From Rhodamnia argentea (lineage: Eukaryota; Streptophyta; Magnoliopsida; Myrtales; Myrtaceae), in the NCBI RefSeq assembly GCF_020921035.1, contig NC_063154.1:26079448-26143447 (forward strand): DNA of 64,000 nucleotides, given 5' to 3'. Of the stretch, positions 1-64,000 are shown one piece after another. Numbering within the stretch: the stretch's first letter is position 1; each line of letters opens with the position of its first letter. The notes below the pieces were generated by a model. That model made no database searches and was not told where the DNA came from. It saw nothing but the letters and a program-made list of their open reading frames with translations. Made by a program: the position numbers and the translations under genes.

Positions 1-620
1 ACCTTGGCCTTGGACCCCCTCATCTTAAAAGCTGCCCGGTCATAGGCCAATGCAGCATCCTCGGGCTTCTCGTAAGTCCCGAGCCAAATTCTTGCCCCAT
101 TCTTCTTGGGGTTCCTTATCTCCGCCGCGTATTTCCCCCATGGCCGCCTCCTCACTCCTTTATAATGTGTCTTCTCGACCGGCATTTGCACCTCCTGTTC
201 CACCATCTCTGGTTTCTTCTCTGTTGCCAAATCAGTGATGTTGTCATCGACGCTCGTTACTTCGAGATTGAGTTCTTGATACGAAGCCAGACCAATGCTG
301 TCATAATCAACCGCCGTCACTTCGAAATCAAGTTCTTGATTCGAAGCCAAAGGCATTTTCCACCCGGGATTGAGCGCGTCGCACATAGCGCCATACACCA
401 ACATGTCCTCCGAGTCGTCGACTTTAAGGGCCAGTTCGCTCCAGCTCTCCATCAGCAAGAGATCGCTGAAGCTTGAACTCCATGAGTAGGAGTTTGCAGG
501 AGCCGGTGCATAAAATGTTGGGTCGACACCATCATCATGGTCGTCAAAAAGATGCTCACAGATGGATTTCAAAACATCCATTCGTTCGGTCTCAAACGGA
601 CTGATGATTTCCTGAAGCAT
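1..620 (-). CDS. ERF13-like ethylene-response transcription factor, 3' end cut by window edge (ERF copy A)
   Basis: Reading leftwards from the ATG at 620-618, an uninterrupted frame of about 206 codons runs off the window start. It begins [20 protein letters not shown]. It then has a Ser-rich stretch, the conserved block [13 protein letters not shown], and an AP2/ERF domain ([18 protein letters not shown], then [19 protein letters not shown]) ending at MRGSKAK. Such proteins bind GCC-box promoters in the nucleus and mediate ethylene, jasmonate and defence responses (group IX ERF knowledge). The VDDSEDM block and AP2 spacing resemble Arabidopsis ERF13. The residue after EIR is Asn (EIRNPKK) where the ERF signature has Asp. 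The segment [10 protein letters not shown] is followed by a second similar segment, [10 protein letters not shown], an internal duplication also seen in copy D. A TATA-like TATAAAT on the minus strand (740-746) lies about 120 bp upstream. The start was chosen by alignment with the other copies. The C-terminus is outside the window. Confidence 0.9.
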
Positions 621-737
621 TTTCGTTTTTTGGCTAGAAATTTTGTAGCTTTGAGATCACTGAATGTGGAAGGTTGAAGGGAAGATTTGGTTTCTGAAGT
701 GAGACTGGAGTTGAAAAGAACATGGAAGTGGGAGCTA

Positions 738-748
738 CATTTATAGGT
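738..748 (-). promoter_or_regulatory. TATA box of ERF copy A
   Basis: The minus strand reads CCTATAAATGT here. It occupies the same place, relative to the flanking GGTTGAGCTTGACTGG block, as the TATA boxes of copies B, D and E. It lies about 120 bp before the ATG. Confidence 0.6.
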
Positions 749-929
749 TGAGCTTGACTGGTGGAGTGGTGGAAGAATGAAGGGACGATTTTGGCTGGAG
801 CTTCTGAGAAAGTGCATTTGGCGAGAACCAATGAGATTCTCAAAAACATGTTTCAAATGCTCAATTTGACTTTTTTAATCAAGAAAGACATAAATTGATA
901 TTATTTGTTGATATCCGTACTGAATTGAA

Positions 930-1000
930 AAGCAAAAGCATGGGGCACGCTCCGTTTTATTTAATTGGGGACGGACAATGATATTATTGCATGCTTTTGT
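930..1000 (-). promoter_or_regulatory. Conserved distal promoter block of the ERF cluster
   Basis: The plus strand reads GGGGCACGCTCCGTTTTATT, followed by ATTGGGG, GGACAA and GCATGCTTTTG. Nearly the same block lies upstream of copy B (about 12743-12800). Shorter forms containing GGGCAC lie upstream of D (about 46290), C (about 43805) and E (about 50768). It is about 200 bp upstream of the TATA box. Function is inferred only from conservation among paralogous promoters. Confidence 0.4.
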
Positions 1001-1669
1001 ATTTAGAATATGGTTTCGTATACATTCAATCACATATTCAGTTTGTGATTCAAAAGAAAATTGTAGCATTGTATTCGTTCTCTATATAGATATACCGATT
1101 TTTCTATGTGATAATAACATTTAATAGATGTTGGTAAGCGTCAAATAATTATGGTTTAAAAATGGAATAACTGTATCAGAATTCTAAATCAAGAAAATGC
1201 AGTTAAGTCACAAAACTTCCAAAATATGCAATCAACTCCTTAAATTTGCCAAATTGATATCATGATCCCTCCTTTTTTTTTTTTTGTGGGGGGTGGGGGT
1301 TGGAGATGTCTCCTTCCTTAACTGTGCCCAATTTGACTAACTGAGGCTGTTGATATAGTGTTTTATTAATTTCTCTCGCCTATGTAGCTGTTAACTTTAA
1401 CTGCAAGTGTGAATCAATGCCTAAAACGAGTCGTTATTTTCCCAATCAATGCTCTTGTCAGTCAAAACTAACAATAGAGAAAATGCTTTGTGTCGTTGAA
1501 AATTAGCAGCATTGTACATATTAGTTGAAGAAAAGCAATTAACTTCACGAATGACCGTTATTTTCTCAATGAAACATTTCATTTGTGAAATTCTTTTTCA
1601 TTAGATCCACGTTATCTATAGGGCTCTTTTCATACCAAGTTTTAATTCGAGGATCATGTTAGGTTTTCA
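1000..1669. other. Intergenic, AT-rich, no gene seen
   Basis: This holds the distal upstream flank of ERF copy A and a T/G-rich tract at 1268-1300. No coding potential beyond short chance frames, and no RNA gene, was recognised. Confidence 0.5.
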
Positions 1670-1678
1670 GCCATTGAG

Positions 1679-2124
1679 GAGAAAATTATCAAAAAAATCC
1701 TAAATTTATTGCAATTGTGCCAATTCATTTCTAAATTTTTTTTTATCAATTCAGTCTTAAACCTTTTGCAACTATGCTAATTTATTCTATTTGGCCGGCC
1801 GAAGGCGACATGGCTCCTCCGACGTCGATGTGAAATTTTTTTAATAATATTTTAATAAAAATAATTTTTTGTCTTTTTCTGTTTCCTTTTTTTTTGTTTG
1901 AAAAAGAAAATAAAAAATATAAGAAATTAAAAATTTGAATAATATTAAAATATTATCACAAATCTGCCACGTTAGCACCGACGGCGTTACATCGGCTCCA
2001 ACCTGCCAAATGAACTGAATTGGCACAATTGCAAAAAGTTTAGGGCTCAATTGTCCAACAAAAAAAGTTTAAGACTAAATTGGCACAATGACAATACGTT
2101 TGAGACTTTTTTGTAATTTTCCTG
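1679..2124. mobile_element. Mutator-type MITE (copy 1)
   Basis: Long degenerate terminal inverted repeats: the left end starts GAGAAAATTATCAAAAAAAT and the reverse complement of the right end starts CAGGAAAATTACAAAAAAGT. Both continue into ATTGCAATTGTGCCAATT or a near match. The element is flanked by a perfect 9-bp direct repeat, GCCATTGAG (1670-1678 and 2125-2133), the size made by Mutator-superfamily transposases. The interior is AT-rich and has no ORF of note. Related copies are at 3842-4453 and 43836 onward. Confidence 0.75.
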
Positions 2125-2133
2125 GCCATTGAG

Positions 2134-3832
2134 CGATAGTCTAGTGGACGAATTAGGACACAAATTCCTTTAAGAATTTAAGGTAAATTAGGTACAATTC
2201 CCAGAAAAAAAAATGCTATTGGATTTACAAAGATCGAGGAAATGAAGTTTTTCTATCCTATTGGCTATTATATGCCAACCAAATATTGTCATTTACACTC
2301 TGCCTAAAAAAAAAATCAAAGTTTGAATTGTGATTCAAGATTAGACGGGTTATTGTGTCCTGAATTTCTAATTGAATCGGTCACATCCATATGTTATGCG
2401 GTGAATCATTGATTTATTTTCTCTCAATTTAGTCGCACGAAATTTGATCTTGGAGAAAACATCGTCTCATGCATCCAGCATATATCCTGCTAATTCGTCA
2501 AGAAATTATAAGAAATCTCATTCGATTTTCAATATTGATCGAGCTATAATAAGTGACGTTGTAAACCCTTTAATGATTTTTCACCATCAAATAATTTTCT
2601 TTTTATTTTTTGGGTGTAGCGATCAAGTCATATATTGAGTTGGTTTCATGGACCAGATGAAGTCCTCCTCCCTAGTCCGCTTAAAGATAGACCGTCCATA
2701 TAGGAACCAAGAAACCTTTTAAAATCACGATTTTCATTAACCTAATCATATTTTCTTAAATCTCGACGGATATTCATTTCTCTGTCATTTGATTATAGCA
2801 ATGCTAGTTTCGCGTGGAGGTCTAACTTTGATCGTAACGAAATGGGTAGCTATAATTTAAGTGCAGATTTTCAAAAGGTACTGCAGATTTATAGAATCGT
2901 GATGTACGTAAAGGTTTAGAGATTTGATTTATTCTAAATTAAAATTCCGCCCTTTGTTTAATACCATTGTTCAACTCAGTACCTATCGCTCTAATACCAT
3001 GTTAGATTTTATGAAACTACTGCCAACTGTTATAAAAACTTAAGCTTATAAAAAAAAAGCGTGGTTTAATATTTATATATTTCAACAATGGCAACTAAAT
3101 AAATTGTGGTTTTAACGAGATTTTATCGAGGAAAAGTTATTGTATAAAGATATTGTTTTATGGATCTAAGTGCAGAAATGTGCATCCCTTCTAATATTTC
3201 TTGCATATAATGTCTTCCATTTATAGTTGGAAGCATACGGCACCCACCAGATACGAGAATCTCAATGTCGTATTCAAAACTCTTTTCATATAATAATACA
3301 GGCATGCATGCATTCTGAACTTTATAGTCCTTGGTCAATAAAATAAGAAAATTATAAAATGTTTTTTCCTAATTTTGAATGGGATCATAAGAATTAGAAT
3401 ACATTAATTTATAGCTGACTTATTACATTTCAAGAACTAGAATATCAACATTTGAAACATGTGTTCCAGTCTCGACCTTGATTGAAACTTCTTGGAAACT
3501 CCAAAAGAAGTAATAAATTAAGCCAAAAGTTACATTTTTTTGTTTGTTTTAGTCCACATCCTCCACCCATATGTACTTCTCTTGCTTCGTCCATTCATGG
3601 TCACCCAGGGAAAGTCTGCAGCCGAACACTCTATAAGAAAACAACACACAAGGAAAGGGGAAGAACCCCATTTTCATTTCGACATTCTCGAATCCATTGG
3701 CTATCATCTTCTTGAAGATGACATCTACCTAGACGATGACGTGTAACGTCGGACATCGAGCTTTTGTCGATTTTGTTAAATTCTATCTCAAGTTTGATCC
3801 ATGTAAAAAAGTCAAGGATTTTGACCCCAGGT
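2134..3832. other. Intergenic, no gene seen; contains an old copia LTR/PBS remnant
   Basis: AT-rich sequence with only short chance frames. On the minus strand TCTAACA is followed by TGGTATTAGAGC (2999-2988). This looks like an LTR 3' end followed by a copia primer-binding site complementary to initiator tRNA-Met (consensus TGGTATCAGAGC). No coding sequence follows it, so it is only a relic. Confidence 0.45.
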
Positions 3833-3841
3833 GACTATTTC

Positions 3842-4453
3842 GGAGGAAATTATCGAAAAAGCCCTAAACCTTTTCACTTTTATCAATTCAGTCATAAATC
3901 TTTTTAATTTGTCGATTTAGTTTTAAATCTTTTCACCTTTTGCCAATTTACTCATATTGACCGAAAATCGCTAACGTGAACGCCGAACGTCCTACGTGGT
4001 ACCATTGGCCACCGGGCAAGGACCGCAAAGCTCTTGCCTTCCGCAGGATTGCAACCCATCGCTCAGGTCGGCGAGGGCATTATGAGTCCTCGTGGGCGAC
4101 TACGAGGGAGTTGCAGCCCTCGCCCGCCCTTGCTGTGGTCAAGAAGGGCTGTCGCGCCCTCGTCGTGGCTCGCGAGGGCTCACGATTCCTTCATTGTCAT
4201 CGCCCATGGTCGGGGAAGGCTTTACGGCCCTCGCCCAAGGGCCAGCAAGGCTACTGGTTGTAGAACCCAAAAAGGGAAAAAATAGAAAAGGAAAGAAAAA
4301 TAATAAAAAAAATTACTAAAAATTATCCACGTCAGCGCAAGCGGTTCGCGTAAGTGATTTCCCACTAATAGGATTGAATCGGCAAAGTTAAAAGGTTTAG
4401 GACTTAATTGGTAAAAGTACAAAAAGTTTAGCACTTTCTTGACAAATTTCCCT
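3842..4453. mobile_element. Mutator-type MITE with GC-rich interior (copy 2)
   Basis: Ends match MITE copy 1: the left end is GAGGAAATTATCGAAAAAGC and the right end is the inverse, GACAAATTTCCC. The flanking 9-bp repeats GACTATTTC (3833-3841) and AACTATTTC (4454-4462) differ at one base. The interior (about 4000-4265) is much more GC-rich than its surroundings, with repeated CCCTCGCC and GAGGGC motifs. The small open frames there look like by-products of base composition. A similar GC-rich interior is in the copy at 43836. Confidence 0.65.
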
Positions 4454-4462
4454 AACTATTTC

Positions 4463-4866
4463 AGTTAACTAGAATTGCATTTATGTGTTTGTATTATGAT
4501 GAAGTCATCATAAGCATATTCATAGGCTTCACCATATGACTATTTGAGTTAACGAGATCAATCAAGGATATGCATAATCAAAAAGAGATATGAATGTGAA
4601 AGAGATACAAAACAACATATGAAGAATCAAGTAAGATATAAACATATCCGCGGCATGTCTCTAAGATATCTAACAAATTTACATACAATCCAACTGTTGG
4701 CGCTCATTTTTGTTATTTTCAGCTAATAATCCTGCTCCCTACCATATGTAAACAATAAAATAGATGGTAATCTTATTTGTCCTGTGCTTTATAAGGAAAG
4801 TGAGTCCGATGTTTTTCTTTTTATGGTAACAATGCTTGATTAAGAACTAGTTTGTTTGAATATGTA
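4463..4866. other. Intergenic, no feature seen
   Basis: AT-rich sequence between the MITE and the copia element. No gene, RNA or repeat boundary was recognised. Confidence 0.5.
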
Positions 4867-4871
4867 ATTTG

Positions 4872-5697
4872 TGTTGGGATTTGGTTGCAAGAAATCCCAT
4901 AAGAAGTGAATGAGAAATGAAGGATGGAGAGTCCCACATGGGAAAAAGAGTAGATGGAAGATGGGTTTAAATATTGGAACATCACAAATGGGTTTGGGCC
5001 CCAAGGGGCACCCCACTTTTGTGGAAGGGAGAGGACCTACGCACAGCTAGGTCAGCCCACACGCGCGCGTGCCACGGGCCGGCCCAGGTCCGCGCGTTCC
5101 ATTATTTTATTTATTTATTTTATTTTGCTCTACTCTTTTTAAATTGAATGGACACAATTCGAACAGACACTATTGAAATTTCTGAACACTTCCTTCGTCC
5201 GAACGGATGTGTTTGTTCGGGAATTTTTTCTTTGAACGAACATGTTTGTTCGAAAGGAGATGTTTCGGTTCGTAATCCTTCATAGACGAAACCGTACAGT
5301 TTCGTGACTTTCGTGACTCTTCGTCTATTTGATCCACTCGTGACTATTCAATTGTTTGTGACTATATATAGCTGTCGGTTTTTCCGAAAACATACTTCTT
5401 CATCATTTTTTCTTCGCTCTCTTTCAATACATTCATTTGCTGCAATTATTTCTGCAAAATTCCGTTCGGTGGAATCCTCCGAACACGTACCACTTCGGAG
5501 GAACGAGATCCGTTCTATCCCGGGAGACAATCATCCAATTTCCTCATGTACTAATTGAGGAGGCGAATTTTGTCTTAAGGACACAACGACAATACGTTGG
5601 GCTCGGATCAACTTTCTGCATACTCATTTGCATTGGCTTCGGGTTAGTTGTTCGTCATTCAATTGCAATCTCTTATATACGAACTTAGCCGATTACA
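4872..5697 (+). repeat. 5' LTR of the copia element
   Basis: 826 bp, starting TG and ending CA. It contains a TATATATA promoter motif at about 5363-5370 and a GC-rich stretch at about 5055-5100. It is nearly identical to the 3' LTR outside that GC-rich stretch. Confidence 0.88.
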
Positions 5698-5937
5698 ATC
5701 TTAAGACAAAAATTTCTCTTCTTTTGAAATGGTATTCTGTTTTCAATTCTGTTCGGTTCTGTTCGTATAATGATATGGACTTTGTGCGTATTCTTATGGA
5801 TTGTTTTTTGAGTTTTCTATCAAATATTTATTACATTGTTTGGAAATTTCGTATATTCCATAGTCGAAATTCTGTGACTTCGTTCATATAGTTATTTCAT
5901 AATATATACATTCTGTTTTATAGATTTTGTGATAGAA

Positions 5938-8900
5938 ATGGCTTCGACTTCAACTTCGGTGACTCCTATTCCGAATCATGGAGAAAAGCCGGAAAAGTTC
6001 AATGGTTCTGATTTTAAGAGATGGCAACAAAAGATGTTGTTCTATCTCACGACATTGAACTTGGCAAGGTTCCTCAATGAGGATGCTCCTAAGTTGGATG
6101 AAGGAGAGACAAACAAGGAAAAAGTTGTTGCTGTGGATGCATGGAAGCATTCTGACTTCCCGTGTCGTAACTATGTCCTCAACGGTCTGGATAATACTCT
6201 TTATAACGTCTATAGTCCACTAAAGACGGCTAATGAGTTATAGGAAAGTCTGGACAAGAAATACAAAACAGAAGATGCTGGTTTGAAAAAATTCATTGTT
6301 GGCAAATTTCTGGATTTTAAGATGGTTGATTCTAAAACTGTCTTAAGTCAAGTTCAAGAACTTCAAGTGATAATGCATGATATTCATGCTGAAGGAATGA
6401 CTCTAAGTGAGTCATTTCAAGTGCCTGCTTTCATTGAAAAACCGCCACCATTTTGGAAAGATTTCAAAAATTATCTCAAACACAAGAGAAAGGAATTGTC
6501 ACTTGAAGACTTGATTGTTCGATTGAGGATTGAGGAAGACAATAGACTCTCTGAGAAGAAAATTGGCAAGAATCTAGAGATTTCAAGGGCCAATGTTGTT
6601 GAAAAAGGGTCAAAACCCAACAAGAAGAGAAAAATGCCTAACAAGTCCGGAGAGGGATTCACCCAAGGCCCGAAGAAGTTCGTTGGCAAGTGCTTCAACC
6701 GTAGAAAGTCCGGACATTGAGCCAAAGACTACAGAGCCAAGAAAAGACAGAAAACTCGGGTGAATGTGATGGAACAAATTTCCAATGGCGTTGATGCTAT
6801 CAATCTTACTGCCATGATATCCGAATGCAACATGGTGGAAAACCCCAAGGAGTGGTGGATTGATACTGGAGCAACTTGTCATATCTGTGCAAACAGATCG
6901 ATGTTCTCGTCCTACACTACTGTCGGGGGTGATGAAAAACTCTATATGGGTAATTCATCAACCTCTAAGGTTGAAAGTGTTGGAAAGATTGCTCCGAAAA
7001 TGACATCTGAAAAAATTGTGACACTAAATAATGTTTTGCATGTGCCGGATGTTCGTAAGAATTTAGTGTCCGGATCTCTCCTTAGTAAGAATGGCTTCAA
7101 GTTGGTTTTTGTATTTGATAAGTTTGTACTCTCTAAAAATGAGATGTAGGTAGGAATGGGTTATCCGAGTGATGGTTTGTTCAAGCTGAATGTAATGACT
7201 GTTGTATCCAAGGATGTTATGAATAAAGTTGCTTCTACTGATGTGCTTGAGTCTCCTAATATCTGGCATGCTAGATTAGGACATGTTAATTATAAATCAA
7301 TAAAGAAATTAATGAGTATGGGACTATTGTCAAAGTTTGACTGTCCAAGTGAAAAGTACCAAGTGTGTGTTGAATCTAAATTTTCTAAACCTCCTTTTCG
7401 TTCTATAGACAATAGAATCACGGAACCTTTAGATTTAATACACACGGATATATATGATATGAAATCAATACCGTCAAGGGGTGGTAATAAGTACTTTATC
7501 ACTTTTATAGATGATTGTTCAAGGTATTGCTATGTTTATTTGCTTAGTAGCAAAGATGAGGCAATTAATGCTTTTAGAATTTATAAATCTGAAGTTGAAA
7601 CTTAGTTAAATAAAAAAATAAAATGATAAGAAGTGATAGAGGAGGTGAATATGAAATTCCTTTTGAGGAAATATGCTCTAAGTTTGGCATCATTCACCAA
7701 TTCACCGCTCCTTATACACCGCAATCGAATGGTGTGGCGGAAAGGAAAAATCGATCTTTAAAAGAAACAATGAATGCATTGTTGAAAAGTTCCGGTTTAC
7801 CGCAGAATTTGTGGAAGGAAGCTGTTTTAACAGTAAATTTTATTTTAAATAGAGTACCACACAAAAGGACACAACAAACTCCTTATGAGAAGTTGAAATG
7901 CAGAATGTCTAACTTGAATTATCTTAAAGTGTGGGGGTGTTTAGCTAAGGTTGCGGTTCCTAAGCCTAAAAAGGTTAAGATAGGACCAAAGACTGTCGAT
8001 TGTGTTTTTATCGGATATACTCAGAATAGCAATGTATATCGTTTTCTTGTTTATAAGTCAGAGATTCCAGATATACATGTTAATACGATCATTGAATCAA
8101 GGGATGTTTCGTTCTTTGAAAATATATTTCCGTATAACATAGTATAAGAACCAATTGATAATAATAAGAGGTCTCGAGATACTACATCTAGAAGCGATCC
8201 TATGGAGGATGAACCTAGACGTAGTAACGGATAAAGGACTTCTACATCTTTCGGACCTGATTTTCTAACATATTTGTTAGAGAATGAGCCTCGGACATTT
8301 AAAGAGGCAGTGACATCCCCGTAAGCCCCATTATGGAAAGAAGTTATCAATAGTGAAGTCGAATCCATCTTGTCGAATCATACTTGGGAATTGGTTGACC
8401 TTCCTCCTGGTAATAAACCACTACAAAGCAAGTGGATTTTCAAGAGGAAAATGAAAGCAGATGGTACTATTGATAAGTATAAGGCTAGGCTTGTGGTAAA
8501 AGGCTATAAGCAACGAGAAGGCCTTGATTATTTTGACACTTATTCACTTGTCACAAAAATTACATCTATACGGATGTTAATTGCTATAGCAGCTGTGTAC
8601 ATGCTTGAAATCCATCAAATGGATGACAAAACAGCCTTTCTAAATGGGGATGTAGAAGAAGAATTATATCTAGAGCAACCAGAAGGGTTCGTTGTTCAAG
8701 GACAAGAGAAGAAAGTATGTCGGCTTATCAAGTCACTCTATGGGTTGAAACAAGCACCAAAACAATGGCATGCTAAATTCAACCAAGTAATGTTGTCGAA
8801 TGGTTTTAAAATTAATGAGTGTGATAAATGTGTATATGTCAAGAGCACTCATAATAGCTTTGTCATTTTATGTCTCTATGTAGACAACATGCTTATAATG

Positions 8901-9836
8901 GGCAGCAACAATGAAGTCGTTAAGGTAACCAAACGTATGCTCACAAGTAAATTTGATATGAAAGACATGGGGGCCGCAGATGTTATTTTGGGAATTAAAA
9001 TCCATAAAACATCTGAAGGATTAGCACTCTCACAGTCTCACTATATAGAAAACATTCTTGAAAAGTGCAAGAATCTGGTCATTGTACTAGTAAAGACCCC
9101 GATAGATGTTAATTTACATCTTTCAAAGAATACTGGTGAAAGCAAGACTCAAAATGAGTATGCTAGTATACTAGGTAGTTTAATGTATGTCATAAATTGT
9201 ACTAGGCTGGACACAGCTTGTGCTATGAGCAAGCTAAGTCGATTTACAATTAGTCCAAATGAAAATCATTGGAAAGCTATGAAACGTGTATTGGGCTATT
9301 TGAAGCATACTCAAAACTATGTTTTGCACTACACAAAGTATCCAGCGGTACTTGAAGGATACTGTGATGCAAATTAGATAACCGGCACAAAAGATACAAA
9401 ATCAACAAGTGGATATGTGTTCACACTTGGTGGGGGAGCAATGTCTTGGAAATCATCTAAACAAACTTGTATAGCAAGATCTACTATGGAAGCAGAATTT
9501 ATTGCTTTGGATAAAGCCGATGAAGAAGCGTAATGTCTTCGAAATTTTCTAGAAGATATTCTTAATTGGCCCAAACCGGTGCCAACCGTGTGTATACATT
9601 GTGATAGTTAAGCGGCAATAGGAAGGGCAAGGAATGTCATGTATAACGGTAAGTCTTGACATATACGTCGGAGACATGATACCGTAAGATAACTTCTTTC
9701 TAGTGGAATTATCACAATTGACTATGTGAAGTCAAAAGATAATATTGCGGATCCATTAACGAAAGGCCTAATTAGAGATATGGTTGTGAAAACATCAAGC
9801 GGAATGGGGTTAAGGCTGATAAATAAGTCGTCATAG
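5938..9836 (+). pseudogene. Copia gag-pol polyprotein, non-functional
   Basis: Translation from ATG 5938 gives a UBN2-type gag (EKFNGSDFKRWQQKMLFYL). Next come an aspartic protease ([12 protein letters not shown], about 6850), the GAG-pre-integrase region (IWHARLGHVNYKSI), an integrase (IHTDIYDMKSIP, then QSNGVAERKNR), a copia reverse transcriptase ([20 protein letters not shown]) and RNase H (DNIADPLTKGL, about 9740). In-frame stops occur at 6241, 6718, 7147, 7603, 8145, 9375 and elsewhere. A frameshift falls in the A-rich tract near 7610. The catalytic reverse-transcriptase motif YVDD reads YVDN (about 8878-8890), so even an unbroken product would probably be inactive. Many stops look like TGG to TAG or CGA to TGA changes, as expected from cytosine-methylation decay. 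Confidence 0.9.
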
Positions 9837-10383
9837 CGGAAACCCTACCTTGTTGATTGGAGATCCCAAAATCTAGGTTCAAAGGGACAACCAAGTTATG
9901 AAGACAGTGTAAAGTACCGTAAATTTTTTCTCATTCCCGGATAAAGACAGTACTAATATATGAAGGTTAAGCGAAAGCTTTTAATGATTCTGAATTGAGA
10001 GTGCAATATATCGTACATTCGGAAATCACCTATGTGAGTGTGAAGTAAGGGCCGCTTCTGTGAGAATTGAAAAGGCCGAATTCTCTAAAACACTCATGAG
10101 ACCAGGTGGTGTTCATGGCCAAAATGAACACAACGGTGAGAACCAATTTTGTTTGAGGGACAGTTGTGTGATTTCTATTGTCTAGGTTTACACCAAAGGT
10201 CGACAGTTCAAAGACATCAAGTCTACTGATTGACCGAGTAAGTTCGATAGATTTCACTAAGGAAAGTTCAAAGTCTTAGACTACTTATCCCGATGCTACG
10301 CTCTCTCATGAAATAATCGCACATTGCATCTCATGCATATACGAAGAGTCGTGATATCTGAATATCTCATTCATGTAAGGGAT
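9837..10383 (+). other. 3' untranslated region of the copia element
   Basis: Non-coding stretch between the RNase H stop and the 3' LTR. It is part of the element and contains no independent gene. Confidence 0.7.
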
Positions 10384-11227
10384 TGTTGGGATTTGGTTGC
10401 AAGAAATCCCATAAGAAGTGAATGAGAAATGAAGAATGGAGAGTCCCACATGGGAAAAAGAGTAGATGGAAGATGGGTTTAAATATTGGAACCTCACAAA
10501 TGGGTTTAGGCCCCGAGGGGCACCCCACTTTTGTGGAAGGGAGAGGACCTACGCAAAGCTAGGTGTCCCCACACGCGCGCGCGCCGCCGCCGCCGCCCGC
10601 CCGCCTGCTCGACTCGGTTCGGGCCGGGCCCGGGCCCGGGTCCGAGCATTCCATTATTTTATTTTGTTCTACTCTTTTTAAATCGAATGGACACAATTCG
10701 AACATACACTATTGAAATTTCTGAACACTTCCTTCGTCCGAACAAATGTGTTTGTTCGGGAATTTTTTCTTTAAACGAACATGTTTGTTCGAAAGGAGGT
10801 GTTTCGGTTCGTAATCCTTCATAGACGAAACAGTACGGTTTCGTGACTCTTCGTCTATTTGATCCACTCGTGACTCTTCAATTGTTTGTGACAATATATA
10901 GCTGTCGGTTTTTCCGAAAACATACTTCTTCATCATTTTTTCTTTGCTCTCTTTCAATACATTCATTTGCTGCGATTATTTCTGCAAAATTGCGTTCGGT
11001 GGGATCCTCCGAACACGTACCACTTCAGAGGAACGAGATCCGTTCTATCCTGGGAGACAATCGTCCAATTTCCTCGGGTACTAATTGAGGGGGAGAATTT
11101 TGTCTTAAGGACACAACGACAATACGTTGGGCTCGGATCAACTTTCTGCATACTCATTTGCATTGGCTTTAGGTTAGTTGTTCGTCATTCAATTGCAATC
11201 TCTTATATACGAACTTAGCCAATTACA
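10384..11227 (+). repeat. 3' LTR of the copia element
   Basis: 844 bp. It matches the 5' LTR except for its GC-rich tract (about 10572-10645). There it has an expanded run of CCG units and GGGCCC units, which accounts for most of the length difference. Confidence 0.88.
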
Positions 11228-11232
11228 ATTTG

Positions 11233-11621
11233 ATGTTACGAGTTTACAAGCGTTGACCCAAGAATAGCCAGAGTAGAGACCAGTGAATGAGAATGAGAAA
11301 AGGGTTTATGAATGTGGTTAGGGCTTGAGAATGATCTCAAGAGTCTTCAGAAAATAACTCCTTTTACATCTGTCACCAATCTTTGTTGTTCCTTAAGTTA
11401 GGATCGAGACCATATTGGCTGTGGAAACTTGATCTTTTCTTTGTATTTCTCATGAACAGGATTCATCAACAGTTACATTAGTTGCTTGTCGCAAGACAGG
11501 CGGGATTTCTTTGTCAGTGAAAGATCATTGAAGCTAAAACGCTAAACTCATAATCTCCAGAAGATAAAATTGCCTGATTGACTTTTCATTGATCAAGACA
11601 ACGTCTTTGGAGTATGCATAA
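11233..11621. other. Downstream flank of ERF copy B, no gene seen
   Basis: Contains the presumed 3' UTR of ERF copy B (minus strand). The segment TGATTGACTTTTCATTGATC (about 11575-11595) recurs downstream of copy D (about 45037). This suggests the tandem duplication units include this flank. Confidence 0.5.
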
Positions 11622-12416
11622 TCAAAATAAAAACTGTCCCTCCCCACTCAACAAACCCATATCCAATATGGGAAAGGGGATTGGACTTCCAAAATCCACC
11701 TCAGCATCCACGGTGACCTCTCTCTTTCTCCTCTTTGTTCTTGTCATCGAGTCGTCGTCGCCGGACGTGGACGGCGAACTAGGCTCGGCGGATCGATGCT
11801 TGGGTCTGACCCTGACAGGTTCGTACTCGGCCGAGCCGATGAGGTGAGGAAAGTTAAGCTTGGCCTTGGACCCCCTCATATTAAAAGCAGCCCGGTCGTA
11901 GGCAAATGCCGCGTCCTCGGGCGTCTCGTATGTCCCAAGCCAAATCCTCGCCCCGTTCTTCTTGGGGGCCCTTATCTCCGCCGCGTATTTTCCCCACGGC
12001 CGCCTCCTCACCCCTCTATAATGCGTCTTCTCGACCGGCACTTGTACCTCAGGCTCCACCATATCCGGTTTCTCCTCCATCGCCCGACCAATCCTGTTGT
12101 AATCAATGGACGTCACTTGAAAATCAAGTTCTTGATTTGAAGCCGGAGGCATCATCCACCCGGAATTGAGCGCATCGCGCAAAGCACCGTACACCAACAT
12201 GTCCTCCGAGTCGTCGACTTTGAGGGGCAGTTCGCTCCAACTGTCCATCAGCAAAAGATTGCTGAAGCTTGAGCTCCTTGAATACATGTTTGCGGGAGTT
12301 GGTGCATAAAACGCTGCATTGACACCATCGTCATTATCTATAAGAAGATGCTCCCAAATGGATTTCGAGACATCGAATCGATCGGTCTCAAAAGGACTGG
12401 TGATTTCTTGAAGCAT
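11622..12416 (-). CDS. ERF13-like ethylene-response transcription factor (ERF copy B)
   Basis: Single-exon 264-residue protein, intact. The N-terminus [20 protein letters not shown] is followed by a Ser-rich segment, then [19 protein letters not shown] (residues about 65-83). The AP2/ERF domain spans about 132-190 ([41 protein letters not shown]). After it come [10 protein letters not shown] and a basic nuclear-localisation-like TKRRKREV. This order matches Arabidopsis ERF13. The expected role is a nuclear GCC-box-binding regulator in ethylene/jasmonate and defence signalling. The residue after EIR is Ala (EIRAPKK), replacing the Asp used to define ERF-type AP2 domains, which might alter binding. 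It has one QELDFQV segment where copies A and D have two. The ATG was chosen because all copies start here and the TATA box is about 120 bp upstream. Confidence 0.93.
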
Positions 12417-12534
12417 TTTCGATTTTGGCCAGAAATTTATAGCTTTGTGATCACTGATTGTGGGAGATTGAGGGAATGATTTGGTTTCCGAAGCAAAGAG
12501 TGAAGAATTGAAAAGGCCTTGAAAGTGGGAGCTC

Positions 12535-12543
12535 TTTATATAG
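12535..12543 (-). promoter_or_regulatory. TATA box of ERF copy B
   Basis: The minus strand reads CTATATAAAG. It lies in the conserved context GGGAGCTCTTTATATAGG (plus strand) shared with copy D, about 120 bp before the ATG at 12416. Confidence 0.75.
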
Positions 12544-12739
12544 GTTGAGCTCGACTGCTTGAGTGGTGGAAGATTGAAGGGATGAATTTGGATGGAGCTT
12601 CTGAGAAAGTGCGTCTGCTGAAGACTGATGACTCAAATGATTCTCAACACATGTTTCAAATGCTCAATTAGACTTTTTGAATCACGAAAGACATGAGTTG
12701 ACATATTTTTTTTAGTATCCCTTCTGAATTTAAAAAGAA

Positions 12740-12800
12740 AGCGTGGGGCACGCTCCGTTTTATTTTATTGGGGAAGGACAACGATGTTTGCATGCTTTTG
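12740..12800 (-). promoter_or_regulatory. Conserved distal promoter block of ERF copy B
   Basis: GGGGCACGCTCCGTTTTATT followed by TTATTGGGG, AGGACAA and GCATGCTTTTG on the plus strand. It is nearly the same as the block upstream of copy A at about 930-1000. Regulatory function is inferred from conservation. Confidence 0.4.
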
Positions 12801-13004
12801 AATATAAATTAAGGTTTTCAAATCTGATGTATGGTGCCGTATAGATCCGATCACATATGCACGTGATAGAAAGAAAATTGGAGGATTGTATTGTTCCGTG
12901 TTCAAATATGACGGTTTTTTTTTTCCTTTTTTATTTTTGTGTTGCTGTATTTCATATAGTTGTGAGTGTCGAAGAGCTATGTGCAATAAAAAAAAATGGC
13001 GGCA

Positions 13005-13293
13005 ACTTTATTCTCGACCTCGACCTCACCTCACGGATCCTTGGCGGGTCACCTAGCACCCGAGTGCTTTCATCCTAGACTCCGGGACCGAAATCAGGAC
13101 CCCGAGAGTTTGAAAAGTGGCCCACAAGTTAGGAAACAAATCTTGGTGCCCAAACACGAGACCTCAACACTTCCACTCTGGAATTGAGTATCAAACCTAG
13201 GGCGGGCTAGACCCATACACTTTGGCCCCGGGGCAAGACTCGAGACCTAGGCTCAAGACTTGATCTCAACGGTTGAGCCCAAATTCTAAATTG
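13005..13293. repeat. Unclassified GC-rich dispersed repeat, left part
   Basis: Rich in CTAGG, GACCTAGG and CCCGAG motifs, unlike the AT-rich surroundings. Similar wording recurs at 13702-14050, 46860-47030 and 48190-48310. It has no recognisable coding content. It appears to have been split by the solo LTR at 13294-13697. Confidence 0.4.
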
Positions 13294-13697
13294 TGGGATC
13301 TATGATCTTTATGGCTGTTGAGTTGTGATTCATACTCCTCATCGACAGAAAGACACGGGGTCCCGTCTCCTGATGAGGGGGCGGGGATCCGAGAGGCCGC
13401 CCCCGCTGGAGTCGCGGGGGTTGCGCCCTCGAGCCGCCAATGAGCTTTTATAGTTTAAGTTCATATTTTTTCATTAATAATTTGGGCTTGGACTCTTGAA
13501 TAGCTATTGTTACATATTATGTATTTTCCTTGTAATTGAGGGCTATAACAAAGTGGTACAAGGTTTTGATTATAGTGGAATCCTCAGTTGAATGTAATCT
13601 TAGTAAAAGGGTGAATCATGATAAATCTTGTGTCTTGATTTTCTTTTCTTGTTTTTACGCTTACTTTCGTTTGTGATTTGTGCGCTGAAACCCAACA
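13294..13697 (+). mobile_element. Probable solo LTR (copia-like)
   Basis: 404 bp from TGGGATC to CCCAACA (TG...CA). It is flanked by ATTG on both sides (13290-13293 and 13698-13701). A GC-rich tract (GGGGGCGGGGATCCGAGAGG) is followed by GAGGGCTATAACAA and a T-rich 3' part, a layout like some plant copia LTRs. No internal region or second LTR is nearby. The 4-bp flanking repeat is short, so the boundaries are provisional. Confidence 0.45.
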
Positions 13698-13701
13698 ATT
13701 G

Positions 13702-14050
13702 CCAGGTTCTAGACTTTGACACTGGGCTTGAGACAATAAGGATTGTGAATGGGATTCTAGCCCCAAGAACGTGAATTTTGTAAGGGATCGTCCATCAAGT
13801 GTCCAAGATGACAGTTTTGGCATCAAGTGTCGGCTCCAGGTGCCTAGGTGCCATGTTGAGGTCCTAGCCTCGGGGCTCGGAATCCAGGTGTCCGGATTGA
13901 ATTGCTGCCTCGGACGCGTCTAGCCCTCGTAAATCCTCGGTTAAACTTCCAAGGTCCAGGGTCAGGCCCTTGAATCCATCCTTTGGGTCCTAAGCCCGAC
14001 CCCTGGTTTCCCAAGTCCAAGCATCGGTCCGAGTCCAAGGGTCTAGTCAT
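13702..14050. repeat. Unclassified GC-rich dispersed repeat, right part
   Basis: Continues the composition seen at 13005-13293, with GGTGCCTAGGTGCC, CCTAGCCTCGGGG and similar motifs. No gene recognised. Confidence 0.4.
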
Positions 14051-14714
14051 CGTGCACTTTAATAGGGTCTGATGCTCAAAAACATGTTTAAAGTTTTCTA
14101 GTATCTAAAAAGGAAAAAAAAAAAAAGACACAGAGAGAGAGTTGTAAAGGCCAACCGATATTGCTTCATTTTTCCTAGAAAAACACTTCCTTAAAGAAAT
14201 TTTTTTGTCTAGATCCTGCAGGAGAAATTTGCCCGAGTAAATTTGAAATTTTAAGATAGCATTTCTTCCCTTGGTGTAACCTCAATGTAACATTCGTTTT
14301 GTTCTTTTCTTTTATACTGTCCTCTACATTCTTTTCTTCTGCCGATTATGTCTTCAGAGTCCAACAATGAATGAGCATGACATTTGAATCCATGTTTTTT
14401 TAGATATTGTTATGTAAGTTCGAGTACTCCTACTTATAAAATGTTAGAAATCTGTAACACGAGAACGTAGGTTTGGATCCACTTTATAATGGTGACAAAT
14501 TTCATATTCTAGATTATTCCTTAGAGTTTGCTTGGATTGACAACGAGATATTCCTCCCAAGGAAAAAATCTTTGTGTTCTCTTATGAAATGACTAACACA
14601 ACAATCAAGGAGTTGTTTTAAGAAAATTATTAACTTTTTTCGTGAAATTCTTGAAGAAACGCCATTGTAAAATGAACACGGTTATACGGATGTAGTAACT
14701 TCTTGAAAGTAGCA
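14051..14714. other. Intergenic, no gene seen
   Basis: AT-rich sequence with an A-run at about 14111-14126. No coding, RNA or element signature was recognised. Confidence 0.5.
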
Positions 14715-14730
14715 GTTAGACACCAATGTT

Positions 14731-14938
14731 TTTTTTTTTTTTTGATAACCAAGGTTCCGCGCGGCCGGCGAGCTTCGCTCAACACAGCGGTGGAGCACGA
14801 CTAGTCCTCGGGAGGGGCTAGCGCAGGAACCCACCACCACGACCCCCCACTTAAGACACCGGTGCCGAGGAGTTTTGAACCCAGGATCTTTCGTGAAAGG
14901 AACCGAACTCAAACCAACTCGGCCACCGATCGGTGGGT
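14731..14938 (-). mobile_element. tRNA-derived SINE with 16-bp target-site duplication
   Basis: On the minus strand the element starts near CCCACCGATCGGTGGCCGAG. It has an RNA polymerase III A box, TGGCCGAGTTGG (14925-14914), and a B box, GGTTCAAAACTCC (14881-14869), with tRNA-like spacing. It ends in a poly(A) tail of about 13-15 (plus-strand T run to 14743). The direct repeat GTTAGACACCAATGTT flanks both ends perfectly (14715-14730 and 14939-14954). That repeat shows LINE-machinery insertion and a fairly recent event. There is no coding content. Confidence 0.85.
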
Positions 14939-14984
14939 GTTAGACACCAATGTTGATCTACAATAAAATTGGAAATAGGTCTGT

Positions 14985-15929
14985 TGTTGCGCGTTAAAAT
15001 CCCTCGACAAGGTTTTGCTGGTTATGGGTTCTAAGCCCAGATTGATCGTGGCCCAATGAAGGTTGCTTACGCGAGAATCTTTTATCGAACTTAATCCGTT
15101 CGTTTTCCGAAAAGGGGTTCGGGGTCAGTTTTGGACAGAGAGTGTCAAATGCAATAGATTTACACAAAAGGGCGCGTTACAAACGTGCTTTCGACAACTT
15201 CGACGGCCCAATGCGCAATGCTGATAGTATGTTGACAGACTTCGACGTGACCCTGGAATTGAATCGACAGGATCGGGGAATAACGTAGGACACAATGCTG
15301 GAATTCAATCAACAAAGATCGGACGGGAATTATAGGACACAATACCGGAATTGAATCGTGATGATCGGACAGGATGGGTGAAGGGTGCAACACCGGAATT
15401 TAATCGACGGTGCTCAACCTAACGAGTAGACGCCGGAATCTAATCGACGACACCTAACTCTGGATATGATACTCGCCGGAATTGAATCGACGACGGGGAT
15501 CTGAAAGCTACGACTAGGCTAGGCTAAAGGCTAAAGGTTAAGAGCTAAGAGCTAGTTTGGAAAATGCAAGTGTTTTGGATTTGTTGTGTGTGTTTGTATC
15601 TTGCTATTGCGAGGTATTTATAGGTAAGCTCTTTGGTAACCGCCGAGCGGTTTCTTCCTTTGGCCCCACGCTTTGCTCTTTTCCATAAGCTACGTGGATG
15701 ACGGTTTCCCAGTCTTCGCGCCTTTTCTTTTCACCTCGTGGGGATTACCGCCAACCGCTTCGATCGTGGCCTCCCTCCGCGCGCTTTTCTTGCTCTAGAA
15801 GGAAGTGGCGCCGGAATTTATCCCGACACGTGGCACCTTTCTGATTGATACGTTCCTTGCTTCGGTGTCCCTTCCCGTAGCCGATTATCGCTTCCTCACG
15901 TGCTTGTCACGAGTCTCTTTTAAGTGTCA
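14985..15929 (-). repeat. 3' LTR of the gypsy element
   Basis: 945 bp, TG...CA on both strands. It contains the TATAAATA motif (minus strand, 15622-15615) and six spaced copies of the motif GGAATTNAATCGAC between 15253 and 15492. Confidence 0.9.
15253..15492. repeat. Six-fold spaced motif array inside the LTR
   Basis: Copies close to CCGGAATTGAATCGAC occur at about 15253, 15298, 15344, 15391, 15431 and 15475, roughly 35-50 bp apart. The array is repeated in the other LTR (about 29967-30206). It lies between the TATA box and the inner LTR end, that is in the transcribed R/U5 part. Confidence 0.6.
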
Positions 15930-16160
15930 ACATATGCCCCCTTAAAAGATGTAAATCGAAGATTTACCTCTTTTAAAATATCTTCCTCTGGTTTGGTGAT
16001 CTCCAACTGTACAAATGATGATTACGCTTTCCCTTTGATCTCTTTTCCCAAAGCGCAACCTTTTCGACTTCGTACCGTGCATCGGCCTTTTTCATCTTGC
16101 TTTTTAAGGATCTTAAAAAAGCTCCCAATTGTCGTCTTTCTTCATCAGCGGTTTTCCCTT

Positions 16161-16169
16161 AAACCCTAA
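16161..16169 (+). promoter_or_regulatory. telo-box-like AAACCCTAA before antisense ORF 1
   Basis: AAACCCTAA lies 30 bp before the ATG at 16199. Telo-boxes are common in the 5' leaders and promoters of plant translation-related genes. No clear TATA box was found for this frame. The match could be chance. Confidence 0.35.
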
Positions 16170-16198
16170 ACCCCTTTCTCTGAGCATTCCAAGCTTTC

Positions 16199-19071
16199 AT
16201 GGCGACCGAAACTCCCGAGTTCCTTCCTCACCAACTCATCGCCCGCTTCGATGGGATCATCAATAGTGATGACGCTGATCACTGTTTCCTCAAGTTGTTG
16301 AACTCTCAACGAGAGCACGCCGGTCTCATTCTCGGGCCTAGTCTCCATGATCACCACCACATTCCATCATCTCTTCGGTCTTGCTTTCCAATGCGGGCCG
16401 ACGAGCAGCTTCCCATTCAAGCTTCTTCACTAAAGGACATTTGGTCCATGCCGGCTCAGCGATTTAGGAGTTTCCCGTCGTTTGACGACAAGGCTTATAC
16501 CTGGTTCCAAAGGCTTCGGGAGGATATTCCAACAGTTGGCCTCCGGGAAACAGCGCAAATCGAGACAGCAATTGAGGTCAGCATGTTGTCCCACGATTTG
16601 AATAGAGGTCTACCGGGGTCCGTTACAAGCTTTTGGTCCTCCTCCACTAATTGTTTTTTCTTCCCGTGGTGTCCCATGTCTGTAACCCTTCTAGATACTT
16701 TCGCCATAGCTGGTCTCTCTCCTTATGGGGCCTCGGTCAAGAATCTAGGAAAAACTAAGGATTGCCCCATTTCTGACGATTCTCTTGCTTATGGGAAGTT
16801 CATCGATGCCCATAGTAAAACGTCCGGGGATGTTTCCCTCGAGGAACGAATGCCCTTCCTTCTTTTTTGGTCGTCGAAATATCTATTCTTCAGCCCAACA
16901 CTCAAAGTGTCCAAGGACTATTACGATCTCGCCCTACTTCTAGCAAAAGGGAATCTTGTTGCCCTTGGCCCTCTTGCTCGGGCGTCTCTCGTACAGGAGT
17001 GTTTCTTATGCCGCTCGGCTAATGTCGAATTCGAAGAGGATGGTGTATTGTCAGGGCCGCTCGGGATTCTTCAAGCTTGGGTTGCATTCTACTTCCCTTT
17101 CATGTTTGAAAGCGTCCCTTCCTTCAATCCCAACATGGTTCCTTTGAAGCTTGGTATACGACTACTCCAAGCTGTCCCTCAAAGGTCCCCGGTGATGTTC
17201 AGCCTTTTCGGTTCTTCCTTCGACGCCTTCTCGTCTCACGAGTCCGATCGAATAGATTTCTTTCCTTACCGCTCAGGCGAGTTCAATTCTTGTTTCAACT
17301 CTCGAACCTTGAAACGGTTCAACCACCGTGATTTTTGGACCTTTGTCCTATTCCCTAGAGACCTTCCAATCCGGCTATGTCTTAAGGGTAGGTTCTATCC
17401 AGGCTTCGAACCATATTCTCCTCATTACTGCGCCAGGCAATTCGGTCTTCGACAGCAAAGTGCCTATGCCTATCCCTTATCTCATGGATTTCCCATCGAT
17501 GGACAAGAAGATGTATAATATCAAGATTGACGAACCGTTCACCTGGCCGCGCCGAGATTACCACCATGATGTACCAGCCAGTTCGGGGATATCCCAACAA
17601 TACTTCGTTCTAGCCCCTGGCGTGACATCTGAGTTTACGACCTGGTGGACGTCCTTTGCCTTCGAAAGCCCTTTCGAAGATGCCATCTCATCCATCCTCC
17701 GGAGTAGCCGGATACAGCCCTTTGGTCCCGCTTTGAAGAAAATCGGGAAAAAGGGTGCCACTAGAGCCCTCTCGATTGGTGGTCGCAAACGTCCGACGAC
17801 CGTTTGTGTGGGTCTCTTTCTTCCCCGGGTCTTCGCAGATATCGGCCCGAGGTGATTTTTGTTTTATGTTCGCTGTTAGGTGACGATTCTGATGACGGAG
17901 CTGATGAGGAGACGCTCACTTCTCTTAAACGGCGAAAGATGATAGCGAAGAAGAGCAAATCTCCGGTGGAATCTCCGATAGTCCCTCGGCTTGTCGAAGC
18001 GTCTTCAACCGTTTGTCCTGAAGATTCTTTGGTAGATCTTGATCCACCCGCTGGGGGGTCTAGCAATATTACCATTGCTGAGGATCCGTCTGAACCCGCG
18101 GCTCCTTCGCCTACAGAGCCTCAAGGGGAACCTTCTTCGATGACCCTTGCCATTGTCCCGACCCCGATGGTCGAAGCTCCTTTAATAGCCGAAGGTCCCT
18201 CAACACCAAGACCCTTCATCTCGCGGATATTATCCGGGATCTTCCCCGCGCTTCTCTTCTTCCGTCGCCCATCGAAGACGTTCAAGCTCATCCTGCTGGA
18301 TCTTCTCGCTCTTCGGATCACCCGAGTATGCCCGAATCAAGCAGCTCACCCGACTCGTAGATTTTCAGCAAACCGGGAATCATGCTATCTTGCTCCCTCG
18401 ACCTTGTTCATTCAGGGGTAGCCTCTTTTGTTGACAACCCATCGAATATTCGAAACATCCAATCCGTGATGGAGTGGTCGATCAAAGAGGAAATTAGCGC
18501 GAAGCTTCCTGAAGGCTTAGTCCGCCGGCTGAAAACATTCTTGGAGCACTTTCCTACTCCCTTTATGCATTTTCGACAGTGTCGGGACAAGGTGCTTGCT
18601 CTGTCGAATTTTCCCGATCGCCTCTTTTCTCCTAGCTCCGAGACCCAAGAGGCAAGGCAACTTGTAACTCAAGGAGAACAGTCCCTTCAATCCGCTGTCG
18701 ACGAGCTTGCTGCTTTAGATAAGAAGGAGGCTACCCCGGAGCAACAAAGGCTGGCGATAGAGAGAGAACTAGAGAAGACTCGAAGTCAGCGATCGACAAG
18801 ACTTTCTCGTCGATCCTCTATAGAAGATCAACCGAAAACGTTCGCGGCTTCCTTAGAAGAGAGGAAACGAGCCGATTGCGCTCGGGTTATGCAGGCAGTA
18901 GTAGACCGACGTCATACTAGGAATATGTACATAGATAAAAATAAGAAGTTTGAACGTTTACTCGTGAATCGCTTGAGGGGATCAAGACGGCTCAGATCCC
19001 GATTTTCGTCAATAAAATCTCCCTTTCTTTCTCCTTATTTTCCGTATTGCATTCTGCCACGATCCATGTAA
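16199..19071 (+). pseudogene. Antisense ORF 1 of the gypsy element: plant-mobile-domain (PMD)-like protein, frameshifted
   Basis: Opposite in strand to gag-pol. The first open frame (16199-17518, 439 aa) has PMD-like features: FFFPWCPMSVTLLDTFAIAG (about 16655-16715), MPFLLFWSSKYLFF, a GPLGILQAWVAFYFPFMF block, and PHYCARQFGLRQQ near its end. It continues in other frames at 17328-17855, 17804-18421 and 18382-19071. The last part, with repeated Glu/Leu/Gln (LQSAVDELAALDKKEATPEQ), looks like a coiled coil. Frameshifts near 17500, 17830 and 18390 make an intact product unlikely unless splicing joins the parts. PMD domains are known as cargo in Tat-type retrotransposons and in host genes such as MAIL1 and MAIN. 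Whether this copy was ever expressed is unknown. Confidence 0.65.
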
Positions 19072-19128
19072 TTGCCCACGTCCGAGTAACCGCCATCTCA
19101 ATCCCGAGTCGGTTACTTCAAAATCCCT

Positions 19129-19136
19129 TATAAATA
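19129..19136 (+). promoter_or_regulatory. TATA box of antisense ORF 2
   Basis: TATAAATA, 51 bp before the ATG at 19187 and immediately after the end of antisense ORF 1. This suggests the second frame had its own promoter. Confidence 0.55.
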
Positions 19137-19186
19137 ATGATTGCCTCCAAACGCCAATTTCATACGAACTTTGCTATCAAGTTCAC

Positions 19187-21383
19187 ATGAGTACTGCCAG
19201 CCTCCGCTTGTCGCGCTTTGACGCTTTTTCTCACAACGATGCCAAAAGGGAACTTTCCTTATCCTTCATGGATCACCAACCCAAAGAATGGTCACATAAT
19301 TTTGGGTCCGCATCTCACAAGTTTGCCACCCCTTCTTCACCGATTACTTGCTTTCCTCGCTGCTCGAATAAGTCTTACCCTTTGAGCAACCGTTATTTGT
19401 ACTCTCGCTGGTCGTCGAGTAACTATAAATTTTCTTCATACCCAACCTTCGACCATCGTTTTACAACCGGTACAAACGACTAGAAGGAGAAGCAGCCTAC
19501 CATCCGGGCACAAGCCGAGATAGATGTCCTATTGTCCTTTTGCGGTACTCTATTGACCCTCGGAGTATGGCCTCGTCGGTAGTTTGTGTTGCTTTTGGTC
19601 ACCGTCATCGAACCTGTTTCTTTTTGCCTATTGGTCCAGTGACCCCTACCCTTCTTGATATTTGGTTTCTGACCGGTCTTTCTCCATTTATCGACGGTGA
19701 ATCTCGACCTTCGGATGACCAATTTTTCCTTGATATGTCTTACCGCCTTGACCCGCCATATGGTGAATTCATGGATCGCCATGCTAAACCTTCAGGACCC
19801 ATCCTTCTCGGGGAACATATAGCCTTCCTTTTATGTTGGCTTTGCAAATATGTCTTTTGTCTCCCCACATGTCGAATTTCCTCGGAATTCCTTGATATGG
19901 CTTATGAACCGGCATGTGGTGTTGATATTGGCCTAGGCCGGATGTTCCCGGCTGCATTATATCGGGGATTATCAGATGCTCAATCTTCGCCGATGGACAA
20001 TCATCCCGCCCCCTTTTCGGGTCCTCTATGGATTCTGCACTATTGGGTCCGAGTGTACTTTCCTCATATGTTTTTTGATCAAGCGCTCATTTCGACAACC
20101 GAATCATCGAAAATTAAAAGGGATGATGTACCCATGGCGTTCAATCGGACCCTTCGCTGTGCCCCCGACAATGTTACCGCTTTCGACGACTTCCTTATTG
20201 AACCGTTATCTCTCACCGGTTTTGATTTCTCCAGTCTGCCCGTCGATAATGATATCTATAGCTCCTCCAAAGCAGATCCCGATTCTTGTCTTTTCTGGAT
20301 GAGCGTGTTAGCCCCAGATGACTTAGCCATGAATTTATCCGGTGGCGGCAAATTCTCATCAGGATTTGAGATTTATAATCCTCATTATTATGCTCGCCAA
20401 TTCGGGCTTACTCGGGGGATTCCAATGCCGGTGGTGTATTCCATGAATTTCCCCTTCTCTGGTCGCAAGAAAGAGGTAACCGACATGACGGGCCATATCG
20501 AAGTTGTTCATGCCGTTCTCGGGCGCTTTGTATTTGTCGCCTTCTCCGACCATCCTTGTAGCACCTCATTTTTCGACAAGTGGTGGCTCTCCTACCGCTC
20601 CTCTTTGTTCTCAACCAGTGCAATGGACGTTCTCTCGAAAGTCTATCAACACTCATTGGGCTTGCTGCATCCTCTAAGAAGACCCGCTTCTTTCGTTATA
20701 CCGAACATTATACTTGAGCAACCAGTCAATGAAGGTAAACCCTTTGTTGATATAAACAATCTGATAATGAAAGTGGATACTTCTCTAGATTCTTGCTTGA
20801 TGTAATTGTTGATCCGACTCTCTTCCCTGATGATTCACCGGCTTCTGACGGCCGCACGGATGACTTACCCAACCAATCGTGGGTTGTTCATATGAACATG
20901 GCGAGTGCCTCGGTTGGCCCATCGAATACTCTTCGCCGCGACTATCCATACCTTCGCGGCAAGTGGTCACGCTTGCATGACTTACTAGGAGGAGGATATG
21001 CCTACATATGTAACCAAGCATCGGCTGAGGACGAGATCAAAGCTCTCCTTGCTTTTCTGGCCCATTTGCCCTATCCGGTCCAATGTCGTGCCCTTGGATT
21101 CGCCATTAATGAACTCTTCCTCACATTTGGCTTGACTCTAAGGTCTTTCAGGACAAGGCAGCGTGAACTAGCGATTATCGACAAGTTGGAAACAGATTCC
21201 CTTCTTGTCGACAATGAGCTGGCTTATCAACGTAATGTTCTTGATACCCTGGAAAGTGACGGTTGTACCACCCCGCAAGTACTATCTGCACAATTGAAGG
21301 CAATCAAACAGCAAGAGGCAATTTGCAAATCATCGCACCTTGATATGATGCAAGCCAGCTCATCGAAAGGAGGCAATTGTTGA
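19187..21383 (+). pseudogene. Antisense ORF 2 of the gypsy element: second PMD-like protein, frameshifted
   Basis: Starts ATGAGTACTGCC at 19187 (first frame to 19483) and continues in other frames at 19540-20805 and 20793-21383. The long middle frame (421 aa) shows FFLPIGPVTPTLLDIWFLTG, EHIAFLLCWLCKYVF, LWILHYWVRVYFPHMF and EIYNPHYYARQFGLTRGIPM. All of these have matching segments in antisense ORF 1 in the same order, so the two frames are diverged duplicates. The C-terminal frame has a region likely to be helical (RTRQRELAIIDKLETDSLL). Small frame changes near 19490 and 20795 break it. The predicted role, if any, is unknown. PMD proteins in plants are linked to silencing and genome stability, but that cannot be transferred to this copy. 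Confidence 0.65.
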
Positions 21384-21833
21384 CGCCTAACCGCAATGTG
21401 AAATGCAACTTCATAGTTTCGTCTTGAGTCTTGAACAGCACGTATTGTAGTCCGTTGTTGCTAGTTCCACATTAATGCCACCTGTCCTTATCGTCTTATT
21501 CTATCATTGAACTGCCGGTCTTAGTGTCAATTCTCCAAAGTTCATCATGACATGATCTTCTCAGGATCATCCTTTTTCCATGCGGCATTTAATGAAAGAC
21601 GCCGTTTCCGATTCTCCTTCCGAATTCAAATCGTCATGACGGTTCGTCGTGGTTAATAGCCAGTGGGAAACCCGCCACCGGCGTCATTATGATTACTTAC
21701 GTGTTTCACCAATCGCGATATACCTTCTCGCCTCGATAACCGTCCACTAACTTTTACTGCCTCGATCGTCGGAAGGTCGTGGGCGGAAACTCAGCATCGT
21801 GGGATGAACCGTGCCTTGGCCTTGGCCTTTATC

Positions 21834-21841
21834 TATAAATA
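21834..21841 (+). promoter_or_regulatory. TATA box of antisense ORF 3
   Basis: TATAAATA in the context ATCTATAAATAGGATC, 78 bp before the ATG at 21919. It is the best-formed promoter motif among the antisense frames. Confidence 0.6.
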
Positions 21842-21918
21842 GGATCACTTGCCTGGAGTGCGTCTTCATCCAAACCCTTCTGCCTTTGATTCTTAGAGAA
21901 AAACTTCTCAAAGCCCTA

Positions 21919-22759
21919 ATGGAGCGTGCGTCTTCTTCTACGGCTTCATCTCCTCCTACATACTTCAGCCGTGAGTTCTCGGCTATCCGGAGGGAGATTC
22001 TCTCCCTTCTGAGTTACACCTATACCTTGCTGGTGGTGAAACCGTGGGCCCTCGAGAAGCCGCATGCCCCGCTCAGCCGCTCTGCGCCCCAAAATCTTCC
22101 CTCCGACCACCCGTTCCAATCGGACTACGAAGAGTTTGTCACACTCTTCGGCTACGGGCCGGAGAAGTTTCGCTGTAATCCGCGACCATGTCTCAGACAA
22201 TCTCACCGAACATGAAGTTTGGTGTAAGATCGAAGAGATTGAGAACGGCGAGGTGGTGCACAAGGAACTCTGCAACGTCCAAGAAGCCCTCCATGCCTCT
22301 CATGCTAGCGTCCTTCAACTTCGGAACATTGTTTCCGACCGCCTGACCGTCGCCCGCCGACACCTGCGAAGGCCTCTCAAGGAATCCGAGCAGCGGGAAC
22401 ATGAATTGGCCGAAGCTCGCGAAACCCGTTCCTTGGCTTCCATTGGGCCCCCTTTGGAGGGTCTCAAGGCCATGTTGGACTCTACCAATGGTCTTCTGCA
22501 GGGTCAGAAGGAGCACCTTCGGCGGCCGGAGAGTAAAAAGGACAAGCTGGAGGCGGTGTTGGAAGAGTTGGCCGAAGCTCATCACCGCGCGAGAGAAGAG
22601 AATGCCAAGTTGGAGTGCCGTTGCGAGGCTTCGTGGTCCGTTTTAGGGAGCACTTCAGGTAAGAGGGCTCTTGGGGCGAGCGAGCAAGAGGAAGAGAGAG
22701 AGAAAGGGAAAGAAGGAAAGAGAAAGAGAGAAAGAGAGGGAAAGGGAGGAAGATTGTAA
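21919..22759 (+). pseudogene. Antisense ORF 3 of the gypsy element: coiled-coil protein, frameshifted
   Basis: Begins MERASSSTASSPPTYFSREF. Near 22100 the frame must change to reach the long second frame (to 22759). That frame is rich in Glu, Lys and Leu heptads (ESEQREHELAEARETRSLAS, DKLEAVLEELAEAHHRAREE) and ends in an RKRERE-type basic tail. It resembles no enzyme or DNA-binding family that I recognise. The ATG context (CCCTAATGGAGC) and upstream TATA box suggest a former independent gene. It ends about 35 bp before the converging 3' end of the integrase frame on the other strand. Confidence 0.5.
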
Positions 22760-22793
22760 AAAGGTTTTACCGAATGAATGGAATTGATCTTTC

Positions 22794-24066
22794 TTACTCT
22801 TCGCTCTCTGATTCTCCTTGCATTTCCCACATCGATGGATAGAATTTTTTCAAATACTTTCCGTTGATCGAGCGTTGTAGTTCTCTTCCATCAATCTCCA
22901 TTACTCGATATGCATTCCCCGGGAGGGCGTCTATTACCAAGTATGGTCCTTCCCACTTCGACGACCATTTGCCAAACTTTTCGCTGTCGAGGTTCATAGG
23001 CAAAATAGTCTTCCATACCAAGTCTCCTACGTCGAAACGCTTAGCTTTCACGTGTTTGTTGTAAGCCTTGGCAACCCTTCGCTTCTGAGCCATCAATTTT
23101 TCCAATGCTGTGGCTCGGTTCTCTCCCAATTCATCAATATTAGCGTTCATCATTTCATCGCATTGCTCTTTAGCCATACCATCCTGGAGTTTTACTCTTA
23201 ATGATTGCACCGTAATCTCCGGGGGTAACACGGCCTCTTGTCCATATGTTAGCATGTAAGGAGTGACTCCAGTGCTTGATCTTTTGGAAGTTCGATAAGC
23301 CCATAACACCGTCGACAACAATGAGTCCCATTCCCTTGGGTTGTCGTCCAAATGCTTTTTAATCAATCCGATGATTATTTTGTTGGAAGCTTCTGCTTGG
23401 CCATTAGCTCGAGCGTAATAAGGCGTCGAATGAATCATCTTGATACCCTCGACTTAGTAAAATCTCGTATTTCTTGGCTCGTGAAGACTGTCCCTTGGTC
23501 GTGATGATAGTCTCTGGAATTCCAAATCGATGAATAATTCGCTCTTCGATGAACTCCCTAACCGTTTTTTGTGTCACGCTTTTGTATAACGCCGCTTCAA
23601 CCCATTTTATGAAGTAATCTGTGGCTACTAAAATGAAACTGTGCTTCTTCGACGAGGGAGGATAAATCTTCCCTATTATGTCCATTGCCCAACCCCGAAA
23701 AGGCAACGGCTTGATAATTGGGTTCATCGCGGCGGCCGGTACTTGCTGGATTGGTCCATGCCTTTGGCACGATTGACACCCCTTCGCGTAATCGATGCAG
23801 TCTTGGGTGATTGTTGGCCAAAAATACCCATGTCGCCTTAACAACCACTTTGTTTTCAATCCAGCCTGATGCGCACTACGTATCCCTTCATGGACTTCCG
23901 TCATGACTAGCATTGCTTCCTCTTGCCCCAAGCATTTGAGAAGCAGTCCATCGATGGTCTTTCGATATAACTCATTGTCGATCGCCAGATATTTTAAGGC
24001 TTTTCTTTTGAAGTCCCTACCGCGTAACCCGGGTTTTTCAAGTAGTTTACCAAAGGGGTTCTCCAA
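22794..24066 (-). pseudogene. Gypsy integrase, broken
   Basis: Two frames (23404-24066 and 22794-23438) together give the integrase order. A zinc-binding H-H-C-C module (VHEGIRSAHQAG, then KGCQSCQRHG) comes first, followed by the core start GWAMDIIGKIYPP. Further on are YARANGQAEASNK with the third acidic residue and the C-terminal GPYLVIDALPGNAYRVMEID region. A frameshift lies near 23420-23450. The second catalytic Asp is missing: the usual TD-G reads TTKGQSS. No chromodomain follows. The product cannot be an active integrase. Confidence 0.85.
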
Positions 24067-26084
24067 TCTTGTTGGCCGCTGGTTTCTCCTAAGCCTTTAG
24101 ATCGCTCAATCATCATTACCCGAGCATCTATTGATGGTAAGGTCCTTACCCGAGTAATGATGTAGTCCGCTAATTCCTTCGATATATGATATCCCGACGC
24201 CATCCGAGCCAATTCATTAGCTTCTGAATTTTCACTCCTCTTGACATGGATTAGCTCGTATTCGACGAACTTCGACAACAATTCTTTTGCCAGGTGGTGA
24301 TGCCTAATAATGTTTTCATTCAAACATTGATACTCACCATTTAGTTGTTTGATCACCAGCTGAGAATCGCCCTTCACTTTAATTGACCTAATCCCCATGT
24401 CAATTAAAACATTCGGTCCCACGATCGTGGCTTCATACTCGGCTTGGTTATTTGAGCATTCAAAGTCGAGCCTGAATATGAGTTTTGTTTTCTGTCGAAA
24501 AGGTGATATAACCATGATTTCCTGCACCCGCTGAACCGGATGCCACCGACCCATCGAAATATAATATCCAAGGCGCAATACCCGGATAATTTTCATCATC
24601 CTCGACTTTTAAACCCGAAGGGTATTCGGTAATGAAATCGGATATTGCCTGCCCTTTCACCGCTTTGAGCGGCACATAAATCAGATCGATTTCTATTAGA
24701 GTGAACGCCCATTTTGCAATCCGGCCCCTAATGATTCGCCTGGACAACATGTACTTAATCACGTCCGTTTTACAAATTACATGTACCGTAGTCGGCAACA
24801 TATAATGTCGTAATTTTGTACAAGCGTAGTACGTTGATAAACATAGTTTTCGATGGACGTATATCTCGTCTCGGCATCGTTGAGCATCCTACTTAGGTAG
24901 TACACGGCCTGCTCTTTCCCTTCATCGTTTTCTTGAGCCAGCATACTCCCAATCGTTGTATCGGCGACCGATAAATACAACTTCAATGGCCGCCCCGCCT
25001 TTGGTGGCGTCAACACCGGTGGCTTGATGAGATACTCTTTTAACCCGTCGAAAGCCACCTGATGTTTCTCTTCCCACACAAACTCTCGCTCATTCTTCAA
25101 TTTGAGCAACGGGGAGAAAACTTCGATTTTTCCCGAGAGGTTAGCTATAAAACGCCGCAAGAAATTTAATTTCCCGATTAACATTTGCAGCTGTTTTTTA
25201 TTATCTGGAGACGGTAACTCCGAAATAGCCTTAGCTTTATTCATGTCTACCTCTATACCTCTTTGATGTACCAAAAAACCAAGGAAATTACCAGCTTTTA
25301 TCCCGAAGGCGCATTTCAAAGGATTCATTTTTAACTTAAATTTGCGCATTCTCTCAAAAGCTTGTTCTAGGTGGTCCAAATGACTTACCGGGTCCGTCTT
25401 GATGATGACGTCATCGATGTAGACCTCCAAGAATTCCCCAATCATATCGTGGAAAATGTAATTCATTGCCCTTTGATACGTAGCACCGGCATTCTTCAAT
25501 CCGAAAGGCATGACGACCCATTCGAACGTACCAATGGCCCCAGGGCATCTAAATGCTGTCTTGTGGACATCCTCTGCCGCTATAAATATCTGATTATACC
25601 CGGAATGTCCGTCCATGAGGGACATCATTTCATTATTGGAGGCCGAATCGATCAACACATCGGCCATGGGTATCTGGTACTCGTCTTTCGGGGTGGCCGC
25701 GTTAAGGTCGCGGAAATCAACACACACTCGGAGTTTGCCATTCTTCTTCTTGACGAGCACAATATTCGACAACCATTCGACGTACCTTGCCGATCTTATG
25801 AATCCAGCCGAAAGGAGACGCTCGATCTCCTCCTTGATTTTAAGGATTACTTCGGGAGCGAACCTTCTAGCAGCCCGTTGGTGTGGTCGAAATCCCCTCT
25901 TAATTGGCAATCGATGCTCAACTATGCTCCTCGAAAGACCGTGCATCTCATGGTAATTCCAGGCAAAACAATCCTTATATTTTCTCAACAGGTTTACCAT
26001 TTGAACCTTGTACCGCTGATCGAGTAATTGGCTCACATAAGTAGGTTGAGGACAAGTCTCATCTCCGAGATTGACCTCTTCCAA
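23994..26084 (-). pseudogene. Gypsy reverse transcriptase and RNase H, broken downstream
   Basis: The frame 24777-26084 carries a well-preserved reverse transcriptase: LVKKKNGKLRVCVDFRDLN (about residue 110), LMDGHSGYNQI, the active-site YIDDV (about residues 222-226) and the connecting/RNase H region FVWEEKHQVAFDGLKEYL. RNase H then continues through shifted frames 24460-24801 (WILYFDGSVASGSAG) and 23994-24599 (ECSNNQAEYEATIVG, then GDSQLVIKQLNGEYQ), a second RNase H-like module as in Tat elements. Frameshifts near 24790 and 24540 break the chain. The reverse transcriptase part itself has no obvious catalytic loss. Confidence 0.88.
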
Positions 26085-26206
26085 AGGGGTCTTGAGCTTG
26101 AATTACCTTGTCGTCCTCCTTAATTGGGGATTCTTCAAAATCTAAAATGCCGTCTGCAAGCTGTCTAGCTTGATCACTTTGCTCGGCCTCGTAGGCCGCA
26201 TACCTC

Positions 26207-27736
26207 TTAGCGAGGTTTTGCGCAAATGATCGACTTTCCATCGGAAAACTGGTCGATTGGTTCCACCGGTTCCTTTCTTGGGATCCATTCGGTATTCCCT
26301 TTGTCGAAACGGCAGAATGCAATATCTCTTGGGTCCACTTCGAGCGGCTTGGATATGCGAAGGCAATCATCCGGCATCACTTTGTCCCGGCCGAATATAC
26401 GGGTCCAGGTAACACAAGTCCGGGGATTGGCTTTTACATATTCGACTTTGTCCCCATTCCAAAATGCCAACATCTGGTGAAGCGTCGATGGGACACATTG
26501 GTTTCCATGTATCCAATCTCGTCCCAACAGCAAGTTATAAGATCCGTCGGCGTCGACGACGCAGAAAGACGTCCTCGATGTTTTAGATCCGACGGTCGGG
26601 TCAGCGACATATACTCCCTTTACTTCAGTAATTTCGCCAGTGAAATCAGACACCTGTATATTCGATGGGATTATTTCGTCATCATTTCGTCCTATTTTCT
26701 TGAAGAAGCGGTATGGAATGAGATTTAACGTTGAACCCCCATTCACAAGTACTTTCATTACTCGCCGTCCGTTGATCTTGGCATTTATATTGAGCGACCT
26801 CAAATGATTTGAGAGATCTTCCATGGGTTTCCCGAATTCCATGGTTTCTTCATCACCGAAGCAAAACCGAGCCCCTTCCTTTTCTTGCGTCGTTTCTTTG
26901 TCGCCGCCGTCAGCCGAGGTCGATTCGAGTCGAAACTCGCATGGCAATTTAACTCGTACCATACAAGAGCTTAGAGGGGATACTGACCCGCTAACGGGGG
27001 TTTTAAATCGGGATTTAGACGCAGATGTTTTCTGTGTCTTTGTACCCTTGTCCTCTTTTTCTTGAGTTGGGTGTGTCTCTTCTGGTCGTCGCCGCCAAAC
27101 CAGATTTTTCGGCCTCCGCAGTTTGGTGCGGTTAGGAGCCGCTGCCATCGAGTCATGACGGGCTGGAATCTCCTGTTGCCGTAGTATGCGGACCCTGTTC
27201 TTTCTTTGCACCCTTCTCTTCTGAGTTCGGGTCAAGATTTTCTCCTTTTCTTGATCTTCCGTCACCTCATACCATGACCCCTCTACAGGGTTGCTTGGTA
27301 TCTTACGAGTGCATCGACGATGTGGCTCATGAAGGCCTTGTCGAAAATTTCTGTCGAACTCCTTTCCCCATCCATAGTGGACTCTTTCTTGAGGATGTGG
27401 GGTTGGTGGACCATAGCTTATGTAATAATCAAACTTGCCACTTGGCTCACCTAAAGTACCAATTGTAGGGTCCCCTTCATCGTATCTCCGCTTAAATGAC
27501 TTATAAACTCTCCGATGATTGGAACTTCTTCGAGGTCCGGCACTTTCAATGTGAAAAGGCGTCTTATCCCTCTGACTAGTTCGACCGCTCTTTTGGTACC
27601 CTTCCTCGAGTGTACTCATGTTTCCCAATTTTCGCCTGCAATAAGCGCATAAATTTGTTGACGTAGGGCCTTTACTCGATCGCTTTAAAGATACCATTCC
27701 AGCCATCACCGGAAAAGGATCCGCGTCCACATCCAT
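26207..27736 (-). pseudogene. Gypsy gag C-terminus and aspartic protease, catalytic Asp lost
   Basis: 509-residue frame. Upstream of its first Met, in the same frame, lies a CKWHHSWSHNTSDC zinc-binding-like motif that completes gag, followed by a long Arg/Lys-rich linker. The retroviral-type protease region has VMKVLVNGGSTLNLIP where active Tat proteases have Asp-Gly-Gly. The Asp-to-Asn change fits a single G-to-A mutation. SYNLLLGRDWIHGN, the second conserved protease block, is intact. The next frame (26059-26370) links it to the reverse transcriptase with a frameshift. Confidence 0.82.
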
Positions 27737-27827
27737 CGGGGGTTTCCCTTTATCTTCGCCGAATTTGATCTTTCCTTGTCGAATCGCTTCCCGAATGTTC
27801 TTTTTGAGGACTAAACAATCCGATGTG

Positions 27828-29645
27828 TTATGGCTCCATGAGTGGTGCCATTTGCAATACTTCTTCCCCGCTAATTCTTCTGTGGATGGTATCTTTCGCC
27901 CCTTCCGTCAGCCCGAGAGCCAGCAAGATGTCGAAAATTTCTTCCGCCCGATTCGCATCGAATGAATAGTATAACGCCTCTTTTGCTTTAGCCATTATAG
28001 TTGACTTTTCTTTCATCCTTGCTGACTTGATTGCTTGGCAAGTGTATGGCTTGTCGATGGTTAATTGGGCGACGGCCACTTCGACGGGCTCCGTTGATTC
28101 TTCGTCGAAATCAGGTGGCTCGACAAAACTTACATCTCCTCTTCGGGTGTGCCTTTTGTCTTTTTCCTTGAGCAGACTTTCGTGCTTTGTTGCCATCGTG
28201 GATAATTCGAATAGATCTGCACATGGATGTCCCACCATCCTATCTCGTATTTCGAATTTCAATCCGTTGAAAGCGAACTCAGCGAATGTCTTTTCTGGTA
28301 AAGGAACTAAACATTTGTTCCTAGCCCGTTTAAACCTTGCAATAAACTTGTCGACCGTCTCGTTTGTCATTTGCTTCATTGTCGACAAACTCGCTATCGA
28401 CAAGTTCGACACCGCTCTTTGAAATCGGCCATGAAACAAACGCTCCATCTGTTCCCATGTCAACACCGAATTGGGTGGTAGTGCGGTATACCATGTAAAG
28501 GCTGTTTTCGACAAGGATAATGGGAAGAGCCTTAATTTCAAGTGATCCGCATGTGTAGCATCCCCACATAGTGCTAGGAAACGATTGATATGTTCATACG
28601 TGGACTGATCATCCTCGCCAAGAAAAAGTGTGAACTCGGGTATTTTAAACCCTCTTGGATACGGAATCGTATCCATCCAATCCGGGTACGGCTTTCGGTA
28701 AACATTAGCCCGGTATCCTACCATTAGGTCAATGTATATGGGTGCCTGGTCGAACACCGGCTGATGGTACCGTGGTTGATATGGCATTTGATATCCAGGT
28801 TGTGGCGGATGATATATGGGTTGCACAACGGGTTGAAACATTGGCTCGAGACCTGGTGGTTGTAGGGCCCGATTCATCTGCCGATATCCGTGTCGTACGG
28901 CCTGGTGTCCATACTGTCCTTGCCCCCTGACTTGGGGTAATTGATCTTGCCCCCTAGCCTGCCATTGCCCCCTAAAGGGCATTGCCCCCTGATTTTCGAT
29001 AACCATGGGTACCGGTTGTTCATTGATAGGGACAGGGTTATGTTGGGCAGCTACCTCCCGACGAGCAATATTCTCGTCTTGTCAAACAGGGTGTCCCGGA
29101 AACATAACAGTATCCGCGGGTATATCTTGTCGAATAGGATGTCTAGGGAACATACTTGTGTCCGCATTTACCGGGGGTCTAGGTTCGTTGGCCGGTAACG
29201 TCTCCCCTCGTTGCGTAATCCGCGGAGGTGCTAAAGGTTGAGCATTCTCGCCCGCAAGGCCTCCATTTGGCGGTGTTGTTACCGGTAGACCGTTGTTTGC
29301 TGTTGGCACGAAATCATTCCCTTCTTGAGCATGAGGTGGGTTGATCGTAGTCCCATGTTGCCCCGCAGCACATTCGTGATACGTGTTGATGATTAACGGC
29401 CTGACAACTTCGGTCATCCGCCGGACCATGTGATCAGCAAACTCGTTCTCGACTTCTTTGATGGTACGCCTTATCGATGTTAATATGACGAGCGCCATTT
29501 CTGGATTTCTCCTTGGCTCCTCAATGTTCTGCCGAGAGACCTCGACGTCCTCTTGGTGGGCCGTGGATGACTCCATTCGTTGTATTTCTTCCTGGGGTTC
29601 GTCTCCACCGCCGTCTATGTTGTTACGTCCTCGTGTGCGTGGCAT
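27828..29645 (-). pseudogene. Gypsy gag, interrupted by one stop
   Basis: Starts at 29645 (MPRTRGRNNIDGGGDEPQEE), about 50 bp inside the 5' LTR. A stop at 29084-29082 is a TGA where a duplicated neighbouring segment has CGA, so it looks like CpG decay. The same frame then continues to 27828. The C-terminal half is a clear retrotransposon gag domain (YEHINRFLALCGDATHADHL, AFTWYTALPPNSVLTWEQME). At about 27860 the frame changes before the zinc-binding-like motif. Confidence 0.87.
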
Positions 29646-29698
29646 AGCACTTCTCTCGACGCGACACCAAAGGTCCCACCGGGCGTGCCAAAAAAGAT

Positions 29699-30643
29699 TG
29701 TTGCGCGTTAAAATCCCTCGACAAGGCTTTGTCGGTTATGGGTTCTAAGCCCAGATTGACTATGGCCCAATGAAGGTTGCTTACGCGAGAATCTTTTATC
29801 GAACTTAATCCGTTCGTTTTCCGAAAAGGGGTTATGGGTCAGTTTTGGACAGAGAGTGTCAAATGCAATAGATTTACACAAAAGGGCGCGTTACAAACAG
29901 GCTTTCGACAACTTCGACGGCCCAATGCGCAATGATGACAAGACGTTGACGGACTTCGACGTAACCCTGGAATTGAATCGACAGGATCGGGGAATAACGT
30001 AGGACACAATGCTGGAATTCAATCAACAGCACTGGACGGGGAATTATAGGACACAATACCGGAATTGAATCGACGATATGGGATGGGATGGGTGAAGGGT
30101 GCAATACCGGAATTTAATCGACGATCTTGAACCTAACGAGTAGACGCCGGAATCTAATCGACGACACCTAACTCTGGATATGTTACTCGCTGGAATTGAA
30201 TCGACGACGGGGATCTCAAAGCTACAGCTAGGCTAGGCTAAAGGCTAAAGGTTAAGAGCTAAGAGCTAGTTTGGAAAATGCAAGTGTTTTGGATTTGTTG
30301 TGTGTGTTTGTATCTTGCTATTGCGAGGTATTTATAGGCAAGCTCTTTGGTAACCGCCGAGCGGTTTCTTCCTTTGGCCCCACACTTTGCTCTTTTCCAT
30401 AAGCCACGTGGATGACGGTTTCCCGGTCTTCGCGCATTTTCTTTTCACCTCGTGGGGATTACCGCCAACCGCTTCGATCGTGGCCCCCCTCCGCGCGCTT
30501 TTCTTGCTCTAGAAGGAAGTGGCGCCAGAATTTATCCCGACACGTGGCACCTTTCTGATTGATACGTTCCTTGCTTCGGTGTCCCTTCCCGTAGCTGATT
30601 ATCGCTTCCTCACGTGCTTGTCACGAGTCTCTTTTAAGTGTCA
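29699..30643 (-). repeat. 5' LTR of the gypsy element
   Basis: 945 bp, collinear with the left LTR. The minus-strand TATAAATA at 30336-30329 is the likely promoter of gag-pol. It carries the same six-fold GGAATTNAATCGAC array. Confidence 0.9.
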
Positions 30644-30654
30644 ATAGGTCTGGA

Positions 30655-31740
30655 TCTTCTTATTCAAGAATCTAGAAGACACGTTTCACGTCTTGCACTT
30701 TGTCCGTGGGAGGACGTGCTTCTACATACGGTTGTCATTGTTTTCGTCGTGGAAAGTGGACCGGCATTTGTGCCGCCAGAAGCCGGGACATCAGTGGTGC
30801 AGTGGACGCCCTTTGGCACGGTCGTTGTTGTCGCTGCAGGATGCGAACTGAGGTTGGCGGGCGTCGCCAGAAAAATCCAGGTAAGTGGGACCGCAGATGT
30901 TTCGTGGAATGACAACTTTGCCTTGGTTGAAAGGTGGGGAAGTGGATGGTTGATCTTGAGCGATGGCGGTGGCCGAGGGTGGCGATGCGACGGATCTGTG
31001 ATCATCATGGAGCGAGCGGGTCTTCTTTGCTCGTCGATTCTCTTCCACAAGTTGTGCTCGACCGCGCAGATTCTGGCACACCTTCTTGCTTGCTTCGTCA
31101 GCGTATTTGTTGTTGATTACGCATAAGACACACTCTATTTCTTTGATGACAAAGCACGCTTTCCATATCAACCACATCATAATGAATTGTCAAGCAATTA
31201 ACTGATTAGTCAAACAATTCCTTTCATACCCTAATCTTTTTTGCGGTCCATTGCAGATGGATCAGAAACACATTTTATATTATCAATCAAACCCTAACAA
31301 CTGGTTTGAAACTAGATAGAACTAGTTAGGATCCATAAAAAAGCACCAGAATTGAGTAAATAAGCGCCTTATGTTTTCGAACATACGAGATTGTCAAACG
31401 TTGGCATGGAACGAATATCGCGTTTGGGGAATTCCTATTGACAAAACCATTAACGATGATGAACCAATCAAACGTGTATTTGAGATAATTAGTAAGCTAA
31501 AAGAAAAGGGAAAGAAATACATACATTGTGGGGATGTTTTGAGTACTCGTACATGATCCAGTGCCCATTCTCGTAATGGCTGAAAGGCTTAGAAATTTTT
31601 GTCCCCCCATCATAGTTTTCAAAATAAACAAAAGGAAACTCTGGATTATCACTTTTCCGAATGGTTGGGTTTCATGAAGGATCCGATTCCTCAAGATTTC
31701 TGATGGAATGCTAGGTGGTTCCAAACTAATGTAGCTCATA
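30655..31740 (-). pseudogene. NAC-family transcription factor pseudogene, two-exon remnant
   Basis: Exon 2 remnant at about 31125-30664: IECVLCVINNKYADEASKKV, RAQLVEENRRAKKTRSL and EVVIPRNICGP-like text, closely matching exon 2 of the NAC gene at 36098-38003. A frameshift occurs near 30830. Homology stops near 30710, before the segment corresponding to the DREB2-like tail. The exon 1 remnant (about 31740-31525) ends NGHWIMYEYSKHPHN in a shifted frame. The intron between them (about 31130-31520) aligns well with the intron of the other gene, including AACTAGTTAGGATCCA. The N-terminal NAC subdomains are missing. The gypsy element sits directly beyond its 3' end. Confidence 0.75.
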
Positions 31741-31889
31741 TATCATGTGGATACACCAGGCCGATTCCTTTACTTGAACTTTTGCAGGTTAATTATTTGA
31801 ATTTGAGTTGCGAATTAGTAGAGGTTAGGAGAGCTCGAACTAGTATAGTCAATTTAATTAATCCGGTAATCCATTAAACTGAAATCTCG

Positions 31890-32180
31890 AATTTTAGGCC
31901 ATGACATAAGTCATACTCGTAAGGTCCAATTACCTTTTTTTCTTTCTCACTTTTCAATTTTTAATTTGCGGATGGTATGCAATAATCTCATTTCATGGGA
32001 CTAAAATGTATACCCCTTTGTTCTTGATTAAGCAAAACTCAAGATGTAAAACACCTAGAATATTTCAATGACTATGAACCCACTAAAATCTATTATTAAC
32101 ATTCAAACCCTTCAAATGGAAAAATTCTAAAGATATGTTACTCAAATTAACATTAGTATAGTAGAAGATCAAGGGCTCAT
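31890..32180 (-). repeat. Duplicated NAC upstream region, unit a
   Basis: Aligns with sequence upstream of the NAC gene at about 38390-38600. Shared segments include TTCTTGATTAAGCAAAACTC/TTTTTGATTAAGCAAAAATC and AGATATGTTACTC. It marks the duplication unit that produced the NAC pseudogene. Confidence 0.6.
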
Positions 32181-32620
32181 ACTTACAAGAACCCCAAATT
32201 GATACATCCGTGCCACATTTACCTTAGCTTATATACTTGTATCACATTTACTCTAAACTAATTTTTTGTGACAAAAAATCTTAAATTGCTACACCCATCA
32301 TGCCACATTTATAGTCATGTCACATTTACCCTAAACTGTTGTAAATCTGAATTTCTTTTTGGGGTAAATATGGCACATATGTACTAGCTTGGAAGCAAAT
32401 GTGGCTCGGATGTACAATTTGAGATTTTTTGTGACGTAAAAATTGGATTGGGCTAAACATGGCACAAGTACACCAATTTAGGATAAATGTGGCGCGAGTC
32501 TACCGGCTCGAGAGTTTTTGCGATACAAAAAGTAGTTTGTGGTAAATGTGGCATGGATGTACTAGTTTGAGGTACTTGATGGTGTTAATTTTAAATTAAT
32601 CTTAAACTTTGCTATTCACT
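32180..32620. repeat. Degenerate repeat of GTACCAATTTGAG / TGTGGCAC type
   Basis: Many diverged, partly inverted copies of motifs such as CACATTTACCCTAAACT and its complement. A homologous copy lies at 39190-39540 with the same neighbours, so it was duplicated together with the NAC unit. Probably an old TIR element; no TSD could be fixed. Confidence 0.5.
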
Positions 32621-32659
32621 CTCTAAACAACTAAATGTAGATATATTGTATATATTAGG

Positions 32660-33015
32660 ATTAGCGTTTTTCCTTTTGGTGTATGCATTTATGGTTATAC
32701 TCTTCATTGCATGTGTATTTATATTGGCCTTGCGCATATATGGTAATCAAGCATTCCATTATATATTTCTCTGGATCTAACATGGTATCGGAGCTAGGGT
32801 TTGCTTCTTGTGAGTATTATATACCAATCCCCAACTAGGATTTGTTGCTCTTCTTTCCAAACTCGGGTTGGTTGACCCATCTTGAGTTTGAGGGATGGAG
32901 TTTTCCCCTTTAGTGTATGTATTTACATTTATATTCTTCCTTATATGTATATTTATATTGGCCTTGCGCCTAATAGTAATCAAGCATTCCATTATCCATT
33001 TCTCTAGATCTAACA
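32660..33015 (+). mobile_element. TRIM-like miniature LTR retrotransposon
   Basis: Two direct repeats of about 120 bp (about 32660-32782 and 32895-33015) share TTTATATTGGCCTTGCGC, AATCAAGCATTCCATTAT and the end GATCTAACA. The first is followed at once by TGGTATCGGAGC (32783-32794), one base off the initiator-tRNA-Met primer-binding consensus. A purine-rich GAGGGATGGAG precedes the second. The internal region of about 110 bp has no coding capacity. The outer left boundary is approximate and no TSD was found. Confidence 0.6.
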
Positions 33016-33019
33016 TAAA

Positions 33020-34130
33020 GTACCCTCATTTTAAAATTTTTAACATGACGGTGATTAAAGATCAAATCTGAGTCCATTAGCACAATAGTGTTTAGGTGAC
33101 TGTAACAAGAACAATATGTTGCGAGCCAAAATTTTTTGAAGGAGTGGACCCCACATTAAATTCTAATTATTTTGTTTGTAGCTCAAAACAAGCTGTTAAT
33201 CTCATTGTGAATTAACCACAGTCACATAATCAGTTCTCTTATATGTATCACGTGGCATGACACTTTGTATGATCAAAACTAACAGTCTACGTCCCTGATG
33301 CTTTGTTCTTCTTTTCAGCGGTTGTCCAAGTTATATTATGCATCAAATGCATAAAAAATTTCTTGTTTAATTTTCCTTTTTATAATGGTAGTCGTTTTCT
33401 ACATCATAGACCTGTAGACTGTGCACATGCACTCCCATTGATGCATTGCGCCGTCTTAACTTAGTTATCCTCTACATTTAGCCGACTTCTGTTAATTTCG
33501 ATAGATGGTTAAGTTCCATTAGTTGATCACGCAAAGTTTCACTTTTTTAGTCTGCTTATATCCATCTGGCGAGAGTAGTTGGATTAGATTCTTGTTCACC
33601 TAACTGATTCGAACAATCTTCTCCAAATGCTTGATCAGATTTGACATGAAATCAAACTTCTTTGAAAATTCGATAACTTGTTTGAGAGCTTTCTAAAGAT
33701 AGCCCTTTCGCTCAAATCAGACTTTTGACATTGAGATTTCACCCTTCTAATCACAATTTTAATCTTGAATGTGCCAAAAGAATTTGAGATTTTTCCTTGT
33801 CAAGTAATATTTCCGTGTACATCTTATTACAATTCACAAAATTTCCAATCCTTGAGAATCGCCACAATTAGGATTGAAATGATGGATATATCACGATAGT
33901 AAGACATCACACGTATGTAACTTCAGGCATTACTCCTCGTCAAAATTTTCCCCGTCAATAGTTCAATTACGTATTGATTATCTCCAATCCTTCTATGGTG
34001 ACAATTTACGATGTACTTATAGATTAAAATGACCCCTATATTCGTGGAAAAGATATAAGTAAAATACTAAAGAGGGATCAATTTCAAAATCACATGCATG
34101 AATTAATAGGTAAAATGGGCAGAGGGGTAG
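33020..34130. other. Intergenic, no feature seen
   Basis: AT-rich sequence without recognisable coding, RNA or repeat-boundary signals. Confidence 0.5.
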
Positions 34131-35100
34131 ACAAGAACCCATCTTTTTAAAACGCGGAATGAGCAAAACAACAACAGATTTTTGGAGAAATACTCAATAT
34201 TTTAGAAGAAACCGTCTTTCCTCTTTTAGCAAGAATCCTGGCGTGATCAAATTATTTGAATTTCTCTGATTATTTGAAAATCAGGTCAATAATGATGAAC
34301 GAAAATTGCAAAGAAAAGTGCGATTTGAAGACAATGATTAATGGGCTAGTGGGTGGCCAACTAAATATAAATATCTTTTCAATGTTTTCTTCTTAGCGTT
34401 AAAATCACGAAAAGCCCTAAACGGGTATATTTATGATAAATTTACCGTAGGATATTTTTTGACCATCAAAAATCTTAAGATGGTACACTTGTACCAAATT
34501 AACCATATGTTAGTTTTTATTAAATTTTACCGTCAAATTACCGAGTTAGATGACACGTGGCTGTTGGCGGATATACCAATTTTGGGTTTTTACCCTCTAT
34601 TATCACAAGTGTACCAATTTGGGATATGAATTTATTAATCCAATTTTAGGAAAATGATAGAAGGTAATTTTATCACAAATATATCAGCTTGGGGTTTTGG
34701 TGGTTAAAAAATTAGTTTGGGATAAATTTATCATAAATGTACCGTTTGAGTTTTTTTTTTTTTCAAAAAATTAACATGAGGTAAATTTGTTATAAGTGTA
34801 CTAGTTTGAGATTTTTCATGATATTAACCATTCTTCTTGTATACACAAAAATGGTAAAAGGAGATTAGCCCGTGCCAATAGGAGTAATATGACTAGTCTC
34901 ACATATCTGTAAACTAACAGATTGCAAGTAAGGATCATGTAAATCTTGATATATATGTTTAAGTCATGCTCATAAATCTCAATTGCCTTTGTACTTTCTA
35001 CTTTTCAATTTTTTTACTTCTGGTTGGCAGGCTTTAATCTCATTTTGTAGGAATAAATTGTAGGACATGTTTGTTCTTGACTAAGAAAAAGTAGAAAATA
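34130..35100 (-). repeat. Duplicated NAC upstream region, unit b (gene missing), split by a MITE
   Basis: TTAGCAAGAATCC...ATTATTTGAA (about 34225-34270) and GGAGATTAGCC...CAAATTGCAAG-like text (about 34858-34930) match the region upstream of the NAC gene at about 38200-38420. No NAC coding sequence follows it. It appears to be a third duplication unit whose gene has been lost. Confidence 0.5.
34396..34830. mobile_element. Mutator-like MITE in duplicated NAC upstream sequence
   Basis: The left end TTAAAATCACGAAAAGCCCT and the reverse complement of the right end, TTAATATCATGAAAAATCTC, form diverged inverted termini that continue into ATAAATTTACC. Flanks TTCTTCTTA (34387-34395) and TTCTTCTTG (34831-34839) are a 9-bp target repeat with one mismatch. 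No ORF. Confidence 0.55.
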
Positions 35101-36097
35101 TTTGTTTGATTTCCCTCCGAAATTTGAAGTATCATCCAAGTTTTTTTAGAGAAATGTCAAAAGTATTTGAGAATTTGCGTGCCAACATATGTATGTTACG
35201 AAAGGTTTAGGTTTTTAGAATAAAAACAAGGGTGCATTTGTTTTGTAATACGAATCATTTGAAAATATTTTATTAAAAATGATCGCTCATACCTCTTACA
35301 AAAATGAATGAATGAGAAATACTTTCATCATTCACAAAAATGTTTTGTCAAAATTATTTTCTGCAAAGGAAATATTTTTATTAGCTAATTATTTCAAGCG
35401 ATACATCATTCATTTTCAGGAAAATATTTTTCAAGTCACTTATTTGTCGAGAAACAAACAGAATCATTCATTTTTCGCAAAACAAACAGATCCTAAAAGT
35501 GAAAAGGTAAGCTCCAAAACGTGTAATTAACATGTGAAACATGTGGTGGACTCAAGAGAGGTTGCCCCTACCGCGAGATCTATAAGGAAGAATATCAATA
35601 TAATCAGTTGTATAGATGTATATATTCATTATCTGAAATAATTGTCCCGTCCTCCTTATTTTATCCCGTCTCTGTTGATTTAACTCTTGACTCCGTCCGT
35701 GGCTGTGTCATATTGGATCAGTCTCTTGTGAGCTCGGTTCACGTACACCGTGATCATGAAATAATTGCTCTCCAAATGGATTCCCTATCGTCTTAACAGA
35801 AATTCTGATTCATGCCACGAAATGTCATAACATCGGAACGGCACAAATTCAGAATATGAGAGGCGAAGCTCAAATGTCAGAACCAAAAACAAATCAATAT
35901 ATCCAGTCTTTTTTTTTTCCAGTATTACAGCAGTTCACAATTACAGAGTTCAGCTCACAAAAAGCAAATGAAACCATTACTCAGAAAACCCTCCAGACAA
36001 TGCAATCCTAAAAACGTAATTGTCCCGTCAGATAAAAGATATTCAACATCTGTCAGTGAAAGAACAAAGTTAATACTCTCTTCATACGCAATTCTAG
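35100..36097. other. Intergenic plus 3' flank of the NAC-DREB gene
   Basis: AT-rich. The part from about 35800 to 36097 is the likely 3' UTR and downstream flank of the minus-strand gene. A T-run lies at 35909-35918. No other gene recognised. Confidence 0.45.
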
Positions 36098-38003
36098 CTA
36101 TTTGTGTTCTAAATGTTCTGCTGCTCCATCTTGACATCCGGTGGAGAACTTCGGGTCATCCTCCAAAGTCCTCAACAATTCGTCCACATCGAACAGCTCG
36201 TCTGCTGTGTAGTCGCTAAGCCAGTCGAAATCGACATTGGTTTCATTCATCGGCTCCAACTCTCCACCATCCGCATTCAACTCGCCCTCGCGATCCCCGT
36301 CCTTAACCTCCGCACCGCAAGTCAATTCAGACTGAGTTGACCAAGCCGTGGTCTTGCTTGGGGTACCAACTGAATAACCAGTGCTCGGGATACCAGCCGT
36401 ATTAGCAGTAGTGCGCACAGATGTCATGGCTGTGACGGCCGAATCACCGAAAGACATGGGATGAGACGTGCTGGGGAGATTCAACCTCGCACACGGACCG
36501 TACATTGCCCTCGCAGCTTCATCGTAAGCCAGGGCGGGTTCGATTGCAATTGGGTACGTGCATGGATGCCGCACTCGAGCATAGGTGCTGCCGTGCATGG
36601 GCGCCACCATGCTCATCATTGAAAGTGGACTGGCATTCCCGCCGCCAAAAGCTGGGAAATCAGCGGTGCGGCTGATGTCCATCGTCTCAGCCGTTGTCAT
36701 CGCCACGGGAAGCGAGTTGAGGTTGGTGTCGCCATCCAAATCCGGCAAAGTTGGACCGCAAATGTTTCGTGGAATGACAACTTCATCTTCGTTGAAAACC
36801 CAGGAAGATGCTGGTTGAACTTGAGTGGCGGCGGTGGTTGAGGGTGGCGATGCGGCGGAAGAAACGCCGAAGATGTTTGTGCAATCATCGCGGAGCGGGC
36901 GTGCCTTCTTTGCTCGTCTATTCTCTTCCTCAAGTTGCACTCGGCCGTGCAGATTCGGGCACACCTTCTTGCTTGCTTGCTCAGCGAATTTGTTACTGAT
37001 CACGCATAGTACACACTCTGTGTCCTGCATTATTTATAAACAAACTAAATTATCCTTTCCTTTTGATTAAAAAAGGGGAAAACAAGAAATTAAACAACGA
37101 TAACACATATATGAAAATTGAAACAACATGTATGCCCTAGAATTGTACATGCAACCTATAGGGGGAGGGCCAAATTGGTGTTACCACAAAAAGCACACTT
37201 TCTTGATCAACCACATCATGATGAAAATAGTTATTCGTCGCTTTTTCCAATCTACCGATTGATCAAAGAATTCCTTTTATACACTAATCTTATTTTCAGT
37301 CCATTGTGGGTGGATCATAAACATATTTGTATCATAGTGAACACCTAAATTCTGCTTTAAATTGGATAGAACTAGTTAGGATCCACAAAAAGCACTAGAA
37401 TTAAGTGCTTTAGCGCCTTCCGCATTCAAACAAACAAGATTGTCGAACATTGACAAATTTATCATGGAACGAGCATCATGTCAGAGTATCGTGTCCAAGG
37501 TATTCATACTGACAAAAGCATTGAGGAAGATATACCAATCAAACATGTATTTGGGATAATTATAAACCTAACAGAAAAGGGAAAGAAACGCATACATTAT
37601 AGGGATGCTTTGAGTACTCATACATGATCCAGTGCCCATTATCGGCCTTGTCGGCTTCCGCGCTCGAGCTGGTTTTCGATCTAAAAGTAAAGAGTTTCTT
37701 GTAGCCAACTACCTCACCGTGCGAACCCTTGATTTTGTAACTCTGTTCGCCCTTCCAAGTGCCGGAGCCAGCGGTCCTATCCACTCTCGATTTGTTCTTC
37801 TTCTTCAACATGGTGAAAACATAGAACTTCTCATCCCGGTCCTTACCAAAAATCTTCCAAGGATCGCCACCGCCGTACACGTCGCAATCGCGGACGATGT
37901 CCGGATCGGGCAGCGATTCTCGATTCAGCCTCCGCATCAAGTAATCGAAGAAAAGTTCATCGTCGGTGGGAAGAAAACGAAGCCCACAATACCAAACCAC
38001 CAT
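36098..38003 (-). CDS. Chimeric transcription factor: NAC-type N-terminus fused to DREB2-like C-terminus (two exons)
   Basis: Exon 1 is 38003-37596 and exon 2 is 37024-36098. The intron 37595-37025 starts GTATGCG and ends TGCAG, phase 0. The predicted protein is 444 aa. Residues 1-136 show a divergent NAC fold: GLRFLPTDDELFFDYLMRRL, DPWKIFG, EKFYVFTMLKKKNK, GTWKGEQSYKIKG, VVGYKKLFTF and GHWIMYEYS. Exon 2 opens with a NAC-paralog segment (DTECVLCVISNKFAEQASKK). From about residue 300 it changes to ALAYDEAARAMYGPCARLNL, the last helix and end of a DREB-type AP2 domain. It ends with DYTADELFDVDELLRTLEDD (about 271-290), like the acidic activation end of DREB2A. The DNA-contacting part of the AP2 domain is absent. 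Binding would therefore rest on the NAC part, with activation possibly from the DREB2 part (inference). Expression is not shown by sequence. Confidence 0.72.
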
Positions 38004-38093
38004 CGTAGTGAACTCCTATGCAATGACAGAATTTGTTCTTCCTTTTCTCTGGATTTTTGGTTTTTGAAAGAGAGACTTTTGGTCTCGTGAGCT

Positions 38094-38100
38094 TTTATAA
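38094..38100 (-). promoter_or_regulatory. TATA box of the NAC-DREB gene
   Basis: The minus strand reads TTATAAAAGC, about 90 bp before the ATG at 38003. This supports that ATG as the start and suggests an intact core promoter. Confidence 0.6.
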
Positions 38101-39190
38101 ACATGGACCGAATGCGAAAATCTCACCGGCTTAAAGTCAGCCAATTTTTTGGAACTTTATCCTCAAGTGAACAGCTTCTTGAATGGGTTAACAAAAAACA
38201 TCTTTCCTTTGTTAGCAAGAATCCGAAATCATATTATTTAAATTTTGTTGATTATTTTTAAAATCTTGTCAAAATCCGGAGAAAAGAGTGTGTGAAAAGA
38301 TCTTGATTAATAGGAGATTAGCCGTGCAAAGTGGGATTAAGATGACTATCACACGTGTCTGCAAAATAACAAATTGCAAGTGAGGATGACAACTGTATCC
38401 AATTGTCTTCGTATTTTCTCACATTTCTTTTTTTTTTTTTTAACCTTCTAGATTGTCTGCGTTAATCTCATTTTAAAGGACTGAAGTGTACGGCCCTTTT
38501 GTTTTTGATTAAGCAAAAATCAAGATGTAAAATCTCTGATTAAAATTCAACCCCTTCAAATTGAAACATTTTAGAGATATGTTACTCCAATCAGGGATTA
38601 AGTGTCTAAGATTGCTAGAATTCAATGAACGTTAGTCATTTTTTAAATGAGTTAAAAAATATCAAGTAAGTTGGTTGCACATTACTAAAAAGGGTCTTGC
38701 TAATCACCATTCTAGCGGTACTTGTTAAATGTGTTTACTGAAGAAATTTTCGATCTTGAATCTATTGGCTGTGCATATCATGAGAACATTTAGTGTATTG
38801 AAAATGATAATATTTTACTTAGTTTGTTGCTTAACAAATAACTTAAGAGCATTTTTATAAACAAAAGATCATAATAAGACTTATGAGTGTCTATTTGAAG
38901 ATACTATTGATGAGTACATTTCAGAAAGTAATTTTGGCATGGTTAGATTCGGGAACAATAAATTGAACTGAGCAAGGCGTTGAGCACACAAACTTGTTCT
39001 CGGGTAAATATCTAATTCCATGAGGGTAGATGTAAATGACTAGTATGTTTAACAGGTGCCTCCAACAAGAATTAGTAAATAATCTTTGAAATAATAATAT
39101 TACTTATATAGGAATGACCAATCTTCCTTTCATAGGATAAAACTTACCATATAGCATTTTTTTTATGCATAGTAGATTTCAATATAATAT
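38101..39190. other. Upstream region of the NAC-DREB gene
   Basis: Shares blocks with the duplicated units at 31890-32180 and 34130-35100. No coding sequence. Contains a T-run at 38429-38440. Confidence 0.5.
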
Positions 39191-39540
39191 TAGTAGAGCA
39201 TAAGATCAAGGACCCATACTAACAAGAACCCAAATTGATACATTTGTATCCCATTTATCCTGAACTTATACACATGTGTCACATTTATCCCAAACTAATT
39301 TTTGTGCCGCAAAAAGTCTCAAATTGCTACACCCATGCCGCATTTATAATCATGTCACATTTACCCTAAATTGTTCTAAATCTGAATTTTTTTCGTGATA
39401 AATGTGGCACGAGTGCCCTCGCTTGACAGCAAACTTGGCTCGGTTGTACCAATTTGAGAGTTTTTGGGATATAATTTTTTTCGGGTAATTGTGGCACGAG
39501 TACACCAATTTAGCAAAAATTTGTTTCATGTAAGGTGCAA
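39190..39540. repeat. Second copy of the CACATTTACCCTAAACT-type repeat
   Basis: Homologous to 32180-32620, with the same left flank (AGTAGA...AAGATCAAGG). It therefore marks the outer part of the NAC duplication unit. Confidence 0.5.
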
Positions 39541-40600
39541 ATATCTTCTCAACTTTCTTGAAAAATAAAGATATTTATCCCTTATAAATTCATATATACA
39601 TCAATAGATATTGTGTACACATATAAAATATGTGAACAGGGAGATCAGGATGTGTACACGGGAAGGAGATCATACTCCCATGTTTGATGGAATGTTATCT
39701 TGAATCTTGATAATTGCTGGCATAAATTGTACTCCGTGGCATGATATTATTGGACGACTTCACTAATTGAAAGCCACTTTTATCCAAAGCCGCCGTTACT
39801 CCTATCTTTTAATTTCCTCGAGTAATCTTGTAAACATCGTAATTTGCTTTTAAAAGTTAGAATTGACTAAAAATTTGTAAAAAAAAACAGTTGCTTCCTA
39901 CGAATAAAAAAACAAAACAAAAACTTATGTTCACTAAACATTTAAAAGGAATGACAGGAAAGCCAATGTTAAATGAATGTTCGGAATAAACAATTTAAGG
40001 AATAATACAGATAATGAACCATCACAAAGTCGAATAATATGTGTAATTTTGTAGATGTCGCTGAACAATTTCATATTAGTTAATACAAGCAAAGAAAAGT
40101 GTTGTATGACAGTGTGAAGACACCTTTGAATATATAAAAACATGATGAAGTGTTAAGTATTTAAAAGACTCTGTAATACTTCGACCAAAAAAAAAAAAAA
40201 AAGAAGAATCTCTAATACTCAACTTTAACTCACTAGTCGTAATAATAGAATTGACAACTTACTAACAATTCAATTGTCTTAGAATCTTGTTCTAAAAGAA
40301 ATTGTCTTGGAGTCTGAGAAATTTAGAGCATGAAATGGAGAAGAATTAAAATCCACTACTATGAAGTACAACGAGATCCTTCGCGTGCGCTATACACGTG
40401 TCAGATAAGAGATGAATGCAAGTAATTTTTAGTAGAAGAATAGAAATATGAACTTGAAAGTGTGAGGGATGAACCGCATGAGATTGTGAGATTCGATATA
40501 TAATTCGAAGATATGGAACTTTATAAATATAACGTTTAAATATCATCTTTGCATTTTCCTATGACAAAAAGGCAATTAAGTGGGGGATACCAAATTAAAA
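39540..40600. other. Intergenic, no feature seen
   Basis: AT-rich, with an A-run at about 40186-40201. No gene or boundary recognised. Confidence 0.5.
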
Positions 40601-40639
40601 GCTTCAATTTATATTGTATAAGTAAATGACCAAGTAGCT

Positions 40640-41165
40640 AGCAACAATGTGGTCATCCTTCTTGTCCAAGAACTGAAGTATTTTCTCAACAACTCGAACA
40701 TCAAGAACATCTTCACCATTTCTTTTTATCTAGTTGACAATTGTTAAAACTCTTGTGAAATAATCAGCAATCAACTCAGATTCCTTCATATGGATTACCT
40801 CAAATTAACCTCTTAGAGTTTGAAGACGAATCTTCTTCATTTTCTCAACTCCTTGATGCGTGTTGTGAAGAATCTCCCACGCCTCTTTATATGTCGAGGC
40901 ATACGACACTTCTTGAATATGGAATCAACTAAGGGTTGATAGATAGTCGATAGAGCAAATTGGTCTTTTGTTCAAACCTTGTCGAGGGCATTCCTCTAAT
41001 TCTGGTTCAACATGGCTTCGTCGTCTAGCTCATCATAGCCAGTGTTGACCATTTCCCATATACCATGGGCGCCAAGTAATGCTCTCATTTTAGAAGCCCA
41101 ATTACCAAAATTTTCTTTGGTAAGACTAGGATACTAGCAAGGAAGATGAGTGTTTGTAGCCATGA
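40640..41165 (-). pseudogene. Copia gag (UBN2 / DUF4219 type), heavily broken
   Basis: Minus-strand translation starts MATNTHLPC, then YPSLTKENFGNWASKMRALL, GAHGIWEMVNTGYDELDDEA, and later pieces matching the usual gag helical region (ESELIADYF-like, RNGEDVLDVRVVEKIL-like). At least six stops and several frame changes occur. It is recognisable only by order and motifs. Confidence 0.65.
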
Positions 41166-41427
41166 TCACAAACCGTAAGTTTTTACGAAAAACCGTAGGC
41201 TGTAATATCGATTTGATGGGATAAATCGAAAGTAGGGCTCTAAACAAACACTCACAACTCAACTCTACTCACAAAGGAGGAGGAGATGAATATGGCTTTT
41301 TAATATTCCATATTCACAATTGATTCACCCATATCAAAATGGTTACACGACACACCTATTTATAGGCTTGAAACATGACTTTTAATCTACTCTAGATATA
41401 TGAACAGACAAAATGTAAATACATTAT

Positions 41428-42500
41428 TGCTCCGTTTGTTTGCGGAAAATATGATCTTTAAATGTTTTCGAAGTCATTTTCCAGGAAATGACTTCCTTTT
41501 CCAATGTTTGGCAAAAACTTGAAAAGTTCCGGAAAATATTTTTCCGCTATTTGGTAAGGAAAATTGTCTTATTTTAAGTTCGAAACTTGATTATATTAAT
41601 TTTTTAATTAATACCCTTCCGGTACCAATTTCATGAAAAAAGTTCAATTTGGCAATTTTGATGAATTCTGACTTGAAGTTCAAAGGTGCATTTTTTTGAA
41701 TTTTCTTTTTATGATTTTTTTTATATTTTGAAATTAAAAATAAAGGAAAATTAAAGTGAATTGGTTCAAGGTTACCTTTCAGAATTTGAAACAATATCAA
41801 ATCGATTCGATCCTACTTGCGGATAGGGTCGGCGATGGTGCGAACGGCGGTGTCTCAAGCGAAGGAGCCTCACGGTTCATGGTGAATTCCGGGGATGCTT
41901 TGGCAATTTCAAATCAAAATCAATTCCGTATGTCAACTTATTGCGCCCCACCTTAAAGGCGGGGACTCGCAACCGTGCTCTCTATTGTAGCCGTGAAGTC
42001 TTCAATGAATTTCCATGGCCTCAAAAGTCTCTAGTGATCAGAATCTGCGGGAAGAGTCATATGGTTGTCATCACCGCTTAGTAAGGGAGCTCATGGGTGA
42101 TCTTATGAATCGTTTTTGGCAAATGTTCACCATCGGGCAAACTTGTGAAAATAGAGAGAATGGAGCTTCACCTGGCCGTTAGTAAAAGTGCGAGAAGGGG
42201 AGAGAGATGCGCCTCTAATTTTGTGGAAACAAATGAAGGTGGTCCATCGAACGCTGCGAAGGTCTCCGCCCTGGAGGCCACCCTTGGCGGCGACATCGAC
42301 CTTTGAATGCTTCATCGACGTCAACTACGTCGGGCGGTGAGTCTCAAGACCGGAAGGCCGATGTCATCCTACGGGCGAGTCCGCGGCCGAGCTCGCGTGG
42401 AGCACGAGAAGTTCGACGGACCACAACTTTGTTCCTCGCTATCCCTTTCCTTGCTCGCCTGTGGCTAGCAACCTGCCGAGGGAGAAGAAGGAATACTAAA

Positions 42501-42554
<54 letters not shown>

Positions 42555-42832
42555 GAAAGTAATTAAAAAATAGATTTTATCTGAAAAATAAAAAACGAAA
42601 AAGAAAGGAAAAAAATAATTAAAAAGAAAAAAATAGTTGAAAGAGAGGAGGAATGAAAAGTGTGGAAAATGTTTTCCTCTTCTCAAAATGAGGAAATCAT
42701 TTTCCTTAGTTTTAGAAGGTTTTTTTTGTTGATCGGAAAATATTTTCCGTTGACCGCTCATTTTCCGCCCCCAAAATATCGGAAATTGGGGAAAATGTTT
42801 TCCGGAAAATATTTTCCGTGAAACACGGAGCC
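41428..42832. mobile_element. hAT-like non-autonomous element with (TAA)n microsatellite
   Basis: Left terminus GCTCCGTTTGTTTGCGGAAA and reverse-complemented right terminus GGCTCCGTGTTTCACGGAAA form inverted repeats. Subterminal GGAAAATATTTTTCC-like motifs occur at both ends. Flanking TACATTAT (41420-41427) and TACATTAA (42833-42840) are an 8-bp target repeat with one mismatch, the size typical of hAT elements. The interior has only chance frames. It is nested in the copia LTR. Confidence 0.65.
42500..42553 (+). repeat. (AAT)n microsatellite, about 18 units
   Basis: Uninterrupted AAT/TAA trinucleotide run within the hAT-like element. The poly-Asn and poly-Ile frames it generates are artefacts. 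Confidence 0.9.
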
Positions 42833-43017
42833 TACATTAACTACATATCGGAATATGAACAGACTCTTGAAAGACTTAACTAATAATGACTTTTGAAAAT
42901 TATACAATAATTAAGACAAGTCTTGATTCGTGCATAGGTTCTAGCATGCATCTAGGGAGTCAAATGGTCATGGTTCATATATCGATGGCATTCATGAATT
43001 TGATTTAATTTCTAACA

Positions 43018-43478
43018 ATCCTCATGCCGTTCTTCTTGGGGTCTCTTATCTCCTCCGCGTATTTCCCCCACGGCCGCCTCCTCACTCCTCTATATTGCAT
43101 CTTCTTGACTGACGCTTTCATCTCACGCTCCACCATGTACGGCCTCTTATGAACCTTCGGACCAGTGCCGCCATAATCATCGGTCATCACCTCGCAACTA
43201 AGTTCTTGATTCGAAGCCGAAGGCATCACCCACCCAGAACTGAGAGCATCGCATTGCGCAAAGCTTCATACACCAACAAGTCCTCCGAGTCGTCGACTTT
43301 TTGAGGAAGTTCGCTCCATCTTTCCGCTAGCAAAAGATCACCAAACCTCGAACTCCTTGCCGCAAAAACTGTAGCATTCTCAACAAAAACGTTATCATCT
43401 TGAAGAAGCTGATCGAAGAATTGATTTCAAAACATAGGATTGATGGGTTACAGGGGGACTCATGGTTTCTGGAAGCAC
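43018..43478 (-). pseudogene. ERF13-like pseudogene truncated by the copia element (ERF copy C)
   Basis: Closest to copy E. Reading leftwards, the position of the start codon is GTG (43478-43476) where copy E has ATG. A frameshift follows shortly after the MSP segment. The frame seen further on includes [16 protein letters not shown] and the AP2 start [20 protein letters not shown], then breaks inside NGMRI, where the copia LTR begins. The C-terminal half of the AP2 domain and the tail are absent. Upstream, AAATATAGGTTGAGCTA (about 43573) corresponds to the TATA region of copy E. The gene is dead. Confidence 0.85.
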
Positions 43479-43835
43479 TTTTTAACGGCGACCAAGGAGC
43501 TATTGACTTGTTTATAGTTTGTAATCGTTGATGATTGAAGAAGGGCTAGAGAGGAATAGTTGAGAGGATGACCAAATATAGGTTGAGCTACCTTGAAAAA
43601 TCATTAAAAGAAATCTATCATTGAATCTAATTTTTGTTATATAATTAATAAGCTCCCTTATTGCAGTTTGCTGAGAAGGGGCCTCTGCATGAGTGGTCAG
43701 ATTTTAGGCACCTGTTTGGAATGTTGAATGCCTATTTATTTAGCGGACAGTCCATATCGAAGAATGTGCTTTTGCGTTATCACGAAATTATATAATTCGA
43801 GGTAGGGCACGTTTCTTTGTCGATTACTATAGTGG
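43479..43835 (-). promoter_or_regulatory. Relic promoter region of ERF copy C
   Basis: Aligns with the upstream region of copy E through CTTGAAAAATCATTAAAA (about 43592) to GGGCACGTTTCTTTGTCGAT and ACTATAGTGGCAAT (about 43805-43840). The resemblance ends where MITE copy 3 begins. Confidence 0.55.
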
Positions 43836-44240
43836 CAATTGGGGAGAATTATCAAAAAAAAGTTTTAAATTTATTGTAATTGTGATAATTCAATCATAAA
43901 CTTTTTTTTAGTCGATTCGGTCCTAAACCTTTTCAAATGTGTCAATTCAGTCGTCCGGCCAATTTTGGCCAGCTAACGCCAACGTGGATGTCAACCGTCG
44001 CCTGTTGTCCGATGACTTACTATTTTAATACGTTTTTTTGTGTGAACATTTTTGAATTTTTATTTTCTTTTTTTCTTTCCTTTTTTTCTTCCCTTTGCTT
44101 CCCCTGGCTGGTTGGCCTTGCTAGGGGCTGGCAAGGATGACATCGCCAGGCTAGATCTAGCGAAGTCGAGCCTTGGCTGAGTGAGGCTCGACCTCACCAT
44201 CGCCGGGCAAGGCCACACTCTGCAAGGCAACGCTAGCCTG
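43836..44240. mobile_element. Mutator-type MITE, copy 3, right end not found
   Basis: The left end GGGGAGAATTATCAAAAAAA and the following TTTATTGTAATTGTGATAATTC match copies 1 and 2. A GC-rich interior (about 44100-44240) resembles the interior of copy 2. The opposite terminus and second target repeat were not found, so it is probably truncated. Confidence 0.45.
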
Positions 44241-45098
44241 GTGACAGTGGAGTATTTGCAAAAATTCAAGACTTAAAATTTGGGAAAAGACAAAGATGTC
44301 ATAAAGGATGACTAAAATGGACGTGGTGAGTGTTGAAGTTGTTGTCACACATCGACTGACAATAGATCTTATGTGCTATTTACATTCATATTGTCTCCCT
44401 TCATTTATAATTTTAAACTTTTGAGTTGGACCTAACTAATAGATCATACAAGGTTCACAAGGAACCAAATGCTAATTATAAATGCAGTTGTGATTTTTAC
44501 TTTTGTTAGCATCTTTCTACATTGAGAAAGCACATACGTACAACTAGTGTCGATGAGTTTTTCATCCCCGAAGAAAAGTAACCTTCAATTGCCATATTGG
44601 TGTTGGAGCCCGTTACGCTCGCAAGGAAGATTGCCAACAAGGGGTTTAAATATGAGCCTATACTGTATATCCAGTTAGATCCATCAATAAGATATAGAGC
44701 AATTAAGATATACTTAAATACTCCACATCACATCAATTTTTTGATGTAGGATATTTTCTGACACAACTTACACATTTATCTCAACATTGATAGCAACTTC
44801 CAACATAGATAAATAAGTTTGAACATAGTAATACCACTTTTGGCCAAAATACAACCAATTCGTGATTTGTAATTTCTGTGGGGTTAGTAACTACCAAACT
44901 TATTCATAGAGTCACGAAACCATCATATGAAAGGTAAATGTTGATTGATCTATAATTGGTAGTTAGTAACGTTTGTACGAATGAAATGGAATATAAACAC
45001 TATAGATCGATAGTTTCGACAAGATAAATTTTGCCTGATTGACTTTTCATCGATCAAATCTCTTTTTGTGTAGTTTGCACAACCAAAATAAAAATCGC
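44240..45098. other. Intergenic, includes 3' flank of ERF copy D
   Basis: AT-rich. The last 100 bp resemble the downstream flank of copy B (GATTGACTTTTCATCGATCA). No other feature recognised. Confidence 0.5.
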
Positions 45099-45923
45099 TC
45101 ATCCACACTCAACGAACCCATTTTCTAAAATGGAAAATGGGATTGGACTTTCAAAATCCACCTCAGCATCCACATTGACATCTCTCTTTCTCCTCTTCGT
45201 CCCGGTCGTCGAGCCGCCATCGCTGGACATGGATGGCGAGCTAGGCTCGGCGGACCGACGTTTGGGGCTGACCCTGATGGGCTCGTACTCGGTGGAGCCG
45301 ACAAGGTGAGGAAAGTTGACCTTGGCCTTGGACCCCCTCATCTTAAAAGCTGCCCGGTCATAGGCCAATACCGCATCCTGGGGCTTCTCATAAGTACCGA
45401 GCCAAATCCTTGCCCCGTTCTTCTTGGGGTCCCTTATCTCTGCCGCATATTTTCCCCACGGCCGCCTCCTCACTCCTCTATAATGTGTCTTGTCGACCGG
45501 CGCTTGTACCTCGTGCTCCACCATCACCGGTTTCTCCTCCGTCGCCGAATCAATGCTCACTTCCAGATCAAGTTCTTCATTCAAGGCCACACCAAAGCTG
45601 TGACAATCAACGGTCGTCACTCCCAAATCAAGTTCTTGATTCGAAGCCCAAGGAATCGTCCACCCGGAACGGAGCGCGTCGAGCAAAGAGCCGCACACCA
45701 ACATGTCCTCCGAGTCGTCAATTTTCAGGGGCAGTTCCCTCCAATTCTCCGTCAGTAAGAGATTGCTGAAGCTTGAGCTCCTCGAGTACATGTTTGCAGG
45801 AGTCGGTGCATAAAATGTTGCATTGACTCCATCATCATCATCATCTTCAAGAAGATGCTGACAAATGGATTTCAAAGCATCGCATTGATCGGTCTCAAAG
45901 GGACTGATAATTTCGTGAAGCAT
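45099..45923 (-). CDS. ERF13-like ethylene-response transcription factor (ERF copy D)
   Basis: 274-residue protein. It begins [20 protein letters not shown], then [13 protein letters not shown] (about 67-79), an AP2/ERF domain from about 147 ([39 protein letters not shown]), [19 protein letters not shown] and TKRRKRDV. The tail [13 protein letters not shown] matches copy B. The frame is open upstream to an ATG at 46124. That start is rejected because the TATA box (46041-46048) lies between the two ATGs, and copies A, B and E start at the 45923 position. It carries the doubled QELDLGV/EELDLEV segment also seen in copy A. The ERF-signature Asp after EIR is present. It is expected to bind GCC-box promoters in the nucleus. 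Confidence 0.92.
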
Positions 45924-46040
45924 TTTGGGTATTCTGCTAGAATCTGTAGCTTTGAGATCACTGAATGTGGAAGACTGAAGGGATGATTTGGCTTCTGAAG
46001 GAGAGCGTAAGAGTTGAAAACACCATGGAAGAGGGAGCTC

Positions 46041-46048
46041 TTTATATA
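46041..46048 (-). promoter_or_regulatory. TATA box of ERF copy D; decides the start codon
   Basis: TATATAAA on the minus strand in the context GGGAGCTCTTTATATAGG (plus strand), identical in layout to copy B. It is about 120 bp before the ATG at 45923. Confidence 0.75.
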
Positions 46049-46129
46049 GGTTGAGCTTGACTGCCTGAGTGGTGGAAGAAGATTGACGGGATGATTTTGG
46101 AGGGAGCTTCTGAGGAAGTGCCATCTAGG

Positions 46130-47051
46130 GATGACCAGTGAGATTCTCAACACAAGTTTCAAATGCTCAATTAGACTTCTTATGACCAAAAAAGGAAAAC
46201 AAATTAGACTTCTTCTGACCAAAAAAGAAAATTACACTTCCTTAATGAGGAGAGACACGAGTTGATATATTTAATTGAGAAACCAAAGCATGGGGCACTC
46301 TTCTATGTATTTTATTGGAGGTAAGACAATGGTCATTAGATCTCGAGGTGCTTGGTGGACCCGATGACTGATGCTCGAGAAGAAAGAAAAATTTTGGTGG
46401 CATGAAAAAGTTCACTACATAATGTGACAGAATTTATTTTTTTCTTATGTTACATCCATTTTTGTTAGCGATATAAACGACGTATTTTGAAAAATATTTT
46501 TCAAATCACTCATTTTTCGCGAAACAAGCGGAGCCAAAATATAAGAAATGTACTTCGGTATGTATTTATTGGCGATGAAATGACTGAGTGCTTCGAGGGC
46601 TACAGTATTGAGAGGGTATTTTAAAAAAGCGTCATTTTTCCTTTCTTTATCTCAGAAAAACCGATTTATCGAAAAATGTTTCTTCACTTTTTGCATTTCA
46701 CATCACTTGAAAATGAAAGAATCGACCGGAATTTTTGTTTCGAGTCTACAAAATATATATCTATATATATAGGCATAAATTACCGGACAGGATTCATCCT
46801 TCTTGAAGATCGAAATTCAATGTTTCAAATTCCAATTAGGCTTCCCCAGCAACATGATTATCCTCGTTGTTCGGAGCTCGAACCTAGGACCCTAGCACCT
46901 TGCTTAGGACCTCGAGGGGCAGACCTAGCACCGTGGTGCTTGAGCCTATTATTCGACGCCACGGCCACGACCGTTGGAGTTTGACTTGGGATTTTGTGCT
47001 AAGGCTCCGAGACAAGACTTTATGATCGGGATTCAGAAATTAAGGACAAAT
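46130..47051. other. Upstream of ERF copy D, then intergenic
   Basis: GCATGGGGCACTCTTCTATG and ATTTTATTGGAGG (about 46286-46322) form a diverged version of the conserved distal promoter block. From 46860 to 47030 lies the CCTAGG-rich unclassified repeat also seen at 13005-14050. No gene. Confidence 0.45.
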
Positions 47052-47054
47052 TAA

Positions 47055-48206
47055 GGACGTGTATGACAACACTTCTACTTCAAAAATTAAGTTTTAATTA
47101 GGAATTGATTTTTTTACTTCTACTTAGAAACAAAAGTTGATTTGTTTACTTTTGCTCTATATGTTAATTTTCGATCAGAGAAATTCGTTTAGTAACGGTT
47201 GAAAATTTTTATTTCTGAAACATTATTAACATAAAATCTTTTATAAAAAATTATTATCGGCGGCTGAAAAATTTCTATTTCATTTTTAAACATTTTAAAT
47301 TTCTTTAAAAAATAATTTTTAATTAAAAATATTATATTTTTAAACTTATTGTTTATTTTTTACACTGACAGTCAAGGTCGGCAGTAGACTACTGCGGCGA
47401 GCAGGGCTATGGTCAACGGTTGACGATAGGAGTAGGCTGTGGTCGGCAGTTGGCGGCGGCGAGCGGTGGGCGACGCCCAGGAGAGGTTAACAATGGTGAC
47501 GGTTTGCGGCAGCTGGCAAAGGTCGGTGGTGGGTAGTGGTTGACGACGGCTATGATTGGCAGTTAGCGGCGGTGGGCAGGGATTGCAGCGAGCAATGGGC
47601 GGCGGCCAGCGGAGGTCGACAGTGGGCGGTGGTCGGTAGCGGCGATAGTCGGCAGTTAACGGCGAGTGGCAGTGGTCGCTAGCGGTGATGGGCAGCCGCC
47701 ACCGATGGGCGGCCATCAACAGAGGTCTGCGATGGGCAACCACGGGCAATTGTCGATGATTGGCAATGGTCACAAGCGGCGATGGGCGGCGACCGGTGGA
47801 GATCGGCGAGGGGCGGCGATCGACGGTGGTTGGCAGTTGGCAGCGGAGGGCGATAGGTGGCAATGGTCGTAGGTAGCTATGGGCGGTGATCCGTGGTGGG
47901 CAGTGGCAGCGGTCGGTGAAGGCGGGTGTGGTCAAAAAGAGGGTGAGGGATAATGAAAAGAAAGTGAGGCAAGAAGTACTTCTTGAGTTTTTTTTTTTTT
48001 TTTTTTGTGAAAGAAATACTTCTTGAGTTGAGAAGCAATTTTTAAAATTTTTCAAATTGAAGGAAAAATAACTTCAGAAGTGAAAAATTCACTTTAGAAA
48101 TAGAAATTTCTTTCAAAACTAAAAAAAAAAATTACCAAACGGATTTCTACTTCAGAAGTACTTTTGGAGCAAAAATCAACTTCCAAAGGTGTTACCATGC
48201 ATACCC
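47055..48206. mobile_element. PIF/Harbinger-like TIR element with GC-rich minisatellite core
   Basis: Left end GGACGTGTATGACAACACTT, inverted right end GGGTATGCATGGTAACACCT. It is flanked by TAA (47052-47054) and TAG (48207-48209). Subterminal AGAAGTAGAAATC-type motifs face each other. The core (about 47370-47935) is a run of imperfect GGTCGGCAGTTGGCGGCG-like units that opens a long Pro/Arg/His frame of no meaning. It is related to the element at 56571-57476, whose core is in the opposite orientation. Confidence 0.6.
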
Positions 48207-48965
48207 TAGTACCCTAAGGTTCTAGGTTGGGCATCAAGGTCATAAGTTAAAATACCAATTCCCAAGCCTAGGTCCTAGCCTGGAGGTTCCGAGTTTGGGC
48301 AAAGGGATTGTCTAATTTTCGCAATATAAATGGGCCCAATTGATTTCTGAAATTCTAAATACTTATTTGTAATTCCTGGAAAGTATAGAGAACTCAAACT
48401 ATCATCAATTTAATACTCTTTTCAGTTTCAATTGCCAAAAAATATATCATCGGTCTTCCCTTTGCGCTGTCATTCACGTTCTTGTGTCGTTTCCATCATA
48501 TCTTTGTGAGTCCACCAATAAGCACGATATTTACGCCCACGGTTTCCATGTTTTCTTCGTAAGTTTGAGCAACTACTGCTTAAAAATGTTAAAATTGTAG
48601 GATCTCGATCGCCAAACATTAGGATTTCCGTGATATGCATAACATTACTTAGATCAGGCCATTCAAATAAAAATGGACGGTTTGATTTGAGTCATGTTTG
48701 GGATTCAAAATTTTTCAAATTCCAAACAAATTCCAACCCATATTTTTTCCATTCCTTTCAACACATGACGTGACTCAAATCAGATTGTCCATTTTCATTT
48801 GGACAACCTGATTTAAGTAGTGTCACGCATGTCATGGAAATCCCAATGTTAGGCGATCCAAATCCACCCTACGATCCACTTTGTTATGGCAACAAATTTA
48901 CAATAGTTAATTAATAAAAAAACTAATTCCAATCGACCCAAGAACATAATTTTTCTACTTCTTGA
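48207..48965. other. Intergenic, includes a CCTAGG-rich repeat fragment
   Basis: 48207-48310 resembles the unclassified repeat of 13005-14050. The remainder is AT-rich with two inverted CAAATCAGATTGTCCATTTT-like segments (about 48660-48830). No gene seen. Confidence 0.4.
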
Positions 48966-49179
48966 AGCAAACATACTGAATCATCATCTTCCTTGGTACT
49001 GACGAGGACTCCTTAGGGGGAGAGTTAGGAATGTTGAAGATGATGGTGAGAATTCTTTATTCTGGACTGACGCCTGGGCAGTCTGAAGGTCAATTTTCCC
49101 TTCTGCTCTCCGGTTGCTTTGGCCCTGACCCAATAATGAAGTCGTCGATGACAAAGCCAAAGTTCCATGAACTTGAAGG

Positions 49180-49515
49180 AACTTTCGTCTTGCGGGGAGC
49201 TGCTCAAACACCGTGAGGGAAATCGTCTTCGTGCAACGGACTCGCCCGGCCTCGAGCTGGCTCGAGTTAAATATCGATGGCTCAGCTGTTCATAACCCTG
49301 GTGTCGCGGGTCGGGGAGGTTTAATCTGGGATGCGAGTGGCTATTGGGTTACTGGTTTTGCTCGCTACATTGACCATACCGCTAGTTCTGCGGCCAAACT
49401 TTGGGCTGTTGGAGATGGTCTCAAACTCGCTAAGGACCTCCACATCACCTCATCCGGAGGCAGAGGTGGATGCTCCGGTGACTTTATCGGCGCTCCTATC
49501 GAATTTGTCCAATAA
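49180..49515 (+). pseudogene. RNase H-like (RVT_3 type) fragment of a non-LTR retrotransposon
   Basis: Frame 49213-49515 gives WLELNIDGSAVHNPGVAGRG, GLIWDASGYWVTGFARYID and LWAVGDGLKLAKDLHI. This is the N-terminal half of the RNase H domain found at the end of plant LINE polyproteins. The first catalytic Asp (NIDGS) is present. The usual Glu of the AAEL motif is Lys (AAKLWA). No reverse transcriptase precedes it and the domain stops short, so it is a dead fragment. It lies close to the 3' end of ERF copy E. Confidence 0.7.
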
Positions 49516-49703
49516 TCTCGTTTTCGCTTCTCTTTTGAATGATCAGTAGGACTCTCCTGCAAGCTTTCAAGAATTCTTTGACTTCGTTCGTCGAACTCTT
49601 TAGGAAATGGAATAGGAAAAACCAAATTAACAGTCTTTTCACACGTGAAATTGTCTGGTTGGATTTTCCTTTGATGAAGACAACGCCTTGACAGTGTGTA
49701 CAG

Positions 49704-50423
49704 CTAAAATAAAAACTGTCCGTCCACACCTAACAAAGCGTTTGAATCGACCTCTCTCTTTCTCCTCTTCGTCCCGGTCAATCCGTCGTCGCTGGACGGC
49801 GAGCTAGGCACGGCGGACCGACGCTTGGGGCTGACCCTGACAGGCTCGTACTCAGTCGAGCCGATGAGGTGAGGGAAGTTGAGCTTGGCCTTGGACCCTC
49901 TCATCTTGAAAGCAGCCCGGTCATAGGCCAACGCCGCGTCCTCGGGCGTCTCGTAAGTCCCCAGCCAAATCCGAGTGCCGTTCTTCTTGGGGTCTCTGAT
50001 CTCCCCCGCATATTTTCCCCACGGCCGCCTCCTCACTCCTCTATATTGCATCTTCTTGACCGGCGCTTGCATCTCACGCTCCACGGTCTCCGGCCTCTTC
50101 TGCAGCTCCGGACCAATGCTGTCACCATCAACGGTCATCACCTCGCAACGAAGCTCTTGATTCGAAGCCAAAGGCATCATCCACCCAGAATTGAGGGCGT
50201 CGCGCAAAGCGCCATACACCAGCATGTCCTCCGAGTCGTCAACTTTCAGCGGAAGTTCGCTCCAACTTTCCGCGAGCAAAAGATCACCGAAGCTCGAACT
50301 CCTTGGCGCAAAAACCATGGCATTCTCATCAACAGCATCGTTATCCTGAAGAAGGTGATCGTAAATAGATTCCAAAGCATCGAACTGATGGGTCTCAAGG
50401 GGACTCATGATTTCTGGAAGCAT
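49704..50423 (-). CDS. ERF13-like ethylene-response transcription factor (ERF copy E)
   Basis: Single-exon 239-residue protein. It starts [20 protein letters not shown], then [20 protein letters not shown] (about 59-78), an AP2/ERF domain at about 127-185 ([40 protein letters not shown]), [19 protein letters not shown] and [10 protein letters not shown]. It ends [10 protein letters not shown]. It lacks the acidic segment ([13 protein letters not shown]) found before the end in copies B and D. It shares KKMQYRGV and the EREM(Q/K)A linker with pseudogene C, so C and E form a sub-pair. All ERF-signature residues are present. A strong TATA box lies about 105 bp upstream. Confidence 0.93.
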
Positions 50424-50527
50424 TCACTAATGGCGATCGAGCAGCTTTTGACCTGTGTGTAGTATGCAATCGTTGATGATTGAAGAAGGGCAGGAGAGGA
50501 ATGGGTGAGAGGATGACCAAAGTGGAA

Positions 50528-50542
50528 GATATATATATATAG
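50528..50542 (-). promoter_or_regulatory. TATA box of ERF copy E
   Basis: CTATATATATATATC on the minus strand, followed on the plus strand by AGGTTGAGTTAGCTTGAAAA. This matches the position seen in the other copies. Confidence 0.7.
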
Positions 50543-50759
50543 GTTGAGTTAGCTTGAAAAATCATTAAAAACAAATCAACCATTCAATCTAATTTTTCTA
50601 ACATAATTAGCTCCCTTATTGCAGTTGATGAGAAGGTGCCTCTTTATTGATGGTTGGATTCTATGCACATGTATTGAATGTCGAATTCCCGATTTATTTA
50701 ATCGGCGGCCCACATATAGAATAATGTACATTAGCCTTATCTAGATACGAATTTGTATA

Positions 50760-50812
50760 ATTCGAGGCATGGGCACGTTCATTTGTCCATTACTATAGTG
50801 GCAATGAATAAA
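50760..50812 (-). promoter_or_regulatory. Distal promoter block shared by ERF copies C and E
   Basis: GAGGCATGGGCACGTTCATT, then TGTCCATTACTATAGTGGCA. It aligns with 43799-43841. It contains the GGGCACG core found upstream of all five copies. Confidence 0.4.
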
Positions 50813-50819
50813 TTATAGC

Positions 50820-53190
50820 AAGGGTTTGGTACGTATAGACAATAATATTCATCCGAAAGATTCACATACCTCGACAGCCGCCGTATAAATCCAGCCACAT
50901 AGGAGTTAAGAAAAATGGACAGTTTTGGACGGTGTGGGGACAAAATGTGGAAGGTGGAACCAACAAAACAGAAAACAAACAAAGAATTCATGGAGATTAA
51001 ATCTATTTTTTATTTTTTATTTTTTGAAATACGACTGATATGTGTGTGTGTGTGTCCAAAACGTAAATTAGCACGTGTATTCGTGGACCGACATGACAAT
51101 AATTGAATAAGTATCACGAAGAGTGAACACGTTGGCGCGGTCAATGGTTGAGGCGGGAGGTTGACCAATTTATATGCTTGTGCTCTAAGTTAAAGGGCAC
51201 ATTAACCAAAGTGGATATTGGAGATGAGTTTTGCTTTTCACTTTGAGCAGGGAGTAAAATCGTTAATGTTGGAGATATTTTCCTCTGTTAAAAATAATTA
51301 CAACACTTCTCGGGATTCTTCGTACTTCTTCGAATTGTGCATACATCTTCCTTTAATTATGCATATATATTACATTTAATAATCGTTTATAAAGTTATGT
51401 ACTCTTCATTGTTCACATTAAAATATACAAAAATACCGCATTTCTCATTTTCGTGTATTTCTTATTTTGGTATTGAGGTGCACTTGGGTGTGGTACAATT
51501 CTCGTATTTCATGTCTTCTTCTTTTTCAATAACTATTAATATCCCTCTCTCAACATCAACCCTTAATATTGTTGCCTTTAATAGCCAACATCAGCATGTT
51601 ATGTTGTCGCATAATCTTCAAAGCTCTATTATGTAAGGAAGCAGTGTCCATCGAGCATGTTTCATGATAAGGCTAGCGACACTGGCCATTTTTCTATCCA
51701 CATCTGAACACCAATATACTCACCGCTCTCGAATGAACCAAATCAACACCGTCGTGCCGTGTAGTAGCCATGACAACACAAGCAACCATGTTAACGTCAA
51801 CCGATTTGCTCTTCACCACATTGACCGTTTTGGCGATTCACTCAGGCATTTTTGTTTTTTAATCTAAACTCAAGTTGACATTTTCTATACAACATGTGAG
51901 AGATATTTCTCCAAGATATTTTCCTATGTCATCTCTTTGATTTTTTTCATATCTCTCAAAATTGCGAATATATTCTCTCCTTGATTGTGCACATCATTAA
52001 TTGATATGTTACCTTAGATAACTAACTAATAATGCCTATTTGTATTGGTGTATCTTCATTGTTCATCATCGAAATGTACAGAAATTCTGCATTTGTCTCT
52101 TTCGCAAACCTCGTATCCGTAAAAATAAATGTAAAATTAAGGGCAGTTCATGCAAAATAAATGATTAAAACATAATAACATGGACTAACTAAGTGAACAA
52201 CATATGGTCGGTTTCAACAATTCTCAAAACAACTAATTTTTCCTCGTTCCCTTTTCTTAAAAATTAGAAATTCACGTACTCTACTTTGGATTAAGAAAAT
52301 TAGTGGGTCTTAGCACGTAACAAGGCTATGGTCAGAAATAATAGTTAGCGGATCGCTAGAAATAAATAATAGTTCTAAGTCATGAACTCCCTCTTCCAAA
52401 AAAAACACGTGTTGATTTTGGAATCATGGGTCTTATATTATTGTTCAATGTTTCGGAACTGTTCGACGTTTTGCCTTGTGGTCGTTCTGTTCTGGTTGAC
52501 TTAGCTTATGCATCGGCAAGAATGGCGGAAAGTATGGTTGCGGACCCAACTCCACAAGCGCACTCCACACATCTTCCATCTCCTGAACGTTCAATAACAT
52601 CTTTGGAATTTTTTGCGTTCAGAAACTCGAACACTTTGTTATCTTTTTTTCTTAGTTCATGAATGAAAGGCAACCGTTCGACCCAGAAAAAACATTCAAT
52701 AACATCTGAACTCGAGGTCATCGCCGAATTCGGTCGGCGGGTTGAACGGGAACGTGATCCCAAATCGAGGTCGCTAGCAACTTATGCTCGGATTAAGATG
52801 GCCTTGGGTTTAGACGGGGTAGCGGAGTAGACGCGACTGCTTGGACATGTGAGATAATCTTGCCTATTTCATTCCATAGGGAAATTAGGAATCGAACCCG
52901 ACTCCTAAACGAAAAATATCATTCGCATGCGCATTTCGTTTAGGTCATGGATCGCATATGCCGATCACGGGGCCTGTCCATACTGTGATCATGAACAAAT
53001 GCACGTACGACCGGAACCCTCAGACTGAATAGATGATGGTTAATTATGAAGTTGAAAATTAGAAAAAGTCTTGGTCTTGGAATCACAAATTGGCCGAGTA
53101 AATAGTGATCGGTTGGGCAAAGAAATTTTCAATGAGTTTTCCTCACCGCTTAAACCGGGTTCAACAAACTTGATCTTCTCTCCTCATATT
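50820..53190. other. Gene-poor intergenic region
   Basis: Mostly AT-rich with a short (TG)n run at 51040-51054. Frames here are short and composition-driven. Between 52420 and 52990 the sequence is less AT-rich but no domain was recognised. Confidence 0.45.
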
Positions 53191-53760
53191 TCGTGGGGTT
53201 TTGGAAATGTTGATTCCTGAAGCAGTTCCAGCCCCCAAATCGACGCCGTCGCTGGCCACCTGCAGTGTCGGTGAACCGTCGCAGCTCTTCCCAGCTTACC
53301 GTTCGTCGACAGCTCTTCTGGCGAATTATTCAGTGGTGCCCCAAGGTCGCCTCAGCCCTCGATCGGCACGCGGTAAGTCTCTAGCGAGCATCCCAGAGCA
53401 GCAGAACTTGCCAACGCCTTGGTCCCGCAGCAGCCCTGCAGCTTCTAGAATAGTCCTCAGCGCGGGTGAACTCGGACTGGCCTCAGCTTCCTTCAACAGA
53501 CGTCCGGCGAGTTTCCAACAGCCTCCGCAAAGCGCTGGCATGCTCTCATTTCCTTCCGGTGCATGCCCTCGTCCTCGGCGATCCTCCTTGGCATTCCCAG
53601 TTCGTCGCAGCGTCTCTTGCAGCAGTCTCCGTAATTGCCATCGCTGCCTGCTCGCTGAGACTCTTGCTCATGTAGTCCCGCCGGTCAAGCTCTGCTGCCT
53701 GAGTCTCCTCGCTGGTGGTTCCTCCGGTTGACGGCCATACCTTCACTTGGCGTTGATTCC
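53190..53760. other. GC-rich segment with unrecognised open frames
   Basis: Sharply more GC-rich than both flanks. The plus frame 53201-53731 (176 aa) is Ser/Pro/Arg-rich with no motif I know. Minus frames (53326-53541, 53546-53746) include ETAARDAATNWECQGG and are also unrecognised. It could be a captured gene fragment or part of an element. There is no evidence for a functional gene. Confidence 0.3.
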
Positions 53761-54950
53761 TCGTGGTGCCGCTAGGTTACCTACTAACTAAGGTAGGCTC
53801 GAAGTACTTTTATGCGGGTACTTTGATGGGCAGCTTCATGCACGTGATTTAGTATCAAACCATAGGCTGCATCATGTATATTTGTCGATAATCTTGTGAA
53901 CGACATACAAGCTCCATGAAATTTATTAGCTATCCATAGTTTTCACTAAGCAGAAATAGAAAAAAAAAAAATGCCGTTAAAATCTTTAGATTTTATGTAG
54001 ATTTAAAATTAACTAGTTTCATATGATGCATTATACAATATTTTTTAGTAATCACACTATATGGGTAGTTTTTAGTTAATAATTGCATCTCATGCACAGA
54101 GTTCACTAGCATAAAAGGAAAATGTGAAAATTTTGAATTGGATCACTTAATTAATATTTGTTAAATGAGTTCCATGGGAAGTTCATTAGGTCACACAGTG
54201 TCCTAGGATTTAAATTTTCCATTTTGATAAAAATGAAATCAAGAATAACACATGTCATTTAGGATTAATTCAATTGATACCTCACAAAGATGTAATTTTA
54301 GAATTAATCAATTGACATCACTAAGAACTCACTATGCATATCATATTAGTCGATTGATTCTTGCATGTCATTGAGATATTTGAGTAGTGCATGAAAGTTC
54401 ATTATTGTCATGTGGAGTTAGGTCTTATTCGTTCACTTTCTTAAGTCATGCGTGTCAATTAAATAAACAAAAAAATCTAGAACATATTGCATATTTGATA
54501 GTCAGTATCTCTTGCACAATCATGCATGTCATTCAAGCATTATGTATGCATATCTTCCTAACTAGGAGATTGCAAAAACTTTGTGGTGATGGACAGTGAT
54601 ATGCTTTGCTTTGGCTTAGTGAATCCGGGTTCCTTAAAACTTCCGTAATTTATTGACTGCTTCTGGTATTCGGGGTTACTTTTTTCATTGCGTAAGTGCA
54701 TGATCATCCCTCCACATGTTAGTAGCGTAGGATAAAAGCAGCTAAGTTTTCCTGTGAAAGCATTTTCGATGTGAAGAGAAAATGAACTGAAAGGGCTTTA
54801 GATTATTCTAACATAAACAAGTTCCTAAATCCATTTAATCGAGTACCAAGTTGATATTGGTAGGGTTTAGGAGAGTCCACGCCAAACACGACTGATTGCC
54901 TTGCGAGAAGAAGCTTCATTCCCGTTTACCATTCTATGTTCAATCCTACA
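53760..54950. other. Intergenic, no feature seen
   Basis: AT-rich sequence. The end may hold the promoter of the small gene that follows. No TATA box was clear. Confidence 0.45.
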
Positions 54951-55024
54951 TATAGTCTCACTGAAGACCGCAATTCCCTTTTCTTTATCACTCCACTCAT
55001 TTTCGACGTTGTGTTCGTAGGAAG

Positions 55025-55405
55025 ATGACGCTCGGGGAAGAACAGGTGAAGAGGTTTGAACTCGAAAGTAACAGGGATGGGGTGACACAGCTCATACGCC
55101 AAATGGACGAGTTGAGCAATAAGCTGCTACGACTGGCAGATCGTCTGGACAAGCTTCTCGCAACTCCACCTCCTTCTCCTCCTCCTCCTCCTCCTCCTAC
55201 GTCGGATGCAATGAACCACATAAAGCCCAATAGTGTCGGAGCGAACAGCAAAGCCGAAAGTGATCCGGAAGTTAGCACGTCAAGACAACCGAGCGGCAGA
55301 CATGTCGTGCCCTCGAAATGGGACCGTGTGCCGGAAGACATCATCTATGACATTTCCAGTGACGAGGAAGAGGAAGATAGGATGAGCTCGAATTGCCGAG
55401 AGTAG
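55025..55405 (+). CDS. Small orphan protein with coiled coil, polyproline and acidic tail
   Basis: 126 residues. An N-terminal heptad-like helix (LIRQMDELSNKLLRLADRLD, about residues 23-42) is followed by a polyproline stretch from a CTC/CCT microsatellite (about 49-59). A polar linker leads to VPSKWDRVPEDIIYDISSDE and an acidic run (DEEEEDR). The ATG context (GGAAGATGACG) is reasonable. An AATAAA signal lies at about 55547, about 140 bp after the stop. Codon and residue order look gene-like, but no family was recognised. It may be a lineage-specific gene or the last exon of a longer one. Confidence 0.45.
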   Translation: MTLGEEQVKRFELESNRDGVTQLIRQMDELSNKLLRLADRLDKLLATPPPSPPPPPPPTSDAMNHIKPNSVGANSKAESDPEVSTSRQPSGRHVVPSKWDRVPEDIIYDISSDEEEEDRMSSNCRE

Positions 55406-55419
55406 TGGCCTCTCTATTC

Positions 55420-56090
55420 ACACACTTCTCTTCGCGCAGGAGTCGTTGTTGCTTTCTGGGGTCTATTTCATGGGATTTTGATAACTTTCCAGGGTTTGAT
55501 TTCTTTCTTCCCATTTTCAGTAACGTAGTTCGTTTCTTTCCGTTCAATAAAATTACAGTTCATGAAAATTTTCACGGGCATTTTGAAGTACACCAAACTA
55601 AATCTTCTGATTACGATCCAAGATGAAATATGCTTCGCCTACAAACCCTAACTTAACACATTTCTCTCTCTTTATCGATCTCTTGATCGCGCCCTAGTCA
55701 TCATTTTGATCGTTGAAAGCGCGTAATCCGTTCGATCTTGGCGGCTTTTTTTTTTTCCTGTAGCATTCTATCTTATTGTACGCATTTTTTTTTCTTCGAT
55801 GTTTGAAACAACCGTCAATAACTTGGTCTATATCCGGGAAATGCGGACAATTCTCACTGTGGCCGTAAATCGCTCAAGGCTGGAGTCGTGGTCACTCAAT
55901 TCGCCCCATAAATTTGAAGGATAAAGAAGCTTTAATGTTTCAATTTGTCTACCAAATGATATTCGAACTCTTGGTGCAGTCATGTACTATTTATTTATTT
56001 ATTTATTTATTTTGGTCTAAATGTTCTAAAACTTTTGCCAAGTATGTATTTTGGGGGTGTTAAAAGCTCAATCAATGAAAAATGATCAAT
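55420..56090. other. 3' flank of the orphan gene, then intergenic
   Basis: Contains the AATAAA at about 55547 and an (ATTT)n run at about 55988-56013. No gene seen. Confidence 0.45.
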
Positions 56091-56094
56091 CATA

Positions 56095-57565
56095 GTGGCA
56101 TTTGTCACCTAGAGTGCCAATATTTGTATACCGTGCTCATTTTGATGGCAATATATTTTTTTAAATCACTTAAATGCCAATTTTAAAAAAAAACAGTTAT
56201 TTCAATGCCAAGTTTGGTAAGCTTTGCTGGAAATCACACATAGCTCGTCAGAGGATCCTAGTCAAAAAAAAAAAATTTAAATCAATAAAAAAATCCATGT
56301 TATACTAAAAAAATAAAATAAATAAACTAAAAAACTAAAAATAATCTAAAGAAATAAAAAAATAAAATTTTCCATTTAATTTTAGTTTTAAAAAAATTGA
56401 CTTATTTTTAAGTTTAAAATTCCACGTGGTTGACATGTGGCTTGATTTCTTTTTTTTTTTAAATTTCCATTTAATATTAAAATATTAAAAATAAATGACA
56501 CATAATTAGTTGGTCAGAATTTGTTGTCATTGGCAATGAAGCAATTGGTTTTCTTCGATTTGGCACTTAAGGGTGCGCATAGTAACACTTCGGGAAGTAA
56601 ATTTCTACTCCATAAGTACTTATGGAGTAGAAATCCATTTGATAATATAACTTCTAAAATAGAAATCTGTTTAGTAAAAAATTTTACTTCTGAAAGAAAT
56701 TTCTACTTTTAAAGTGAATTTTCATTTTTGAAGTTATTTTTTCTCCAATTTGAGAAGTTAAAAAAAAATAGCTTCTCAACTCAAGAAGTACTTCTTTGAC
56801 CAAAAAAAATTTCACAAAGTATTTTTTGCCTCACTTTCTTTTCATTACGCCCTCACATTTTTTTCGATCAAACCCCTTATTCATCGACTTCCGTCACCGC
56901 CGACCACCAACACCCACCGCCGCTGCCGGCAACCGCCGATCACCACCAACAACCGCCGACAACTACCATCGTTAGCCACTGCCCATCACCGTTGGCCACC
57001 GCAACCGACTATCGCCCCCCGCCTCCCACCGCCTACTACGTGTCGTGACCGCAAACCATTGCTCACCGCTAGCCGTAACGTCGACCACCATTGCCGCTGC
57101 TCACCGCCGACCACCACCCTCTGCCAACCACCGCCACCACCGAATCATCGTCTCCAGCCACCAAAGTAAAATATCAATAATAATTTTTATTTTTAAAAAG
57201 TAAATATATTTTTAATTATTTTTTAAAGAAAATTAAAAATTTTAAAAATGAAGTAGAAATTTTTCGACCGTCAACATTAATTCTTCAAAGAAGATTTTCT
57301 ATTAATAATATTTTAGATATATAAATTTTCAACCATTACAAAACGAATTTTTATGATTAGAAATCAACTTCTGGAGTAGAAGTAGAAAAATTAACTTTTG
57401 CTTATAAGTAGAAGTAGAAAAATCAACTTATGAGCGGAAATTGATTTCTCAAGCAGAAGTGATATCATGCACGCTCTAAGTGATCTAAAAAAAATATTGA
57501 CGCCAAAATGAGTATTGCATACAAATATTGGCACCCTAGATATTCTTTTGCCCAATTATATCTAT
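56095..57565. mobile_element. Outer TIR element carrying a nested MITE
   Basis: The left part CTAGAGTGCCAATATTTGTA and the reverse complement of the right part CTAGGGTGCCAATATTTGTA are long inverted repeats. They continue through CTCATTTTG and a poly-T stretch to ATCACTTA. The inner element at 56571-57476 lies inside it. Outer ends and target repeat (AATCATA/AATTATA) are approximate. No coding sequence. Confidence 0.5.
56571..57476. mobile_element. Nested PIF/Harbinger-like MITE
   Basis: Ends GGGTGCGCATAGTAACACTT and, inverted, GAGCGTGCATGATATCACTT. It is flanked by TAA on both sides (56568-56570 and 57477-57479), the target size of PIF/Harbinger elements. The GC-rich core (about 56890-57170) of CACCGCCGACCACC-like units is in the opposite orientation to that of 47055-48206. 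Confidence 0.6.
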
Positions 57566-58300
57566 CCATTGTGGTGGCCTCATAAATATTAATGCCAACG
57601 ATTGCACCCCGTGTATAGAAACTAGATTAGTAGAATTTCTCATTCCTTAGATCAAATACCCGATATTGCACGTTTTTATTCATTTTTTCTTAAATTTGTC
57701 TCCCAACAAAATTCGACGTGGCAAGATGTAGATTTCGGAACGCCTACTTGAATTTGGATATGGGGCTAGAGGTGGCAAATGGATGGGCGACGTTGGTTTC
57801 GATTCGTTTAACTTCGAATTTCGCATTTGATACATGTACAGTTCATCTTGATTTATTTTAGAAACATGATCGTGTTGCATTCGAATAATTTCAGGCCGAT
57901 CGGATTTCTTTTCGTCTATCTTTTGATGCAGGTTTGGTTCTGGAACGAATGAATTAGTAAGATCAATTTTAAGTCAACTAAATTCAGTGAAGGGTCCACG
58001 CACGAATACAAGTCATTTCGATTTATGAAATTTCGGTGTAGATTTCGGGTTTGCATGAGTTCGAGCCACGTTAGGTTTGGTTCCATTCGAAATTCTCGTT
58101 TCTCCGGTTTCGAGTTGGGTCGGGTTAAGACGGTGGGATGAACCGGATGATTCAGATTCTTCGGGTCGGGTTATTTTATACAGGGTCGACTGGGTTTTTT
58201 TTTTTTTTCTTTCTTTGTTTTTCTTTTTATTTTTTGGGCTTTCGAAAGTGTTTTGGTTTTACCTCCATTAGTGGGATCGTGTGCGTCCGACCCAAACCCG
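57566..58300. other. Upstream region of the UBLCP1-type gene
   Basis: 57770-58130 has a GGTGGCAAATGGATGGGCGA-type beginning and GTTCGAG/CGGGTTTGGGTT-like motifs typical of dispersed repeats. A long T-run (about 58197-58212) precedes the gene. No clear TATA box; TTTTATACAG at about 58172 is possible. Confidence 0.4.
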
Positions 58301-58356
58301 TCTTGAGATCTCCACGGACGCCCGATCGTCCTTCTCCGAGGAGAGAGAGAGAGAGA

Positions 58357-61300
58357 ATGGCGTCGGCTTCTTCATCTTCTTCTTCTTCGGTAGCGGCGGC
58401 GGCGTCGCCGGCGACGGAGGAAGAGCTGACGCTGACCGTGAAGTGGAGCGGCAAGGAGTACACAGTCCGAGTTTGCGGGGACGACACGGTGGGCGAGCTG
58501 AAGCTGAGGATATGCGAACTCACCAACGTGTTGCCCAAGCGCCAGAAGCTTCTCTACCCTAAACTCGGCTCTAAGCTCGCCGATGACTCCCTCTTACTCT
58601 CCCAGCTCCCTCTTAAGTCCTCCCTCAAGATGACCATGATTGGGTCGCTATTCTCCTTCTCTCTCTCTAGACTTTTCGTGTTTCTCTCACTGTATGTCTT
58701 GGATTCTTTGTGTTTTAAAGATGCTTGGATTTGGAATTTTGGTGCCATATGAGGCGATGGGTTGTTGGCTTTCCTCAGTTTTCTTGTGTTTCAATTTTTA
58801 GGAAATCCTTTTTGGGTCAGTATCAGAAAGGGTGGTTTCCAAAGGAATTGGACTGCTTTGTTTGTGAAGTAATGATAATTTGAACAAATGGTGAAGTAGT
58901 GGCGAATGCCGGAACTTGGGTTGGGGGAGATGAATGATTTTGCAAACTCTTACATGATGGCCGGAGGTAGAAATTCTGATGGAATTTCAAGGATTATAGT
59001 TAATAATTTCTGAAGATTGCGCTGAGGTTGAGGCAATGACCCTTGCCACCCCTGTTGGGTCCGTCATTTGTGAGGTTTTGTTCCTAATTGGTTGGATTCT
59101 TCACTTTTTATGTATTCTCGACCAATGTCGTGATTCAGCTCGAGATGGAACATAGGTTTGAATGGTTTAAAGCAGCTCATTAATGTGCATCCGTATGCAT
59201 AACTTAAAAAAAGTCTCTTTGTTGTCTTCAGCAATGGACACAATTTATACTGCCTAATGTGCACCTACATTCAGCCTGCCCCGTATATTACCAACTTTCT
59301 ACTTCTATATTTCATAGTCGGGCCTTTCCCTATGATAAGATCATGTTTGATGGCTGTTTGGACTTTTAGTTCACTGGCATGCTGTTTCATCAGATTATAG
59401 AAGTAAAAATGTGTTGGCTTGTGACAGTACATGGACAAGCATCATGCAGGAAAGACCAGCCTTTCTGTAGCAAATTTGATTTGCTAGTCCCCTAAACTAC
59501 GACTTTGCTGAGTATTGGAGTGTTAGTTCAAATATCACTTTGTTTCATTAGATTAAAAAAGAAAGGAAAGATGTGTTTCACAGTACATAGACAGGCCTTT
59601 ATGTAGCAAATTCCATTTTTTCGTTTGACTCTCTGCTGGATGGCTATTGATTTCTGTTTGCAGGACTGTTGAAGATGATCTTCTTGTGGATGAAGTGGAC
59701 TCTCCTGAAATAATCGATGATTTTGAGCTTGGACAGGATGATGTTGTTGACATCAAAGATAAAGAAGTCAATAAGCGGAAGCTGAGAAGACGGGTAGATC
59801 AGTACAAGGTCAGTTTCCCCCCTCTTAAGCGATATATCTGAACTATTTAAGAAGACCTGTCTATTTCGAGTCGGTGTCATTTGTCCTTAGGCATTTGATG
59901 GGAGTGGAGATTTCTTTCCCTCTGAAAGAATCTCTTCAATGCATTTTCCTTTTTGGCTGGAGGCATAACATTTCAGTTTCACAGAAGTGGTTTCTCTCTC
60001 CTTACTCCTTAGCTGGTGAATAAGCTTGTGTTATTTATCCAGATGGAAGAACAAACAGTTTCCTTGAGGAGACATAAGACATGGTTTTCAAGACAGTAGT
60101 AGGATGAGCACTGTATTATTTTTTTCCTAAATTGTTGTCTAAGAGGAAATGACGTTGGTTAATTGAAATTCATTGCCACTGTCCGAAGAGAACTAATACA
60201 AGACACGTGTGGTGTGGTTAATGTGTTAAATCCAGAGCCAGTGTTATAAAAATGATGTTCTCTATGTGAAGACCGATGTGTGATGCTTCTGATCTCTGTT
60301 TTGAAAGGAGCAACAATAACTTGCTATAGAATTATAATCATTCTATATTACTTTGGATTTTAGGGTTGAAACTCAATGGCAAGGCAGCTTATTGTTACTA
60401 AAAATTTAACATGGATATTCAAATTGCTCTCAAAAGAGGAGCTTTCTGCAGCACATTGTTTGGGGTGCTGATTAATTGATTTGTCATATAATGCAGATTG
60501 AACTTCGAAACCCTTGTCGTCAAGGAAAGAAACTGCTTGTTTTGGATATTGATTATACTCTTTTCGATCATCGGTCCACAGCAGAAAATCCTCTTCAACT
60601 GATGAGACCCTGTGAGTAGTCTGCATTTTACACGTTTACGATTTGTGATCTTTCCATCTGGCTAACTGTAAACCCATACACGCAGATCTTCATGAGTTTC
60701 TCACTGCTGCTTACGCAGAGTACGATATCATTATATGGTCTGCAACCAGGTATAGTTAATCTTGCTTCTTTATTTGATCTTAGTTTCATGGTAAAAGCAT
60801 GAAAGACTTTTCCGTCTTGAATTTCCTTTCCATGTCTCAAGATTATTTTTGTGTGTTGCTGGTTTATTATATAGAATAAATCGTGCGAACCCCTTCTGCT
60901 TTGGTTAAGTTGCATATCATCTCCTTTTCTGAGGCAACCAGACTGGATTTTCTTAAGTACTTAAAAAATGGAGAGATAACTAAGCATCTTTGTGTGGGTA
61001 AGGGTCTGTTTTTTCATTATAGAGGAGTAAGATGTGTTATTTGTCCAAGCTCCACCTCCTGGGGGTTCCTTTGTTATTTTTCCTAGTCTTTAAGCTTATG
61101 CCATTGACATGCCTTTTCACTGAAAAGGCTCTATGAGAAATTCGTATCAGAAATATCATGAGATGGAATAGCAAAATTTTAGTAGGAAACTAACAGTTGG
61201 ATACCCTTTTCTAATACGTCTATTTTCTTTCTGTAGCATGAGGTGGGTTGAGCTGAAGATGGGACAGCTAGGGGTACTTGACAATCCTAATTACAAAATT

Positions 61301-62404
61301 ACAGCACTTTTAGATCGCATGGCAATGATTACAGTACAATCAGATTCACATGGAATCTTTGATTGCAAGCCACTTGGCCTAATATGGGCTCAACTGCCAG
61401 AGGTATAGCTCTCATATATTATATCAATAGATGTTATTCATGTAGCCTGGTAACCAAAGAAATTGCTACATACATCTCCTCTAGCGGGAGTTTTTTGTTT
61501 TTGCTAGATGTGGATGTACATGAATAGGCGCACGTGTCTCTATCGAACATAAATGTGCTTATCTCGAGAATATCATGCACCATAGAATTTCTTCTACGAA
61601 CCTTTTATGCAAACATTTGTCGATTATAGCCTAAAACAATTTTGTGGCTTAAACCGATCTGTTTGAGATTCTTACGCTGAACTTAACATGCAAATGATTC
61701 TTTAATGCAAGTGCTGCACTTCGTCATAGTCCTGGGAATCAATTGGTTTTCATGGTTGAGACTGTCAAGACATAGGTACCAGTTCGCTTCTGATGGGGAC
61801 AATGTGGCAGTATCCATGCAATATACCTAGTTCTTAGCGTAAACAATTAGTGCGATGACCTCTCTGCCATCTCATGTAGGTGCTCTATTGTGGCACATGC
61901 ATCTGTTCATGAATCAAGTTGCATTTGGCTTTATGTGCTCAAGAAAAGTATGCCTCTGCCGTGACCTTGTATTATGGCATTATGTTGTTATTCTTTCACA
62001 TTTATAGAATTTTTTTTTTCCTAAGTATCCTTATTGTTACTGACTTTGCGCATGCCCCTAATTTTGTATCTTAAATATGAGATCATCTTGAAAGTTGGTA
62101 GATGCAGAACTATTACATTCACGCGAAGAGTTCTTACGACTGTGTCTTGACTTGACAGTATTACAGTGCGAAGAACACCATAATGTTTGATGACCTGCGG
62201 AGAAACTTTGTTATGAACCCTCAAAATGGGTTAACTATCAGGCCATTCAGAAAGGCTCATTCAAGCAGAGACAGTGATCAAGAACTGGTGAAGCTTACTC
62301 AGTACTTGCTTGCCATTGCGGACCTTGATGACCTTAGTTCCCTTGACCATAGAAACTGGGAATTCTTCAATGAGGACAATGCCAAAAGGCGCCGGCAGAC
62401 ATGA
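58357..62404 (+). CDS. UBLCP1: Ubiquitin-like domain-containing CTD phosphatase (UBLCP1 type), six exons
   Basis: Exons: 58357-58643, 59664-59808, 60497-60611, 60686-60749, 61237-61402, 62159-62404. All introns are GT-AG and phases agree. The product is 340 aa, the usual size. Residues 1-20 are Ser/Ala-rich. A ubiquitin-like fold follows ([20 protein letters not shown], about 24-95), then an acidic linker. The HAD/FCP phosphatase core has the DxDxT motif [41 protein letters not shown], and [20 protein letters not shown] with the second acidic pair. Family knowledge: UBLCP1 dephosphorylates proteasome subunit Rpt1 and can act on the RNA polymerase II C-terminal domain, in the nucleus. All visible catalytic residues are present. 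In the motif the second Asp is preceded by Ile (DIDYT); animal and plant homologs usually also have DIDYT. The exon 1 donor (GG/GTCGCT) is weak but is the only one keeping the IGTVEDD reading. Confidence 0.93.
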
Positions 62405-63170
62405 ATTCAAGTCACAAGCTCTTGCATTTCCAATATGCATATTTATGCCTCATCTGGCAAGTCCACCTTTTTCTCTCAAATACATAGTACTCCATTATGA
62501 TTACCAAAGACTAATACTCCATTTTAAATTGCCAAAATAAAAATACTAATTTTGGTTGTCATACGATCTCAAATACAATACATTTCTTGCTAAATGAATC
62601 TGCTGGCCTAGTTGAGACAACTGCCTATGTAATTAGTTGACCATGGAACATGAATGAGAATATTTACTTCTTTTATACTTAAATGGTGTTGCAGGTCACG
62701 ACTCTTGGGATTCATGTCATATCACCTCCAAATCTTCGGCTTTGTTGTATAGATTGGCATGGTCTTTCTTACAGAACACCTCTTTCATTTCTGGGACGTC
62801 AATGCTGGCCAAATTTTTTTGACGCCGACCATCACATTTCTGGGGTATCCAATGCCATGTATGAGGATGTCAGATGATATAATAAGTTCCTTGGAATTGA
62901 TGTTAATTATGTGTTGAAATGGGGTGGTGATGGTCTTGATGACTCCATTTTTATACATAAAGTCAAAGTTCATGCACATTCGTGGCTGTGTATGCGGGTG
63001 TTCAGTCAAAATAGTTGTGCCTTGTATCTGCTAGTCCTTTTGCCTTCAAAGTTAGTCCTCCTGTTCCTCATGGAGGCTATGAAGTACAATATGTGCTTTT
63101 TTTTCCCCTTAAGCTATTTTCTTTTGTTGAAAAAAAATTGTAAATAACGAATTTGTCTTCTAAGCTACGA
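62405..63170 (+). other. 3' region of the UBLCP1-type gene
   Basis: Non-coding. AAATAAAAAT at about 62535 is a possible polyadenylation signal. Between 62683 and 63140 the sequence is less AT-rich, but it has no recognised domain. Confidence 0.4.
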
Positions 63171-64000
63171 TCACACGAGTCATATAGGAAATCCGCAACG
63201 GTATAGTGCAGCAACATTTTGCAGTGCATATAGCGGCCCATGCGCACTCGTGAGGCGTCCGAGCGTAAGGATCTCTCTGCAACAGATTTCCCTGTAGAAA
63301 AATGTAGGGACGGCTGTAATCAGCGTCGATGCAACTTTCAATCATACCTACTCAACTGCACGTAGTTGCCAGATGCTGGAGAGGGTCTGTGCTGGGAGGT
63401 TCATACCTTTCTCATCTGTACTTTTGCTTCATTTGTTTTGATTTTACCCGTTAAATTCAGTGGTAGGTTCATCGACAAAATACGGGATATGCGTTCGAAA
63501 TGAATGTCCGAGCAGCTATAGAGGAATAGATCGAATATCGCTTGGCACTTGGCATGGCAAGAAATTGTGAATGGAAAGTAATATTCGGTAGTGACCGTAT
63601 TACTCGGTGTTTTGCTTGTCAGTGATATCAAGCAATTGCTTTTGGCAAAGCATTTGTAGGGAGCTAAATAAATCAGGTGTAATTCTAGTTTCCTAGCTCT
63701 GATAAAAGGGCGGTACAAAAGAAGATATCTAATATATCATAAAAAGTTACTACACCAAGCTATACTCACCTGAATGGCTTGCTTCCCACAAAGACGTCAT
63801 GTCCGGAACATTTGATTCACAGACCGCTTTTGGAATGATGAAATACTTTTGAGGACTTCTTCAAATGGCAAAACTTGGAAGAGGAGAAGGAAGTAATCAA
63901 CATACTTGGAAACACATTAGCTACTGGGAATGCTTATAACTCATTCATCAATCGATATAGGCGATGTGGCAGCCCTGTAATAGTTGCCGACTCATGAAGT
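63171..64000. other. Right window edge, possible minus-strand exon near 63767-63850
   Basis: On the minus strand a short open stretch reading IIPKAVCESNVPDMTSLWEA ends at CATTCAG followed by GTGAGTAT (63767-63760 area), a near-perfect donor site. No homology was recognised and the rest of any gene lies beyond 64000. Otherwise nothing was recognised. Confidence 0.2.

Follow-up and report, generated by a model that had tools for sequence, protein, structure and literature searches.

Chimeric genes formed by gene-segment capture are a known category in plants, in which a partial copy of one gene is joined in frame to another gene. To our knowledge, exchange of activation tails between plant transcription-factor families seems rare, and searches of an open-access library showed no natural NAC-DREB or NAC-AP2 fusion among the titles listed. 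The closest described parallels are factors that bind RCD1. In the NAC factors ANAC013 and ANAC046 the NAC domain precedes a disordered tail, and an RCD1-RST-binding motif in that tail, [ED].{1,2}[^RK][YF].{1,4}[^RK][DE]L, lets them bind RCD1 (PMC6908617). In Arabidopsis DREB2A, according to PMC10796322, the RCD1 motif overlaps activation domain AD1 and adds to Med25-ACID binding.

Here we describe a gene of Rhodamnia argentea (Myrtaceae, tribe Myrteae; genome 346.7 Mb) in which a NAC domain runs into the end of a DREB2 protein. It lies in the window, a 64,000-nucleotide stretch of contig C5, to which positions refer unless a contig is named. Like other plant capture chimeras, it joins a partial gene copy in frame to another gene; what sets it apart is that it unites two transcription factors and that its frame has been preserved in a tandem pair of copies. 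Its layout resembles that of ANAC013 and ANAC046 (PMC6908617), in that a presumably disordered tail carrying such a motif comes after the NAC domain. Unlike those proteins, to which the motif is native, the fusion received its motif with the captured DREB2 tail, and its NAC domain belongs to a Myrtaceae clade that is divergent and reads WKGEQ where WKATG is usual. Our main reading, which we hold at a probability of about 0.5, is that of a natural chimera giving a NAC factor the co-regulator-binding tail of DREB2, for which we infer expression, DNA binding and partner binding.

Structure of the NAC-DREB2 gene

The gene is read from the minus strand. Exon 1 (37596–38003, 408 nt) encodes residues 1–136, most of the divergent NAC domain, and is followed by an intron (37025–37595) with GT donor and AG acceptor, found at the same place in a tandem copy, and by exon 2 (36098–37024, 927 nt including the stop). 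Spliced, 38003–37596 and 37024–36098 join in frame to encode 444 amino acids with no internal stop. Upstream is a TATA box, TATAAA (38094–38099, starting at 38099), which the alignment shows to be kept in a fusion copy on contig C3. Residues 7–131 match Pfam NAM/NAC (PF02365; E 3.6e-22; 79.6 bits against a gathering score of 27), and the PDB sequence matches are NAC-domain proteins: NAC19, stress-induced NAC1 and NAC92. The DREB2 part aligns with the Psidium DREB2A-like protein P0013 at 76.6% over 158 columns (E 1.2e-74), far above chance. The fusion is thus real at the DNA level, and the sequence-only reading of a two-exon gene passing in frame from NAC to DREB2, with intact splice sites, frame and TATA box, is borne out. 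AP2 is absent from the Pfam matches of the 444-residue protein because no more than its C-terminal two-fifths remains; NCBIfam gave no match for P0013 or for P0001, the NCBI protein from the locus.

Exon 2 is composite. Its NAC-derived part (36595–37024, minus strand), containing the end of the NAC domain and a linker, is delimited by homology to unfused paralogs. Three paralog loci were compared and two (L024 and L017) were informative: homology to the fusion gene ends at 36621 for the paralog at C3:31.777 Mb and at 36595 for the one at C5:24.945 Mb. At the remaining locus, L023, the strand that was searched held no matching exon. The DREB2-derived part (36098–36561, minus strand) comprises the C-terminal two-fifths of AP2, a Ser/Thr-rich linker, an acidic tail and the stop. 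Although the sequence-only reading placed the fusion point near 36530, the homology limits on the NAC and DREB2 sides move the junction to 36595–36561. Between the two parts is an in-frame filler of about 33 nt (36562–36594, minus strand) of unclear origin that is common to both other fusion copies. The resemblance of GSTYARVRHP to GKWVAEIREP hints at a possible origin from degenerate AP2 sequence, but the filler lies outside the blastn homology to intact DREB2.

The intact DREB2 relative matches at C5:2,130,965–2,131,681, on the same contig and 24 Mb off. Its DNA is 82.6% identical to that of the fusion over 36561–35815 and 87% identical over 35815–35769, so that 329 nt after the stop (35769–36097, minus strand), including the DREB2 A-tract, are also DREB2-derived. 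This extension beyond the stop suggests a copied DNA segment. In the Psidium protein the AP2 domain occupies residues 71–120, and DREB2 homology sets in at residue 100; the fusion therefore retains 21 of 50 AP2 residues and lacks the first 29 together with the DREB2 N-terminus. It does not have the complete AP2 domain of DREB2 and AP2/ERF proteins, and DRE binding would not be expected. With the preceding part gone, a double DNA-binder combining NAC and AP2 is ruled out. In other respects the fusion resembles the DREB2A-like proteins P0013, P0014 and P0015 and the intact gene at C5:2.13 Mb, with which it shares the C-terminal AP2 part, the Ser/Thr-rich linker and a FDWLSDY..ELFDVDELL tail; it differs at the extreme C-terminus, which is frameshifted. 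A one-base insertion at 36139 (minus strand), relative to intact DREB2 and the C3 copy, puts the residues after KFST out of the DREB2 frame and alters the last residues of the C5 fusion copies.

On the NAC side, the unfused Myrtaceae genes annotated as "NAC domain-containing protein 2/58/68-like" (P0002–P0012) share the NAC domain and linker, and unfused Rhodamnia NAC genes share the place of the intron, seen as exon-by-exon matches. The unfused relatives aligned lack the C-terminus of the fusion and have their own, in most EWADQLKNMEISP or similar, whose place the DREB2 part has taken. In NAC proteins WKATG is a DNA-contact stretch. The fusion has WKGEQ where ANAC019 has WKATG, and DNA binding by its NAC domain is accordingly uncertain. 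W83, K84, E86 and Q87 are invariant in an 11-row NAC alignment, so WKGEQ belongs to the clade as a whole and is not peculiar to the fusion. Across P0001–P0012, the stretch around residues 83–87 is WKGEQ or a near variant (WKEEQ in P0008, WKGER in P0010).

Further AP2 matches occur on the minus strand at 3–167, 11844–12023, 43017–43100, 45306–45485 and 49869–50051. Four of these five places, all but the one at the left edge of the window, were translated and read as ERF-type, and the one at 43.0 kb is broken. By these translations the NAC-DREB2 gene appears embedded in a tandem array of ERF-type genes, which we take to be group ERF IX, and a surrounding CBF/DREB1 array is ruled out.

Three genomic places of the chimera

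The chimera occurs in three genomic places, as two open tandem copies on C5 and a decayed copy on C3. The tandem duplicate (copy B, C5:26,062,571–26,060,666) is 97.8% identical to the window gene (copy A) over 2.4 kb and has the same 444-residue frame open; splice sites are intact in both, and the coding part has no indel between them. In the third copy, near 17.52 Mb on C3, promoter, exons, intron, junction and filler are matched at 84%. Read in the frame of the window gene, its NAC part has three TAG codons and frameshifting indels; its DREB2 part has a stop, and the copy is split by two intervening DNA stretches (about 3.3 and 0.6 kb). Genome-wide protein searches found no further fused copy (150 of 169 and 124 of 124 candidates scored). 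The sequence-only reading of a NAC gene with a DREB2 end held for the fusion, frame and splice sites; its view of a fusion peculiar to this copy is excluded by the other two. A single fusion event followed by duplication would be the simplest account.

That view had drawn on a nearby NAC pseudogene whose similarity was said to stop before the DREB2 part. This decayed copy (30744–32147, minus strand) retains promoter pieces, the end of exon 1, the intron and exon 2, and its similarity to the fusion gene, patchy as it is (one block at 75%, another at 74%, and two short stretches in the promoter), does end before the junction. It ends at 30744, equivalent to 36613 of the fusion gene and upstream of the junction, so that the pseudogene cannot tell whether its own ancestor was fused; the pattern was seen correctly and the inference of copy specificity does not follow from it.

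The tandem copy lies in a segmental duplication. Window positions 31413–45745 and pieces to 48395 match C5 from 26055953 onward; identity is 95% in the first 9.5 kb, 92% in the 5 kb that follow and 80–92% in the pieces beyond, and the two segments are about 55 kb apart. The C5 copies differ at 5 of 571 intron bases, compared with 6 of 408, 10 of 462 and 13 of 465 in coding parts and 15 of 398 in the 3′ flank; gene conversion or base composition may explain the low intron divergence. On C3, eleven repeats of the NAC gene start, spaced about 1.7 kb apart and with one TAG each (C3:17526801–17543970), adjoin the decayed fusion copy as an amplified dead fragment.

Residues in the DREB2 part point to the lineage of the donor. 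TYP, ALAYD and LNLP are common to the fusion, the intact Rhodamnia gene and Psidium, unlike TFP, AKAYD and LNFP of Syzygium and Corymbia, so the donor gene came from the Myrteae. The NAC tree unites the C5 fusions, the C3 fusion and unfused Psidium P0002 in a single supported group without settling its internal order: placing the three fusions together (p-AU 0.34) or the C5 fusions with Psidium (p-AU 0.21) is accepted, and the three possible groupings have 1, 1 and 2 informative residues. The DREB2 tree does not settle its order either. The NAC grouping places the fusion event close to the Rhodamnia-Psidium split, on a side that the trees do not decide.

Product of the locus and constraint on its frame

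What protein does the locus make? P0001 has 288 residues, of which 266 are identical to the fusion and the last 22 match a shifted frame exactly. The shift comes from leaving out a 47-nt GC...AG stretch (36588–36634, minus strand), whose removal leads to a TGA at 36521–36519, before the DREB2 frame. Because the DREB2 part is missing from P0001, the annotation speaks against a working fusion protein. P0001 may thus be the product made, with the 47 nt spliced as a GC-AG intron and the DREB2 DNA serving only as 3′ untranslated sequence, and the GC-AG ends would fit a transcript-based splice call. We regard this as less likely than the chimera: an intron of 47 nt would be very short in a plant, GCCAGT makes a poor donor, and some constraint on the DREB2 frame is seen in the C5 lineage. 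Protein searches revealed no protein joining both parts, either among the best 120 of 230 matches (7,994 candidates scored; top query coverage 73%, a NAC) or, in a second search, among the best 120 of 129 matches (top coverage 65%, a DREB2).

Constraint was estimated in several ways. Across all 444 codons, Ka/Ks between C5 copies A and B is 0.35 (13 synonymous and 16 nonsynonymous changes). Taken separately, the NAC domain gives 0.19 (4 and 3; only seven changes) and the DREB2 part 0.46 (5 and 8); a further estimate for the DREB2 part is 0.41, with an interval of 0.13–1.6. Between the fusion and intact DREB2, Ka/Ks over 140 codons is 0.26 (bootstrap 0.14–0.47; 29 synonymous and 30 nonsynonymous changes), on a path that is partly the intact gene's own. 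When changes in the DREB2 part were polarised at positions alignable in both the C3 copy and intact DREB2, synonymous and nonsynonymous changes numbered 10 and 12 in the C5 lineage, 9 and 27 in the C3 lineage, and 18 and 15 in the intact gene with the stem. Tested against the site ratio, the C5 count deviates (one-sided p 0.017) and the C3 count does not (p 0.46); the contrast between the C5 and C3 lineages is not significant (Fisher p 0.15). Unique residues number 12, 15 and 17 in the fusion DREB2 part versus 8, 7 and 5 in the intact gene with three outgroups. These values suggest modest constraint on the DREB2 tail.

It is also conceivable, though rather improbable, that both C5 copies are decaying and still open by chance. 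The extreme C-terminus is frameshifted in both, copy B has changed FDVDELL to FDEDELL by a V to E substitution, and stops are found in the C3 copy and in many genomic NAC matches. In neutral simulations the whole frame stayed stop-free in 6–19% of runs, for an assumed 60–110 changes, and the DREB2 part in 41–57% (22–36 changes), so that openness alone is weak evidence. Decay fits less well with the NAC-domain Ka/Ks of 0.19, few as the changes behind it are, with the lack of any coding indel between the copies and with the retained splice sites and TATA box.

Origin and possible role of the captured tail

Under our main reading of a natural chimera, about 0.8 kb of a Myrteae DREB2A-like gene, its 3′ part and 3′ flank, would have entered exon 2 of a NAC gene by copying and taken the place of the native C-terminus without breaking the frame. 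The copy was more likely made as DNA. Arrival of the DREB2 part as a 5′-truncated reverse-transcribed mRNA, a question of origin that is independent of function, would account for the presence of only the 3′ part and 329 nt past the stop, as in 5′-truncated retrocopies; we think it improbable, since the A-tract is also in the intact gene, homology runs about 140 nt farther, and its end at 35769 has no terminal poly(A). That assembly or annotation joined two genes is strongly contradicted by the same junction and filler in two other genomic places and by the 24 Mb separating intact DREB2, and assembly error is ruled out.

The captured tail carries the sequence DELFDVDEL (36176–36202, minus strand; residues 411–419), which fits the RCD1-binding expression given in PMC6908617. 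By that expression the motif is present in both C5 fusions, as DELFDVDEL in copy A and DELFDEDEL in copy B, and in four of four DREB2 relatives tested, and is absent from P0001 and all 11 unfused NAC relatives tested. The fusion thus has a DREB2 acidic tail with FDVDELL, or FDEDELL in copy B. Capture would thus equip a NAC factor with a site at which co-regulators dock, and ANAC013 and ANAC046 (PMC6908617) indicate that a NAC domain combined with such a motif is workable in principle.

The C5 genes would then most likely encode a nuclear protein that dimerises and is targeted to DNA through its NAC domain, while its DREB2 tail acts as an acidic activation and hub-binding segment, recruiting Med25 and restrained by RCD1 through the FDVDELL motif. 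Binding of the tail to Med25 and RCD1 would, we propose, bring NAC targets under DREB2-type stress control. This fuller picture of a natural hybrid factor in a Myrteae lineage, a NAC reader with a captured RCD1/Med25-binding DREB2 tail, is tentative, and we put it at somewhat less than even.

If expressed, the gene would be a natural domain-swap experiment, in which a regulator gained a new co-regulator link in one step. A single genome offers the controls, namely unfused relatives, an intact DREB2 and a dead fusion copy, and the case asks directly if the RCD1/Med25 motif can be carried naturally from one family to another.
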